This document shows positions 1 to 64,000 of a stretch of 64,000 bases of DNA, one piece after another. The stretch lies in NCBI RefSeq assembly GCF_017498545.1, contig NZ_CP071793.1:3410001-3474000 (forward strand), written 5' to 3'. Source of the DNA: Sulfidibacter corallicola (GTDB lineage: Bacteria; Acidobacteriota; Holophagae; Acanthopleuribacterales; Acanthopleuribacteraceae). Position numbers and translations under genes: made by a program. Within the stretch, counting starts at the first letter, position 1. The number at the start of each line of letters is the position of its first letter. Under the pieces are notes generated by a model. The model did not search any database. It had not been told where the DNA came from and was given only the letters and a program-made list of their open reading frames with translations.

Positions 1-117
1 CGTCAGGGGTTGATCGGCGGAATCCCCTCCCCGAGCCCGAATGTGACGATCGCCACGCCGTGCGCTCCCCGGGACGGACCCGTAAGTACCCAAAAACCCA
101 CACCTTTGCGAATGAGA

Positions 118-1203
118 TCAATCACTTTTGGAGGAAAACAGGCGATTCACTTCGCCGGATACTTCGTCGGGTGTCACGGCCTTCATGCAATCGTGCCCGA
201 TCGGGCAATCGCGAAGGAAACAGGGACTGCAATCCACCTTGTGGTACACCGTGCGGGCGCGCTCGTTGAGCGGAAAAGTCGCGGCGATGTCGGTGGGCCC
301 GAATACGGCGACCTGGGGTTTGGCGAAGGCGGCGGCTACGTGCATGAGCCCCGAGTCGTTACTGAGGAATCCGTCGGAAACCGAAATCAGGGCCACCGAT
401 TCGGGCAGGCTGGTCTTGCCGCACAGGTTGCGCAGGCCCGGGTCGGCCACGGTTTCCTCGATCAGGGTGTTGACCTCGGCCTCGGCCGGAACCCCCAACA
501 AGATCACGGTGCCGCCCGTGCGCTCCAGAAAGCGGCGACAGGTTTCGGCGTAACCCTCGGCCGACCAGCGCTTGGCGGTGCCGAACGCGGCGCCCGCGTG
601 CACGGCGAGAACGGGCCCGGCGGCACCGGCCAGAAAGGTTTCGCGCACCTGGCGAGCCAGGTTTTCGTCGAGATCGAGGCGCGGCAGCGGCGACGGTTCG
701 ATCGGGGCCAGACTGCCCGCGCGCTCCAGCAGCTCCAGGTAATCGCGCGATTGGTGTCGACCGGTTTTGGGAAGTGACTTGCGCATGATGTGGCCGTTGA
801 GGAACCAGCGGGTTTCCGCGGTGCCGAATCCGACCCGGACGGGAATTCCGGCAACCCACATCATCAGGGCACCCTTCAGGTGCTTGGTGAACACGACTGC
901 CATATCGAACCGTTCTTCGCGCAACCCGCGGGCGAAACGCCAGAAACCGAGGGGCGACTTGGCCTCGCCGCGGTCGTCGAAGTCGATGCAGCGGTCCACC
1001 AGGTCGGGTCGAAACGACAGGATCCCGCGCACCCAGGGCCGCGCGATGGCGACGATCTCGGCATCCGGATAGTGGTGTCGCAGCATTTCGAGCCCCGGCA
1101 GGTTCATGATCACGTCGCCGATCCAATTGGAGACGCGCACCGCGATTTTGCGACCTTTGCCCTCGGAGGGATCCGTGGCGACCGAACCGTTTGCGACGTT
1201 CAC
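118..1203 (-). CDS. waaF: ADP-heptose:LPS heptosyltransferase II-like (glycosyltransferase family 9)
   Basis: It probably adds the second heptose to the LPS inner core at the cytoplasmic face of the inner membrane. The GT9 pattern is visible: an N-terminal RVSNWIGDVIMNLPG nucleotide-sugar fold opening, a mid-protein HAGAAFGTAKRW loop, and the C-terminal SNDSGLMHVAAAF and FGPTD motifs typical of WaaF. A GTG start at 1203 is chosen because it overlaps the TGA stop of the upstream heptosyltransferase by 4 bases, giving 361 residues, close to the family norm. The longer upstream extension in this frame lies over the neighbour and looks non-coding. Family is certain; acceptor specificity (WaaF versus another GT9) is inferred from the motifs. 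Confidence 0.85.
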   Translation of the reverse strand: MNVANGSVATDPSEGKGRKIAVRVSNWIGDVIMNLPGLEMLRHHYPDAEIVAIARPWVRGILSFRPDLVDRCIDFDDRGEAKSPLGFWRFARGLREERFDMAVVFTKHLKGALMMWVAGIPVRVGFGTAETRWFLNGHIMRKSLPKTGRHQSRDYLELLERAGSLAPIEPSPLPRLDLDENLARQVRETFLAGAAGPVLAVHAGAAFGTAKRWSAEGYAETCRRFLERTGGTVILLGVPAEAEVNTLIEETVADPGLRNLCGKTSLPESVALISVSDGFLSNDSGLMHVAAAFAKPQVAVFGPTDIAATFPLNERARTVYHKVDCSPCFLRDCPIGHDCMKAVTPDEVSGEVNRLFSSKSD

Positions 1204-2261
1204 GAGGCCTCCAATTCTTCGAGTAGGGACACCACTTGGCCCCACACGTGACGTGGCGTGGTCAAATCCTGGCAAATGAGTACGGGGCATTTTCGGTTGC
1301 GACAGGGGGCGCAAGGCGCCTCCGGTACGATGAGCCGGTTGCGACCGGGCAGCGGCTGGTTCAAGACGGGATCGGAGGGACCCAGCATGGCCACCAGCGG
1401 CACGCCCAACACCGAGGCCAGGTGCATGGGACCGGAGTCGCAGGAAACGAGCAGTCGTGCGCGCTGCAAGGCACGGGTCAATTCAACCAGCGAGAAGGAA
1501 GGCAACTCGGGTGGCGCCTGTTCGAGGAGTTCGGTCAGGGCCTCGCGGTAGGCGCCGTCGGCGGGACCGAAGACGAAGCGTACGGGTCCCGATTCGGAAG
1601 ATTCGGTCAACTTGCGATAGAGCCAGGCCCAGTATTTGGCGGGCCAGCGTTTGTTGCGACCGTGTTCCGAGGTGCCCGGAAACAGCAGGAGCGGTCGATC
1701 GGCGGTCGCCGCGTCGACCCGCGCGACGCGTTCGGGGGCGAGTTGGAAATCGGGAACCGCGGGCACCACATCCTTCGAGAAAAAGCGAGCCAGCGCCATG
1801 TTTCGCTCGTAACGGGAAACGCGCGGCTCGGGCAGGGCGAAGCGACCGTTGATGAGCCAGCGATGGCCTTCCTTGCTACCGCCTCGCTCATAGCCGATCC
1901 GAAGTGGGATCCCGCTCAAAAGTGGATAGATACCGCTTTTGAGGACGCCGTGAAAGTCGATGGACAGGTCGAATGCCTCGGCCCGCACGGCAGCCCGCAC
2001 CCGGCGCCAGGCTCGCATGACCCGACGCGGATCGCGGGCGCGCATTTCGGCACGCGGCACCTCGATCAGATCCAGCCCCGGCAGGGCCCGAAGCAACCCG
2101 GCCGAGCTGTCCTCCACCAGCCAGGTGAAGCGCGCCTCGGGGAATCGGCGCATCAGCCCCAACACCGCGGGTAGGGTGCGAATGACATCGCCGAGCGCCG
2201 AAAGGCGCACGATGAGTACCTTCTTGTGATCGAGGTCGGGGGGCGTGAACGAACCGGTCAT
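1200..2261 (-). CDS. waaC: LPS heptosyltransferase I-like (glycosyltransferase family 9)
   Basis: This is a second GT9 enzyme, likely the one that adds the first heptose to Kdo2-lipid A. The N-terminus VLIVRLSALGDVIRTLP is the classic GT9 opening. The C-terminal half carries a LLLFPGTSEHGRNKRWP loop and SCDSGPMHLASVLGVP followed by MLGPSDP. The start at 2261 places the protein just before the conserved beta strand and gives 353 residues; the earlier in-frame ATGs add an uncharacteristic leader. It is translationally coupled to the downstream GT9 gene by a 4-base overlap. The pair forms a small LPS-core operon, divergent from the heat-shock operon. The choice of WaaC over other GT9 members rests on order and motif, not on a search. 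Confidence 0.8.
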   Translation of the reverse strand: MTGSFTPPDLDHKKVLIVRLSALGDVIRTLPAVLGLMRRFPEARFTWLVEDSSAGLLRALPGLDLIEVPRAEMRARDPRRVMRAWRRVRAAVRAEAFDLSIDFHGVLKSGIYPLLSGIPLRIGYERGGSKEGHRWLINGRFALPEPRVSRYERNMALARFFSKDVVPAVPDFQLAPERVARVDAATADRPLLLFPGTSEHGRNKRWPAKYWAWLYRKLTESSESGPVRFVFGPADGAYREALTELLEQAPPELPSFSLVELTRALQRARLLVSCDSGPMHLASVLGVPLVAMLGPSDPVLNQPLPGRNRLIVPEAPCAPCRNRKCPVLICQDLTTPRHVWGQVVSLLEELEAS

Positions 2262-2497
2262 TAATGAAAGGTCCCGAGCGTGAATGGTGTGCGGCGATGG
2301 ACGAGCCATCTCGCGAAAAGCGTTTGATTTTACCCAAAATGAACGACCTGTGCGGCACAGATTCGGCGAAGGCATGGTTCCGTGACGCGGCGAAGGGGTC
2401 ACGGCGCCGGTGCGGCCCAGTTCCTCCCAACCGGTCAGGAGGACGCTATCTTACCCGACACCAAATGCTTGCCCCTTTTCTCCCGCCGTTTCAAAAG

Positions 2498-2526
2498 TTG
2501 ACAAAAAACGAGGCCCTGAGGATAAT
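2498..2526 (+). promoter_or_regulatory. Housekeeping-sigma promoter for the hrcA-dnaJ operon
   Basis: TTGACA at 2498-2503 and GATAAT at 2521-2526 are separated by exactly 17 bases, an almost perfect sigma-70 promoter. It would start transcription near 2533, leaving a leader of about 340 bases before hrcA. No CIRCE inverted repeat was found next to it, which is unusual because HrcA normally represses its own operon through CIRCE. Confidence 0.7.
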
Positions 2527-2678
2527 GGGAGCGTGGAAAGTTGTTGGGAGAGCGGCCTTCGCGCCGCTCCCGACCTGGGCTCACGCAGCGAATCGAGACC
2601 TTCATCGGCGCGACGTGGCCCGTTCGGCGTACCGGAATTTCGTGGATGTGCCCCGCACTTGGTTCCCAATTCCCAAGA

Positions 2679-2845
2679 TGTGCGATCCGGGTGGATGCTA
2701 TTGTGCAAGTTGTTGAAGCGAAACGTGTTGAGGCGAGCGTGGTTCGGCATTCCGGAAGCGCACTTGATTAGTGCGTCGCGCATCGCTACGATACGTTGCA
2801 GCCCAACAGTTTGCGCCATTGCGCCGTCTGGAATCACTCAATTCA
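2679..2845 (+). repeat. Structured dispersed element, copy A (hrcA leader)
   Basis: About 165 bases closely matching a second copy at 59112-59263 in the same strand sense. Shared blocks include CGGGTGGATG, CGAAACGTGTTG (CAAAACGTGTTG in the other copy) and ACGATACGTTGCAGCCCAAC. An apical hairpin pairs CGCACT (2759-2764) with AGTGCG (2770-2775). The other copy has CGTACT/AGTACG at the same place, a compensatory C-G to T-A change. Copy A carries about 14 extra bases near 2740. It lies within the predicted 5' leader of the heat-shock operon. Confidence 0.6.
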
Positions 2846-2875
2846 GGCAAGACTCCTTCTCATCGTGAACACACC

Positions 2876-3910
2876 ATGACCATCAGCGAACGCGCGCGCA
2901 AAGTTTTGAGTCAAGTGGTGACGCTCCACTATCAGACCTGCGAACCGGTCGGTTCGGCCCTCATCAGTAAGACCCGGGCCCTGTCGGTATCGCCCGCCAC
3001 GATCCGCAATATCATGATGGGTCTGGAAAATTCCGGCTACCTGCACCAACCCCACATCTCGGCCGGCCGGTTGCCGACCGACCTGGGTTACCGCACCTAC
3101 GTCAACGACATCAGCCTGCAGGATCAGCCGATGGGCGAAACCGAAGAGCAACGGTTGGGCGAAGCCATCGACAACCTGCCGGTCGGTCCGGCCTTTCTCG
3201 AAGCCATCGCCAACTACATCCACAAGAAAACACATTTGGTGTCATTCCACATTCCGTTCAGACAAAGCGGGTTGAAGCTCAAGCACATTCATTTCGAACG
3301 CATCAACTCCGAGCGCCTGCTGGTCTTGATGGTGGCCAACGGCGGCTACACCCACCAACTGTCCCTGGACATTCCCGCGACCGAAATGACACCGACCCTG
3401 ACCGAAAAGATCGCCTCTTTCATGAACCGCGCCTATTACAACCACAGTATTTCCGAAATCGAGCGCGACCTGACCCTCAACGCCATACGGGGGCTGGATC
3501 GGTACGACCTGTTGACGGCCAAGGTGGCCACGATCAGCCGCAGCCTGAACCGCGAATTGAGCCGGTTCGGCGAATTGAAATTCCAGGGTTTTTCGACCTT
3601 GCTACAAATGCCGGAATTTCAGGATATGAATTCGGTGCGCAGCATTTTCAAGCTGATGGAGGAGCAGTCCGTCATCAAACGCGTGATCCGCGGCGCCTTG
3701 GGAGACGAGGATGCCCGTTGGCTATTGATCATGATCGGTACCGAAATGGCCGCTCCCGAACTGGAACCATTGACGTTAATTCTCTCGCGATTCAAAAGTC
3801 ACGACGAATGGATGGGATGCGTGGGCGTGCTGGGCCCCAAAAGGCTGCCCTATCTGCGCACCTTGCAAATCCTGTCCTTCGCCAGAAACCGCTTGGCCCG
3901 GAGGGCCTGA
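2876..3910 (+). CDS. hrcA: Heat-inducible transcription repressor HrcA
   Basis: HrcA represses the class I chaperone genes, normally by binding CIRCE operators, and depends on chaperones for folding. The N-terminal winged-helix region is typical: RARKVLSQVVTLHYQTCEPV, then SPATIRNIMMGLENSGYLHQPH and SAGRLPTDLGYRTYV (roughly residues 5-75), followed by the long GAF-like and C-terminal domains. The start at 2876 (MTISERARK) gives 344 residues, the normal size; the longer frame upstream is leader. It is the first gene of hrcA-grpE-dnaK-dnaJ. No CIRCE-like TTAGCACTC-N9-GAGTGCTAA was found nearby, so its operator here is unknown. Confidence 0.93.
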   Translation: MTISERARKVLSQVVTLHYQTCEPVGSALISKTRALSVSPATIRNIMMGLENSGYLHQPHISAGRLPTDLGYRTYVNDISLQDQPMGETEEQRLGEAIDNLPVGPAFLEAIANYIHKKTHLVSFHIPFRQSGLKLKHIHFERINSERLLVLMVANGGYTHQLSLDIPATEMTPTLTEKIASFMNRAYYNHSISEIERDLTLNAIRGLDRYDLLTAKVATISRSLNRELSRFGELKFQGFSTLLQMPEFQDMNSVRSIFKLMEEQSVIKRVIRGALGDEDARWLLIMIGTEMAAPELEPLTLILSRFKSHDEWMGCVGVLGPKRLPYLRTLQILSFARNRLARRA

Positions 3911-3996
3911 CTCATTGCCGCTTTCGGCACCCCCCAAGACGATTTGTGCTATGATTTTCGGCTGGTTGATGCTGGTTGAAATTGAGGAGTTTGTTC

Positions 3997-4665
3997 ATGA
4001 TCGAAGGACAGGAAGTTAAGGAAACTCAAGACGTAGAAAACACGTCAGAGGAAACGGCGATCCCCGAAACCAAGGAGGCTTCCCCCGCCGATGGTGTCAC
4101 CGCGATCGAAGTTCGGGAAGAGGGCACCAGCCCCGAGGAAAACGCGAGTGACGAAACGACCTCGCGAATCGCCGACCTGGAGGCCCAATCCAAGGATTTT
4201 CAAAATAAATTTCTCCGGGCCCGGGCCGACCTCGAAAACTTCCGCAAGCGTACGGAACGAGAAAAACAAGATGCGGTCAAGTTCGCGAACCGCATGATTT
4301 TCAACGACATTTTGAATGTGCTCGACAATTTCGAGCGTGCGGTCGGATCGGCCACGGATCCCCAGGATCCTTTCGTCATCGGCGTGGTCATGATCCAGCG
4401 GCAGCTTCTCGACGTGCTGCTGCAAAACGGGGTGGAGGAAATCGAAGCGATGAACCGCACCTTCGATCCCTACCTCCACGAAGCGCTGGCCTACGAGCCC
4501 ACCGCCGATCACCCCGAAAACACCATTATCGAAATCTTCCAGAAGGGTTATCGCTACAAGGGTCAGCTTCTTCGCGCGGCCAAGGTGAAAGTGTCGGCCG
4601 CCCCGGTGGTTGCGGAACCGGAACCGGAGCGAGACGAGACCACCGACGAGGCGGATCCCACCTGA
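3997..4665 (+). CDS. grpE: Nucleotide exchange factor GrpE
   Basis: GrpE is the DnaK co-chaperone that releases ADP. The protein has an acidic disordered N-terminus (to about residue 55), a coiled coil (IADLEAQSKDFQNKFLRARA, then DLENFRKRTEREK), and the beta-domain signature GVEEIEAMNRTFDPYLHEAL, ending with GYRYKGQLLRAAKVKVS. The start at 3997 has a GAGGAG ribosome site 7 bases upstream; an earlier in-frame ATG at 3976 lacks one. It yields 222 residues with a short acidic tail. It lies 86 bases after hrcA and 61 before dnaK, consistent with one operon. Confidence 0.94.
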   Translation: MIEGQEVKETQDVENTSEETAIPETKEASPADGVTAIEVREEGTSPEENASDETTSRIADLEAQSKDFQNKFLRARADLENFRKRTEREKQDAVKFANRMIFNDILNVLDNFERAVGSATDPQDPFVIGVVMIQRQLLDVLLQNGVEEIEAMNRTFDPYLHEALAYEPTADHPENTIIEIFQKGYRYKGQLLRAAKVKVSAAPVVAEPEPERDETTDEADPT

Positions 4666-4726
4666 CTCGAGACATGCGTTCTGAATGTGATGAATATAGG
4701 ATCGTTGGCCGAAACGGAGAAAACCG

Positions 4727-6550
<1,824 letters not shown>

Positions 6551-6613
6551 CGAACGGTCTTCACACCCCGAGCTGGGCAGACGTCAAGACAGAAAAAGGA
6601 AACGAAGAGACAT

Positions 6614-7732
6614 ATGGCTCAACAAGATTACTACGAGGTGCTGGGCGTTGCCCGAACAGCTTCCGATCAGGAAATCAAGAAAGCCTATCGCAAGATGGCG
6701 CTCCAGTATCATCCTGACAAAAATCCGGACGACAAGAAGGCCGAAGAAATGTTCAAGGCCGCGGCCGAGGCCTATCAAGTCTTGTCGGACAAGGAAAAGC
6801 GCCAGGTTTACGACCAGTACGGTCACGCCGGCCTGAAAGGCGGCAGCGGGTTCGGCGGCTTCAACGCCGATGCCTTCGCCGGTTTCGAAGACATTTTGGG
6901 CGATTTTTTCGGGTTCGGTCGCAGCAGTGGCCGCTCCCGCAACCGACCGCGCCAGGGCCGCAACCTCGAGCAGGTCATGGAATTGACCTTCATGGAAGCC
7001 TACGAGGGCGTGGAAAAGAAATCGATCAGCATCCGCAAGAACGAAGAGTGCGACACCTGCGGTGGCAGCGGGTTGCGCGCGGGTGCCACCCGCAAGAACT
7101 GCGGCACCTGCGGTGGAGTCGGCCAGGTCCAGGTCCAGAGCGGCTTTTTCGCCATCAGCCGAACCTGCCCCAATTGCCGGGGCACCGGTCAGCTCACCGA
7201 CCCCAGCGACCGTTGCCGTACCTGCTACGGTCAGGGCCAGGTGGAGAAGGAAAGCGAGTTAAAAGTCCCGATCCAGGCCGGTGTCGACAACGGCATGCAG
7301 TTGCGCGTGGCCCACAAGGGTGAGCCGGGCCAGAACGGAGGGCCTCCGGGCGACCTGTACCTCCACATCCAGGTGCAGGAGCACGAGTACTTCCACCGCA
7401 AGGGCGACGACCTGTACGCCTCGGTGCCGATCAGCTTCTCGCAGGCCGCGCTGGGCACCGAATTGGAGATCCCCACCCTCAAGGGCAGCGAGCAACTGAA
7501 GATCCCCGAGGGCACCCAATCCGGAACCAAGTTCCGCAGCACGGGTGCCGGATTCAGTATCCTGGGCCGACCCCATCGCCACGGCGACCTATACGTGACG
7601 GTCGTGGTGCAAACCCCCACCAAGTTGGGCAAGCGGGAGCGGGAGCTGTACAAGGAACTCGCGAAAATCCATTCGGAAAAAACCAACGAAGAAAAGTCCG
7701 TGTTCCAAAAGGTCGTGGACTTCTTCAACTGA
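6614..7732 (+). CDS. dnaJ: Chaperone DnaJ (Hsp40, type I)
   Basis: Stimulates DnaK ATPase and delivers substrates. All type I domains are present: the J-domain with HPD (YHPDKNPD, residues about 30-40), a G/F-rich linker ([16 protein letters not shown]), and four CxxCxGxG-type zinc repeats ([32 protein letters not shown]; residues about 145-215). The C-terminal substrate-binding domains follow. The length of 372 residues is normal. It is the last gene of the heat-shock operon, 63 bases after dnaK, and is followed directly by a repeat block with no T-rich terminator that I can see. Confidence 0.96.
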
Positions 7733-7754
7733 GTCGCCGGAGACAACCCATCGA

Positions 7755-8616
7755 AGCGAATCGCGTGGGTGTTCCCGCATGTTCGAGAGAGGCGTCGTCA
7801 CGGTAGGTTGGTCACGGGCGGTATGCCCGCTGGGCCGACACTTCGAAGTAGCTCAAACAGAGAGTTCCCGCATCCGAAAGAGTGTCGTAAAGCCTGTAGG
7901 TGGAGCAGCTTGCTCCACCAATCGAAGTTAGTCATCCAGGAGTTCCTGTATCGCCGAGAGACTAGCCATTGCAGTAGGTTGGCCCGCTGGGCCGACACTT
8001 CGAAGTAGCTCAAACAGAGAGTTCCCGCATCCGAAAGAGTGTCGTAAAGCCTGTAGGTGGAGCAGCTTGCTCCACCAATCGAAGTTAGTCATCCAGGAGT
8101 TCCAGTATCGCCGAGAGACTAGTCATTGCAGTAGGTTGGCCCGCTGGGCCGACTTTTCGAAGCCGATTCGCTACGAAATCAGTTTCGGGAAAAGAGCTTT
8201 GCGTTCCCTTTTCAGGATGCTGGCACTTCCCGTTGACGAGCTTCGATAGGTAGAGCAGGGCGGGTAAGCTGGCCCAGCGGTATTACCGCCTGGCCAGCAA
8301 TTTTGTTGACGAGCTTCGATAGGTAGAGCAGGGTCGGCAAGGCAAGTAGCTCCACCTACTGGCTCGATGCCCCTCTGACGATGCGGGAACTTTAGACTTT
8401 GCGACAACGTTAGCGCGCCGCGAGGGAAGTTATGGGCTTCGCTCTTTGGGGTAACCTACTTCGGTTCCATATGTTGCTTCGACGCGTCGGCCCAGCGGGC
8501 CAACCTACAGCCTCGACGCCACTCTTCGCTTGGGGGAACTTCCGGCCAGGAAACGCCGATGCACAACCCTCCCGCGAAAGGGGACGGCTCCGCTCTTTCG
8601 CCCCTACCAAAGGTGC
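7755..8616 (+). repeat. Palindromic repeat block, long copy (862 bp)
   Basis: First copy of a duplicated non-coding block. It contains a 157-base tandem repeat (units start at 7825, 7982, with a third partial at 8139) and a 73-base tandem repeat (GTTGACGAGCTTCGATAGGT at 8232 and 8305). Variable-stem palindromes, each a GTAGGT box plus stem-loop, lie at 7803-7839, 7896-7919, 7974-7996, 8053-8076 and 8131-8153, with one inverted at 8486-8508. Short open frames here are not believed to be genes. Confidence 0.85.
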
Positions 8617-9248
8617 AGCGAATCGCGTGGGTGTTCCCGCATGTTCGAGAGAGGCGTCGTCACGGTAGGTTGGTCACGGGCGGTATGCCCGCTGGGCCGA
8701 CACTTCGAAGTAGCTCAAACAGAGAGTTCCCGCATCCGAAAGAGTGTCGTAAAGCCTGTAGGTGGAGCAGCTTGCTCCACCAATCGAAGTTAGTCATCCA
8801 GGAGTTCCAGTATCGCCGAGAGACTAGCCATTGCAGTAGGTTGGCCCGCTGGGCCGACTTTTCGAAGCCGATTCGCTACGAAATCAGTTTCGGGAAAAGA
8901 GCTTTGCGTTCCCTTTTCAGGATGCTGGCACTTCCCGTTGACGAGCTTCGATAGGAAGAACAGGGCCGGTAAGGCAAGTAGCTCCACCTACTGGCTCGAT
9001 GCCCCTCTGACGATGCGGGAACTTTAGACTTTGCGACAACGTTAGCGCGCCGCGAGGGAAGTTATGGGCTTCGCTCTTTGGGGTAACCTACTTCGGTTCC
9101 ATAGGTTGCTTCGACGCGTCGGCCCAGCGGGCCAACCTACAGCCTCGACGCCACTCTTCGCTTTTGGGAACTTCCGGCCAGGAAACGCCGATGCACAACC
9201 CTCCCGCGAAAAGGGACGGCTCTGCTCTTTCGCCCCTACCAAAGGTGC
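8617..9248 (+). repeat. Palindromic repeat block, short copy (632 bp)
   Basis: Near-identical direct duplicate of 7755-8616. The length difference (230) equals one 157-base unit plus one 73-base unit, so the copies differ by loss or gain of those tandem units and a few substitutions. Palindromes lie at 8665-8701, 8758-8781, 8836-8858 and, inverted, 9118-9140. A third fragment starts again at 9249. Confidence 0.85.
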
Positions 9249-9297
9249 AGCGAATCGCGTGGGTGTTCCCGCATGTTCGAGAGAGGCGTCGTCGCGG
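9249..9297 (+). repeat. Partial third copy of the palindromic block
   Basis: The first 45 or so bases of the block (from AGCGAATCGCGTGGGTGTTC) recur here and stop a few bases before the moaA stop codon at 9303, so the array abuts the coding sequence. Confidence 0.75.
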
Positions 9298-9302
9298 GAC
9301 GT

Positions 9303-10337
9303 TCAACCGCCGATGTAGTACATCTCGACCTTGTCCGATGTGACGTCGTCGTCGGAAGGCGCCTCGCGCCTGCGGTCGGGCACGGGCCCACCCGCCGCTC
9401 TCAGCTCGGAATAGCGATCGTCGCGCCCGCGCCAGATCGCCGCAAGACGCTCGCTCAATTCGTCGTCCGAAGCTCCCGATCGCAGCATGTCGCGAAAATC
9501 GATGCCGCGCGTCGCGAACAGGCAGGTGAAAAGACTGCCTCGGGCCGAAAGGCGTGCCCGGTTGCAGCCGCCGCAAAAGGGTTGGGTCACGGAGGCGATC
9601 ACGCCGAAAGAGCCGCTGCCGTCGCGGTAGCGATAGCGCCGCGCGGTCTCGCCGGCCACGCGGGGCGGAACCGGATCGTTGGGAAACACCTGGTGGATGC
9701 GATCGCGGATTTCCTCGGCCGTGGTCACGCGATCCAATTTCCACCCGTTGAGCGTGCCCACGTCCATGAACTCGATGAAGCGAATCTCCAAGCCGCGCCC
9801 TCGAAAAAAACCGGCCAAATCGACGAGCTCGTCGTCGTTGACGCCCTTCTGGACGACGGTATTGACCTTGACCTTCAGCCCCACGGCAAGGGCCGCATCG
9901 ATGGCCGCGACCACGCTGCCAGGATCGGCGGTCTTCCCTACCAACTTTTGAAATCGGTCGGATTGCAGGCTGTCGAGGCTGACCGTCACGCGGTGCAGGC
10001 CGGCTTCCTTCAAGGCACGAGCCTGACGCGCCAGGTGCGAGCCGTTGGTCGTCAGCGCCAGGTCCTCTACGCCGTCGATCGCGGCCAACTGGGCGACCAA
10101 TTCGTGAAGATCGCGCCGCAGCAGAGGCTCGCCGCCGGTCAACCGCAGCTTGCGCACGCCGTGGTGCACGAAGAGGCGCGTCAAACGGGCGATCTCCTCG
10201 AATGTCAACAACTCGGCTCGGGGCAGGAAGCGGTAGGTACGGTCGCCCGGCATGCAGTATCCGCAACGAAAATTACACCGATCCGTCACGGAGATGCGCA
10301 GGTCGCGCAGCGGGCGCTTGAATTGGTCGCGAATCAT
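9303..10337 (-). CDS. moaA: GTP 3',8-cyclase MoaA (molybdenum cofactor biosynthesis)
   Basis: Radical SAM enzyme that converts GTP to 3',8-cyclo-GTP, the first step of molybdopterin synthesis with MoaC. The N-terminal cluster motif is CNFRCGYC (CxxxCxxC, residues about 20-27), followed by LTGGEPLLRRDL. The second, substrate-side cluster cysteines sit in PFCGGCNRARLSARG and FTCLF, and the protein ends with the expected Gly-Gly (YIGG). Length 344 is usual. The start at 10337 has GAGGT upstream. A perfect 12-base inverted repeat lies 23-54 bases upstream. No moaC or other moa gene is in the window. Confidence 0.93.
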   Translation of the reverse strand: MIRDQFKRPLRDLRISVTDRCNFRCGYCMPGDRTYRFLPRAELLTFEEIARLTRLFVHHGVRKLRLTGGEPLLRRDLHELVAQLAAIDGVEDLALTTNGSHLARQARALKEAGLHRVTVSLDSLQSDRFQKLVGKTADPGSVVAAIDAALAVGLKVKVNTVVQKGVNDDELVDLAGFFRGRGLEIRFIEFMDVGTLNGWKLDRVTTAEEIRDRIHQVFPNDPVPPRVAGETARRYRYRDGSGSFGVIASVTQPFCGGCNRARLSARGSLFTCLFATRGIDFRDMLRSGASDDELSERLAAIWRGRDDRYSELRAAGGPVPDRRREAPSDDDVTSDKVEMYYIGG

Positions 10338-10359
10338 GCGAGTACCTCGAACCCGAGCC

Positions 10360-10391
10360 GGGTGTGTCTATTCTACACGATAGACACACCC
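10360..10391 (-). promoter_or_regulatory. Perfect 12-bp inverted repeat upstream of moaA
   Basis: GGGTGTGTCTAT (10360-10371) and ATAGACACACCC (10380-10391) flank an 8-base loop. On the minus strand a TAGAAT hexamer resembling a -10 box falls across the loop, 30-40 bases before the moaA start. Either an operator over the promoter or a leader hairpin is possible. There is no T-run, so it is not a simple terminator of the upstream gene. Confidence 0.5.
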
Positions 10392-10450
10392 ATCGCGCCG
10401 AAGTCATGGGTGTGGAAGCCTCACCCGGCCATTCGAGCGAGGTCCGCGCC

Positions 10451-10996
10451 TCATCCCACGCTAGTCAACGCCGCCGCTCGCTCGCACTCGGTCTCCAACT
10501 GCGTCTCCTCGATACCCAGGTGGGCCAGCACCAGGTCGCAGGAACCCACCAGAATGTCGCAATCGGGCTCGGCCGGGATGGCCTCGGTTTCACCGGCGAT
10601 GGTGGCCAGCGCCGAAGCGACCCGGTGAAGCTGGAATCCGGCACAGCCCGCCGCATGTTTCAGTTCCGTGTTTTCCTTCAACTCCAGAACGTACACGCGA
10701 CGCTGGGATACCTGTGGGCAGGACATATCCACGACGATGAAATCACCGCAAAAGGCTTGTTGGTTGCAGCGAAACACCCAGTAGTTGGGCTTGTGCGCCA
10801 GCAGGATATGGGCGAAGCGACGCTCGTCGCTCTTGAAGGCAAACAGACCGTTGAGCACCTTGGCCTGATACCGGGTACGTCGTGGATCCGCGGCAAACCA
10901 TTGGTAAATACCGTTTTCATGCGCCACCATCGGCAGCGACAACATCAAGACCCGCGGCGGACGTTTGACCCGTCTTCTTCCGGTTCCGAATTTCAT
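10451..10996 (-). CDS. Hypothetical protein, unknown function
   Basis: I do not recognise this 181-residue protein. It begins MKFGTGRRRVKRPPRVLMLS, is soluble in appearance, and has a central stretch with aromatic residues (HKPNYWVFRCNQQAFCGDFI) and a VYVLELKENTELKHAAGCAG segment. Several cysteines are spread without a clear metal motif. The start at 10996 is preceded by GGAAG at moderate spacing and AGGAGG further off; an upstream extension is less likely. It reads in the same direction as moaA, 113 bases away and separated by an inverted repeat. The steady frame and codon bias support a real gene. Confidence 0.6.
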   Translation of the reverse strand: MKFGTGRRRVKRPPRVLMLSLPMVAHENGIYQWFAADPRRTRYQAKVLNGLFAFKSDERRFAHILLAHKPNYWVFRCNQQAFCGDFIVVDMSCPQVSQRRVYVLELKENTELKHAAGCAGFQLHRVASALATIAGETEAIPAEPDCDILVGSCDLVLAHLGIEETQLETECERAAALTSVG

Positions 10997-11257
10997 ACCG
11001 ATCTTCCCAACCTCCTTTCCCGAAGGAAGAGGCGAAGGTAGTCGGCACAGGGCGATACGAACCCCATTAAAATACAAAATCGAGACCTTTTCAAAGCGTT
11101 TTTTCGACTCTTTTTCGCCAACTCTCCCTCGTATGCGGTTCCAACCTTCCCGTCGAACCGCGCGTCGTTGCGATTTGGGAAGCCTGCCAACCCGGCCGTG
11201 CGGTCGGGAATCGACTTCGCACGTTTGTTGGGCGAGGGTGCCATGCCGCCGAGCCCC

Positions 11258-11500
11258 TTACAGGTCGAGGTGGCTGCCATCGCAAAAGGGTGGTTTCTTG
11301 GTGGCCTTGCAGGCACAAAAGCGGAAATTGCGGGCAATCCGGGCCGTGTATTCCATCGGCTCGATGCCGGTCCCCTCGTGTGAACCGTCGCACATCGGTT
11401 GCGTCTTGCTTCGTCCGCAGCGGCACCACCAGTAGGTTTTGCCGGCTTCGAGTTGCATGGACATGGGCCCTTTTTGGGCCACGATCGGTTTCTCGGGCAT
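11258..11500 (-). CDS. CDGSH iron-sulfur domain protein (tandem)
   Basis: A small 80-residue protein with two CDGSH motifs, [16 protein letters not shown] and [16 protein letters not shown]. Each supplies the 3-Cys-1-His ligands of a redox-active, pH-labile [2Fe-2S] cluster as in the mitoNEET/Miner2 families. Bacterial tandem-CDGSH proteins are likely electron-transfer or Fe-S handling proteins, but the precise role is unknown. The start at 11500 ([11 protein letters not shown]) follows GGGAG; the longer frame to 11542 lacks a good ribosome site. It is a lone gene between a hypothetical protein and hemW. Confidence 0.88.
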
Positions 11501-11716
11501 GAACCACTCCCTGTGAGCGTCGGTGCCACGGTGCCGCGACACGGTTGATGGGTTGCCTTCGAAAAGGTGTATGGGAAATGAAAAAGCGTTACCTACCTTT
11601 TAATACGACGGACCCTGGATTACAAGGCCAATCTCCGGCAAGCCACGCCCTGGCAGGCCCGGGATCGCGGCGCATCGGCATGCCTCGAGAAGGGAGCGGC
11701 GTCGCGGGCCGCGGGG

Positions 11717-12982
11717 TCATTCGTCCCGCGCCACAAAGATTTGGAACACTTCGTTGCCCAGCAGGCGGCCCTTCGCCGTCAATCCGCAACGGCCGTCACG
11801 GCACCACACCAGGCCGTAGGTCTCGCACCGGGAAAGCTGCGCTCGGTCTTCGGGGGAAATCCAGGACGCAGGAACCCCCTCGTTCAGCCGAAAGCCCTGG
11901 ACCAACCGCTCGCGACGAAGGCGCTCGGGCGACCAGCGCTCGGTTTGCGCGACGCCCAGGCCATGGGCTTCGACCGCCGCGAACCAGTCGCCCAGTCGGG
12001 CGTGGTTGGCGCGGTACTCGAGCCCGGTTCGACCGTGTGCCGCGGGTCCGAGCCCCAGGTAGTCGCCGCAACGCCAGTAAACGGAATTGTGCCGGCATCG
12101 CAGGCCGTCGCGGGCGAAATTGCTGATTTCGTACTGCACCAGGCCCATTTGCGCCAACCGAACGCACAGGTGCTCGTAGCTCTCGGCCTGGGCATCGGCA
12201 TCCGGCATGGGGTAATCGCGGCCGGTTTTATCGAGTGGGGTCGGCAAATCCGTTTCCAGCATGTAGACCGAGAGATGGCCCAGAGCCAGGGCCTCGATGT
12301 GGTTCAGGTCGCGTTCGAGCGTTTCGCGATTTTGAAACGGCAGGCCCAACATCAAATCGACCGAAACACCGTGGGGAAAGGCCGGGGTCTCGCCGAGAAC
12401 CCGCAACGCGCCGGCACCATCGTGGGGCCGCCCGATGGCCCGCAGACCGCGATCGTCGAAGGTCTGTACCCCGAACGAAAGGCGCGTGAATCCGAGCGCC
12501 CGCAACCCGTTCAGGTAGTCGCGCGTGCCGTCCTCGGGATTGACCTCGATCGAGATCTCGGCATCTTCGCGCACATCGAACCGGCGCTTCACGCATTCTA
12601 GAATTTTGGCTAGCACGTCTAGATCGAGCCGAGAAGGGGTGCCGCCGCCAAAAAACAGGCTGCCCACCTCGCGGTCTCGGAAGCGGGGCGCATAGGTCTC
12701 GATTTCCCGAGCCAGGCCGGCGACGTAGCGCCTGACAAACGCATCGCGCAAACCGGGGCCGGAGCTCGGATGGAAGACCTTGATCTCGAAGTGGCAATAA
12801 GCGCAGCGTTGGCCACAAAAAGGCACGTGAAGGTAGATCGCCAATGGCTCCACCGGCGAGGCCTCTCCCGGTTCGCCGGTCGACTCGATAGGCTTCGTCG
12901 GCGCTGACCCCAAGGACCGCTCCGCGTTCGATCTTCGGATCGAATCTCTGGCATCGCTCGCGGCTTTGTTTCGGCTGTTCAT
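11717..12982 (-). CDS. hemW: Radical SAM heme chaperone HemW
   Basis: HemW-family proteins (long annotated as coproporphyrinogen III dehydrogenase-like) bind heme and use a radical SAM cluster; they deliver heme to respiratory enzymes. The motif is CGQRCAYCHFE (CxxxCxxC), followed by FFGGGTPSRL and SIEVNPEDGT, then RLSFGVQTFDDRGLRAIGRPH, all diagnostic for the HemN/HemW group. The short N-terminus before the cluster and the lack of HemN-specific features favour HemW. The start at 12982 (MNSRNKAASD) is preceded by GGAAG and gives 421 residues. The 50-residue extension further upstream looks non-coding. Confidence 0.87.
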   Translation of the reverse strand: MNSRNKAASDARDSIRRSNAERSLGSAPTKPIESTGEPGEASPVEPLAIYLHVPFCGQRCAYCHFEIKVFHPSSGPGLRDAFVRRYVAGLAREIETYAPRFRDREVGSLFFGGGTPSRLDLDVLAKILECVKRRFDVREDAEISIEVNPEDGTRDYLNGLRALGFTRLSFGVQTFDDRGLRAIGRPHDGAGALRVLGETPAFPHGVSVDLMLGLPFQNRETLERDLNHIEALALGHLSVYMLETDLPTPLDKTGRDYPMPDADAQAESYEHLCVRLAQMGLVQYEISNFARDGLRCRHNSVYWRCGDYLGLGPAAHGRTGLEYRANHARLGDWFAAVEAHGLGVAQTERWSPERLRRERLVQGFRLNEGVPASWISPEDRAQLSRCETYGLVWCRDGRCGLTAKGRLLGNEVFQIFVARDE

Positions 12983-13661
12983 CAGGTCGTCGCTTCCTTT
13001 TCTCGGCACCGATCCAGAATCTCGAACACGGACCCCCTCGGCTTTCGGGGCCGTCCCAAGCCGTATGCGGCGCCAACAATCGCTTACGCGATCATAGTGG
13101 CCTACGACACCAAACGCCGTCGAAATCGCCATCTCGGGCCTTTTCCTTTTCCCTTATACAGGAAAATAGCTCATGGTATAGTTACGATTCTGGGCTTTTT
13201 CCAAAATTGGGAAAGGCTACGACGAAGGGATGATGCGGCATGAACTCCGCCTACGTCAAAACCCGAGCCATAGCCGGACGTTTCCCCACAACCGCCAATG
13301 CCCGTCAACACAGCGCATTCGCGTTTCGGGATTCGACAACCCAACACTACCCCCTCCACGACAGGGATTTGGGCTCACGTCACGGCTCACATCGAAGCAT
13401 CGTTTTGATTTCGAAAGCTGCGGTGGCCGCCCCTGAATTCAGCGCGGCCACGCGTTGCCGCAAGGCGCGCACAATCCATGAGGTACCGTCGAAGACGCAG
13501 CAGTCCCGAGCGGCTCGTTCCGTCGTGTGGTGCCGGTCCCATCATGCTGTTCATCCTCATGATCGCGACTTCCCGGGTGCCTCGATCGCGCCCGACCCAG
13601 CCTGCCGCTTCGTCATCGGCCCAGGCGATGGAAGGTTTATTCACAAGGACACAACCACCCT
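12983..13661. other. Intergenic region between hemW and phoH
   Basis: About 680 bases with no supported gene. A weak hairpin-like TTTTCC/GGGAAA pair lies near 13195-13216. An open frame at 13240-13665 on the plus strand has unnatural composition (rich in His, Arg, Ser and Thr) and is rejected. Promoters for the divergent genes are presumably here, but I could not assign them. Confidence 0.5.
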
Positions 13662-14975
13662 ATGAAGACATTTGTACTCGATACTACCGTTTTGCTTCAC
13701 GATCCCATGGCCATATACAAATTCAAAGAAAACGAGATCGTCGTTCCTTTGGTCGTCATCGAGGAAGTCGATAAATTCAAGCGCGATCAATCGGAAGTCG
13801 GTCGTAACGCCCGCATGGTGTCGCGGTATTTGGACAAGGAACGCGAGAAAGGCCGCCTGAGCGACGGGGTTCGCCTCGAATGCGGCGGCACCCTGAAGGC
13901 CGCACTGGTGTCGGAAGACATCAGCCTCGGCAACCAACCGCGATCGTCGTCGATGAACAACGACAATTGGATTTTGGGTGTGGCGGTCCACTACTTGAAA
14001 AAGTATCCCGACCGCAAGACCATTCTCGTCACCAAAGACGTGAACCTGCGCATCAAATCCGACGCCCTGGGCGTTCCCGCGGAAGATTATTCCAACGACA
14101 AGGTCGAACTGAACGAGCTGTACACCGGCTACGAAGACATGCGGTTGAACGGCGACGAATTCGCGGCGTTGATGGAAGGCAACAGCGTGGCGCGTCCCGA
14201 GAACAGTTTCGTCAACCAGTTCTTCAACATCATTCACGAGGAAGACCAGGAAAAATCCTTGGTTGCGCGCATCGACCCGGACAGCGGTCTGCTGACCCCC
14301 CTGCCCGACATCCGCGATGTATGGGGCGTGCGCCCGCGCAACCTGGAACAGCGCCTGGCGATCGAGTTGCTGCTGGACCCGCGCATCCAACTGGTGAGTC
14401 TGGTGGGCAAGGCCGGAACCGGCAAAACCCTGATGGCACTGGCCGCGGGGCTTCAAATCGTCGTGGACGAGGCCAAGTTCCACCGCCTGATGGTTTCCCG
14501 GCCGATCCACCCAATGGGGCGCGACCTGGGTTACCTGCCCGGCGACATCGACGAAAAGATCCGTCCCTGGATGCAGCCGATTTTCGACAATCTCGAGTAC
14601 ATCCTGCACTGCAACGCCGAAGATTTCGGCAAGGGCCAGGTGACCTACGAGTACTTCATCGAAAAGGGCTGGATGGTCGTCGAGCCGCTGACCTACATGC
14701 GCGGCCGCAGCATTCCGAACCAGTACATGCTGGTGGACGAAGCCCAAAACCTGACCCCGCACGAGATCAAGTCCATCATCACACGGGCGGGTCACGGCAC
14801 CAAGATCGTGCTCACCGGCGATCCGAACCAGATCGACCACCCCTTCCTGGACGCCTCCACCAACGGGATCAGTTACCTGGTTCAGCGTTTCAAGGACCAC
14901 GGCATCTACGGCCACGTGACCCTGAATCGCGGCGAGCGCTCGGAACTGGCCGAAGCCGCGAGCAACCTGCTCTGA
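13662..14975 (+). CDS. PIN-PhoH family ATPase/RNase (PhoH2/YlaK type)
   Basis: A 437-residue two-domain protein. The N-terminal PIN nuclease (about 1-130) starts KTFVLDTTVLLHDP and contains VIEEVDKFKRD, ILGVAVHYLK and LVTKDVNLRIKSDALG, supplying the acidic residues of the active site. The C-terminal PhoH ATPase (about 215-437) has Walker A GKAGTGKT and Walker B YMLVDEAQN, then LTGDPNQIDHPFLD. In other bacteria PhoH2 proteins act as sequence-selective RNA helicase/RNases. There is no adjacent antitoxin-like gene. The start at 13662 fits the conserved PIN beginning. Confidence 0.88.
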   Translation: MKTFVLDTTVLLHDPMAIYKFKENEIVVPLVVIEEVDKFKRDQSEVGRNARMVSRYLDKEREKGRLSDGVRLECGGTLKAALVSEDISLGNQPRSSSMNNDNWILGVAVHYLKKYPDRKTILVTKDVNLRIKSDALGVPAEDYSNDKVELNELYTGYEDMRLNGDEFAALMEGNSVARPENSFVNQFFNIIHEEDQEKSLVARIDPDSGLLTPLPDIRDVWGVRPRNLEQRLAIELLLDPRIQLVSLVGKAGTGKTLMALAAGLQIVVDEAKFHRLMVSRPIHPMGRDLGYLPGDIDEKIRPWMQPIFDNLEYILHCNAEDFGKGQVTYEYFIEKGWMVVEPLTYMRGRSIPNQYMLVDEAQNLTPHEIKSIITRAGHGTKIVLTGDPNQIDHPFLDASTNGISYLVQRFKDHGIYGHVTLNRGERSELAEAASNLL

Positions 14976-15257
14976 TTCTCCGATCGGCCGACGATCGAGG
15001 CGGAACCGATCCACGGGTATGGAGCGGTTCCGCACGCGGGCTCGCGATCACGCCGGTCACGGGAGCCCGCACGAGAGAGACCGACACGTCGCTCCGCCGC
15101 GGAATCGGGGCGTCGCAAAGCGGTCGATGACCTGGGAGCGATCGGTGACATTCCGCGAACGCACCGAGAAAAACCACCAAGGGACCACCTCGCCCACCAG
15201 CCACCTGGATCGAGACCTTTTCGCGAGGAGAACCAGTCCCACACGGAGACGAAGCGC

Positions 15258-16268
15258 ATGAGGATCGTGTTGGCGACAGGTGAGCGCCTCGCGGGCGGGG
15301 CGGTCCGATCGCTGGAAAAATCGGGTCACGAAGTGGTTGGCGTGATTTCCCCCTATCAGGGTGTGTACCGAAGGGCGGGCCTGAATCGCCACCTGGTCCT
15401 GTTCGACCTGTTGGGTTGGGATATCCTGAAGACCTGCAAGCGCCGCGACATTCCCCTGCGCATCACCAAGCGTCTGGAAGACGGCGACATCCGCGCCTTC
15501 CTGCGCCAAATCCGCGCCGAGATGTTGGTGGTCTTCGGGTGGCCGCGGCTCATCTCGTCAAAAGTGCTGGAGTGCTTTCCGGCCGGGGCCTGCAACATCC
15601 ACCCTTCCCTGCTGCCGCGACTGCGCGGCGCCGATCCCCTGTTCGCCATCATCGACGAGGCCAGCGATGGGTTCGGCATCAGCTACCACCGCCTGGCTCC
15701 GGAAATGGACGCCGGCAACCTGTACCACACGGTTTCCCTGCGCTACGATCCGAACGCCGCTTACGACGCCCATTACGCACGTCTGTTGCGGGCGATCCAC
15801 CAATCGCTGCCGACCGCCGTACGCGCCATGGTCGCCCACCCCGAGGGTTCGCCCCAAAGCGGCGAGCCCACCCACGCCAAGCGGTTCCGGCAGCACATGC
15901 GCACCCTGGAACCCAGCGCGGCATTCGAGGTGTCCCGCCGCCGCACGCTGGCCTGCCAGTCCCACCATTCGCGGCTGACGGCCTGCAACGGCCGCGTCCT
16001 GGAGTTTCACGGCATGCGTCGGATCACGCCGAGCACCAAGGCGCTGGAGGAATTGTCGGTGCCGCCGATCGACGGGACGGTGTTGGAAGTGGGCTGGACG
16101 CGCATTCGAGCCATGCTGGGCGGGGAGTGGACCGAACTGAGTGGCGTTCGCGTGTTCGGCCACCCGTTCTGGATGTCGCCGCTGATCCTGCGCCAGCACA
16201 TCCGGCCCGGGGACCATCTGGCCGATCGCAAGACCGTACTCGCCATGTGGCGGGGGGTCAGGGATTAG
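15258..16268 (+). CDS. Formyltransferase family protein, Fmt-like
   Basis: The N-terminal domain (about 1-205) has the formyltransferase signature CNIHPSLLPRLRGADP with catalytic Asn and His, and APEMDAGNLYH with the catalytic Asp. The C-terminal part (about 230-336) resembles the OB-like tRNA-binding domain of methionyl-tRNA formyltransferase. The start MRIVLATGERLAGGAVRSLE diverges from canonical Fmt, so it may be the true Fmt of this organism or a paralogue acting on another amine. The length of 336 fits Fmt. It lies 282 bases after phoH and 203 before nusB, same strand. Confidence 0.7.
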   Translation: MRIVLATGERLAGGAVRSLEKSGHEVVGVISPYQGVYRRAGLNRHLVLFDLLGWDILKTCKRRDIPLRITKRLEDGDIRAFLRQIRAEMLVVFGWPRLISSKVLECFPAGACNIHPSLLPRLRGADPLFAIIDEASDGFGISYHRLAPEMDAGNLYHTVSLRYDPNAAYDAHYARLLRAIHQSLPTAVRAMVAHPEGSPQSGEPTHAKRFRQHMRTLEPSAAFEVSRRRTLACQSHHSRLTACNGRVLEFHGMRRITPSTKALEELSVPPIDGTVLEVGWTRIRAMLGGEWTELSGVRVFGHPFWMSPLILRQHIRPGDHLADRKTVLAMWRGVRD

Positions 16269-16375
16269 GGAAAGGCGATTCCCCCCGAGCCGTCCGCCTG
16301 AACCGGGCCGTGGCCTGACTCACCCTGTGCCTCGTGGACGCTCCCGGCGCGCCCCTTTTGGTTGCGATTCCCACG

Positions 16376-16406
16376 CACCACGGCTAGACTGATGAGTCCC
16401 GTGGTG
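16376..16406 (+). promoter_or_regulatory. 8-bp perfect inverted repeat upstream of nusB
   Basis: CACCACGG (16376-16383) pairs with CCGTGGTG (16399-16406) around a 15-base loop, 66 bases before nusB. It has no T-tract, so a terminator is unlikely. It could be an operator or leader hairpin; no known regulator is implied. Confidence 0.35.
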
Positions 16407-16471
16407 GTGTTGAGCCCCGACACCGATCCGCAATCCAGCCTTATGTTCTCCCGCTTTCTTCGAGGTTACTC

Positions 16472-17020
16472 ATGTCCAGCAGAAGCCGTGGGCGCCAGTT
16501 TGCCGTCCAGATGATCTACCAGCAAGAGTTCACCGGATACGACCTGGATCAAGTGCTCGAGCACTTTTGGAGGAACATCAACGCCGACGAAACCACCCGG
16601 GTCTTCAGTCGCCGTTTGGCGGAAGGCGTGATCGAGCGTCGCCAGGAACTGGACTTTGAGATTCAGGGCTATCTGAAGAATTGGACGCTGGACCGCATCG
16701 CGGTCCTGGACCGCATCATCCTGGAGCTGGCATTGTTCGAATTGGTCTCGGGCAAATCGGAAGTCCCCTGGCGGGTGGTCATCGACGAAGCGGTCACCCT
16801 GGCCAAGATGTTCAGCACCGACAAGAGCCCCACCTTCATCAACGGCGTGTTGCACGCCTGGTGCGCCAAGAACGTCTCCGATTTCGAAAACGCTCCGGAA
16901 ACGAACGGTTCGGCGGCACGCGCCGCCCAAGCGGAGGAACCGCCCGCCCCGGGCCTGGATCACGGTTTCGAGGACGAAGACGAGGACAAGGCCCAGGCCA
17001 CCGCCGAAGAGACCGAATAA
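16472..17020 (+). CDS. nusB: Transcription antitermination factor NusB
   Basis: NusB binds boxA RNA with NusE (S10) in antitermination complexes, chiefly on rRNA operons. The all-helical NusB fold is visible: RSRGRQFAVQMIYQQEF, then LTLDRIAVLDRIILELALFEL and VPWRVVIDEAVTLAKMFST with SPTFINGVLH. At 182 residues it is about 40 longer than E. coli NusB owing to a proline-rich and very acidic tail (EDEDEDKAQATAEETE). The start at 16472 matches the family beginning. It is followed by the convergent PepSY-type gene. Confidence 0.92.
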   Translation: MSSRSRGRQFAVQMIYQQEFTGYDLDQVLEHFWRNINADETTRVFSRRLAEGVIERRQELDFEIQGYLKNWTLDRIAVLDRIILELALFELVSGKSEVPWRVVIDEAVTLAKMFSTDKSPTFINGVLHAWCAKNVSDFENAPETNGSAARAAQAEEPPAPGLDHGFEDEDEDKAQATAEETE

Positions 17021-17033
17021 CGGCTTCGGATCC

Positions 17034-17654
17034 TCAGGTCCCGGATCGCGGCGCACGTAAAAGCAGCGCTCCGGTCACGGCCATCGCCAGAACCAAGAGC
17101 AGGCCCAGCGGGCCCAACCACCGATCCAACACCGGAATCTGCGTCCAGCGCAGGTAGTGGATCTCGTAGAGCGCGTTGATCAGACGCGTGTCCGCCCCTT
17201 TTTGCGACATGCTCAGGGTCGACCAGTACACCTCGATGCGCACCCCGGTATCGGTCACCACCGTTTGTCCCTCGACCTCCACCACGCGTCCGTAGCGCTC
17301 GCGATGACGGGTCAGCGCATCTGTCACCAGCGCCTTCAGCTCCTCGGGCGACGGCTGCCAGGCCTGGCCGGTCTCCGCACGCAGATGACGCCAAGTTCCG
17401 TTCGAGTGCACCAAGAGGTGGGTCCCGAGCACGGTGCGAATCAGGCGAATCTCGCCGGCGTCCGTGAGTGCGGGCAGTGCCGGTATCGATTCGAGCGGAT
17501 AGGTCGTCGGAGTCGGCATGTCGTAGGCTGCCCCATAGCCCGGCTTGAGGAAAAAGACGAATCCGGTCGACGACCATCCGAGAAACGGCAACAACAGCGT
17601 GATGCCCATCCAGCGATGAGCCTTGCGTACATTCATGACATTCATGACATTCAT
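17034..17654 (-). CDS. PepSY-associated transmembrane protein
   Basis: About 206 residues with an N-terminal membrane helix (WMGITLLLPFLGWSSTGFVFFL), a soluble periplasmic-looking middle of PepSY type (EVEGQTVVTDTGVRIEVYW, preceded by a region scanning as one PepSY repeat) and a C-terminal helix (LGPLGLLLVLAMAVTGALLL). Such proteins occur with iron-reductase or siderophore functions, but nothing nearby supports a specific role. The start is uncertain: ATGAATGTC is tandemly repeated three times in frame, giving MNVMNVMNV. I chose the first repeat ATG (17654), which has GGTGGG 6 bases upstream. An earlier ATG at 17675 is also possible. Confidence 0.7.
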   Translation of the reverse strand: MNVMNVMNVRKAHRWMGITLLLPFLGWSSTGFVFFLKPGYGAAYDMPTPTTYPLESIPALPALTDAGEIRLIRTVLGTHLLVHSNGTWRHLRAETGQAWQPSPEELKALVTDALTRHRERYGRVVEVEGQTVVTDTGVRIEVYWSTLSMSQKGADTRLINALYEIHYLRWTQIPVLDRWLGPLGLLLVLAMAVTGALLLRAPRSGT

Positions 17655-17936
17655 GACATTCCCACCATGCTTCATCGAGTTCGAAACCCATTCATCGATA
17701 CATGCCTCGGCCCGCGCGGCACATCCGCGCGACAAGGCCCATGCGACCCGACGGGGACGGGAACCCCGGTTTCGACGATTCTTGTTTCATAGCACGCGAT
17801 TCACCTTGTAGAAAGCAAAACCCATGGGCTATGCTTCCAAGCGACCCGGCATAGCGCGGCACTCGGATCGAGGTTCGACGCCTTGCTTCCGGAATCGCAA
17901 TTTCTCGGCACTCGTGGCCGAATTAGGACGAAAGCC

Positions 17937-18284
17937 ATGGCAGAAAATCTTGAGAAAAAAAATCCCGAGACTGGCGACGAGGACGACGAACAGGAATTCG
18001 AAGTCGTCGAAATGGAAGATCAAGGCGGTGAAACCGAGGAATTCGTCATCATCAGCCGCTTTCCCGCAGAGGGCCACACCTACGCAGTGATGACCCTGCT
18101 CGAAGATTTCGACAATCTCAACAACATGACCGAGGAAGAATTCGATCAATACTACGGCGAAGAAAGTATTTTCTTCGTAATGCGCCAAGACGAAGAAAGT
18201 GCGTTCAGTGAGCTGGACGAAGACGAATTCACTAAAATCGAATCGATTCTCAACGAACACCTCGCTACGCTGGGCGAAGACTGA
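17937..18284 (+). CDS. Small acidic DUF1292-like protein
   Basis: A 115-residue, very acidic protein (DEDDEQEFEVVEMEDQ near the N-terminus). It continues with FVIISRFPAEGHTYAVMTLLEDF, then FFVMRQDEESAFSELDEDEF and ESILNEHL. The pattern of an N-terminal acidic patch, a short beta-rich core and a D/E-rich end matches DUF1292 (YrzB-like) proteins of unknown function. The ATG at 17937 has AGGACG upstream and is preferred to the earlier in-frame ATG. The GTG start of lspA follows within 15 bases, suggesting cotranscription. Confidence 0.65.
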   Translation: MAENLEKKNPETGDEDDEQEFEVVEMEDQGGETEEFVIISRFPAEGHTYAVMTLLEDFDNLNNMTEEEFDQYYGEESIFFVMRQDEESAFSELDEDEFTKIESILNEHLATLGED

Positions 18285-18298
18285 GTCACCATTCAAAG

Positions 18299-18769
18299 GT
18301 GCGCGGGTTCGGTTTCCCCTACCTATGGATCCCGCTGTGGTGGCTGCTCGACCAGGGCGCTAAATCCTGGGCGGCAGGCATCCACGGCGGTGTAGTGCCC
18401 CTGATTCCCGGTTTTCTGCGCGTCAATTTGGTTCACAACCACGGACTCTGGATCGGTTCAGCAACGCCCGGGTCGGCTTGGCCCACATGGCTTTCGTCAG
18501 CGGCCGTCCTCCTGCTCGTGGGTTTGGCCGTCATCACCCCGGACACCGCGGTACGCCGCCGCTGGGGGTTGAGTCTCATGCTCGGCGGCGCACTGGGAAA
18601 CACCTGGGAGCGGATACGTTACGCATATGTCACCGATTTCCTCGAATTTCCGATTCTGCCTATTTTCAATCTCGCCGATGTCATGCTGTTGTCAGGCGGG
18701 CTTCTGATCATTTCCGATCTCTTCCTGGAAAAGTCGTCCATGCAGACACAATCGCCGCAAGGGGAATGA
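18299..18769 (+). CDS. lspA: Lipoprotein signal peptidase (signal peptidase II)
   Basis: An inner-membrane aspartyl protease that cleaves signal peptides of diacylated prolipoproteins. It has about four transmembrane segments. Conserved blocks are LDQGAKSW, NLVHNHGLWIG, GGALGNTWERIRYAYVTDFLEF and PIFNLADVMLL, which carry the two catalytic aspartates (VTDF and NLAD). The GTG start at 18299 gives 156 residues, normal for the family; the ribosome site is weak. It is followed 92 bases later by lgt, the preceding enzyme of the same pathway. Confidence 0.9.
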   Translation: MRGFGFPYLWIPLWWLLDQGAKSWAAGIHGGVVPLIPGFLRVNLVHNHGLWIGSATPGSAWPTWLSSAAVLLLVGLAVITPDTAVRRRWGLSLMLGGALGNTWERIRYAYVTDFLEFPILPIFNLADVMLLSGGLLIISDLFLEKSSMQTQSPQGE

Positions 18770-18861
18770 CCACCCGAACACGCGTTGTTGGTTTCGACAG
18801 CACGCGCCATGGCTCCGACAGCCGCCCATCGTTTCCGAGCCGATGATCCGAGAGGTATTCC

Positions 18862-19701
18862 ATGCACCCCATCCTATTCACCCTGTTTGGTTTCGAAGTT
18901 CCGTCCTACGGTGTGGCCCTTGTGGCTTCCTTTCTGGTGTCGGCCTGGCTGCTGCGTCGCGAAGCCGGGCGCATGAAACTGGATCCCGAAAAAATGACCG
19001 ATGCGGCCGTGACCGGCCTGTTGTGGGGATTGATCGGTGCCAAGCTGTTGTTGGTCGTCGTGGAGTTCCCGGATTTTCTCGACAATCCAAAAGGTTTCTG
19101 GACGCTATTGCGATCGGCGGGCGTGATCTACGGCGGCCAGATCGGCGGCGCACTGGGTGTGATCTGGTTCATTCGGCGCCACCGTCTCCAGTTCTGGACG
19201 ACCCTGGATACCATGGTCCCCTTCCTGGCGCTGGGTATCGGCCTGGGCCGGATCTCCTGCCTGCTGGCTGGCTGCTGTTACGGCGCCCATTGGGACGGGC
19301 CGCTGGCGTTGCACTTCCCGGATCACCCGCAATGCTCCGCGCCGGCCGACATCGGCCTGTTCCCCGTCCAGCCGTTCGCCATCCTGAACGGCATCGTTCT
19401 GTTCCTGATCCTGCGGACCATCCTGCGGCACCGTCAGTTTCACGGCCAGGTGCTGGCCTCCTTCCTCGGGCTCTACGGGCTGACGCGTGGTCTCTTGGAA
19501 TTCGCTCGCGGCGATTCGGTGCGCGGCATCTGGTTGGGCGGCACGGTCAGCACTTCCCAATTGATTGCCTTGTGCGGTATCGTTTTGGCGGTGGCTCTCT
19601 ATCAGTTCCAGCGCCGCAAGCCGTTCACCGCCGAGGCACCCGCCGGAAACGCGACCACCGAAAAGGCTTCACCTCGCCTGGCCGAGAAAAAGAACGGATA
19701 G
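18862..19701 (+). CDS. lgt: Prolipoprotein diacylglyceryl transferase
   Basis: Transfers diacylglycerol from phosphatidylglycerol to the lipobox cysteine, the step before LspA. A polytopic protein of 279 residues starting MHPILFTLFGFEVPSYGVAL. Motifs include SAGVIYGGQIGGALG and the Lgt signature LGIGLGRISCLLAGCCYG, then FPVQPFAILNG and LYGLTRGLLEFARGD. The C-terminal tail is charged. The adjacency of lspA and lgt makes this a lipoprotein maturation cluster; no lnt is in the window. Confidence 0.95.
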   Translation: MHPILFTLFGFEVPSYGVALVASFLVSAWLLRREAGRMKLDPEKMTDAAVTGLLWGLIGAKLLLVVVEFPDFLDNPKGFWTLLRSAGVIYGGQIGGALGVIWFIRRHRLQFWTTLDTMVPFLALGIGLGRISCLLAGCCYGAHWDGPLALHFPDHPQCSAPADIGLFPVQPFAILNGIVLFLILRTILRHRQFHGQVLASFLGLYGLTRGLLEFARGDSVRGIWLGGTVSTSQLIALCGIVLAVALYQFQRRKPFTAEAPAGNATTEKASPRLAEKKNG

Positions 19702-19784
19702 AGCAGACCCATTCAAACGCGTGCGGACCCGATCTCGACGACACCGTCGACACGCCGGACGCGTGCACCTCAAGGAAGCGACAC

Positions 19785-20732
19785 GTGAACGCAGAAGAAT
19801 ATTTCCTGGTTCCGGAACTCGAGCATCCGGAGCGACTCGACAGCTATTTGACCGACATGCTCGAGGAAGTCAGTCGTACCAAGGTCAAGAGCTGGTGCAA
19901 AGAGGGCCTCGTCACCGTCGACGGCAAGGTGCGCAAGAGCTCTTTCCAACTCCACGGCGGCGAAGAGTTGTCGCTTTCGGTGCCCGACGAAACGCCGCCG
20001 GAAACGGTGACACCGGAAAACATCCCGCTGGAAATCCTCTACGAGGACGAGGCCATCATCCTCGTGAACAAGGCGGCCGGCATGGTGGTTCACCCCGGCG
20101 CCGGCATCTATTCGGGCACCCTGGTCAACGCCCTGGCCTATCACTTCGAGCACCTGGCCACCCGTGGCGGCGACATGCGCCCCGGCATCGTTCACCGCTT
20201 GGACAAAGGCACCACCGGCCTGATTCTGGTCGCCAAGAACGACCGCGCCCATCAGAAACTGCAACAGCAGTGGCAAAATCACGAGGTGACCAAGGTCTAC
20301 CAGACGCTCGTTTGGGGGATTCCCGAACCGGCCGCGGGCGAAATCGAGACCCACATGGGTCGCCACCCCCGCCTGCGCTACATGATGGCGGCCGATGTGG
20401 CCAACGGCCGTTACGCCAAGACGCGCTACAAGGTGGCCGAGCCGTTCGGCGAAGCGGCCAAGGTCAACGTGCACATCCTTACCGGCCGAACCCACCAGGT
20501 TCGCGTCCACCTGGCCCACGTCGGTCATCCGGTCGTCGGCGACGCACTGTACGGCCGCAACCGCCACCGCAACCTGGCCAAACAGTTCGAGGCCATGCCC
20601 GACTATCCAATGCTGCACGCCGCCATGTTGCGGTTCGCCCATCCGGTCGACGGCCGTGAAATGACGTTCAAACAGGCGCCGCCCCCGGCGTTCGAGGCCT
20701 GCGCCGCCGCCCTGGCCAAATGGCCCTATTGA
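19785..20732 (+). CDS. rluD: RluD-family 23S rRNA pseudouridine synthase
   Basis: Isomerises uridines in 23S rRNA. An S4 domain lies at the N-terminus (ERLDSYLTDM, RTKVKSWCKEGLVTVDGKV). The RluA/RluD catalytic region has ILVNKAAGMVVHPGAG and PGIVHRLDKGTTGLILVAK with the catalytic Asp. LTGRTHQVRVHLAHVGHPVVGD and LHAAMLRFAHP follow. The GTG start at 19785, after an AAGGAAG ribosome site, gives 315 residues; the open frame extends far upstream over lgt but that part is a shadow. Synteny with lspA favours RluD over RluA or RluC, though specificity is not proven. Confidence 0.85.
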   Translation: MNAEEYFLVPELEHPERLDSYLTDMLEEVSRTKVKSWCKEGLVTVDGKVRKSSFQLHGGEELSLSVPDETPPETVTPENIPLEILYEDEAIILVNKAAGMVVHPGAGIYSGTLVNALAYHFEHLATRGGDMRPGIVHRLDKGTTGLILVAKNDRAHQKLQQQWQNHEVTKVYQTLVWGIPEPAAGEIETHMGRHPRLRYMMAADVANGRYAKTRYKVAEPFGEAAKVNVHILTGRTHQVRVHLAHVGHPVVGDALYGRNRHRNLAKQFEAMPDYPMLHAAMLRFAHPVDGREMTFKQAPPPAFEACAAALAKWPY

Positions 20733-21120
20733 GCGGAACCACCGTTCCCTGAACACGTTACGCCATTTCCACGGGTGGACCGCGGCCGCGTGAACACCAC
20801 CGCGAATCCCGTTCGAAGGACGGCTTCTTCGGGAACGCTCGAGTCGGAAATGTTTCGCCATTGGCTCTCACGCAAATTCCCCTGAGCGCCTGTTTTTTCA
20901 CTGACACACACCGGGTCTCGCGACCGCTTCGAGGCACCACCCCCCATTTTTTAATTCCTGAGCACTTTGGCCGATAGGATCTATCGTTGGGTTTCCAGAA
21001 CGACAAACCGACGATCGATGATTCGCCCTAACCGGTTTCCAAATGGCTTTGCGTCCGCAGGACGACCTTGCCGGGTAGGTTCGGAGCCCATTTGTCAAAC
21101 GATCCTGTGGGAACGTGTTC
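20733..21120. other. Intergenic region before the chemotaxis operon
   Basis: About 390 bases without a gene. The only supported signal is a sigma-28-like promoter at 20952-20977. A GC-rich stretch before it shows no terminator with a T-run. Confidence 0.5.
20952..20977 (+). promoter_or_regulatory. Possible sigma-28 (FliA) promoter for cheD operon
   Basis: TAATTCCT (20952-20959) and GCCGATAG (20970-20977) are spaced 10 bases apart. The motility sigma consensus is TAAAGTTT-N11-GCCGATAA. The -10 half is a 7/8 match, the -35 half is weak and the spacing is one short. The location upstream of a chemotaxis cluster supports it. Confidence 0.4.
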
Positions 21121-21612
21121 ATGAAAGAAAACATGCATCTGGTTGGTCTCGGGGGCATCTACGCCTCGAAAACGGCCGGTGAAACCATCAAGACCATGGC
21201 GCTCGGATCCTGCGTAGGGGTCATCGCCGTGGCCCCCCGTTTACGGGCGGTCGGGATGGTGCACATCGTCCTTCCCGATTCCAAAATCGACCGACAAAAG
21301 GCCGAAACCGTGCCAGGGTACTTTGCCGACAGCGGCATTCCCGCCCTGCTCGATGCCTTTAAGAAGCTCGGTGTGAAGTCTCCTCGAGAATTGGTCATCA
21401 AATTGGCGGGCGGCGCCGCGGTCATGAAAGAGAACAATACGTTCGACATCGGTAAACGCAATATTCTGGCTTGCCGCAAGACCTTGTGGAAGAACCACAT
21501 GGCCGCCATCGCCGAGGATGTGGGCGGCAGCTTCTCGCGAACGGTATGGGTGGAGGTCGACACCGGCCGCATGTTCATACAGTCGCCAGGCCGCGGGAGG
21601 TGGGAGCTATGA
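21121..21612 (+). CDS. cheD: Chemoreceptor glutamine deamidase CheD
   Basis: Deamidates glutamines on chemoreceptors and in some species modulates CheC. The signature is MALGSCVGVIAVAPRLRAVGMVH with the catalytic Cys, the His in MVHIVLPDS, and the Thr-type third residue region. The later KLAGGAAVMKENNTFDIGKRN is a CheD hallmark. The ATG at 21121 gives 163 residues. It is the first gene of a chemotaxis operon whose members overlap by 1-4 bases. CheD with a CheX-like phosphatase fits adaptation plus signal termination. Confidence 0.92.
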   Translation: MKENMHLVGLGGIYASKTAGETIKTMALGSCVGVIAVAPRLRAVGMVHIVLPDSKIDRQKAETVPGYFADSGIPALLDAFKKLGVKSPRELVIKLAGGAAVMKENNTFDIGKRNILACRKTLWKNHMAAIAEDVGGSFSRTVWVEVDTGRMFIQSPGRGRWEL

Positions 21613-22499
21613 ACGATCGAACTCGGGAAGCCATGGAGAAGTTGGACCAATTTCCACCTTTCACCAACGCCACCCTGGCCATCATCGATCTGCTGGCCAA
21701 CGGCGATTACGACACGGACCAACTGGCCGCCCTGATCGAGACCGACCTCACCCTGGCCGCCCGTTGCCTGAAACAGATCAACGCCCCCATCTACGGGTTC
21801 AAAGAAGATCAGGTGACCGACATCCGCCGTGCCGTGACCCTGCTCGGTTCGGAAACCATCTACAGCATCGCTTTGGAAACCAGTCTCCAAAAAGTGTTGA
21901 AACATCCGCTGGAGGGCTACCAGGCCAAAATCGGCGAGTTTCGCCGCCACAGCCTGCGCACCGCCATCGGCGCCCGCCGCATGATGCGGTTCCTGTTCGA
22001 AGGGCGTCAGGCCGAGGAGGCCTATGCCGCCGGCTTGCTGCACGATATCGGCAAGGTGGTACTCTCGGACCTGCTCGGCAGCCGCATCGACGAAGCCCGC
22101 CAAACTCTCAAAGACCAACCCAATAAAGATTTCCTCGTTCTCGAAAAGACGCTCTTCGACCTGACACATCCGGAAATCGGCGCAACCCTGGCGAAACGCT
22201 GGAACCTGCCGCCGTCCCTTGAAACCGCCATCAGATATCACCACCGTCCGAGCGAGGCGCCACAAGAGCATCGGGATCTCTGCCTCGCCGTCCATTTCGG
22301 CGACATGTTCGCGATGATGACTGGGTCTGCAACTGAAATCGACAGTTTGGCTTACGCTTTCGATCCGGTGGTTGATACACTTATCAAACGAGATCGTCAG
22401 TGGGAATTGGTCACCTATCCCAAGTTGCTCCTGGAAATCGACGAGGAATTCCAGCGGGCCATGGGGCTGACGGACGGGAATGGAGAGAAGCACCCATGA
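21609..22499 (+). CDS. HDOD-domain signalling protein
   Basis: A 296-residue protein with an HDOD domain (about 15-210), a catalytically degenerate relative of HD phosphohydrolases. Segments include FPPFTNATLAIIDLL and LAALIETDLTLAARCLKQIN, then VTLLGSETIYSIAL, AAGLLHDIGKVVLSDLLG and AIRYHHRPSEAP. The HD pair is actually present (LLHDIGK), so a phosphohydrolase activity cannot be excluded. The ATG at 21609 overlaps the cheD stop (ATGA), implying translational coupling. HDOD proteins often sit in chemotaxis or c-di-GMP networks; the exact role is unknown. Confidence 0.88.
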   Translation: MNDRTREAMEKLDQFPPFTNATLAIIDLLANGDYDTDQLAALIETDLTLAARCLKQINAPIYGFKEDQVTDIRRAVTLLGSETIYSIALETSLQKVLKHPLEGYQAKIGEFRRHSLRTAIGARRMMRFLFEGRQAEEAYAAGLLHDIGKVVLSDLLGSRIDEARQTLKDQPNKDFLVLEKTLFDLTHPEIGATLAKRWNLPPSLETAIRYHHRPSEAPQEHRDLCLAVHFGDMFAMMTGSATEIDSLAYAFDPVVDTLIKRDRQWELVTYPKLLLEIDEEFQRAMGLTDGNGEKHP

Positions 22500-22882
22500 C
22501 TAAGCGCATCCTGATCGCCGACGATTCAGTAGCCGCGCGCATGATCATCAAACAGTATCTTCAGATCGTGGGCCTGCACGAAGCGGAATTCGTGGAAGTC
22601 AATCACGGCGGCCAAGCCCTGGAGCAACTCAAGGAATCGAGTTTCGACCTGATCGTGACCGACATGAACATGCCGGTGATGGATGGTCGCACCTTCATTC
22701 GCCGTCTCAAGGCCTCTCCCAGGCTGAACCAGATTCCCGTCATCATCATTTCCAGCGCGGCGAACAAGGACAACCAGGAAGCCTTCATGAAGTACGGCGC
22801 CAATTACGTAATCAGCAAACCCATCTCCCCCAACGTCCTCAACGAGGCAATCCAAGCCATTTCGAAACAAGAGGAATCCTGA
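22496..22882 (+). CDS. cheY: CheY-like response regulator (single receiver domain)
   Basis: A 128-residue stand-alone receiver. Acidic pair and pocket: ILIADDSVAARMIIKQ; phosphoacceptor Asp in LIVTDMNMPVMDG; Ser/Thr in VIIISSAANKD; conserved Lys in NYVISKPISP. It has no output domain, so it should signal by binding a partner such as a flagellar switch or another CheY target. The start overlaps the HDOD stop by 4 bases and the stop overlaps the next gene by 1 base. The gene symbol is by function and position; the true partner is inferred. Confidence 0.88.
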   Translation: MTKRILIADDSVAARMIIKQYLQIVGLHEAEFVEVNHGGQALEQLKESSFDLIVTDMNMPVMDGRTFIRRLKASPRLNQIPVIIISSAANKDNQEAFMKYGANYVISKPISPNVLNEAIQAISKQEES

Positions 22883-23349
22883 TGGATATTCAAGATGAAG
22901 AAGTGATCGATACCGTCGAGCAGGCGCTTTCCGAAACGTTCGAGGGACTGGCGTTCGCTCAAGTGTTCAGCCGCGAGCAGAGCATGGAGCCGATTCAGCT
23001 TCCCGGCCACGTCCTGGCATCCTACATCGATCTGCCCGACCCGTTGCACTTCCGCTTTCTGCTGGCCATTTCCTCGGAACAACTCGGCGAGTTTTTCGAA
23101 ACGGCCTCGTCGGGCGCGGCGGTCACCGATCTGATCCTGCACGATTTCGTGCGGGAAATCTGCAACACGGTGGCGGGACACCTCCAGTCGAAACTGGCTC
23201 CGGAAAAGAAGGACATGATCATCGGGTTGCCCCACGATCCGGATCGCGACCAGTTGAGTGAATTGCTTACTCCGGCCGAGGATCGGGTGTTGCTGAACTT
23301 TGAAGTCGAGGAATATCAGGTCCACTGCGTCTTGGAAAGGCTGGCCTGA
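22882..23349 (+). CDS. cheX: CheX-like CheY-P phosphatase
   Basis: A 155-residue protein with one copy of the CheC/CheX/FliY motif: DFVREICNTVAGHLQSKL (pattern ExxN around residues 90-100). The Glu and Asn of this motif remove phosphate from CheY. It begins one base inside the stop codon of the cheY-like gene, which strongly suggests they work together. The N-terminal half is more diverged (VDTVEQALSETFEGLAFAQV-like region), consistent with the CheX superfamily rather than the two-motif CheC. Confidence 0.78.
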   Translation: MDIQDEEVIDTVEQALSETFEGLAFAQVFSREQSMEPIQLPGHVLASYIDLPDPLHFRFLLAISSEQLGEFFETASSGAAVTDLILHDFVREICNTVAGHLQSKLAPEKKDMIIGLPHDPDRDQLSELLTPAEDRVLLNFEVEEYQVHCVLERLA

Positions 23350-23584
23350 ATTCGCGGTGTCTTCGGGGGTGTGGAGCCCCCGTTCCAAGGGCTTGCGATT
23401 CCCCGACCTCGGGGACTTCGCAACCAGGTACGAAAGTGGTATGGTGGGCCGGATGCGGTGCCAGAAGGCGTTACGGCGCAACCGTAACGGTCATGACGAC
23501 CGACTCTCCGAGGGTAATCGGCTCCGAACGGGACCCGCCCGCGCTATGAATCGATCCAGTGAAAAAAGGGAGAACTGGCCTTAG

Positions 23585-24037
23585 ATGTACAATTTTATTT
23601 TTTGGGGATTTGCCTACCTCATTACCGGAGTGGCGATTTTATTTGCCGTGCGTGGGTATCGTGCGGTGCGACGCGGCGATTACGGTTTGCATCGCACCTT
23701 GATGAACATCGCCTGCAATCTCATCCTGTTCTTCGTAGCCGCCTACGTCGTCAAGGTCCTGGTTCTGGGTCGGGAAGACAAGACGGCCTGGGAAAGCCTA
23801 TACCTGTACACGCTCTATATTCACGAGGGCTTCATCGGCCTGATGTTGGTGACCGGCATCTGGGCGCGCTGGCTTTCCCACCAGTTCAAGGACACCCTGT
23901 TCAAGGACAAGCTCTCGGAAATCATGGCCAAGAAGCGCAAACTGCACGGACGTCTGGGCAAGATCTGCCTGGGCTCGGCCGGTTGCGGGCTATTCACCGC
24001 CACGATCATCCTCATCGGCATGTTCGGCAGATTGTAA
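23585..24037 (+). CDS. DUF420 membrane protein
   Basis: A 150-residue protein with four predicted membrane helices (FIFWGFAYLITGVAILFAV, LILFFVAAYVVKVLVLG, LYIHEGFIGLMLVTGIW and GSAGCGLFTATIILIGMFG). GLHRTLMNIACNLI and HGRLGKI carry the His residues that typify DUF420 (YozB/CtaM-like). Relatives are linked to cytochrome oxidase assembly, but no respiratory genes adjoin it, so function is left open. The start at 23585 matches the family N-terminus. Confidence 0.72.
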   Translation: MYNFIFWGFAYLITGVAILFAVRGYRAVRRGDYGLHRTLMNIACNLILFFVAAYVVKVLVLGREDKTAWESLYLYTLYIHEGFIGLMLVTGIWARWLSHQFKDTLFKDKLSEIMAKKRKLHGRLGKICLGSAGCGLFTATIILIGMFGRL

Positions 24038-24341
24038 GGCCCGGCAGTGCAGGGTCCGACCGGGACCGTGGCTTTTCGTATCTAGCTCCAGTTACCAGAC
24101 TTCATTCATTCACGCCAAAATCGATCGATCCGAGCCGGCAGTGATGCGCGGCCGAATCCGCCGCAACTTCGGCCGTCTCGATCGCCGAGCCGGTTCTCGC
24201 CGGCGCAGGGGCGAACGCCCTTCTCGAGCCAACCAAGCCGGTCCAACCCAAATCCGCTCCAGGTTCTCGGTTGTGTTCTCTTCGCCAACTCGCTAGAATT
24301 TTTGGCAAGGTACAACACCACCAGACAATTAGGAGCCGTTT
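24038..24341. other. Intergenic region before the ATP-grasp gene
   Basis: About 300 bases with no gene and no convincing hairpin or promoter that I can see. Confidence 0.45.
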
Positions 24342-25964
24342 ATGGTCGATTACTCCACCGACAGGGCTTTTCCGTCTCCAGGTTCGGACGAAGAAATTGC
24401 CGTCTTCCACCGGTTAATGGCCAAGCTTCCCAACATTTATCAGCGTCTTGCGAAAGATCGCAAGGTGCCCCATACGACCGTGGTCATCCCTTCCCTGTCG
24501 CTGGATCAGGCCGAGCTCTCCAAGGTCGAGGGCCACATGTATTACGAGGAGCGTCTGCTTTGTATGCTGATGCTGCTCAAACGGCCTCGTACCCGAATCG
24601 TGTTCGTCTCCTCCACCCGGATCCACCCGATCATCACCCAGTACTATCTCAACTTCCTGACCGGGGTTCCCTTCGGCCACGCCATGCGGCGCCTGATCAT
24701 GTTGGACTGCAGCGACACCAGCCCCAAGCCGCTGACCCAAAAGATTCTGGAAAGCCCCTGGCTGCTCGACCGCATCCGCAAGAACATCGGCGATCCGGAC
24801 CGCGCCCACCTGGTGGTGTTCAACACCACCCCGCTGGAACGCACCCTGGCCGTTCGACTCGGGATTCCGGTCTACGGGACCGATCCGGCGCTTCACTACC
24901 TGGGCAGCAAAACGGGTTGCCGTCGGATCCTCAAAGACGCGGGCATCCCGGTCCCGGAAGGTTTCGAAGACTTGGGCGGCCAGGACGACATCGTCGGCGC
25001 ACTGGACGAATTGTGGCAAAAGAATCCCAGGATCAACAAAGCGGTGGTGAAGTTGAACGAAGGGTTCTCCGGCAAGGGCAACGCAATGTTCGACTATCGT
25101 CCCTTGCGCGACCACCAGAACAAATCCAATCATGAACGGAAAGAGATCATCGCCGCCGCGCTGCACAACCTGAAATTCGAAGCGAAGGATGAAACCTGGC
25201 CCCATTTCGAGTGCCAGTTCCGCAAACTGCGCGGGATCGTCGAAACCTTCATCGAAGGCGACAACAAGGATTCGCCCTCGGTTCAGGCACGCGTCAACGC
25301 CATCGGCGAACCCCAGGTGATTTCCACCCACGACCAGATCATGGGCGGCCCCACGGGCCAGATGTTCATGGGCTGTTGGTTTCCGGCGCGCCGCGATTAC
25401 CGCAAGGTGTTGCAGGAGGACGGCCGCAAGGTGGCCCAGGTGCTCAGTCAAAAGGGCGTGATCGGGCGTTTTGCGGTGGATTTCATCGTGGTCCCCACCC
25501 CCAACGGCTTCGAACGCTACGCCATCGAGATCAACCTGCGCCGCGGCGGAACCACCCATCCGTTCCTGATGATGAAGTTCCTGATCGACGGCGATTACGA
25601 CGAGGACAAGGGCATCTACGTCTCCACCTCGGGCCAGGAAAAATACTACCTCGCCACCGACAACCTACTGGATTCAAAGTACGTGGGCATGGGACCGGAG
25701 GACTTGATCGATGTCGCCGTGTTCCACGACCTGCACTACCACACCTTCGAGCAGGACGGGGTGGCGTTTCACATGTTCGGTTCGATGAGCCAATTCGGAA
25801 AATTGGGCATTACCTGTATCGCCAACACCCGCGAGGAAACCAAGCGGCTCCACCAGCGCACCATTGAGGTGTTGGACAACGAGGCGGTGCCGGAGGTCCG
25901 CAAACACCGCACCGCGTTCTACCTGGGTGCACCCCAGTCGATCTCGCTCTACACGGGATTTTGA
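24342..25964 (+). CDS. ATP-grasp peptide ligase, PGM1-related
   Basis: A 540-residue protein resembling PGM1-type ATP-grasp ligases; PGM1 joins a guanidino-acid to peptides in pheganomycin synthesis. The N-terminal third (about 1-190) includes RIVFVSSTRIHPIITQYYL and VFNTTPLERTLAVRLGIPVYG. The ATP-grasp fold follows: the GSKTGCRRILKDAGIPVPEG lid, nucleotide loop KLNEGFSGKGNAMF, FIEGDNKDSPS, and metal-binding AIEINLRRGGTTHP with Glu and Asn. No precursor peptide, transporter or partner enzyme is recognisable next to it, so substrate and product are unknown. The start at 24342 follows AGGAGC. Confidence 0.75.
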   Translation: MVDYSTDRAFPSPGSDEEIAVFHRLMAKLPNIYQRLAKDRKVPHTTVVIPSLSLDQAELSKVEGHMYYEERLLCMLMLLKRPRTRIVFVSSTRIHPIITQYYLNFLTGVPFGHAMRRLIMLDCSDTSPKPLTQKILESPWLLDRIRKNIGDPDRAHLVVFNTTPLERTLAVRLGIPVYGTDPALHYLGSKTGCRRILKDAGIPVPEGFEDLGGQDDIVGALDELWQKNPRINKAVVKLNEGFSGKGNAMFDYRPLRDHQNKSNHERKEIIAAALHNLKFEAKDETWPHFECQFRKLRGIVETFIEGDNKDSPSVQARVNAIGEPQVISTHDQIMGGPTGQMFMGCWFPARRDYRKVLQEDGRKVAQVLSQKGVIGRFAVDFIVVPTPNGFERYAIEINLRRGGTTHPFLMMKFLIDGDYDEDKGIYVSTSGQEKYYLATDNLLDSKYVGMGPEDLIDVAVFHDLHYHTFEQDGVAFHMFGSMSQFGKLGITCIANTREETKRLHQRTIEVLDNEAVPEVRKHRTAFYLGAPQSISLYTGF

Positions 25965-26166
25965 ACGGTTCCGGCGGTCACCGGCGGCGGCCATCCCCAC
26001 GGGGTGGCCGGTCGGACGCCAGGGTCAACGAATCCTTCGATTGTCATTCGCAATTCAACCTGGCGCCGGCTGGCGTTCGCAGGTACGTCATCCTGCAGGG
26101 ATGATCCCAATCATCGGGCTGGTTGCCACGGCTCTTCGCGATTCACCGTACGATCGGTTGCATCCC

Positions 26167-26600
26167 GTTCGTGGCCAATCCCGGAGGGATGGCCTGCCGG
26201 GTGCTTGGTTCATCATTTTATTAGAACGCGCACCTCTGGTGCGCCACCAGCAGGGACCCTGAAGGGGTCATACAAAACAGCCTAGGCGGCCCCACGATCT
26301 CGGTCATGCTCGGACTATCGTTGTTCGCGGCCAATCCTGAAGGGATGGCCAAACCCATGCTTGGTTCATCATTTTATTCGAACGCGCACCTCTGGTGCGC
26401 CACCAGCAGGGACCCTGAAGGGGTCATACAAAACAGCCTAGGCGGCCCCACGATCTCGGTCATGCTCGGACTATCGTCGTTCGCGGCCAATCCTGAAGGG
26501 ATGGCCAAACCCATGTTTGGTTCATCATTCTATTAGAACGCGCACCTCTGGTGCGCCACCAGCAGGGACCCTGAAGGGGTCATACAGAACAGCGAAGGGT
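26167..26600 (+). repeat. 156-bp tandem array with CCTGAAGGG hairpins
   Basis: Three successive units start at 26167, 26323 and 26479, an exact period of 156; the last is incomplete and the first more diverged. Each unit carries three hairpins: GCGCACC-TCT-GGTGCGC (first at 26228-26244), GACCC-TGAA-GGGGTC, and a GGCCAATCC-TGAA-GGGATGGCC type. Confidence 0.85.
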
Positions 26601-26834
26601 TAAGGAGGCAGCGCCGACGCAACCCTGGTTGCCTGGAGTTCCCGAAAACCAGCCCCAACGGGGCGGGACTACGAAGGATCCCCTCGCGATTGACGTCAAC
26701 ACCGTGAGGATCCACAGGGAATTCACGTCACACTCGATGGGACCCTCGCGGAGCCGCCCCTTCAGGGCTGGGGTTCGGGAACCCCCAACAACCAGGGTTA
26801 CGGCGCCTTAGCGGCACCTCACCCTTCGCTGTAA

Positions 26835-27066
26835 TGTGTCGTCCCTTCAGGACGCCTGCTGGTGGCGCGCCAGAGGCGCGCGTTTTCATATATGGTGGTC
26901 CAAACATGGAGTTGGCCATCCCTTCAGGATTGGCCGCGAACAGCGACCAACCAAACATTCGGGTGATCGTGGCCGTATGGTGGTCCAAAAATGGGGTTGG
27001 CCATCCCTTCAGCCTTCAGGATTGGCCGCGAACAGCGACCAACCAAACATTCGGGTGATCGTGGCC
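26835..27066 (-). repeat. Inverted relatives of the CCTGAAGGG repeat family
   Basis: Reverse-oriented copies. 26865-26881 reads as GCGCGCC-TCT-GGCGCGC on the minus strand and 26840-26854 as CGTCC-TGAA-GGGACG. The loops match the forward array but the stems differ with pairing kept. From 26892 an 85-base unit (start TGGTGGTCC) repeats at 26977 with a small insertion. Confidence 0.7.
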
Positions 27067-27314
27067 GACATCCATCCCGCCATCCGCCACAGCCGTTGAG
27101 TTCCAAGAACAACGACCGTTCATGCATGCGAATGGTCCCCGACGACACACAACCCATCATTCGGATGATCGCGGCCGACACCCATCCCTGCATCCAACTC
27201 GAACGAAGGGCATGCAAAATAGCGCAAGACAATCCCCGCCCCATGTCATGTCGCGTTCAAGGCGGAACCATCATCCGTTCGCAGATAAAGCCCCGCAGGC
27301 GAGGTCCGGGAGGC

Positions 27315-28564
<1,250 letters not shown>

Positions 28565-28568
<4 letters not shown>

Positions 28569-29185
28569 GACGCATCCTTTTCCTGGTTAATCCGACTTTT
28601 GGTCTCCTCGAATGCCTGGTTCAAAAAAGCCCAAATCTCCCGTATCCCCAGGCCACTCTCCGAGGAGGTGGCGATCAAGCTGCCTTCATCCATGCCCAGT
28701 GATTTCGCGATGTTGCGGCGATGTTGCGCAATTTTGTTCCGGGAAAGTTTATCCGCCTTGGTAAGTATGATGCGAAAAGACAGATCGCTTTGTTGGAGCC
28801 ATTCGATCATCTGGCGGTCCTGCGCGGTGGGATCGTGCCGAATGTCCAACAACTGGAACACCGATCCGATGAATGGCGTGTCCGTAAGGTAAGTGTCAAT
28901 CAACCGTCCCCATTTTTCCTGTTCCTTTTTGCTGACCCGTGCAAATCCGTAACCCGGAATATCCACGAAAAAAAATTGATCGTTGATCAGAAAATAATTG
29001 AGCAACCTGGTTTTCCCGGGCGTGCGAGAAGTTTTCGCCAACCCCTTCCGATTGAGCAGGCAGTTGAGCAAACTGGACTTCCCCACATTCGAGCGGCCAG
29101 AAAACACAAAATGAGGGATCGGCCTTTTCAATAAGCCGCTCGGATCAGCCACGGATTTCACAAAGACAGCAGAGCGTACTTGCAT
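28565..29185 (-). CDS. engB: Ribosome biogenesis GTPase EngB (YsxC/YihA)
   Basis: A GTPase required for 50S subunit assembly. G-motifs: G1 [13 protein letters not shown]2 region [12 protein letters not shown]3 [11 protein letters not shown]4 [11 protein letters not shown]5-like ATSSESGLG. Length 206 matches the family. It starts at 29185 after a purine-rich GAGGAACG site. It is followed by rho with an ATGA overlap. The plus-strand frames over it are shadows. Confidence 0.95.
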
Positions 29186-29390
29186 CGTTCCTCAAATGCG
29201 CCGCGAAAGATTGACAAGGTTCAATTTTTGACAAAAGGGTGAATTTAAATCGTAGCTTACAGGAAAAACAAAGACCCTGCAAGGCGCGATTTGGACGGGG
29301 GGGAGATGGTGGGGAGGGAATGGGAAGGCGGGAGACGCGTGACGCGCGAATCCGGCCCGCGGGCGCGGACCGGTCGAGAGGCCGGTGAAC

Positions 29391-30620
29391 TCAGCCGGCG
29401 ATGTCTTCCACGATGGAAAACTTGAGATTTTTGGTGCGAATCATCTCGGCGCTGACATTCAATTCGGTGGCCGATTTCATGCTGGGCAGTTCGAACAGGT
29501 AATCCAGCATGAGGTCTTCCATGATCAATCGCAACCCACGGGCGCCGAGCTTGCGCTCGATCGCCTGACGGGCGATCAGGGCGATCGCGTCCTTGTGGAA
29601 CTTGAGGGTCACGCCTTCCATCTCGAACATCTTCTGGTACTGTTTGATCAGCGCGTTCTTGGGTTCGGTGAGAATGCGGGCCAGATCTTCCTCTTCGAGC
29701 GGCTCCAACTGGGCGATGACCGGAATACGGCCGACAAATTCGGGAATCAATCCGAATTTGATCAGATCTTCCGGTTCGACCTGTTCCAGAATCGCCTTTT
29801 CGTCGAATTTGGAGCGAGCCTGGGGTTTGGCGTTGAACCCGAGCGTCTTCTTGCCGAGCCGCTTTTCGATAATTTTTTCCAAGCCGACGAAGGCGCCGCC
29901 CGCGACAAACAAAATGTTGGAAGTATCCAACTGGTAGAATTCCTGATGGGGATGCTTGCGGCCACCCTGGGGCGGCACGTTGGCCACGGTCCCTTCGAGA
30001 ATCTTGAGCAGGGCCTGCTGAACACCTTCGCCGCTGACGTCGCGCGTGATGCTCGGGTTCTCGGACTTGCGGGAGATCTTGTCGATCTCATCGATGTAGA
30101 TGATGCCGCGTTGGGCTTTTTCGATGTCGTAATCGGCGGCCTGAAGCAGGCGCAGCAGGATGTTCTCCACATCCTCACCCACGTAACCGGCCTCGGTGAG
30201 CGTGGTGGCGTCGACGATGGCGAACGGGACTTCGAGGATCTTGGCCAGCGTGCGCGCCAGCAAGGTCTTGCCCGTACCGGTGTTGCCGATCATCAGGATG
30301 TTGCTCTTTTCCAGTTCGACATCGTCTTTTTTGGGTTTTGGCAGGGAGATGCGCTTGTAGTGCAGGTAGACCGACACGGCCAGTTTCCGCTTGGCCTGAT
30401 CCTGCCCCAACACGTAATCGTCGAGAAAACGCTTGAGCTCGGTCGGAGTATAGAGCTGAGGCTGGCGAGGAGCTTCATAGATCTGATCTTCCTGAGCGAT
30501 GTCGTAACAAACCGCGACACACTCGTCGCAGATATAGACATCCGGCCCCGCGATCAGTTTTTTGACTTCGCGCTGGCTTTTGTTACAGAAAGAGCACTTC
30601 AAATCTCTCGTCGATTTCAT
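29391..30620 (-). CDS. clpX: ATP-dependent Clp protease ATP-binding subunit ClpX
   Basis: AAA+ unfoldase that feeds ClpP. An N-terminal zinc-binding domain ([15 protein letters not shown] then YICDECV) precedes the AAA+ module: Walker [14 protein letters not shown], Walker [14 protein letters not shown], sensor and pore segments including [14 protein letters not shown] and [15 protein letters not shown]. The GARGLR sensor-2 motif and a [11 protein letters not shown] tail follow. Length 409 fits. It is ordered tig-clpP-clpX on the minus strand, a widely conserved cluster. Confidence 0.97.
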
Positions 30621-30682
30621 AGACTTCTACACTCCATACTGGTCGTTACTTAACTTTATCAGGAAACATCGTGAGAGCCCAA

Positions 30683-31276
30683 TCAGGACTTTAGATCTCT
30701 ACGCGTGATGACGTTGTCCACGATTCCGTAATCCACGGCCTCCTGGGCACCCATGATGTAATCACGGTCCGAATCTTTCTGAATTTTTTTCAAAGATTGG
30801 CCCGTGAATTCCGCCAACATTTTGTTCAGTTGATCTTTCATACGCAAAATCTCGCGTGCGTGGATCTCGATGTCGCTGGCCTGACCCTGGGCGCCGCCCA
30901 GCGGCTGGTGGATCAAAACCCGGGCGTTCGGCAGGCAGTAGCGCTTGCCCTTGGTGCCGGCCGCCAACAAAAAGGCCCCCATGCTGGCCGCTTGACCCAC
31001 GCAGATGGTGGATACGTCCTGGCGCACCAGGTTCATGGTGTCGAAGATCGCCATGCCCGCGGTGATGCTGCCGCCGGGCGAATTGATATAGATGTTGGTA
31101 TCGCGCTCGGGATCTTCCGCTTCCAGGAACAGAAGCTGGGAGACCACCAAGTTGGCCACGTGATCGTTGATCGGCTCACCGATGAAAATGATGCCGTCTT
31201 TGAGGAGGCGAGAATAAATATCGTAGCTGCGCTCACCACGACTGGTCTGTTCGACCACCACAGGTACCAATGGCAT
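30683..31276 (-). CDS. clpP: ATP-dependent Clp protease proteolytic subunit ClpP
   Basis: Tetradecameric serine protease. The catalytic triad is visible: Ser in [18 protein letters not shown], His in [16 protein letters not shown], and Asp in [20 protein letters not shown]-terminal [20 protein letters not shown] is the usual mature start region, and the prosequence is very short. 197 residues. It lies between tig and clpX and is the partner of ClpX. Confidence 0.97.
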
Positions 31277-31392
31277 ACAAACTCCTTTGACGTTGCGATT
31301 TCAACCCTATGCGAAAAACCGGGCCGCCGACGAGGACCGCTCACCCGTTTGGCAAGCCAACACCGGGTAAGCGGAATCCATTCCGGCAACGG

Positions 31393-32829
31393 TCAGGCTT
31401 CGGACGACACCTCGGCCTCGGAAGAAGTGGCGTCGTCGCCGGATGCTTCAACCTTGGTCTCGGCTTCCTCGGAACCGTGCGCGTGATCGCAATCGGGACC
31501 GTGTTCGTGCTCCGGTTCCGGCTCAGGCTCCTTGGTCAGTTCGTCGACTTTTACAATTTTAGCCTCTCCGACCACGGCATCCAATGCTTTCCGACGTAAA
31601 ATCACCTGCTCGAGGAAACGAAGATCGCCGCGACCTTCCAGCTCTTCACGCAGTTCCTCCAGGGATTTCTCCTCTTCCTGGGTTTGGTTCAGGTAATCCT
31701 GGAGCTCCTCGTTCAGTTCCTCTTCGGCGACCGTCAGGTCCAGTTCGGCGGTGACGGCGTCCAGGAACACGTCGGTGCGCACCTTCTGAGCGGCACTGGG
31801 CACGAAGCGCGACATCATGCCTTCGAGCATCTTCTGCATGTCGGGCGAATCGCCCAGGTACTGCATGTAGGGCATGACCTGTTGGCGCACCATCATTTCG
31901 GCTTCGCCGTAGACGGCGCTGGGCGGCACTTCGAATTCGTAATCGTCGAGGATTTTGGACATCAGGCGCATTTCGGTGCTGTTCTTCTCGTCCTCCTCGA
32001 GTTGCTCGAGGATCTCTTCACGGGTCTTGGCCCTGAACGCGGCCAGATCCTCGTGTCCCAAGTTCTTGGCGAAGGTATCGTCGAGTTCGGGCGCTTCGTG
32101 ACGCTGGATCTTCTCGATATCCACGTAGAGGCGCACCTTCTTGCCCTGCCATTCCTTGAAGGCGTCGTCCTCCGGTCCCTCGAACTCGTCTTCCACGGTA
32201 TCGCCCAGGTTGGCGCCCTTGACCATATCCGCCAGGAACGGATGGGTGTGCTCTTTACCCAGGTAGACCACGTATTTTTCGATGTCGGTGACGGTCTCGT
32301 CGGTCTCGCCGTCGATGGCGGTCAGGGCGACGGTGACCTCATCCCCGTCTTCGGCGGCGCGATCCGTGATGTCCTGGTGCTTGGTGGCGCTCTTGACGAA
32401 GCCCTCCAGTTTCTCGTTGACCATTTCGTCGGTCGCGGATACGTTGAGCGACTCGACTTCCACGCCCTTCCAGTCCTTCAACTCGATCTCGGGCAGAACC
32501 TCGATCACGGCGGTGAAGCCGAACGATTCCTTGTGCTTGAGATCGGCATCGGCGAGGCGGGGCTGGCCGGCGGCGCGAAGGTCTTTTTCCTTGATCACAT
32601 CTTTCATGGTCTCGGGCACCACGCGCTGGGCCAAATCGGAAATGATCTCGCTACGGTAACGCTTCAACAAAATAGCGGTGGGGGCTTTTCCCTTGCGGAA
32701 GCCGGGAAGGTTGGCGTACTTGGTAATTTCTTTAAACGTAGCGGAAAAATGAGACGAGACCTTGTCCCAGGGCAAAGTCACCTCGACAGAAACCAAAATA
32801 GGACTCTTTTCCGTGATGTTGATCTGCAT
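31393..32829 (-). CDS. tig: Trigger factor (ribosome-associated chaperone/PPIase)
   Basis: Binds the ribosome exit tunnel and chaperones nascent chains. The ribosome-binding signature appears as LPGFRKGKAPTAILLKRY in the N-domain. A central FKBP-like PPIase domain (about 150-250, with GDEVTVALTAIDGETDE) and a long helical C-domain follow. At 478 residues it exceeds E. coli Tig (432) through a C-terminal acidic, His-rich tail (EHEHGPDCDHAHGSEE, then Glu/Ser-rich). That tail could bind metal, but this is only suggested by composition. First gene of tig-clpP-clpX. Confidence 0.94.
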   Translation of the reverse strand: MQINITEKSPILVSVEVTLPWDKVSSHFSATFKEITKYANLPGFRKGKAPTAILLKRYRSEIISDLAQRVVPETMKDVIKEKDLRAAGQPRLADADLKHKESFGFTAVIEVLPEIELKDWKGVEVESLNVSATDEMVNEKLEGFVKSATKHQDITDRAAEDGDEVTVALTAIDGETDETVTDIEKYVVYLGKEHTHPFLADMVKGANLGDTVEDEFEGPEDDAFKEWQGKKVRLYVDIEKIQRHEAPELDDTFAKNLGHEDLAAFRAKTREEILEQLEEDEKNSTEMRLMSKILDDYEFEVPPSAVYGEAEMMVRQQVMPYMQYLGDSPDMQKMLEGMMSRFVPSAAQKVRTDVFLDAVTAELDLTVAEEELNEELQDYLNQTQEEEKSLEELREELEGRGDLRFLEQVILRRKALDAVVGEAKIVKVDELTKEPEPEPEHEHGPDCDHAHGSEEAETKVEASGDDATSSEAEVSSEA

Positions 32830-32947
32830 GAACTTGTCCTTGTGCTGGAAGTAAATGTGGTGGGCCTTGAAGCTGGATCCCGATGTGTCACATCGACCCC
32901 CGCAGTCTAATTTGCGTGGCCTGTCACCGAGAACGCATGTATTGAGA

Positions 32948-33032
32948 TGGTGCGAGAGGAGGGACTCGAACCCTCACGAGCAAGCTCGCCAGAACCTAAA
33001 TCTGGTGCGTCTACCAATTCCGCCACCCTCGC
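32948..33032 (-). tRNA. tRNA-Leu (anticodon UAG), CCA encoded
   Basis: Read on the minus strand, acceptor GCGAGGG (from 33032) pairs with CTCTCGC. The D-arm, a five-base anticodon stem CCAGA/TCTGG with loop TTTAGGT (anticodon TAG), a long variable arm (GCGAGCTTGCTCGT) typical of class II tRNAs, and the T-arm GAGGGTTCGAGTCCCTC are all present. Discriminator A and an encoded CCA (32948-32950) follow. Confidence 0.95.
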
Positions 33033-33251
33033 ACGGGTCGGGACTATGGAGCGAAACCACACGTAACTTTTAGCGAATACCACGTTTCAAATAGCTCCAG
33101 TTCCCGGAAGACCAAACCGATTGGCGGGAGCGGGCAGCATGCGTTACTGGCCAACCCGCGTTCCGAGCCGTTTAAGTATACACGAATTGACCTAAACGTA
33201 AAACGCCAAGTTCAAAAGGCCCGAAATCAGCCGTGTATGCCGCGCTACGAC

Positions 33252-35999
33252 TCACTTTTCGGTGTGTGCCGGACCCAGAAAACAGGCGTTGAACAAGAGC
33301 GGTGCGAGCCCCTTGGTGAACCCTCGGTAGAAGGGGTTTTCGGTAAAGGCGATTACCTGGCCGCGCCCGGCCGATTGGACCAGGGCGAAGGGTTTGTGGG
33401 CGAACTGGCGCAGGGTGTCCTCGGGCACGTAGCCGCTGACCCCCAATTGCTCGCCGGCCACGAATCGACCCACGTTGCGACCCTGGTCGAGACGCAGGGG
33501 GCGCAGCACCCGGCTGGAGGACACCATGACCGGCTGGCGCTCACGCACCCCGAAGGCCAACCAATGATGGGTATCGAACTCGGCCATCATCAGGGCGCCG
33601 TAGACCTTTTCCGGTTGTTCGCGGCGCGGCAACACCATTTCGGCGGGCTCGTCTTCGAGCACTTTGGGATGGGCGACCGCATCGCCACTGTCGACCACAC
33701 CGCCTTTCATTTCCACGGCACTGGCCAGCAAACCCACCGATTCGTGCATCAGCCACTCGGCGGAAGCGCCCACCGCCACCAGAACCCCGCCGTTGCGCGT
33801 CCAGCGAACCAGGCGCCGCGTTTCCGTCGGGCCCAGACGGCGTTTCCAGGCATGCGCGCCGGCCGACGGCATCAGCAGCACGTCGAATTCGGTCAGGTCC
33901 ACGTCGCCGAGCGAGCCTACGCGCAGAATCGTGGCCGCATAACCCAACTCCCGCTCCAGGTAGTACCGCAGCCATCCCGCCGAGAGCTGCTGGACCGGCT
34001 GATCCCACAACAACCCGATGCGCGGTGCCTTCAGCCATTTCACGGCCCGCGAACCCAGCCCCGGACCCTCGTCGAACCAACTTTGGTCGATGCCCACCAG
34101 ATCGGCCTGGTGACGGTCACAGGCGCCCAGGACCCGAGTCTTCACATCCGCGGGGTTCCCGTTCACCCGCACCACCAGGGTGCCGGGGGCGAAGGTGCGC
34201 TCGTCCTGGCGAATGATCTTGGTGGTGAACGACAGGCGAACGCCCTGATTCAGGAGCGTGGCGGCCACCGCGCCGGTTTGGGATCCGTTGGGAATCAGGT
34301 AGGCGAGGTGCGCATCCAGGTTGTGACGCACCGGCGTGATCGAGAATTCGGTCTGGCCGGTGCCGCGCCAGCCGTTCCCGGTGGCGTACCGCACCGGGAC
34401 GCCGTAACAGAAGGGGAGCGACCAGGCGGTGATGTCGAAGATCTCGGCGCGCTCGCGGCGCTCGTAGCGACGTCGTTGCTGTTCGAGGAATTCGGCATCG
34501 AGCGGCAGTTCATCGACCAACAGCGAGCGCGCCAGCCGACCCGCCGGTTGATCGAGCCGAACCAACAGCGCGCCCTCGGGAATATCTTCCTTGCGCGATG
34601 GTCCACGCAGCCGTTCCTTGACGTTGAGGTTGCGAATGCGCTGACTCACCCGCTCGACCTCGACGCCCTGGTCGGCCAGCAGGCGACCCAACGCCACCAG
34701 GCGCCCGGGATCCTCACCGGGCAGCAGAAAGATCTGCTTCTCTTCGTATTCTTCGCTACCGTTGCCCGAGTGCTGGCGCATTTCATAAAAGAAGGAGAGA
34801 TAGCGAAGCCGTCTCGCCGCCGCATGGCGCACCACCGCGAGACCGGCGACGGCCTGATGGGCGACCGCGTCGGCATAGGTCAGAATGGACCCGTCGCGAC
34901 GGCGGTAGCGCAGTCCCCGCGAGCTGGCCTGCTCGAACAGCACGCCGATGGACCCCTGCAGGCTGGGCCACGTTTCGCCGTAGCCCGGATAGAAACCGTC
35001 GAATACCTCTCCATGAAAATAGTCGATGCGGCGGCTGTCGAATTCCTTGGCGATGGCCTGGCCAAGGTCCGCGTAGGCGTCGGACATGGATTTGGGCAGC
35101 ACGGGGTTGATCGGCGCTGCCGGTTGTGCGGCAAAAAACGAAGACTCGCCGGACATCTCGTGACGGTCGATGGTGATGTGCGGGAACCAATCCAGGTAGG
35201 CCTCGATCTTGACGCGGGTTTCCACCTGGGTGAGCGCGAACCAATCGCGGTTGAGATCGAAGAGGTAGTGATTGAGGCGGCCCGCCGGCCAGGGCTGGTC
35301 GCGCTCGGCCGCACGTGGATGGGCGTCGCCGCCCGGCACGCGATTTTGCCGCGAATACTGGATGAAGCGGTCGCGACCGTCGGGATTCTGCATCAGCTCG
35401 AACGCCACCACGACCTGATCGAGCATGGCCTTCACGGCGGGATCCTCCGAGGCGGCCAGGTGATAGGCCGTAAACAGGCCCGCATCGGTTCCCGAGGGCT
35501 CGTCGCCATGCACGGATTCGAAGAACCAGACCAGCACCGGCAGGTCGGCGGCCAGGGCGTCGAAGGTCGCGCGATCGGTGATGCGCGGGTCGGCAATCGC
35601 GCGATAACTCTGCTGCAGGCTGTCCAGACGTTTCTGGTTGTCGGCCGAGGTCACCATCAGCAATGCCATGTCGCGCCCTTCCCACGACTTGCCGCGCACT
35701 TGCAGCGAAACGCGGGGCGACGCCTCGGCCAAGGCCGCTGCATAGCGCAGCACCTCGTGACTCATGGTCATTCCGGCGCCGAAATCGAAGCCCAGCACCT
35801 CATTCAAATCGGGAATCGAATCCTTGTGTCGGAGTTCGCCCAGAACGGCCCGGGAGAAGTCGGTCCGATCGTCGGTCACGTTCGTCATATGCATGGCATT
35901 CACCCAGGAAAAACTTGCGAGCCACAGGAAGAACAGTTTGAACCATAGACGGTTTTGCAAACATTTCGAGAAACGAAAAACAGAAAGGCGGCCATTCAT
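33252..35999 (-). CDS. Secreted M14-family zinc carboxypeptidase
   Basis: About 915 residues with an N-terminal signal peptide (hydrophobic WFKLFFLWLASFSWVNA). The peptidase M14 domain includes YRAIADPRITD and then LVWFFESVHGDEPSGTDAG, where His and Glu are zinc ligands. It continues with MQNPDGRDRFIQYSRQNR, LNRDWFALTQVETRV and FPHITIDRHEMSGES, whose His is the likely third ligand. The remaining 500 residues are a long C-terminal region of unclear fold, perhaps involved in substrate or surface binding. The ATG at 35999 follows a strong GAGGTGAT site and is preferred to the GTG at 36014. Likely degrades peptides outside the cytoplasm. The 903-residue opposite-strand frame is a shadow. Confidence 0.85.
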   Translation of the reverse strand: MNGRLSVFRFSKCLQNRLWFKLFFLWLASFSWVNAMHMTNVTDDRTDFSRAVLGELRHKDSIPDLNEVLGFDFGAGMTMSHEVLRYAAALAEASPRVSLQVRGKSWEGRDMALLMVTSADNQKRLDSLQQSYRAIADPRITDRATFDALAADLPVLVWFFESVHGDEPSGTDAGLFTAYHLAASEDPAVKAMLDQVVVAFELMQNPDGRDRFIQYSRQNRVPGGDAHPRAAERDQPWPAGRLNHYLFDLNRDWFALTQVETRVKIEAYLDWFPHITIDRHEMSGESSFFAAQPAAPINPVLPKSMSDAYADLGQAIAKEFDSRRIDYFHGEVFDGFYPGYGETWPSLQGSIGVLFEQASSRGLRYRRRDGSILTYADAVAHQAVAGLAVVRHAAARRLRYLSFFYEMRQHSGNGSEEYEEKQIFLLPGEDPGRLVALGRLLADQGVEVERVSQRIRNLNVKERLRGPSRKEDIPEGALLVRLDQPAGRLARSLLVDELPLDAEFLEQQRRRYERRERAEIFDITAWSLPFCYGVPVRYATGNGWRGTGQTEFSITPVRHNLDAHLAYLIPNGSQTGAVAATLLNQGVRLSFTTKIIRQDERTFAPGTLVVRVNGNPADVKTRVLGACDRHQADLVGIDQSWFDEGPGLGSRAVKWLKAPRIGLLWDQPVQQLSAGWLRYYLERELGYAATILRVGSLGDVDLTEFDVLLMPSAGAHAWKRRLGPTETRRLVRWTRNGGVLVAVGASAEWLMHESVGLLASAVEMKGGVVDSGDAVAHPKVLEDEPAEMVLPRREQPEKVYGALMMAEFDTHHWLAFGVRERQPVMVSSSRVLRPLRLDQGRNVGRFVAGEQLGVSGYVPEDTLRQFAHKPFALVQSAGRGQVIAFTENPFYRGFTKGLAPLLFNACFLGPAHTEK

Positions 36000-36188
36000 G
36001 ATCGGTCTCATCACCTCGAATAAAGCTCAGGGGTCCAACGAACACGACGAAGCCGCGGGGTCGACAGGCTGTGCGGACATGCGGACGGCGCCTCATTTCG
36101 AATTCGCGGTGATTTCGCCTGCGGCCATCTTAACACGTCGCTCTCCACATCCAGCCGAACACCTGGGTCCATTCGGGTTCCAGTCACT

Positions 36189-37052
36189 TCAGACCACCTC
36201 TGCGGCGCATTCGCGTACCGCCTCGACCGTTTCGGCGGCGGGAACGATTTCGATCACGCTGATCGCCGGCGGGCAGCGAAACCGCAGGGGCAGCAGGGTA
36301 TAACCCAACCCCTGGCTGGTGTGAACCGGATTGCCCTCCACCACGCAGAGCTCTTTGCCCAAGAACTCGAAGCCGCGCATTTGCGGCAGGTAGATCGGCC
36401 CCACCAGCGGGAATCGAACCTGGCCGCCGTGCAGGTGACCGGCCAGCATCAAATCCACCGCGTTCGGCGGCAGTTGGCGAACGTAGCTCGGCTGATGCGA
36501 GAGCAAGATACGAAAATCGCAGCCTTCGCGCGGGAACAGCTCGGCGGGCACGGGCCGGCCCATGGTGTAGTAATCTTCGATGCCGCCGAGACGTACCCGC
36601 AGGCCTCCGATATCCAGGGAGACCACCTCACCGCACAACAGCCGAATGCCGCAGTCTTCGAGGATCGCGCGGATCGCGTCCACATCGTCGTCGTAATCGT
36701 GATTGCCCAGCACGCCGTAGGTCGGCACGGCTTGGTGCAGTTCGCGGAACAGCGGCATGATGCGGCGCATCTCCCCCAGGCTGCTGTGAAAAAAATCGCC
36801 GGTCCACAGGATCAGGTCGGGACGCTCTGCGAGGCTGCGCTCGACGACGGAACACACGAAGGACTCGGTGGTCCAGGCGGCGCAATGCAGGTCGGACAGA
36901 TGAACCATGCGCAACCGCGCAGGCCAGCCGACGCGTTTGCGCGCGAACCGCCACAGCACCGGCCGACGCGGTAACAAACGCTTCGCGAGTGGCGCGATCC
37001 AACGTTCGAGCAAGGGATAATGGCGATGGCCGGGAATGATTTTCAACGACAT
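36189..37052 (-). CDS. Calcineurin-like metallophosphoesterase (YkuE type)
   Basis: A 287-residue dimetal phosphoesterase. All metal-binding blocks are present: MVHLSDLHCAAW (D-x-H), LILWTGDFFHS (GD), YGVLGNHDYDDD (GNHD), LLSHQPSYV (H) and MLAGHLHGGQVRFP (GHxH). The N-terminus before the domain (about 45 residues, RHYPLLERWIAPLAKRLLPR) is basic but not a clear membrane anchor. Substrate cannot be told from sequence. It is 19 bases downstream of the next minus-strand gene, so the two may be cotranscribed. Confidence 0.88.
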   Translation of the reverse strand: MSLKIIPGHRHYPLLERWIAPLAKRLLPRRPVLWRFARKRVGWPARLRMVHLSDLHCAAWTTESFVCSVVERSLAERPDLILWTGDFFHSSLGEMRRIMPLFRELHQAVPTYGVLGNHDYDDDVDAIRAILEDCGIRLLCGEVVSLDIGGLRVRLGGIEDYYTMGRPVPAELFPREGCDFRILLSHQPSYVRQLPPNAVDLMLAGHLHGGQVRFPLVGPIYLPQMRGFEFLGKELCVVEGNPVHTSQGLGYTLLPLRFRCPPAISVIEIVPAAETVEAVRECAAEVV

Positions 37053-37071
37053 CCGGCCCCCACGAACTCGA

Positions 37072-37722
37072 TTAAATGATCATCGGTTCGGAAACCAGAC
37101 GTTCGAGAATCATCTCGGGAAAAATCCGCTCCACCTGGCTGGCGACTTCTTCGTGGAACAGATAGTCGAAACCCTCGAGGTACAGATCTTTCAGGGCCGC
37201 CGCGCGGAACCCGGACTCCTCGGGATCGGGGATCGGCTGAAAATCGAAGGGGATTTCGGGAATCTCGCGCCGGCACTCGGTACACCGAATCGGCGGAAAG
37301 GTCTCCAACAACTTGGGATCCAATCCGACGTGATGTTTCGGCTTGAAATAGAAATACTGGGGCGGACGGCGGTGCTTGCGCTCTTTCAGGAGACCACCCG
37401 GATCGGTCATCATCGACAACGGGGTACGCGTCAGCCACGAGACGATATCGATCTCGGTGTGCAGGAATTGGCCGGGCAGCAGATCCTCCAGCACCAGGGA
37501 GAACCGTTCGTCGCCGATCAACCAGTGATCGGCCATCATCGGCCTGCCGGCGATGCGCTCTTCCCAGGAAGCGGACTCGGTGGTACAGATCTCGACCTTC
37601 AAACGCCGTTCGAGTTCCTGAAACGGCATCTTGCAAAGGGAACACGCGTGAATGACCTCTTCCTTATTGAGGACATAGGCAAAAGGCGGCGTTTTGATAT
37701 CGCGCATTCGGTAGTAGGTCAT
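37072..37722 (-). CDS. Hypothetical protein with two CxxC motifs
   Basis: A 216-residue soluble protein that I do not recognise with confidence. It has two Cys pairs, CSLCKMPF (about 27-30) and CTECRREIPEIPF (about 146-149), which would suit one zinc site. The region between is rich in aromatic and basic residues (KERKHRRPPQYFYFKPKHH). Its general plan recalls the double-CXXCG proteins of myxobacteria, but the glycine is absent and the link is speculative. It begins at 37722 and lies just upstream of the phosphoesterase gene. Confidence 0.65.
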   Translation of the reverse strand: MTYYRMRDIKTPPFAYVLNKEEVIHACSLCKMPFQELERRLKVEICTTESASWEERIAGRPMMADHWLIGDERFSLVLEDLLPGQFLHTEIDIVSWLTRTPLSMMTDPGGLLKERKHRRPPQYFYFKPKHHVGLDPKLLETFPPIRCTECRREIPEIPFDFQPIPDPEESGFRAAALKDLYLEGFDYLFHEEVASQVERIFPEMILERLVSEPMII

Positions 37723-37958
37723 ATCAGCCTGTCACCCCACGGGCAAGGAAATGAGTTGATCGCGTGGAAAACGTTTCCCCACAAGGATTCCCGTGACTTC
37801 ATAGATGATTATCATAGCATGAAGCCCGCAATCGCAAGAAAAGAGATTTTGGGTTTGAACGGGCAGAAAATCCAATGTGAGCAACGGATTCGGCGCGGTT
37901 GGGCGCCTTTCGGTCCGCCACCTTCCCACAGGACATCGTTGACCACCGAAGATCGATC

Positions 37959-39251
37959 TCATGGGACGCCGCTCCTGCGCAAAAAATCGCGGATTCGCCG
38001 GGCCGATTCATTGAGATCGGCGCCGATTCGATCGACGGCTTTTTTCGTCAACCGGGCGCCCCGCTCATCGTCCACCACCTTGCCCAAGGCTTCGGCTCCG
38101 TCGAAGTCCACGTAGGCGATGCGCGCCGTGAGCTCGTTGGGTGGGCGTCCGAACGCGCTGCCCGGCAGGATCGCCACCCCGGTTTCCTGGAGCAGGGCCT
38201 CGCAGAACTGGACACTGGTCGTGATGCCTCGCCGAGCCAGCGCATCCTGGAATGGCGAGAAATCGGGGAAAAGGTAAAAGCCCCCGGCGGGTTTGGCCAC
38301 GTGCACGCCGGCCTTGTGCAGGATCCGGTAGTACATGTCGCCGAGTGCACCCAACACGGCGCGCGAGGCCCGCAGGTAGCGCTCGATTTCGGCACCGCCC
38401 TGGAATGCACGAATCGCGGCGAACTGAATGGGCGCGCTGGTCGACGTGAAGGTTTCGCTGGCGACCACGGCCATGGCGTCCAGCAACCAGCGCAGGGATC
38501 TGGGAAAGGCGAAGGTACCCAGCCGCCAGCCGCCGGCACCGCACCACTTGCTCAAGCCATTGCTGACGATGGTCCCTTCCGGGTAGAACTCGGCGATCGA
38601 GACGTGCTCGCCGCGGTGGTTCAATTCGCCGTAGATTTCATCGGACAACAGCACGATGCCGTATTGGTGGGCGACTTCGGCGATCGCCTTCAACTCGTCG
38701 ACACTGTAGGTGGCGCCGGTGGGATTGGCGGGATAATTGAGGATGACCAACCGCGGACAATCGGGATCCGATTGACAGAATTGGGCCAGTTCTTCGGGAG
38801 TCAGCCGCCAGGCGTTGTGGGCGTGGGTTTTGATCCACCGCACATTGCGGCCGATGATGTGGGCCTGGGGCGCATAGGAAACCCAGCTCGGCGTGGGAAT
38901 CACCAGATCGCCGTAGTAGACGAGCTGCAACAGGAACATCAGCTCCTTGGAGCCCGGACCGATCAGGATGTCCTCGCCCTCGACCGCCATGCCGCGCTCG
39001 CGGTGATAGGTCGCCACCGCGTCACGCAGGGTCGAAAGGCCCTTGACGGGGAGGTAATCGCGCTCGTGTGCGTTTTCGCGCAGCGCCGCGATCACGGGAT
39101 CCGGCACGGGAAAGGGCGATTGACCCAATCCCAGCCGAAAGATCTTGCGCCCCTCGCGGCTCAACTGCGCGGATCGCTCGTTGATCCCCAAGGTCGCGGA
39201 AAGGCTCAGGTTCCGCACATTCAAATTGATGTGACGTTGCGGCGCAGACAT
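37959..39251 (-). CDS. PLP-dependent aminotransferase, class I/II
   Basis: A 430-residue fold-type I aminotransferase. The key motifs are VILNYPANPTGATYS (NPTG), LLSDEIYGELNHRG (Asp and Tyr for the pyridine ring) and IVSNGLSKWCGAGGWRLG (Schiff-base Lys in SxxK). The distal Arg lies in the C-terminal TARIAYVDF region. Substrate (aspartate, aromatic or other) cannot be assigned. The start at 39251 gives a normal N-terminus; a palindrome with a TATAAG hexamer lies just upstream. KamA is encoded upstream on the same strand. Confidence 0.88.
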   Translation of the reverse strand: MSAPQRHINLNVRNLSLSATLGINERSAQLSREGRKIFRLGLGQSPFPVPDPVIAALRENAHERDYLPVKGLSTLRDAVATYHRERGMAVEGEDILIGPGSKELMFLLQLVYYGDLVIPTPSWVSYAPQAHIIGRNVRWIKTHAHNAWRLTPEELAQFCQSDPDCPRLVILNYPANPTGATYSVDELKAIAEVAHQYGIVLLSDEIYGELNHRGEHVSIAEFYPEGTIVSNGLSKWCGAGGWRLGTFAFPRSLRWLLDAMAVVASETFTSTSAPIQFAAIRAFQGGAEIERYLRASRAVLGALGDMYYRILHKAGVHVAKPAGGFYLFPDFSPFQDALARRGITTSVQFCEALLQETGVAILPGSAFGRPPNELTARIAYVDFDGAEALGKVVDDERGARLTKKAVDRIGADLNESARRIRDFLRRSGVP

Positions 39252-39293
39252 AAGACCCCCGAACCCGGCGGGTCATCCGTAAACGCCCGGGAG

Positions 39294-39327
39294 GTTCAGA
39301 CCCTCTAACTTCTTATAGGGTCTGAAC
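39294..39327 (-). promoter_or_regulatory. 11-bp perfect inverted repeat upstream of the aminotransferase gene
   Basis: GTTCAGACCCT (39294-39304) and AGGGTCTGAAC (39317-39327) with a 12-base loop. On the minus strand TATAAG falls at the loop, a possible -10, 45-75 bases before the gene start. This is operator-like. Next to it (about 39358-39390) a 14-base unit GCGAGGGCGCCTAT is tandemly repeated. Confidence 0.45.
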
Positions 39328-39417
39328 GGAACGCATTCGAAATCCTTGAGCGGAAACGGCGAGGGCGCCTATGCGAGGGCGCCTGTGCGAGGATTTCTCC
39401 GCAGTCGTGGAGGTACC

Positions 39418-40815
39418 TCAGCTCGCCACGGGCTCCAGCGGCATCGGTTCGAAAGCGCTCAGGCTGCCTTCGGCCTGCGGGGTTTTTTGGCTCTTGATGT
39501 CGGCCAACTGCTTTTCGAAGAAGAACCGATCCTCGCCGAACGCCGGTCGAAGCTGGTCGAGCCAGGCGGCTTTTTCGTCGTACTCCGCGAAAAAGACCCG
39601 ATTGACCCACTCGGGATCGCGGCCTTGAATGAACTTGAGCACGAATACCTTTTGCCCGCCGATTTCGGCGATGCCGTCGACCAACACCTTACCGGGTGTA
39701 GCCGACATCGACGGACCGCGCACGGTACGGGCCACGCCGGAGATGGCGCGATAGGCGTCGCTGAAGATCTCGAAGGCTCGGTGCAAGGGCACCTCGAAAT
39801 AGTGCTTGGGGCCGGTATCGCGCTCCACGAACATGTAGTAGGGAATCGCGCCGAGCTTGACCTGCTCGCCCCACATTCGGTTCCAGACCGCGCTGGAATC
39901 GTTGACGTTGCGGATGAGCGGCGCCTGGCAGCGAACCACGGCGCCCGTTCCGCGAATACGCTTGATCGCGGCTTGGGCCGCCGGGGTTTCCAGCTCGCGG
40001 GGGTGGGAGAAGTGCGCCATCAGGGCCAAGTGCTTGCCGCGTTTGATCACTTCCTCGAACAACAACATCAGGTCGTCGGCGTCGCGATCGGTGACGAACC
40101 GGAACGGCCAGTAGGCGGGCGCCTTGGTACCGATTCGAATCGTCTGCAAATGCGGCAGGTCGGCCTCCAGCAGCGGTTCGATATAACGGCGCAGCAGGCG
40201 AGTTTTCATGATCATCGGATCGCCACCGGTGAACAGCACGTCGGTGACTTCGGGATGCTTGCGCAGGTAGTCGACCAGGACCTCGGCCTCACGGGATGCG
40301 AATTTCAGATCGTCGATTCCCACGAACTGGGCCCAACGGAAACAGTAGGTACAGTAGGCGTGGCAAGTCTGGCCCTGGCCGGGAAAGAACAGCACGGTTT
40401 CCTTGTACTTGTGTTGAATCCCCTGAATGCGGTCGCCCTGTTCGACCGGCACGTTCAACTCCATCTGGCCGGCCGGATGGGGGTTCAGCTTCATCTGGAT
40501 GCGACGCGCCTGGGCCATGACGGTTTGATCCGGCTCACCGCGCTGAATGAGGTCGGCGACGGAGTACAGATCTTCGTCGGTCAGCATGCCCGGCTGTGGA
40601 ATGGTCAATTGGAACATCGGATCCTCAGGGACGCGGTTCCAGTCGATCAGCTCCTCCAGCACGTAATTGTTGACGCGAAAAGGCAACACCGAGGAAACGG
40701 CTTTGATGGCAGTCAGGTGATCCTTCGACAGCTTTTGTAACTGGGGGATTTTATCGATATTTTTCCGAGAATAGGCTTGAAATACTTTAGGCTTCAAGAA
40801 GGAACACCCACACAT
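39418..40815 (-). CDS. KamA-family radical SAM aminomutase-like protein
   Basis: A radical SAM and PLP enzyme of the lysine/glutamate 2,3-aminomutase group. The cluster motif is QTCHAYCTYCFRWAQF (CxxxCxxC). It is followed by VLFTGGDPMIM and PHLQTIRIGTKAPAYWPFRF. The Lys that binds PLP would lie in the C-terminal ATPGKVLVDG segment. At 465 residues it has a longer N-terminus than EpmB-type YjeK. The start at 40815 (MCGCSFLKP) follows GGGAG. Substrate is undetermined: with the neighbouring aminotransferase it might act in beta-amino acid metabolism, which is inference only. Confidence 0.82.
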   Translation of the reverse strand: MCGCSFLKPKVFQAYSRKNIDKIPQLQKLSKDHLTAIKAVSSVLPFRVNNYVLEELIDWNRVPEDPMFQLTIPQPGMLTDEDLYSVADLIQRGEPDQTVMAQARRIQMKLNPHPAGQMELNVPVEQGDRIQGIQHKYKETVLFFPGQGQTCHAYCTYCFRWAQFVGIDDLKFASREAEVLVDYLRKHPEVTDVLFTGGDPMIMKTRLLRRYIEPLLEADLPHLQTIRIGTKAPAYWPFRFVTDRDADDLMLLFEEVIKRGKHLALMAHFSHPRELETPAAQAAIKRIRGTGAVVRCQAPLIRNVNDSSAVWNRMWGEQVKLGAIPYYMFVERDTGPKHYFEVPLHRAFEIFSDAYRAISGVARTVRGPSMSATPGKVLVDGIAEIGGQKVFVLKFIQGRDPEWVNRVFFAEYDEKAAWLDQLRPAFGEDRFFFEKQLADIKSQKTPQAEGSLSAFEPMPLEPVAS

Positions 40816-41119
40816 TTTCTTTCTCCCACATAAAGATTCAGGAACAAGACAGCAAAACCAGGACACCGCAATGGACTTGGCTCGTGCCTAGTGGAAGATG
40901 ATCAGAATCATTCTGGTCCGAACAAACAGGAAATCGCAGGGACCGTTTCGTCCCAGTTGGACCAGTTTAGATCATCTGGGTCGCCCTAAAGGGGCGGCTC
41001 GTCACCATTTGATGATTCTGTTATAACGCAATACAAATTGGTCCCGCAAGAGTTTACCGGAAAGATATACCTCCTCGGAATGCGGAAAATCACTTCGTAC
41101 CCGAACAAAACGACAGCGC
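40816..41119. other. Intergenic region downstream of the penicillin acylase gene
   Basis: About 300 bases, relatively AT-rich. No gene, T-tailed hairpin or clear promoter could be supported, although the KamA gene promoter should lie here. Confidence 0.4.
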
Positions 41120-43534
41120 TCATCGGCTTTCCGGCGCCAGCACCAGGCGATGGACCGGCGGCCCCGGCAAAAACGGAGTGGGTTCACCGTTCAGCCAAGC
41201 GTCGTGACCGGCGCGGTAATACGGCGAGAGTGGATGTCCGCTTTGACCGCAAGGCATGTGGAAGAACCCTCGATCCTCGCGCCCCGGCGACACGACCATC
41301 CGTTCCGAAGCCCCGTGGATGCCCCGTTGAACCCGCGGCAGGTTGACGTCGCCGGACATCGGCGTGACCGGCATGTTGAGGAAATCACCGAGTATCGGGA
41401 TGGCGTTGCCGAAGGGATGGGCGAACACGCCCTTGTTGTGGAAACCCCAGGTGTGTTCGGAAAGCGGGCGATCGCTCAGCTCGATGTCCTCGAGCGTCCG
41501 ATCGACCATGGCGAGGTGAAAGGCATGCCAATCGGGCCATTCGGCGGGAAGGAAGTGAGCGGGCCGAGCCTGCAGCAGGTGCCAGATCACCCCGTCGCGC
41601 TGGGGAAGGTGCCATTGACTGAACCGCTTGTCGGTTTGCTCGGAACCGCCGGTGAGCACGGGCAGGAGGGCGTTCAGCACCTTCATGCGATAGTCCCGCA
41701 CCAGAAAGTAACCGACGTCGTCGGCCGCGGCCCGGCCGGCCCAGTTCTCGACGAAGCGACGGTACTCGGCCCTCGCGGGCACGTCGGCCAGCGCCTTCTC
41801 GTCGAGATGCTGTAACAGGAGCTGACGCCACTCGGTGAGGAAGCGGGCCTCGTCATCCATTTGAATGGCCAGCAGGTCGCGCTCGGTGAAGCGATCCTTG
41901 GCAAGCAGGCGATCGCGGATTTGGCCGGCGCGCGCGCCGATATCGAACCCTCCGTTGCCGAACACCCCGCGCTGTTCTTCCAATGAGGCCACGCGATTGT
42001 TCGCGGTCCAGAGGCGGTGGCCCGGCGGTGAAATCACCGTCGGTACCTCTTCCGGTTCCAGCCAGCCGCGCCAACCGTGGCTACCGTCGGCCCAGGAGCG
42101 CGGCAGCATGCCCGCCTCGCCCTGCTTGCGGGGGATGCGCCCGGCGACCGTCCAGGCGATGTGTCCCTCGCGATCGGCACAAACCAGGTTCTGGCCGGGG
42201 AGGCCGGCCCGCTTCGCCATGAACACCACCTCTTCGACCGTCCGTGCCGAGAGCAGATCGTCCAGGACGAGATTCACGGCCTCGGGATCGTGGGCGGCCC
42301 AATGGTTGACGTACTCGCGCCCGCGATGGTCCTTTCCGGCCACGGAACCCCAGATGGTCGTCTTGAAGGTATATTCCTCGGACTCGCCGCCCTTGACCCG
42401 AATCGTTTCGCGAACCGTCTCGAAGGGACGCGGCCCTTCTGGGGTCAGGTAGTGGTCGGGTCGATCCGGCGCGGGTTCCACCAGGATCAGATCGCAAAAA
42501 TCGGCGTAACTGTTGGTGAACCCCCAAGCCACGTGACCGTTGCTTCCCGAGACCAGCGTCGGCGTGCCGGGCAGCGTGACACCGGTGGCGCGCAGGGGTT
42601 CGCCGCCGTCGGGATCGGGCCAGATCAGGTCGACGCGATACCAGACGTTGGGGACCCGGATGCCCAGGTGCATGTCGTTGGCGAGAATCGCCCCGCCGTG
42701 TTCCGTGATCGCCCCGGCCACGGCCCAGTTGTTACTGCCCGTGGTCCCCGCATCGACGGGCTCGGCCGTGGCTTCCTCCATGTGGAAGGGTTGGTCGCGG
42801 CGCAAATCCACGACGTCTTCGCCGGGGTGCACCAGCGACTCGTGCGCCATCCCGTCCAGCGAGGCATCCCAGGGCGAGCCCCAAGGGGTGAGAAAGGCGA
42901 ACATCTCGGCGGGCACCTGATCTGCCAGGATCGCCAGGCTCAGTTCCCGATCCCCTTCGCCATCCTGGAGATCGAGGAACATGGCGTAGACGCACATCAA
43001 CGAATCGGTCGGTTCCCAGGGCCGCGGTTCCATGCCCAGCAGCAGGTATTCGAAGGGCGGACTGTCGAGATCGGCCAAACCTTGGTTGACACCGCGAACA
43101 TAGGCGTCGATCCGTTCCCGGTGATGGGTCGGCAAACCGGCCCAAACCGACTCGGCCGTCTGCCGAAACCGATGGCGGCGCATCGTGCGATCCAGCTCCA
43201 GGGCGATGGAACCGAACAGTTCCGACAGCTCACCACCGGATTTGCGGCGCAGCAGGTCCATTTGAAAAAAACGCTCTTGGCCGTGCAGAAATCCCAATGC
43301 CTGCAACACGTCCAGCCGGTGCTCGCCGCGAAGGGTCGGCACGCCCAGGTCATCGCGTTCCACCGTGACGGCGGCATTCAAGCCAGGCAGGGCCACTTCG
43401 CCGTCGAGGCGCGCCAGGCTTCCGGAGACCTTCAGCCATGCGAAAGTGGCCAGGCCAAGCACGATCACCAGGGTCAGCGAAAGGAGCCCCATGCCGATCT
43501 TGAACCACTTGGACTTGAGCTTGCCTTGGCGCAT
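41120..43534 (-). CDS. Penicillin acylase family Ntn-hydrolase
   Basis: An 804-residue protein of peptidase family S45. An N-terminal membrane segment or uncleaved signal (GMGLLSLTLVIVLGLATFAW) precedes the alpha region (VERDDLGVPTLRGEHRLDVL, GFLHGQERFFQMDLLRR). The autocleavage site TTGSNNWAVAG supplies the N-terminal Ser nucleophile of the beta chain, with the Asn needed for the oxyanion further on. The family covers penicillin, acyl-homoserine-lactone and other amide hydrolases, so the substrate is unknown, with quorum quenching only one option. It is probably periplasmic. Confidence 0.88.
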   Translation of the reverse strand: MRQGKLKSKWFKIGMGLLSLTLVIVLGLATFAWLKVSGSLARLDGEVALPGLNAAVTVERDDLGVPTLRGEHRLDVLQALGFLHGQERFFQMDLLRRKSGGELSELFGSIALELDRTMRRHRFRQTAESVWAGLPTHHRERIDAYVRGVNQGLADLDSPPFEYLLLGMEPRPWEPTDSLMCVYAMFLDLQDGEGDRELSLAILADQVPAEMFAFLTPWGSPWDASLDGMAHESLVHPGEDVVDLRRDQPFHMEEATAEPVDAGTTGSNNWAVAGAITEHGGAILANDMHLGIRVPNVWYRVDLIWPDPDGGEPLRATGVTLPGTPTLVSGSNGHVAWGFTNSYADFCDLILVEPAPDRPDHYLTPEGPRPFETVRETIRVKGGESEEYTFKTTIWGSVAGKDHRGREYVNHWAAHDPEAVNLVLDDLLSARTVEEVVFMAKRAGLPGQNLVCADREGHIAWTVAGRIPRKQGEAGMLPRSWADGSHGWRGWLEPEEVPTVISPPGHRLWTANNRVASLEEQRGVFGNGGFDIGARAGQIRDRLLAKDRFTERDLLAIQMDDEARFLTEWRQLLLQHLDEKALADVPARAEYRRFVENWAGRAAADDVGYFLVRDYRMKVLNALLPVLTGGSEQTDKRFSQWHLPQRDGVIWHLLQARPAHFLPAEWPDWHAFHLAMVDRTLEDIELSDRPLSEHTWGFHNKGVFAHPFGNAIPILGDFLNMPVTPMSGDVNLPRVQRGIHGASERMVVSPGREDRGFFHMPCGQSGHPLSPYYRAGHDAWLNGEPTPFLPGPPVHRLVLAPESR

Positions 43535-44722
43535 GGGAGCCTCCGGAGGGATGGATGCCGAGCCTACCGGACGGCAGGTGGACGGCGCAGATGGAAGGTT
43601 TTGAAAAAGATCAAGTATAGCTCAAGGCCGCCCTTTCCACGGTAGCCGAATGTTCGGCGTACCCCAAATTCCGCAATCCGGCCGGTGGGCGATCTCAGGA
43701 AAGAAACCAATCGAAGCGAATGGCTTGGGAGTTCCCGCATTTGCGAGAGAGGCGTCGTCGCGGTAGGTTGGGCTGCCAGCCCGACTTTTCGAAGCAGCCC
43801 AGGCGAGGAGTTCCCGAACGCCGAGAGATTCGTCGTGCCCGGTAGGTACATCCGCTGGATGTACTTTTCGAAGCGACTCAAGCAACTGCAGTGAGTTACA
43901 CCAAAAAGCGAAGCCGATTTGCTCCCACATCGAACACCAACAAGGTCGCAAAGCCCAAAGTCCCCGCATCGTGAGAGGGGCGTAAGGCCGGTAGGTTGGC
44001 CCGCTGGGCCGACAAAACGAAGCAACCCAAGCAACGACAATCGATTGCGTCAAAGAGCGAAGCCGATCACTTCCCTCGTCGCACGCCAACGAAGCCGCAA
44101 AGCCCACAGTCCCCGCACCTTGAGAGGGCCGGTAAGGCCGGTAGGTTCACCAGCTTGGTGAACCAATCGAAGCGACTCAAGCAACGACAATCAATTGAGC
44201 CAAAGAGCGGAGCCCAAAATCTCCCTCGCACGCCCGATCCGAAGTCGCCAAGTTCGAAGTCCCCGCATCGCGAGAGGGGCACCAGGCCTGTAAGGTTGGG
44301 CAGGGCCGGTAAGGCCGCTGGGCCGACTTTTCGGAGTGGCTGAAGCCACCACGTCGCACGACTCCCAAAAGCGGAGTCAACAATTCCGCTGAAGGGCTAC
44401 GGTCGAAGAGCCCGCATGCTCGAAAGCGACGCAAGGCCTGTGGGTGAGGGGGCCGCCCAGACCAGCTAGCTCAACCATTCGAAGCCAATTGGATGCGATG
44501 TAGGAATACTTTCGAGAGGGACGCAATTCCGGCTTTGGCCTGCTCGGGAGAATGGATCGCTTCGCTCTTTGGCTCAATACTTTGTCGAAGCCATGGTCGC
44601 TTCGATTGGTGGAGCAAGCTGCTCCACCTACAGGCCTTGCCGCCCTCTCGAGATGCGGGAACTTCCGGATCACGCTCGACGATGGGTCGACCCGATTCGG
44701 CTCCACGATTCGTTACCTATAG
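43535..44722. repeat. Palindromic repeat region, first part (before the IS)
   Basis: About 1.1 kb of family-1 repeats and no gene. Variable-stem palindromes lie at 43763-43785, 43842-43864, 43991-44013, 44141-44164, 44290-44327, a degenerate one at 44440-44476 and an inverted one at 44608-44631. Three of them (43991, 44141, 44290) are spaced by 150 bases within a unit marked by CCCCGCAT, GAGAGGG and AAAGAGCGAAGCC-like boxes. The part from about 44489 to 44634 is repeated at 46276-46425 on the far side of the IS. Confidence 0.8.
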
Positions 44723-44756
44723 TGGACCCCGTTGTCTAGACCAAAAGGTGCCAAAC

Positions 44757-45545
44757 TTAAGCTTCGGTGGCGTGGTACACCTCGGAGGGTTTCTGGTTGC
44801 CGAGCGATTGATGTGGCCGCTCGTTGTTGTAGTGTTCAAAGTACCTGTGAAGCCCATGGTACAGTTCCAGGCCGTTTTCGTAACTGTGCAGGTAGATGTG
44901 CTCGTATTTCACCGAACGCCACAATCGTTCGACAAACACGTTGTCCAGTGCGCGTCCCTTGCCGTCCATGCTGATCTGAACCTCTGCCTCCTGAAGGATT
45001 TCGGTGAATTTCGGGCTCGTGAATTGCGCGCCTTGATCGGTGTTGAATATCGAAGGTTTCTTGTTTTGCAGCGCGCGTCTCAGAACCTCGCGGCAAAAGG
45101 CTCCATCCAGCGTGTTGGAGATTTCCCAAGCCACCACGTACCGGCTGTACCAGTCGATAATCGCCGTCAGGTACATGTAGCCTCGCCGCATCGGCACATA
45201 GGTGATGTCGGTGCTCCAAACGTGGTTGGGATGGGTGATGGTCAGGTCCCGCAGCAAGTAAGGATACACGCGATGGGCCGGGTTGGCCGCGCTGGTGCGG
45301 GGCTTGGGATACACGGCCTCCAGGGCCATCAACCGCATGAGCCGTTGAATCCGTTTCCGGTTGACCGCATACCCTCGATCTCGCAGGAAGGCGGCCATGC
45401 GTCGGCTGCCGAAGTAGGGGAAATCCAGGTAAATACGATCGATCTCCGACATCAAGACCAGGTTTTCGGGCCTCTCGGGTCGCGGCTCGTAGTAGTACGA
45501 GGCTCGCGATAACCCAAGCAAGGCGCACTGCCGGCGAATGCTCAA
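44757..45545 (-). CDS. IS3-family transposase OrfB (DDE integrase domain)
   Basis: A 262-residue catalytic part of an IS3 transposase with an rve integrase core. The DDE residues lie in STDITYVPM (Asp), NTDQGAQFTS (Asp) and NVFVERLWRSVKYE (Glu). The N-terminal helical part (LLGLSRASYYYEP, FGSRRMAAFLRD) is typical. The ATG at 45545 lies inside a longer frame that continues upstream to the run of nine A residues at the end of orfA. The functional product is therefore likely an OrfAB fusion made by -1 ribosomal frameshifting. Confidence 0.9.
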   Translation of the reverse strand: MSIRRQCALLGLSRASYYYEPRPERPENLVLMSEIDRIYLDFPYFGSRRMAAFLRDRGYAVNRKRIQRLMRLMALEAVYPKPRTSAANPAHRVYPYLLRDLTITHPNHVWSTDITYVPMRRGYMYLTAIIDWYSRYVVAWEISNTLDGAFCREVLRRALQNKKPSIFNTDQGAQFTSPKFTEILQEAEVQISMDGKGRALDNVFVERLWRSVKYEHIYLHSYENGLELYHGLHRYFEHYNNERPHQSLGNQKPSEVYHATEA

Positions 45546-45582
45546 CCGGCGGTGATGGGGTTCGATACACAGCCGTTTCTCC

Positions 45583-45876
45583 TCAATGCAGGGATTCAGA
45601 TTTTTTTTTGAGCCAGTCGAGCTCCACCTGGAGACGACCGATTTGTTCGTAAAGCTTGCCGATTTCCGGTGATTCGCCGGCGGGTTTTCGAGGAGCCTTC
45701 CCGCTCTCGAACACCTCCGGCAGGGACTCGATCACCTGCTTTTTCCAGCGGTTGATCAGGGTCGGGTGGACCCCGTACTGGGCTGACAGTTCCGAGACCG
45801 TTTTGATGCCGCGAATCGCTTCCAAAGCCACCCGGGACTTGAACTTGGGATCGTGATTGTTGCGCTTCCTAGCCAA
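45583..45876 (-). CDS. IS3-family transposase OrfA (HTH domain)
   Basis: A 97-residue DNA-binding protein. A helix-turn-helix of Tnp_1/IS3 type spans FKSRVALEAIRGIKTVSELS and YGVHPTLINRWKKQ. A C-terminal leucine-zipper-like coil, IGKLYEQIGRLQVELDWLKKK, may help dimerise the product. It ends just after nine A bases (plus-strand T run at 45601-45609) that form an A_AAA_AAA slippery site. Slipping there joins it to the orfB frame. Confidence 0.9.
   Translation of the reverse strand: MARKRNNHDPKFKSRVALEAIRGIKTVSELSAQYGVHPTLINRWKKQVIESLPEVFESGKAPRKPAGESPEIGKLYEQIGRLQVELDWLKKKSESLH
45601..45609 (-). promoter_or_regulatory. Slippery A9 frameshift site of the IS3 transposase
   Basis: Nine consecutive A residues on the coding strand encode KKK at the end of orfA. 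After a -1 shift the frame reads on without a stop into orfB (KNLNPCIEEKRLCIEP then the RRQCALLGLSRASYYY region). Confidence 0.75.
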
Positions 45877-45943
45877 AACTCGGTTTACCTCTCTCCGGCT
45901 CCGCAGTAGCTGTTGGCCGAGGGGGATATAAACGGACGAACGA

Positions 45944-46052
45944 CCATGGTGTTAGGGTGGACCCCTGGCGCACCATGGACATCTTGATGGCGCAGCTTGC
46001 TGGGCCGTCAAGGTGTCCCCTGGGGTACGAGGGGTGGGCCCCAACACTATGG
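45944..46052. repeat. 109-nt imperfect inverted repeat inside the IS
   Basis: CCATGGTGTT at 45944 pairs with AACACTATGG ending at 46052. Inner arms GACATCTTGATGGC and GCCGTCAAGGTGTC bracket a GCAGCTTGC tip. The arms align at roughly three quarters identity by eye. It lies in the promoter-proximal non-coding part of the IS, upstream of orfA, and could control transposase expression. The tip matches the loop of the GGAGCAGCTTGCTCC repeats nearby. Confidence 0.7.
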
Positions 46053-46159
46053 TGGAGCGCCCGCTTTATGCTCCCCCTTGGCTCTCTGCCCCGCTGTTTA
46101 CCCGAGGTCCCACCTTAACGCTTTTGAAGCTTAGCTCCTGGTCTCGATTATGGGGTCCA

Positions 46160-46682
46160 TTATAACCCTAAGATCGGCTGCTCGTCGGAGCCAACCGGCA
46201 CGAGGTTCCCGCAAGTCCCCAAGCTTCGTAAAACCTGTAGGTTGAGCAGCTTGCTCAACCGGCCGAAGCCCCTCCGACGCGATGTACCCATACGATCGAG
46301 AGGGACGCAATTCCGGCTTTGGCCTGCTCGGGAGAATGGATCGCTCCGCTCTTTGGCTCAATACTTTGTCGAAGCCGATGTCGCTTCGATTGGTGGAGCA
46401 AGCTGCTCCACCTACAGGCCCAACGAATCCCTCCACACGCGGGCTCCTTGTACGGTCGTTCTTCGATGAACGGGGATGAGCGGACCTCGACGCTCCGCTC
46501 TTCGGCTTGTGGTCACGCCGCATGCATCACGACTTCGAAAAGTACATCCAGCGGATGTACCTACCGGGCACGACGAATCTCTCGGCGTTCGGGAACTCCT
46601 CGCATGAATCGCTTCGGGATGTCCAACCAGCGGGCTGACCACCCATGCACGACGAATCTCTCGGCGCTGGGGTGGATGGGGC
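46160..46682. repeat. Palindromic repeat region, second part (after the IS)
   Basis: About 520 bases of family-1 repeats: a forward palindrome at 46237-46260, inverted ones at 46392-46415 and 46542-46564, and a degenerate one at 46621-46644. 46276-46425 duplicates 44489-44634. About 46533-46600 is an inverted copy of 43808-43870. No gene. Confidence 0.8.
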
Positions 46683-47192
46683 TCAGGCCAGGAACTCGCT
46701 CTGCAGCCACTCGCGAAAGCGCGGCATCTGCACGATGTAGGTCGTGTCGTACTTGCAGATGCCGATCTCGGCCAGCGGATCATCGCGACGATCGGCGTCC
46801 CGTTTCAGGATGGAATAACTGTAGGGCAAATGGTCCTTGAAATGGTTGCAGACCTCGGAGAGCCGAAAATACTGTTCGCCCTCGATGCCCATGAAATCGC
46901 CGAACTCCATGTCCGCCTCCAGCTTGCCGAGCTTGAACATGGGATTGGCCAGGTACCAGGGCGCAAATTTCTCCATCAACAACAGGACCCGTCCGCCCAA
47001 CTTGCGGCGGCCCATGGTCTCGAACGGATCACCACCTTGGCTGATGACGCGTTTGATCTGTTTGAAGGCGAGCTTGTATTTGCCGGTATCTTCAGGGTCA
47101 AGCACTCGAAAGACATCGACCATCAAAAACCAGCCCTTCTGCGCCAGAAGCTCCTCCGCAGAAATGCCGTCCGGAATGATCTTGAAGGTCAT
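46683..47192 (-). CDS. Hypothetical protein, unknown function
   Basis: A 169-residue soluble protein (MTFKIIPDGISAEELLAQKG) that I do not recognise. It has a mixed alpha/beta look, with LMVDVFRVLDPEDTGKYKLA, VLLLMEKFAPWYLANPMFKLG and a C-terminal TTYIVQMPRFREWLQSEFLA. No Cys or His metal motif or membrane segment is seen. The start at 47192 is preceded by GAGGAACC at good spacing; the longer frame to 47309 is less likely. It stands alone between repeats and recC, divergent from recC. The strong ribosome site and codon use support a real gene. Confidence 0.6.
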   Translation of the reverse strand: MTFKIIPDGISAEELLAQKGWFLMVDVFRVLDPEDTGKYKLAFKQIKRVISQGGDPFETMGRRKLGGRVLLLMEKFAPWYLANPMFKLGKLEADMEFGDFMGIEGEQYFRLSEVCNHFKDHLPYSYSILKRDADRRDDPLAEIGICKYDTTYIVQMPRFREWLQSEFLA

Positions 47193-47567
47193 GGTTCCTC
47201 TAATGTAACAATCAAAGCCATTGACAGGCAGATTCATCATGCAAGGTTCAGGGCTCAAAAACCTAGGCAGGTGCGAGGCAAATCGATTGTTGACCATACC
47301 ATGCGCCAAATCGAGAAATCAACTGGGGGACAATGTCCCGCGTCCGGGATGCACGCACGCGAATTGGGACGCGATGCCGCGGCTTCGGTTGGGCCGCGGC
47401 GCCGCCCACAGGATTCGAGCCGTCGAGCGGGCGTTTTTTGATAAGCTGGAACGAGCGTCGTCTCGAGACACCGAGCACCTTGGCTTCCGCGCCCGACGGC
47501 GACCCCCTTTCCATCGCCGACTCCTACGAGGTCTCGGCGTCCTTTCCACGCGAGATTGACCGCAACC
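47193..47567. other. Divergent intergenic region upstream of recC
   Basis: About 375 bases with no supported gene. It should contain the promoters of recC and of the divergent hypothetical gene. A TTGACA occurs near 47219, but no good -10 box is paired with it. Confidence 0.4.
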
Positions 47568-50500
47568 ATGATCCACCTCTATTACGCCAACCATCTGGAA
47601 GCGCTGATCGCCCCCCTGGCCGACCAACTGTCCGCCGGCGACCCGTTCGAAACGCAGACGCTGGTAGTGCCCAACCGCAACCTCCAGCAGTGGCTCAATT
47701 TGAACCTGTGCGAGCGCCAGGGGATTGCCATCAACCTGAATTTCGAGCGGTTGGATCCCCTGTTGGTGCAACTGATCGCGGGAGATGAAGCGGTGCCGCT
47801 CACGGATTGGACACTGCAGTCGATGACCATGCGGCGGTTCGGCCATCACCTGGAGGCGCAGACCGCCGAAATGGCCGATCTCCTGGGCTACCTGTCGGGC
47901 AAGGGCGATCCGCTGATGCGCCAGTTCCAGCTCTCCAAGCGCCTGGTGCGCTTGTTTCGCGAGTACGCCTTCTCCCGCGAATCCATGATCGCCGCCTGGG
48001 ACGCGAACCGCTCCTGGCTGGGCGACGATCATCCGGTCGAGCGCTGGCAGCGCCGTCTGTGGCTGGAGCTGTTGGGTCCCGAAGGGGCGGTGGCCGCCCA
48101 CAACGCCGACCCCGAACGCCCCGTGCTGACGCCGCTGTTCCGCCTGAACATCGATCCCGCCGCACCACCGCGTTTCAAGCCGTTGCATCTCTTCGGGATC
48201 TCGTACGTGTCGCGCTTCCACCAACGCCTGCTGAAACAGCTCGCCCAATACGGCGAACTGCACCTCTACGTGCTGAACCCGTGCTGGGAATTCTGGGAGG
48301 ACGTGCGCACCCACAAGGAAGCGCGCTATGCCCGTAACCGGGAGCACGACACCATTCCGCCCGAAGCCTGGGATCATGGAGAGCTGCCCGCCCCCGAAAC
48401 GGACAACCCGTTCCTACAGGCCTGGGGCAAACCGGGGCGCGAATACTTCCGGCTCATCAACGATTTGGGCGATTGGGATTTCGCCGAGCATTTCGTCAAG
48501 CCCCGGGCCGACACCCTGCTGGCCCAGATGCAGCGCGACATCCTGTTCCGGCAACCGGTGACGACCCAACCCGAGGCCTTCGCCGGCGATACGAGCCTTC
48601 AGGTCCTGGCCTGTGCCGGGCCGCGCCGCGAAGCCGAAGCGGTGGCCGGGCACATTTGGCAACAGTTGCTGAAACAGCCGGACCTGGACGTGAAGGACAT
48701 CGCCGTCATCGTCACGGACATGAACACCTATCAGGCCGAAATCGAAAACGCGTTTCAGCGACTTCACGGCCTGCCCTTCAACCTGGTGGACGGCGCCACG
48801 GGCCGCGCGGCGCGATTGATCGATGCGGTGAGCCTGCTGCTGCAACTGCCGCGCAGCCGATTCGAGCGCGAGCACCTGTTCCGCCTCTACCAGCACCCCA
48901 ATTTCCAGGCCCGCTTTCCACACGCCGATCCCCATTCCTGGCTGAAGTACGCCAGTGCGCTCAACATCTACTTCGGTCGCGACCGCGAGGACCAACGCGC
49001 TCAAGGGGTGGCCTATTTCGAAAAGGACCTGTACAACTGGGATCAGGGCTTCAAGCGCCTGTTGTTGGGCCCCTATTTCCACGATCGCGGCGAGCGCGTC
49101 TTTCAAAAGGAAGGCGAAGCCTACGCCGTCTACGCCCTGGGCGAGACCGAGGCCGAACCGGCGCGACTCTTCTACACCATCACCCAATCGCTGTTCGAGG
49201 ATACCGGCAAGATCGCACACGCGCAGCTCTCGGCCAAGGACTGGGCGCGCTACTTCCGCCTGATGCTGAACACCTACCTGGCCCCTTGCCCCGGCGAGGA
49301 CCGCGACTTCGAACGCATTCGCCGCATCGCCTCCCAATTGGAGGAGCTGGGCGAAGCCTTCGAGGACCCGGCGACGCCGCTTCCCTACGCCATGGTGCAG
49401 GCCTTCTTCGAGGACGAGCTGGCCACGCTGCGCCCGTTCTACAATCAATACCTGGCCGACGGCATCACGGTCTCGAGCTTCATGCCGATGCGCCCGATTC
49501 CCTTCAAACTCGTGTACGTGATGGGCCTCAACGAAGGCGCCTTCCCCGCCCCGCAGCGCAAGGACACCCTGGACCTGCGCTGGGCACGCATGCCGGTGAC
49601 TCGCGGCACCAACGATGCCTTTCGCGAACGCGAAATCGGCGACGTCACCGATCAGGAGCGCGACCGCTACATGTTCCTCGAGACCCTGATCTCCACCCGG
49701 GACACCCTGGTCCTGAGTTACGTGGATCGCGACGAGCAAACGGACGATCCGGTCAACCCGGCTTCGGTGCTCGCCGAGACCATGTACCAGGCCGAACGCT
49801 ACCGAGGCAGCTTCTCCCCCATCCAGCACCCGCTCAAGAGTTATTCGGAGCGCTACGGGTTCTCTCCCGAGGCGGCCCCCGACGCCCTGGTCCAGTTCGA
49901 TCCGTTCGCCGAACGTCTGGCCCGCGCGCGTCGCGACCGGCAACGGCTGCTCCAGCGCCTGGGTACGCCCGATCTACCGCCCTTGGAGGAATTGGGCCGC
50001 CAAGGCCTGCTCTCGGATCGACTGGTGAAGCGCTTGGGTTTGGCGAGCCACCTCGACGAAGCGGAAACCGAGACGGAGCCACGCATCTCCATCACCCTCA
50101 ACCAAATTCGCAATTTTCTCGAATGCCCGCTTCAGGCTACCGCCAAACGCGCCCTCGGGCTCCGTGAAGACGAAGAGGATTTGCTGAGCCAGGTCCACGA
50201 ACCCTTCCAATTGGATCGCCTTCACCGCCACAAGATCCTGACCCAGGTGATCGGCGACCTGTTGCGCGAACACGAGGGCGGGTTCGGTGCGAACACCACC
50301 TATCAAAACCTGCTGGACGAGGCGATCTACCGCTATGAATTGAAAGGTCATTTCCCCGGTGGGGTGCTGCGCCCTCTCAACGTGGCATTCCTGCACCAGG
50401 CACTCGATCAATGGTGCCAGCAACTGGGTCGGTTGGATTTGCAGGGCCACGCGGGCCGTTACCAGTTCGGCACCGGCAACGAGGAAACCCCACCCGAATA

Positions 50501-51128
50501 CCAGACGCCGCCGCTGGAGCTGGAATTGGAACTGGATGGCCGCAAGCACATCCTGGAAATCACCGGCACCACGCAGTTCATTTTCCAGGGAGAGGACGGG
50601 CTCCGGTCGATCTACTTCTCCTCCACGGACAGCAAGGGTCCGAGTTCATCCCGAAAAAAAACCCAATGGGGCCATCACCTGCTCAAGAGCTGGCTCGATG
50701 CGGTGGCATTGGCCGCGGCCGATCGAACCGAGACATTACAGGCCGCGATGATCAAACCCCACCCGGCGGCACCCGATTGGCAGCACTTCCAGCTTCGGCG
50801 CGAGGAGGCGCGCGACTACCTGGTGGCCTTGGTGCGCGATATGTTGAAACCCCAACACGATTACCTGGCGCCCGGAGACATCATCTTGGACCTGGCCGAG
50901 AAGGCCGCCGACTCGGAATTCGAGGCGCTCTTCGCACAACGCGTCGAAAAGGCCAAAAACGACGAGCGCGGCGCCATCATATCTCGCTACGGCCCGCTTC
51001 AGGAATGGGCCGATTTCCCGCCGGCCAAAGACATTCGCGCCCTGATCGCCCGCCGGTTCGGTCCGCTGTTCCGCAATTTGGGTCACGATATCGAGCGACG
51101 AGAGTGTGCGGCGGAGGATACCCCTTGA
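47568..51128 (+). CDS. recC: Exodeoxyribonuclease V gamma subunit RecC
   Basis: The subunit of the RecBCD helicase-nuclease that recognises Chi and splits the duplex. It is an inactivated helicase fold of about 1186 residues. The start MIHLYYANHLEALIAPLADQL and TLVVPNRNLQQWLNLNLCERQGI are diagnostic, as are LHLFGISYVSRFHQRLLKQL, FMPMRPIPFKLVYVMGLNEGAFP and the C-terminal IRNFLECPLQATAKRALGL nuclease-like domain. The ATG at 47568 gives the classical N-terminus; an in-frame TTG lies 12 bases earlier. It overlaps recB by 4 bases. Confidence 0.93.
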   Translation: MIHLYYANHLEALIAPLADQLSAGDPFETQTLVVPNRNLQQWLNLNLCERQGIAINLNFERLDPLLVQLIAGDEAVPLTDWTLQSMTMRRFGHHLEAQTAEMADLLGYLSGKGDPLMRQFQLSKRLVRLFREYAFSRESMIAAWDANRSWLGDDHPVERWQRRLWLELLGPEGAVAAHNADPERPVLTPLFRLNIDPAAPPRFKPLHLFGISYVSRFHQRLLKQLAQYGELHLYVLNPCWEFWEDVRTHKEARYARNREHDTIPPEAWDHGELPAPETDNPFLQAWGKPGREYFRLINDLGDWDFAEHFVKPRADTLLAQMQRDILFRQPVTTQPEAFAGDTSLQVLACAGPRREAEAVAGHIWQQLLKQPDLDVKDIAVIVTDMNTYQAEIENAFQRLHGLPFNLVDGATGRAARLIDAVSLLLQLPRSRFEREHLFRLYQHPNFQARFPHADPHSWLKYASALNIYFGRDREDQRAQGVAYFEKDLYNWDQGFKRLLLGPYFHDRGERVFQKEGEAYAVYALGETEAEPARLFYTITQSLFEDTGKIAHAQLSAKDWARYFRLMLNTYLAPCPGEDRDFERIRRIASQLEELGEAFEDPATPLPYAMVQAFFEDELATLRPFYNQYLADGITVSSFMPMRPIPFKLVYVMGLNEGAFPAPQRKDTLDLRWARMPVTRGTNDAFREREIGDVTDQERDRYMFLETLISTRDTLVLSYVDRDEQTDDPVNPASVLAETMYQAERYRGSFSPIQHPLKSYSERYGFSPEAAPDALVQFDPFAERLARARRDRQRLLQRLGTPDLPPLEELGRQGLLSDRLVKRLGLASHLDEAETETEPRISITLNQIRNFLECPLQATAKRALGLREDEEDLLSQVHEPFQLDRLHRHKILTQVIGDLLREHEGGFGANTTYQNLLDEAIYRYELKGHFPGGVLRPLNVAFLHQALDQWCQQLGRLDLQGHAGRYQFGTGNEETPPEYQTPPLELELELDGRKHILEITGTTQFIFQGEDGLRSIYFSSTDSKGPSSSRKKTQWGHHLLKSWLDAVALAAADRTETLQAAMIKPHPAAPDWQHFQLRREEARDYLVALVRDMLKPQHDYLAPGDIILDLAEKAADSEFEALFAQRVEKAKNDERGAIISRYGPLQEWADFPPAKDIRALIARRFGPLFRNLGHDIERRECAAEDTP

Positions 51129-54100
51129 GCGCGCGATACCTCAAGCCGGCGATCCTTCACGGCTGCCTGACCGAGCGCGATCACATCATCGAAGCTTCGG
51201 CCGGCACCGGCAAGACCTACACGATCGAGCACCTGGTGATCGATTTGATCTACAACGGCGTCAAGCTGCCGGAGATCCTGCTGGTGACCTTCACGGAAAA
51301 GGCGACCAACGAATTGAAGGCCCGCATCCGCAAGAAGCTGATCGAGTTGGTCAACCTCCCGGCCGGCTGGGGTGCCGAGCATCCGCTCGAATCGTGCTGG
51401 GTGCTGACCAAACCGATGCGCGATCGATTGGAAGAGGCGCTGTTCGCCTTCGAAAACGCGGCGATCTACACGATCCACGGATTCTGCAATACGGTGTTGC
51501 GCGAATACGCCTTCGAGAATCACCAGCTTTTTCAAATGGAGCAGCGCCGCATGGAACGCGTCTTCGACGAGGTCTTCCCGCGGTTCATCAAGTCGGAAGT
51601 GCTTTCGGGGCGCCGGCCCTACACCGGCTTGCTGACGGCCTACCTGAGCGAGACGCCCGGCGGCCTGAACCAGGAACACGCCGGCAGCAACCTCGCCACG
51701 TCCTTGAAACGGCTGTTGGCCAAGCAAGGGCACCTGTTGCCCGACCTCACCGGTGCGGAAGCGGCGTGGCAGACCTGGCGCGACCTCGCCGATCCCGTGC
51801 CGATCGCGGAAGTGTTGACCCGCGCGAACCTGAACGCGAACCACCGCAAGGCCTTCGAAAAAATGGTCGACTGGCTGGGGCGGCACCACGCCGATCCGGA
51901 AGCGCAGCCCGCCCAGATGCTGGCCTGGCTGTACGAACAGAAGCAGGCGAAGGCCAAGAGCATCATGCCGTTCTTCGACGCGGATGCGTGGAAATTCAAC
52001 AAGGCCAAGCCCGGTAAAATCAACGGTCCTGGAGAATTGCCCGCACCGGTGCTCAGTTTCCTGCACCATACCGCGGCCCTGCTGCCCTTCGCCTGCAAGC
52101 TGGAGGTCCAGCTCCAACTGGCGATGCTGCCCGACCTGCGCGCCGCGCTCGACACGGAAAAGCAGCAGCGCGGTTGGTTCGACTTCGACGACATGATTCG
52201 GTTGGTCGCGGAGCGCATTCGCGACGAGGGTGCCGACGGCCGGCTGACCGCGGCCCTGCGCCGCAAGTTTCGCTTCGCCGTCATCGACGAGTTCCAGGAT
52301 ACCGACGCCCACCAGTGGACCATTTTCTCCCGTGTCTTCCTCGACAGTGCCGAGCACCGCCTCTTCCTGATCGGCGATCCGAAGCAGGCGATCTACGGCT
52401 TCCGCGGCGCCGATGTCCACACCTACCTGCGCGCCCGCGACGAGTTGACGGCACGCGGTGGCGGACGCCTCAGCCTGGACAAGAACTACCGCTCGTCGCC
52501 GGCCCTGATCGACGCCGTCAACGCCGTGTTCACCTCCAAATACCTGTTCCAGGGCCACATCGACTACGCGAATCCGGTCGAAGCGGGTCTGCCGGATGTG
52601 GCGGGCATCGACGGGCGTCCGCCGCTCACTTGCCTCTACGTGCCACCCGACGATCAGGGCAAGGACCCGTCGGCCCACGAGCTCAAACAGGGTTTCGCCC
52701 ATTGGATGGGGCGCACCCTCGTCGACATGCTGGCAAGTGATCCGGAACTGAAGCCCAAACACATCGCGGTCTTGACCCGCAACCGCCGTGAGGGTGAAAC
52801 CTTCGGCGCGGTGCTCGCCCAATTCGGCGTGCCCTTCGCGTTCTACAAGCAGGGCGGTCTGTTCCAGACCCGCCAGGCCCGCCATTTCTACGATCTGCTG
52901 GCGGCGATCGAGCACGATCAGGACGACAGTGCCACACGCAAGGCGATGTTGACGGATTTCTACAGCGTGCCCTTCGTGGACCTGGCGGCCACGCCCCGGC
53001 TTCCCGAGGAGTTGCGGCGCCAAATGAGCGAGTGGCGCAAACGGGCCTACATGGATCGCGACTACCGCTTCCTGTTCAACGACATCTTCAACAAGACCAA
53101 GATCTTCGAGCGCCTACTCTTCGCCCGCGACGACGAACGCGCGGTCACCAACTACGAGCACCTGGCCGACGTGCTCAAACGTGAGGGCGCCAATCTGGAC
53201 CTCCAGCAGTTGCTCAGCATGTTCCACCGCTTGATCGCCAACCGCATCGACGCCGACGACGAGGGGCTGTTGCGGCTGGAGACGGAAAAGGAAGCGGTTC
53301 AGATTATGACGATCCACGCCAGCAAGGGTCTGGAGTTCCCGGTGGTGTTCGTCTACGGCGGCTTTTCCAGCTCACCGCACATCGACTACCACGAGTTCCA
53401 GGATCCCCGGGCGGGCCGCGTGATCGATTTGGCCAAACAGCACGCGGAGGAACACCAAGCCGCGATCCGCGCGGAAAACGAGCGCCTGTATTACGTGGCC
53501 CTGACCCGCGCCAAGTACAAAATGGTCCTGCCGCTCACGGAGAACCTGAAGGGCGATCTGGGCGTGCTGCGCGACACGTTGCTGACGCTGAAGGACGCGG
53601 ACGACCAACCGAACCTCGAATTCCTCACCGCGACCCCGGGCGACCTGCGCCAAGAGGACATGGAGCATCAGTACCACGACGACACCCTGCGCGAGTTCGA
53701 ACCGGAGGTCGCGGAAACCTCGCCCGATTTCCAGGCCATCTTGGCGCGCCACAACCGGCTGCGGCTGACGAGCTACACCAAGCTGGCCCATGGAAAGGAC
53801 AAGGCGATCGCAGGCCTGGTCCTGGAGAACCTGACGCGGATGTACCGCAACGACGAAACCCAGGCGAGCGAAACCCTGCCGGGTTCGGGCATGCCCAAGG
53901 GCAAGGCGACCGGCAATTGCCTGCACGAGATCCTGGAGGACACGGACCACCTGAACCTCGCCGCGTACCTGGAACGCGGGATGGAGGCGTGGAAAGACGA
54001 CGAAGAAACGGCCCAGGTCATCAAAGGCCATCTGCACGCCTACGAACTGCAGGATTATTTCGACGAAGCCTGTTCGATCCTGTGGGCGGCGTTGACCGCA

Positions 54101-54532
54101 CCGATCCTGAACGGCCAGGCGATCGGCGCGATCGGCGAGGATCACCGCCTGCACGAGGTGGATTTCCACTTCCCGATCCGGCCCGACGACGGCAAGCGCG
54201 TGATCCTGAACGGCTCCATCGATTTGGCGGTCCGCCACGAAGGCCGCACCTATTTCGCGGACTGGAAGAGCGACACGCTGGATCGCTACGACGAAGACAC
54301 CCTGGCCGAGCACGTATGGCGCGAGTACCGAATCCAGGTGGAGATCTACCTGCTGGCAGTGCGACGCTGGTTGCGCATCGAGTCCCGCGAGGATTACGAC
54401 CGCTTGTTCGGCGGCTTTTACTACCTGTTCCTGCGCGGCATGGAACAGGGCGGCGGCGTCTTTTTCCACCGCCCCAATTGGGAAGAGTTGTTGGAGTACG
54501 AGGCCCGGCTGAAGGAACACAATTACGCGTGA
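51125..54532 (+). CDS. recB: Exodeoxyribonuclease V beta subunit RecB
   Basis: The 3'-5' helicase and nuclease subunit. Motifs: Walker A EASAGTGKTYTIEHL, helicase motif II FAVIDEFQDTDAHQW, GDPKQAIYGFRGADVHTYL, and motif VI region ENERLYYVALTRAKYKMV. The C-terminal nuclease has NGSIDLAVRHEGRTYFADWKSD with the Asp and DxK active-site residues. I take the TTG at 51125, which overlaps the recC stop (TTGA), giving 1135 residues; the open frame continues upstream within recC but that is a shadow. No recD gene follows; the next 800 bases are an AT-rich island. Confidence 0.93.
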   Translation: MSARYLKPAILHGCLTERDHIIEASAGTGKTYTIEHLVIDLIYNGVKLPEILLVTFTEKATNELKARIRKKLIELVNLPAGWGAEHPLESCWVLTKPMRDRLEEALFAFENAAIYTIHGFCNTVLREYAFENHQLFQMEQRRMERVFDEVFPRFIKSEVLSGRRPYTGLLTAYLSETPGGLNQEHAGSNLATSLKRLLAKQGHLLPDLTGAEAAWQTWRDLADPVPIAEVLTRANLNANHRKAFEKMVDWLGRHHADPEAQPAQMLAWLYEQKQAKAKSIMPFFDADAWKFNKAKPGKINGPGELPAPVLSFLHHTAALLPFACKLEVQLQLAMLPDLRAALDTEKQQRGWFDFDDMIRLVAERIRDEGADGRLTAALRRKFRFAVIDEFQDTDAHQWTIFSRVFLDSAEHRLFLIGDPKQAIYGFRGADVHTYLRARDELTARGGGRLSLDKNYRSSPALIDAVNAVFTSKYLFQGHIDYANPVEAGLPDVAGIDGRPPLTCLYVPPDDQGKDPSAHELKQGFAHWMGRTLVDMLASDPELKPKHIAVLTRNRREGETFGAVLAQFGVPFAFYKQGGLFQTRQARHFYDLLAAIEHDQDDSATRKAMLTDFYSVPFVDLAATPRLPEELRRQMSEWRKRAYMDRDYRFLFNDIFNKTKIFERLLFARDDERAVTNYEHLADVLKREGANLDLQQLLSMFHRLIANRIDADDEGLLRLETEKEAVQIMTIHASKGLEFPVVFVYGGFSSSPHIDYHEFQDPRAGRVIDLAKQHAEEHQAAIRAENERLYYVALTRAKYKMVLPLTENLKGDLGVLRDTLLTLKDADDQPNLEFLTATPGDLRQEDMEHQYHDDTLREFEPEVAETSPDFQAILARHNRLRLTSYTKLAHGKDKAIAGLVLENLTRMYRNDETQASETLPGSGMPKGKATGNCLHEILEDTDHLNLAAYLERGMEAWKDDEETAQVIKGHLHAYELQDYFDEACSILWAALTAPILNGQAIGAIGEDHRLHEVDFHFPIRPDDGKRVILNGSIDLAVRHEGRTYFADWKSDTLDRYDEDTLAEHVWREYRIQVEIYLLAVRRWLRIESREDYDRLFGGFYYLFLRGMEQGGGVFFHRPNWEELLEYEARLKEHNYA

Positions 54533-54546
54533 GTTCAAGACTGAAA

Positions 54547-54883
54547 TTTGTCCACGAATCACACGAATTGACACGAATCAAAGCAATTCAATATGGTTGT
54601 TCCCTAGTACCACCGAGAATTCAACACCACGGAGTTCGCAGAGAACTCAAAGGAATACGGAGAGGATACCCGATGGACCTTCTCTGGTTCCCTTCCTAAT
54701 TGCCTTTGAGATAGGCAAGGAGCCCTGGCTGCCTGATTACACAGCGAAAATTTTTGCACTAAATATTTACATTTAGAAATTATTCAATTAAACCAGTACA
54801 ATCACCAATATTGGAAAACCCTTGGCGTACGGAATCCGAAAATGGTTTTTCATTCGTGTCAATCGGTGTGATTCGTGGACAAA
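54547..54883. mobile_element. MITE-like element with 32-bp terminal inverted repeats
   Basis: A 337-base segment bounded by TTTGTCCACGAATCACACGA (54547) and its near-perfect inverse ending at 54883; the 32-base ends match at 30 positions. It contains no open frame of note. The internal part includes CACCACGGAG and CGCAGAGAACTC, and an AT-rich core. Non-autonomous behaviour is inferred from structure only, and no target duplication was seen. Confidence 0.6.
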
Positions 54884-55334
54884 CTCTTTATTTTCAACGA
54901 TGAGTCAGAAATTAATACACTGGGTGATCGTTCGCGACAAAAATCCCATTGCACACCAACCCTCTATCAAGGGATAATGCTTTCGTACTCCATAGCTTAA
55001 TACAATTTTTCGTGAACCGTATAATGGGAACTCGATTATGAAATATTGGTGGGTAAATCACAAACGGACATTCTCACAGGAAATTCGCGGAGGCTTTAAT
55101 TACCTTTTCTGACGAAGGCGAAATTATCTGCACAGATAGCGATATTGAACATCTATTACAAGACCTCAATATCGATTTAAATAAAAATGTCGGCTCATTC
55201 AGTGTTAAACAGCTCAAATATTTACATTATCATCAGCACCATATCTTTGGGTCACCACTCAAAAAAATCCAACCACCAGCAACATCTCCCTAATGCATTG
55301 AATCAATTGACTCCCCAAGGATCGGCATAACTAA
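54884..55334. other. AT-rich island between recB and mnmD
   Basis: About 450 bases much richer in A and T than the rest of the window. Apart from the pseudogene fragment (55038-55293) I see no gene. The base composition suggests DNA acquired from another source. Confidence 0.6.
55038..55293 (+). pseudogene. Broken gene remnant, HNH/EVE-type N-terminus plus an out-of-frame tail
   Basis: An ATG at 55038 opens MKYWWVNHKRTFSQEIRGG, very like the beginning of a family of HNH/restriction-type endonucleases, but stops after 24 residues. The next frame then stays open to 55293. It encodes ALITFSDEGEIICTDSDIEH and on to VGSFSVKQLKYLHYHQHHIF, with no start codon. A frameshift or internal deletion would explain this. 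Assignment of the family is from memory of the N-terminal pattern only. Confidence 0.45.
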
Positions 55335-56039
55335 ATGAACCACTCTCATCCCCCAGAAATGACCCTGCGCGAGACGCGCGATGGATCGCACACCCTCATG
55401 CGCACCGACCTGGACGAGAGCTACCACTCGCTCCACGGCGCCCTGACGGAATCTCAGTACGTGTTCCTCGATCAAGGGCTGCACCGCTGTCCCACACCTC
55501 CCGCGGGCCAACCGGTCCACATTTTGGAAATCGGGCTCGGTACCGGCCTCAACGTGCTGCTCACCGCCCTGGCTACGGCATCTCCCGACAACCCGCCCGT
55601 CGTCATGGTCAGCCTGGAACCGATTCCCGTTCCGGAATCCCTGATCGCCCACCTGAACTACCCGGACAAACTGCCCGATGCAACCCGAGCCAAAAACCTG
55701 CTCCGGCAAATCCACGCGGGACCCTGGTCTCGCCCGTTCCCGCTGGGTGACCGTTTCACGCTCCGCAAGGAACAAACGACGCTCGAGGCGTTCGACGCCC
55801 CGCTGGAAAGCTTCGATCTGATCTATTTCGACGCCTTCGCACCCAACAAACAGGCCGAGATCTGGTCGTCAGATAATTTGACGAAGTGTCGGAAATATCT
55901 TACACCTGGCGGCTTGCTGGTGACCTACTGCGCCCAAGGCCAGTTCAAACGGAATTTGAAGGCCGCCGGCTTCGAGGTGGAAGCCCTGGCAGGACCTCCG
56001 GGGAAAAAACAAATGACCCGCGGTTGGAAAAGGGACTGA
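55335..56039 (+). CDS. mnmD: tRNA mnm5s2U34 methyltransferase MnmD
   Basis: A 234-residue stand-alone version of the N-terminal MnmC methylase (DUF752), making the final methylation of the mnm5s2U wobble base. SAM-binding motif HILEIGLGTGLNVLLTAL, substrate-side FDLIYFDAFAPNKQAEIWSS, and PGGLLVTYCAQGQFKRNLKA with a C-terminal LAGPPGKKQMTRGWKRD all match. The oxidase part (MnmC2) is absent, as in many bacteria outside gamma-proteobacteria. The gene lies just after the AT-rich island. The ATG at 55335 gives a normal start. Confidence 0.93.
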   Translation: MNHSHPPEMTLRETRDGSHTLMRTDLDESYHSLHGALTESQYVFLDQGLHRCPTPPAGQPVHILEIGLGTGLNVLLTALATASPDNPPVVMVSLEPIPVPESLIAHLNYPDKLPDATRAKNLLRQIHAGPWSRPFPLGDRFTLRKEQTTLEAFDAPLESFDLIYFDAFAPNKQAEIWSSDNLTKCRKYLTPGGLLVTYCAQGQFKRNLKAAGFEVEALAGPPGKKQMTRGWKRD

Positions 56040-56321
56040 TCGACAAGCCCCGAACACCAAGGGTTCCGAGCACCCGCATGTCATTGTCATCCGAGACAAT
56101 TCGGAACGACCTTCAAGCAGCCATCGTCGTTCGGTTATGCGTCTCGAGGGGCTGGCCCCCACCAGCTCTCTCGCATCGAGCAAATATCTCCAAGTAAACG
56201 CGTTAACACAACGCAGCGCCTCAACCTCGGCAGCGATTGGCAAAGCCTTTGCCCTGTAATTCGGATCGGCCAGGCCCAGACGGGCAAGCTCGGCCATCCC
56301 CCAGGACAGAGGCCTCGATTC

Positions 56322-58250
56322 GTGATTCATTACTTTGCATACCTTTTGACCGCGTTCGGTCTGGGCCAGCTCATGTCGCACAGCGATTGTAAAGCCGCGC
56401 GCTTTCCCGGACTCTACACCTTTGCAGGCATCCTGCTGATGCCGCTCATGTTGTTCGGGTTGGACACCCTGCTTGCGCTGCCCTCGAGTTGGGGTGCGGC
56501 GATCATCGCAGCCCTCGCGTTCGGCGGCTATGCCCTGCCGCTCGTTCACACCCGCCTCGAAGGCACCGCCACCCTTCCGCGCAAACTCCTTCGATACCCC
56601 CCGTTCTGGGCGGCACTGGTGATCGGCTTCCTGCCCGCGTCGTACATGCCCCACCGCATGTCCCATCCGGACGAGTTCTTTCACTGGCTGTTGATCCCGC
56701 GCCTCTACGACGCGGCCGACACCATCACCTCCCCCAGCCTGTACCTCCCGGAAACCGCGGATCGCCTGCCCGGCTTGCCCCTGTTGCTGCTTTTCGCCTG
56801 CAAGCTCCTCGAACAACCGTTCTCGGCCGAATCGGCACTCCCCGGCCTGTTCGCCATGGGCTCCGCCACCCTCGCGGCGGTCTACGACCTGTGCCGGCGC
56901 CTGCTGTTTCCCACGCACCGCCACGACATCGGCCTGGCTTGGCTGGTGTCCTGCGCCGCCTCGACCTGCCTCCTGATCGGCAACCCCTTTCCCTACCAGG
57001 TACTCGTCGCAAGTCCGCTGCAACAGGTGTTGGTGCTTTCGCTCTTGCTGGTCCTCGCCATGATTCGCGAGCCGGCGGGCATCCTGCGGTGGTTGCCCGT
57101 ACTCAGCCTGTGCCTCGCCATGGGCTTTCTATTGAGCAAGACCTTTCTTCCGGTAGGCATGCTGATCTGGGGATTCCTGGGCGTCGTACTCTGGCGATTC
57201 GGAAAACGAGCCCGAACCCGTTGGCTCCAATGCGCCTTGCCCACCCTCGCCGTGTGGCCGGCTTGGACGGTGGTCAGGCAGGGGTTCCCCCAAAGCGAAT
57301 CCGTACAGGCCCTCACCGCATCGGGTCTCGCCTTTTTCGGCAGTCACGCGACGGATGCCGCCGCATCTTTCCAGGGGAGCCATCCACTCGGCGCACTGCT
57401 GCAGCCGGCCACCCTCATCACGCCCCTCGCCGCCTGGATCTGCTGGCGTCTGCGCGACGAGTTACGTGATCACACGATTCGCATCCTGACGCTTCTGGCA
57501 GCCCTGGTTCCGGTCTGGTTGATCGCCGTGCTGTGGTTCCCGCTGCAGACACCGCCCGGCCAGCCGATCACGACCGCAACCCTGCTTGGCGATTTGATGG
57601 TGGTCTGGCGCTCGGCAGGGCTGGTCTGTGTGTTCCTGGCTTGGATTCTGTTCCGCAACCGGTCGCGACGCCTGGGCGGAGATTCACAAAAACTGACGTC
57701 GCCGAAAGTCCGGCTTCGCCCGATCCTGCTCTCCAGCGCGGCCTCCATGCTCCTGCTCGGCCAACTCGGGTTGACCGCGGTTCGGCAGATCGATCGCCCC
57801 ATGGACCCACTGGTCTACCAGGCCGGGCCCGACTTCCTTCACCATATGCGGCAATGGGGACCAAATCGTCCCAAGGTATTGCTGATCGACCAAAATCCAG
57901 CGAGCAGCGGCTGGCTCCGAGCCCGCTACATCCGCATCCAACCAACGTTGGTACCCGCGTTCGATCTCAGTCCCTACAGCCGCTTCACCATGTCGGACGT
58001 CGCCACGCCCGCCTATTTCCGCGAGCAGGAGGCGCTGCTTTCCCTGTTTCTCGAGCAGGACGTCCTGTGGGTGATCTCCACGGATCGGCACATCGATCGC
58101 GTCCTCGGCCAACTCGCCTCGTTTCCGAATCCCCCGCGTGTGTACTACGACCCCTACCTCTACCACGCCAAACGCAACCCACCCACCACGCCGACCTCAT
58201 CCATCAAACAGGAAAGGCGGGCCCGGTCGAACCAGAACCCGCCTTTTTAA
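56322..58250 (+). CDS. Polytopic membrane protein, possible GT-C-like transferase
   Basis: A 642-residue membrane protein with about 11-13 hydrophobic helices and a C-terminal soluble part. Early in the chain YMPHRMSHPDEFFHWLLIPR places an Asp/Glu pair in a first large loop, similar to GT-C glycosyltransferases that use lipid-linked sugars. The C-terminal domain (RPKVLLIDQNPASSGW, LWVISTDRHIDRVL) may be periplasmic. No polysaccharide genes flank it. The GTG start at 56322 has GAGG upstream. The 3' end is inside a rho-independent terminator. Function is not assigned. Confidence 0.65.
   Translation: MIHYFAYLLTAFGLGQLMSHSDCKAARFPGLYTFAGILLMPLMLFGLDTLLALPSSWGAAIIAALAFGGYALPLVHTRLEGTATLPRKLLRYPPFWAALVIGFLPASYMPHRMSHPDEFFHWLLIPRLYDAADTITSPSLYLPETADRLPGLPLLLLFACKLLEQPFSAESALPGLFAMGSATLAAVYDLCRRLLFPTHRHDIGLAWLVSCAASTCLLIGNPFPYQVLVASPLQQVLVLSLLLVLAMIREPAGILRWLPVLSLCLAMGFLLSKTFLPVGMLIWGFLGVVLWRFGKRARTRWLQCALPTLAVWPAWTVVRQGFPQSESVQALTASGLAFFGSHATDAAASFQGSHPLGALLQPATLITPLAAWICWRLRDELRDHTIRILTLLAALVPVWLIAVLWFPLQTPPGQPITTATLLGDLMVVWRSAGLVCVFLAWILFRNRSRRLGGDSQKLTSPKVRLRPILLSSAASMLLLGQLGLTAVRQIDRPMDPLVYQAGPDFLHHMRQWGPNRPKVLLIDQNPASSGWLRARYIRIQPTLVPAFDLSPYSRFTMSDVATPAYFREQEALLSLFLEQDVLWVISTDRHIDRVLGQLASFPNPPRVYYDPYLYHAKRNPPTTPTSSIKQERRARSNQNPPF
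58213..58248 (+). terminator. Rho-independent terminator overlapping a gene end
   Basis: AAAGGCGGG (58213-58221) pairs with CCCGCCTTT (58238-58246), followed by T residues. The 3' arm and T-run also encode the last codons (Pro-Pro-Phe) and stop of the membrane protein. The A-rich 5' side would serve the convergent FKBP gene too, so it is probably bidirectional. Confidence 0.75.
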
Positions 58251-58274
58251 ACGACGTGACATTCAATCAGTGCG

Positions 58275-58973
58275 TTACTTGATTTCGAGCAACTCGATTT
58301 CGAAGATCAGCAGGCTGTTGGGCGGAATGTTGGGGGTACCGCGCGATCCGTAGCCCAGGTCGGCAGGGATGAACACTTCCCATTTGGAACCGGCGGGCAT
58401 TTCGACCAGGGCTTTCTGCCAGCCCTGAATCACGCCACGGAGACCGAACTCGGCCGGCTGGTTGCGCTTGTAGCTGCTGTCGAATTCGGTGCCGTCCATC
58501 AAGCTGCCCTTGTAGTGCACCTTCACGCGACTGTCCAAGGTGGGTTTGGCACCGTCGCCCTCTTTGATGACGCGGAACTGAATGCCGGACTCGAGCGTCT
58601 GAACACCGCTCTTCTTCTGGTTCTCGGCAAGGAACTTCTCGGCCTTTTCCTTGTTCTCGGTCATCTCGCGCTCGCGTCGAATGCGGGCCTTTTCCATCGC
58701 GTATTGACGCAGTTGGGTCATCAGCTTTTGCGTGGTTTCCTGGTCCAGTTTGTTCTTCGAGGCCAGACCGTCCTTGAAGCCCACGATGAACTCATCCAAA
58801 TCGATTTCGATCGAGTCACGGCTCAGGCCTTCGCCATATTGCTGACCCAGGAGATAACTCGTTTGTTTTAAATCAGGAGCGGGCGTCTCGGCTTTCTTCG
58901 CGGGATTCTGGGCGTCAGCGCCACCCTGGAACAAGAACACCGTGAGCAGCACGGTGGTGAACGTATGCATCAT
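58275..58973 (-). CDS. FKBP-type peptidyl-prolyl isomerase, exported
   Basis: A 232-residue protein with a signal peptide (HTFTTVLLTVFLFQGGADAQ), an N-terminal FKBP dimerisation domain (SYLLGQQYGEGLSRDSIEID, then the helical ARIRREREMTENKEKAEKFL), and a C-terminal FKBP catalytic domain. The latter has VKVHYKGSLMDGTEFDSSY, VIQGWQKALVEMPAG, IPADLGYGSRGTPNIPPNS and LIFEIELLEI. This is the FkpA/Mip layout, and it most likely helps fold envelope proteins in the periplasm. No Cys lipobox is obvious. Convergent with the membrane protein gene. Confidence 0.92.
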   Translation of the reverse strand: MMHTFTTVLLTVFLFQGGADAQNPAKKAETPAPDLKQTSYLLGQQYGEGLSRDSIEIDLDEFIVGFKDGLASKNKLDQETTQKLMTQLRQYAMEKARIRREREMTENKEKAEKFLAENQKKSGVQTLESGIQFRVIKEGDGAKPTLDSRVKVHYKGSLMDGTEFDSSYKRNQPAEFGLRGVIQGWQKALVEMPAGSKWEVFIPADLGYGSRGTPNIPPNSLLIFEIELLEIK

Positions 58974-59717
58974 GTTTTCCTTCCTTACGCTAGTTCGTGC
59001 CCATCCAGAAACGGGCGACCGCTTTCAACCGAAGCAGTCCGGTCGATTGGGCACGCGATCAAGACGTCTGGTGCCGTGCCGCATTTGGGAACGAGACCTT
59101 TTAGCCTAAAGTGTGCGATTCGGGTGGATGGTATCGTGCAAGATGTTGGAGCAAAACGTGTTGGGGCGAGCGGAGGCGTACTTGGAAAGTACGTCGAGCA
59201 TCGCCACGATACGTTGCAGCCCAACAGGTTGTGCGAGAGCGCCGCTAAGAATCGCTCAATTTAGGTTTAGATCTGGCGTTCCATAAAAACTGTCCTTTCT
59301 GGATGAAGACTGGTTCGTGACCCTCGCCACGAATGCCGGCAAGCCACGGGTTTGTGGTCTCGGAAGGGAATTCTATCACCCGGGCCGTGGCGACCCGCAA
59401 CAAAAGCGACATAATAGAAAATGCGGTGGGGTGAATCACGATCTTCCAACCCCATTTTTGACGGCGGCGCCCATGTTCTTCGAACGCCGAGAACACCCAC
59501 CCAAAACCGAACCAACAACCCCAATACTCAAAACAACTTACATTCAGCCATGCAACACCTGGCAGAACGCGTTTCGAGAGGCCGTCACGATCGCGGATTC
59601 CATGCCAATATCGCCAAAAGCCCCGAATCAAATCACAGCACCGCGCTTGCACATCGGCTCGATGAAGGTAAAATCAGGATTTATTCTGGAACAAGCGCTA
59701 CCCGCGGGGAGGCAAAC
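58974..59717. other. Intergenic region between FKBP and sigma-54 activator genes
   Basis: About 740 bases with no supported gene. It includes copy B of the structured element (59112-59263). The activator frame stays open upstream to 59421, but that extension lacks a ribosome site and family similarity. Promoters for either gene were not identified. Confidence 0.5.
59112..59263 (+). repeat. Structured dispersed element, copy B
   Basis: Second copy of the element at 2679-2845. Outer arms GTATCGTG (59131-59138) and CACGATAC (59205-59212) pair perfectly. Inner TGTTGGG and CCCAACA also pair. The apical hairpin is CGTACTT (59177-59183), loop GGA, AAGTACG (59187-59193). It lies upstream of the sigma-54 activator and is divergent from FKBP. 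Confidence 0.6.
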
Positions 59718-61283
<1,566 letters not shown>

Positions 61284-61321
61284 GCACGGCCGATCGGGGC
61301 CAACACCCCCGGTCGGCGGAA

Positions 61322-61339
61322 TCCTACTTTTTGGTAGGA
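61322..61339. promoter_or_regulatory. Palindromic TCCTAC-N6-GTAGGA site, distal
   Basis: TCCTAC (61322-61327) and GTAGGA (61334-61339) spaced by 6. It has the same half-sites and spacing as the site at 61629-61646. Candidate activator (enhancer) binding site, 460 bases before the -24 element. Confidence 0.5.
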
Positions 61340-61620
61340 CCACGCCGGGTGATCCCACTTCGAGACCACATTCACTCTGTTTTTTGCCGCATCATGGCGA
61401 ATCCCTTCGACGCATAGACACCTCGTTCGTTCGGATGAGTTTCGGCCGCTTCGACGAACGTGCGGTGGGCCCCTCATTTGTTCACTCACTGGGCAAATGC
61501 CCCGAAATACGCCGGTTTCAGGCCCAGAAACGGCCATTCCCAAGGGGTTTCCGTGCCGCTCGGCAAGACCGATGCGCCTTCCAGCCAAGCGGGCCGAAGG
61601 GGTCCGTCAGGGTACCGTGC

Positions 61621-61654
61621 CCTAGAAATCCTACGTTTCGGTAGGATTTCTAGG
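61621..61654. promoter_or_regulatory. Palindromic TCCTAC-N6-GTAGGA site, proximal (14-bp perfect arms)
   Basis: CCTAGAAATCCTAC (61621-61634) and GTAGGATTTCTAGG (61641-61654) are perfect inverted arms around GTTTCG. It contains the TCCTAC-N6-GTAGGA core (61629-61646). The centre is about 160 bases upstream of the sigma-54 -24 element, the usual distance for an enhancer site. There is no T-run, so a terminator is unlikely. A lone GTAGGA half-site lies near 61671. Confidence 0.55.
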
Positions 61655-61798
61655 CCGCACCTACACATCCGTAGGAAATTGACCCCGGTGTCAGAACCAG
61701 GAACCCCATTCTATTGACGCTCTGCGTCATGGGTCACGGGGTGTAAACCTTTGGTAAACCCCGCTTTCAGGGACAGTAGGTGTCAACTGGACACGATG

Positions 61799-61813
61799 TG
61801 GCACAGTTTCTGC
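61799..61813 (+). promoter_or_regulatory. Sigma-54 (-24/-12) promoter of amtB
   Basis: TGGCACAGTTTCTGC matches the consensus TGGCACR-N4-YTGC at every defined position, with GG and GC correctly 10 bases apart. It lies 62 bases before the amtB start, which gives a leader of about 50 bases. Confidence 0.8.
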
Positions 61814-61874
61814 CTTATAGGGAAGCATCGGAAAAAGGCCTTTTTGATTACTCAAACTTTTAAGAGGACATGCC

Positions 61875-63203
61875 ATGGTTCTGTTGAACAAGTGCCTCAT
61901 CGCCATTTTGGTTTTCTTTTCATCTCCACTGATTTTCGCGCAAGATACTTCTGCCGTTTCAGACGAAATGTTTCGTATCAACAACACTTGGATGATGGTC
62001 GCCACCTTCCTCGTCTTTATCATGCACCTCGGCTTCGCCGGCCTGGAAAGTGGCTTCACCCGCGCTAAGAACGCGGTAAATATTTTATTCAAAAACGTTT
62101 CCATTCTATGTATTGGCATTTTGGCCTACGCCCTGGTCGGATTCAACCTGATGTATCCCGGCGACCAGTTCGCCGGATCCTTTTTTGGCTTTGCCGGATT
62201 TGGCATTGGGGCCGGTTCCGCCGGGCTCACCAGTGCCTACAACGAAGGGTATACCTACTACACCGACTTCCTGTTCCAGGCCATGTTCGCCGCAACCGCC
62301 GCCACGATCATTTCGGGTGCGGTCGCCGAACGCATCAAGATGGGTTCCTTCATGCTGTTCGCCACGCTCTACGTCGCGTTGGCCTATCCCATCGTGGGCA
62401 TGTGGAAGTGGGGCGGCGGCTGGCTGCAGGAACTGGGTTTCCACGACTTCGCCGGATCGACCATCGTGCACGGTGTCGGTGGCTGGGGTGCCCTGGTCGC
62501 GGCCTGGATGCTCGGTCCCCGACTGGGTAAGTTCATCGACGGTAAACCGCGTCCCATCGCAGGGCACAGTCTACCGCTGGCATTTATCGGCGCCTTCCTG
62601 CTCTGGCTGGGTTGGTTCGGATTCAACGGGGGCTCGGTGCTCTCGGCCGATCCCGGCGCCGTCTCCCTCGTCCTGGTCACCACCAACCTCGCCGCCGCGG
62701 CCGGTGCGCTGGGCGCGCTGGTGGTCTCCTATCTGGCCTCCAAAACCTACGATCTGGGCATGGTGCTGAACGGCGTGCTGGGCGGACTGGTCGCCATCAC
62801 CGCCGGTGCCGACGTGATCGGCCCCACCGGTTCGGTCATCGTGGGCCTGGCAGGCGGCGCCCTGGTCGTGCTTTCGATGCTGGCCATCGACCGCATGGGC
62901 ATCGACGACCCGGTGGGCGCGGTTTCGGTCCACTTGGTCTGCGGCGTCTGGGGCACCCTGGCCGTGGGTATCTTCGGCAAGGCCGACCCCGCCGTCCTGG
63001 GCTACAGCCTCTCCTTCACCAATCAGCTCATCGGTGTGGCGGCCTGCGGCGTCTTCTGCGCCATCGTCTCCTTCGTCTTCCTCACCGCCGTCAAGATGAT
63101 TGCCGGCCTGCGGGTTGACCAAGAAGAGGAACTGCACGGGCTGGATGCGGCCGAACACGGCATCGAGGCCTACAGCGGCCTGCCGTTTTCCGCACCGAAC
63201 TAG
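61875..63203 (+). CDS. amtB: Ammonium transporter AmtB
   Basis: A 442-residue membrane channel of the Amt/Mep/Rh family. A signal-like N-terminus (LIAILVFFSSPLIFAQ) precedes 11 membrane spans. Landmarks are NNTWMMVATFLVFIMHLGFAG, FFGFAGFGIGAGSAG, FDFAGSTIVHGVGG-type DFAGSTIVHGVGGWGAL with the first pore His, and GWFGFNGGSV. The second pore His is in VHLVCGVWGTLAVGIFG. Transcription should be driven by the sigma-54 promoter upstream under the adjacent activator. No glnK gene follows, unlike the common glnK-amtB pair. Confidence 0.95.
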   Translation: MVLLNKCLIAILVFFSSPLIFAQDTSAVSDEMFRINNTWMMVATFLVFIMHLGFAGLESGFTRAKNAVNILFKNVSILCIGILAYALVGFNLMYPGDQFAGSFFGFAGFGIGAGSAGLTSAYNEGYTYYTDFLFQAMFAATAATIISGAVAERIKMGSFMLFATLYVALAYPIVGMWKWGGGWLQELGFHDFAGSTIVHGVGGWGALVAAWMLGPRLGKFIDGKPRPIAGHSLPLAFIGAFLLWLGWFGFNGGSVLSADPGAVSLVLVTTNLAAAAGALGALVVSYLASKTYDLGMVLNGVLGGLVAITAGADVIGPTGSVIVGLAGGALVVLSMLAIDRMGIDDPVGAVSVHLVCGVWGTLAVGIFGKADPAVLGYSLSFTNQLIGVAACGVFCAIVSFVFLTAVKMIAGLRVDQEEELHGLDAAEHGIEAYSGLPFSAPN

Positions 63204-63850
63204 GATCGAATCGGGCGCGCCACGCGCCAACGCTTGATACCTCCGGAGGCCGGGCCTAGAGGCCGACCCACCTCGAGCCCGGTCTCCACCCCTCCATCCA
63301 TCGCTTCATCGCTCTTTGAAAACCGTCGCCAAGGTGATAGCCCTTCAGGCCATCGAGGCCGATCGGCGGCGGATCAGCACGGGGTTCACCCCCCGTCGCC
63401 ACGCGGGCCCTGACGATCGCGACAGAGCCCGGCCCCAATTCCTGGCCTCCCGCCGCGTGACCGACCCTGACCCGGTCATGCGCATTTCGGTTGCCGCTCG
63501 GGGACCCCCATCCCCCCAACGCCCCGAGCGGCGCCTCCCCCCCTCTCGAGCTCCCGTCGAAATCAGACCGAACAGGTGGATTTCGGCCTCCGGCACCGAA
63601 CGTCTCCGCAAGAGGCACCCGAGAAAGAAGATTCCATTTTCAATCCCATCACAAGGAAGCACTCCATTGATCCAGGTTGGCAATTCAAACGACAAGCCCC
63701 GGTACAACCGGTCACGGGTTAATCGGAACCCGGATCGAGACGTCCGGTGGCACCAGCGGCGACAGAGACGCGCCCCCACCGCGTCGTTCGCGCGCGGGAC
63801 GGTTCGCCATCCGTCCGCCGTCGCAGGCCAACTCGGAAATTTGACCCCAT
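63204..63850. other. Intergenic region downstream of amtB
   Basis: About 650 GC-rich bases with no supported gene. Open frames on the minus strand (for example 63345-63887) have Arg/Gly-rich, repeat-free but unnatural composition and are not annotated. Confidence 0.5.
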
Positions 63851-63937
63851 GTATGTCAGGTGTGGCCCAAGCAATCACCATGGACATACTCCTTCCTTTT
63901 GCCGCCGATGTTCCGGTTCATCGGCGGCATTTTTTTC
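63851..63937 (+). ncRNA. Candidate small RNA: stem-loop plus terminator
   Basis: A stem of GTATGTC and GGTG (63851-63862) with CACC and GACATAC (63876-63889), one small bulge per side, is followed by a strong terminator. No open frame of plausible quality feeds this terminator. The 5' end and promoter are not identified. Confidence 0.4.
63901..63937 (+). terminator. Strong rho-independent terminator
   Basis: GCCGCCGATG (63901-63910) and CATCGGCGGC (63919-63928) form a perfect 10-bp stem with an 8-base loop, then A and seven T residues. It acts on plus-strand transcripts; the other orientation lacks a T-run. Confidence 0.85.
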
Positions 63938-64000
63938 CTCGGGACCCAAAACCTCTCGGAACGAACGGCGCTCCCCAGACGAGGGCTCCATTCCCCCACC

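Follow-up and report, generated by a model that had tools for sequence, protein, structure and literature searches.

A predicted sigma-54-dependent nitrogen switch at the amtB locus of Sulfidibacter corallicola with AnfA-type palindromic sites

Introduction

PII is the hub of nitrogen control in most bacteria, and in the enterobacterial model NtrC controls glnA and glnK-amtB from two sites about three turns of the DNA apart upstream of a sigma-54 promoter. For AnfA of Rhodobacter capsulatus, the consensus core TAC-N6-GTA was defined experimentally, and two TAC-N6-GTA sites lie between anfA and the sigma-54 promoter of anfH, both of which are required for full expression (PMC7294313). In Rhodopseudomonas palustris, AnfA is thought to be kept inactive by PII via its GAF domain (PMC12093980). 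The consensus for VnfA of Azotobacter vinelandii is GTAC-N6-GTAC, as cited from Woodley 1996 in two papers (PMC9542535; PMC7294313), and an AnfA/VnfA-like regulator, DVUA0143, is described in a study on the Desulfovibrio regulome (PMC4641369).

Here, we describe a locus within a 64,000-nucleotide stretch of the S. corallicola genome (NZ_CP071793.1, positions 3,410,001 to 3,474,000; in the following "the window", with coordinates counted from its first letter). It resembles the arrangement of AnfA and the anfH promoter in its GAF-AAA+-HTH activator, in the position of the activator gene directly upstream of the target (here predicted to be amtB) and in two dyads that are built on the core TAC-N6-GTA and placed in the stretch from the activator gene to a sigma-54 promoter; a third dyad is added below. 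It differs in the flanks of the site, which are CC/GG here, and in the target: AnfA serves the Fe-nitrogenase of a diazotroph, whereas the predicted target genes here serve the assimilation of ammonium and nitrate, and no nitrogenase was detected in their genome. In R. palustris, AnfA is controlled by PII, a protein that was not detected here. VnfA shares the GAF-AAA+-HTH architecture, the N6-spaced dyad with inner TAC/GTA and the paired sites at regular spacing, but has an outer G where C is typical here. With the NtrC system, the locus shares a pair of sites about three turns apart in front of a sigma-54 promoter, which serves amtB or glutamine synthetase, but a GAF domain replaces the phospho-receiver domain, the site is a different one and the PII-NtrB-NtrC chain was not found. 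Among open-licence papers, we found no report tying a NifA-like activator to amtB in non-diazotrophs, and, of the papers listed, the AnfA paper alone had the phrase TAC-N6-GTA.

Results

The activator gene (59718–61283, plus strand) encodes a NifA/AnfA-like bacterial enhancer-binding protein of 521 amino acids with GAF, AAA+ and Fis-type helix-turn-helix domains (Pfam GAF, Sigma54_activat and HTH_8), which confirms an earlier note on this DNA in placing a GAF-AAA-Fis activator gene just 5' of the amtB region. The protein narrowly passes the nifA model TIGR01817 (542.9 bits, cut-off 528.85) and scores below the cut-off of the NtrC model TIGR01818 (358 versus 558.6 bits), with a GAF domain and no receiver domain at its N-terminus. 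It thus shares with NifA the domain architecture, the GAFTGA motif (at residue 277) and a score above the curated cut-off, but differs in having no cysteine cluster between AAA+ and HTH and in belonging to a family in which nifH was not detected. Most annotated relatives found on plasmids are NifA proteins or other activators of the sigma-54 type, and none reaches 60% identity. Within the GAF domain, for which a conserved cysteine motif is described in AnfA and VnfA, one cysteine (C126) is invariant among the clade members aligned. As a side observation, residue 143 is Arg in 33 of the 40 clade members and Cys in three, including the window protein, whose family is without detectable PII.

Three enhancer-like palindromes (no strand assigned) lie between the activator gene and amtB. 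The distal one (TCCTAC-N6-GTAGGA, 61322–61339) is an exact match 38 nt past the activator stop codon and has a counterpart at +88 to +102 past the activator match in both same-family orthologues; the middle one (TCCTAC-N6-GTAGGA, 61629–61646) is likewise exact and is conserved in loci L086 and L087. These are the two matched palindromes which the earlier note had reported, and both are present as claimed; it overlooked a third, proximal copy with one mismatch (ACCTAC-N6-GTAGGA, 61659–61676), which is nearest to the promoter. Middle and proximal palindromes are 30 bp apart, start to start, a spacing that is identical in all three genomes compared. The exact 18-bp pattern occurs twice in the genome of 11,786,365 bp, both times at the amtB locus (reversed-pattern control: 0). 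A search for further copies in front of -24/-12 promoters, as the earlier note had proposed, yielded no other exact copy, but did reveal imperfect sites before glutamine synthetase and narK. With one mismatch allowed, the pattern is not enriched genome-wide (11 versus 12 in the control), so that clustering, position and conservation carry the evidence, and raw counts do not. Upstream of the activator gene itself, no palindrome of this kind was found in the window genome.

Alternatively, the repeats could act at the RNA level, as terminator of the activator gene or as attenuator of amtB. The first repeat is indeed located just past the activator stop codon, and the middle palindrome is enclosed by a 14-bp inverted repeat (61621–61654) in the window genome and folds strongly as RNA (-39.9 kcal/mol over 91 nt, z = -4.0). 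In the three-genome intergenic alignment, however, this longer repeat with its extra arms is absent from the orthologues and only the 18-bp core is kept; what is conserved are the letters TCCTAC/GTAGGA and not just the pairing. Moreover, no T-run follows the repeats and a terminator scan passes over them, no Rfam family comes near its threshold (a chance-level match only), relatives carry the same letters upstream of unrelated genes, and all sites lie upstream of the predicted start of the amtB transcript. With Rfam, the terminator scan and the orthologue alignment against it, the hairpin reading was rejected and appears highly improbable to us. The palindromes are, very probably, docking sites for the neighbouring activator.

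The sigma-54 promoter (TGGCAC-N5-CTGC, 61799–61813, plus strand) has the correct GG to GC spacing but deviates at one position from TGGCAC-N5-TTGC (CTGC versus TTGC), and is therefore near-consensus rather than "perfect", as had been stated earlier. Since single-mismatch matches to the consensus, though few, are not unique within the window, its support comes from conservation in relatives and not from the match alone: two same-family genomes keep the promoter as TGGCACAGTTTTCGC and TGGCACAGATTCTGC. The block CTTATAGGGA lies directly past the -12 element (61814–61823, plus strand), where the orthologues carry CTTATAGGGG, and transcription of amtB is expected to start near 61825. Right after the -12 element, CTTATAGGG is kept in the amtB promoters of three genomes and also in a glutamine synthetase promoter of the family genome G004 (L158, about 2160–2170); it is perhaps a start-site element or the site of another regulator. 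The predicted target amtB (61875–63203, plus strand; PF00909 393.5 bits, TIGR00836 above cut-off) encodes an ammonium transporter and is the sole Amt gene found in the genome, which also has a single copy of rpoN (PF04552).

In two other genomes of the same family, activators of 81–82% identity are followed by three palindromes, of which the second and third are again spaced by 30 bp, and then by the promoter and amtB. When the three intergenic regions were aligned, the palindrome arms and TGGCACAG..GCCTTATAGGG ranked among the longest stretches kept in all of them. A fourth family genome, G002, encodes an activator of 54–56% identity and carries amtB on a different contig, with two palindromes and TGGCAT-N6-TGC upstream of amtB and a further site at the activator gene. 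As activator and amtB are apart in G002 yet both have the site, this argues against mere hitch-hiking. Judged from these sequence comparisons, there is a high probability that the regulatory module at amtB is real. The description of the locus as a "self-contained regulatory module" holds in so far as activator, palindromes, promoter and amtB are conserved as one unit, but at other places in the genome the site recurs before genes for glutamine synthetase and a nitrate transporter.

The sites are found far beyond the family. In a set of 80 genome loci with activator relatives, exact CCTAC-N6-GTAGG palindromes occur beside the relative in records labelled Deltaproteobacteria, Hydrogenedentota, Thermodesulfobacteriota and Spirochaetes, and in other phyla they adjoin the activator gene on both sides. 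Tests of neighbouring regions used motifs that were first spotted in part of the same data, with the exception of an unbiased scan around the activator genes, which counted every dyad of 3, 4 or 5 bases with a spacer of 0–16. Around the 50 activators of the nearer half, TAC-N6-GTA is the top dyad (68 observed versus 6.7 expected), and CCTAC-N6-GTAGG was observed 15 times versus 0.03 expected. The top dyads around the farther half, i.e., ACAA-N2-TTGT, ACA-N4-TGT and TACAA-N2-TTGTA, all belong to the TAC-N6-GTA core. The VnfA site GTAC-N6-GTAC did not occur around the 94 activators, where the outer C is typical. As a further difference to NifA, its site TGT-N10-ACA is not enriched around these 94 activators (3 versus 4.9 and 10 versus 6.5 in shuffles), which upholds the view that the palindrome is unlike NtrC and NifA sites. 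It does not, as the earlier note had suggested, represent a new class of enhancer site: its invariant core, TAC-N6-GTA, is the consensus determined by experiment for AnfA (PMC7294313), and the VnfA consensus contains this core as well. Rather, the CC/GG flanks define a sub-type of the AnfA-type site.

The flanks go along with the recognition helix of the activators. The window activator belongs to a 40-member clade in which the recognition helix mostly reads xERxMGLR ("GLR"), while the other 54 read xxRxxxYK ("YK"), and CC-flanked sites (CCTAC..GTAGG) accompany GLR helices whereas A/T-cored sites (TACAA-N2-TTGTA) accompany YK helices. The split between GLR and YK is a single change on the activator tree (branch support 85), and this strong association is therefore to be read as a correlation resting on one evolutionary event, not as proof of which residues set specificity; some activators of the GLR clade have no recognisable CC-flanked site nearby. 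The activator of the window family groups with those of other phyla (GLR), while its class relatives carry the YK type, and the activator module was therefore probably exchanged between lineages.

The regulon was searched with the pattern CTAC-N6-GTAG followed by TGGCAY-N6-TGC at 82–112 nt. In 20 activator-bearing genomes (about 109 Mb), this gave 17 matches, against two with the pattern reversed; 17 class relatives that lack the activator (about 51 Mb) gave none. With a looser promoter at a distance of 113–143 nt there was little enrichment (9 versus 6 in the control), so that spacing outside the main range is weak evidence by itself.

The absence of the pattern from those 17 relatives bears on the possibility that the palindromes serve a different regulator, e.g., an NtrC-like response regulator, with the neighbouring activator as a bystander. 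The genome is rich in NtrC-type proteins (30 matches at E <= 1e-90), none of which exceeds the TIGR01818 cut-off, although the same cut-off also misses a Caulobacter control. Against a bystander role, the site follows activator genes across phyla, on either side of the gene, and its core is that of AnfA, which is likewise a GAF-AAA-Fis protein (PMC7294313). We consider a different regulator improbable and regard the neighbouring activator as the likely binder.

Downstream of site and promoter, we observed amtB (genomes G002, G045 and G050), type I glutamine synthetase glnA (G053, G047 and G051), glutamine synthetase III (G046), nifH (G055) and nirB beside a narK-type gene (G006). Five of the 17 downstream genes are apparently unrelated. 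In the window genome, a NarK-type nitrate transporter gene follows a single imperfect site (CACTAC-N6-GTAGGA) and promoter at G000:C1:722570. A GlnII-type glutamine synthetase gene (G000:C1:3212734), whose product scores 451 bits and thus below the GlnII cut-off of 500, is preceded by a single site with one mismatch (ACCTAC-N6-GTAGGA) and CGGCAC-N5-CTGC. Both sites being imperfect and single, and the one-mismatch pattern unenriched, they could have arisen by chance, which would leave amtB as the sole target of a genuine activator and site. In G004, however, the orthologous glutamine synthetase gene lies behind a sigma-54 promoter and three sites, two of them exact and spaced by 30 bp; nirB of G006 has two sites, again 30 bp apart, and a promoter; and glutamine synthetase is the target once more in other phyla. 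A regulon confined to amtB therefore seems unlikely, and with sites also before glutamine synthetase and the nitrate transporter, the amtB locus would be the hub of a small nitrogen regulon.

In one Spirochaetes genome (GWB1_27_13; L112/L143), a member of the clade has two sites, TGGCAC-N5-TTGC and nifH downstream of it, indicating that the same code serves there as a NifA system. In the window family, by contrast with NifA-controlled diazotrophs, nifH gave background scores only in the four activator-bearing genomes (28.7 bits at best in the window genome versus a cut-off of 394, and likewise in G002, G004 and G006). PII (PF00543) was matched in none of the seven family genomes (G000–G006), three of which are also without the activator, and was found in 7 of 8 other class members, in all six genomes of other phyla and in 13 of 14 controls. 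Neither NtrC nor GlnD was found above its cut-off in the family, but these cut-offs also miss known members, so that both negatives carry little weight.

Discussion

The data are best accounted for by a sigma-54-dependent nitrogen-scavenging switch, in which the activator would act via the palindromes on amtB and probably also on glutamine synthetase and narK; we put the probability of this reading at roughly 0.8. Dimers of the activator would bind the TCCTAC-N6-GTAGGA palindromes by way of the Fis-type helix-turn-helix, and the AAA+ ring could assemble more readily on two sites that lie about three turns of the DNA apart and about 125–170 bp upstream of the promoter. Pairs of sites 30 bp apart recur at amtB of three genomes, at glutamine synthetase of G004 and at nirB of G006, and such a pair would suit two dimers on one face of the DNA. 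Looping of the DNA could then carry the ring to the sigma-54 RNA polymerase at the promoter, where the GAFTGA loop would remodel the closed complex and allow transcription of amtB. The same activator would probably also drive the single sites before the GlnII-type glutamine synthetase and the NarK-type nitrate transporter. The link between activator and site rests on co-occurrence and gene neighbourhood, from which we infer the activator as binder and, further, its activity under nitrogen shortage; dimer binding and looping are proposed by analogy with AnfA (PMC7294313).

A NifA/AnfA-type activator that, as predicted here, runs ammonium and nitrate assimilation in bacteria without nitrogenase, and in a family without detectable PII, looks new. 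As PII was not found in the family, the activator would presumably respond to a ligand bound by its GAF domain, or else be adjusted through the level at which it is expressed. Direct ligand sensing could be the simplest alternative to the PII route, with 2-oxoglutarate as the obvious candidate. More broadly, a one-component activator of the NifA/AnfA type, from a clade spanning several phyla and using the CCTAC-N6-GTAGG code, might replace PII-NtrB-NtrC, its GAF domain reading the nitrogen status directly and thereby inducing amtB, glutamine synthetase and nitrate uptake; in diazotrophs of the clade, the code would serve nifH. This proposal of PII-free nitrogen control is tentative, and we hold it at slightly below even odds.

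A family that probably consists of large-genome Acidobacteriota and is without detectable PII would carry a conserved and predictable circuit that could stand in for PII. Moreover, the use of the AnfA-type site TAC-N6-GTA would reach beyond nitrogenase to nitrogen assimilation at large, and this in several phyla, and CCTAC-N6-GTAGG, which marks nitrogen-uptake and nitrogen-fixation genes across phyla, could serve as a readable code for predicting regulons. This raises the question of the direction of recruitment, from regulators of assimilation to those of nitrogenase or the opposite way.

Two observations from the gene neighbourhoods concern less expected partners. In two deltaproteobacterial genomes, the enhancer and -24/-12 promoter precede dapF, encoding diaminopimelate epimerase (G053: L140, G053:C68:86418; G047: L141, G047:C144:64931), an odd target for a nitrogen activator. 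Among the genes next after the activator at 89 loci, ammonium transporters (20), Gcw_chp proteins (13) and glutamine synthetases (7) are the commonest, the Gcw_chp proteins (PF09694) being of unknown function.
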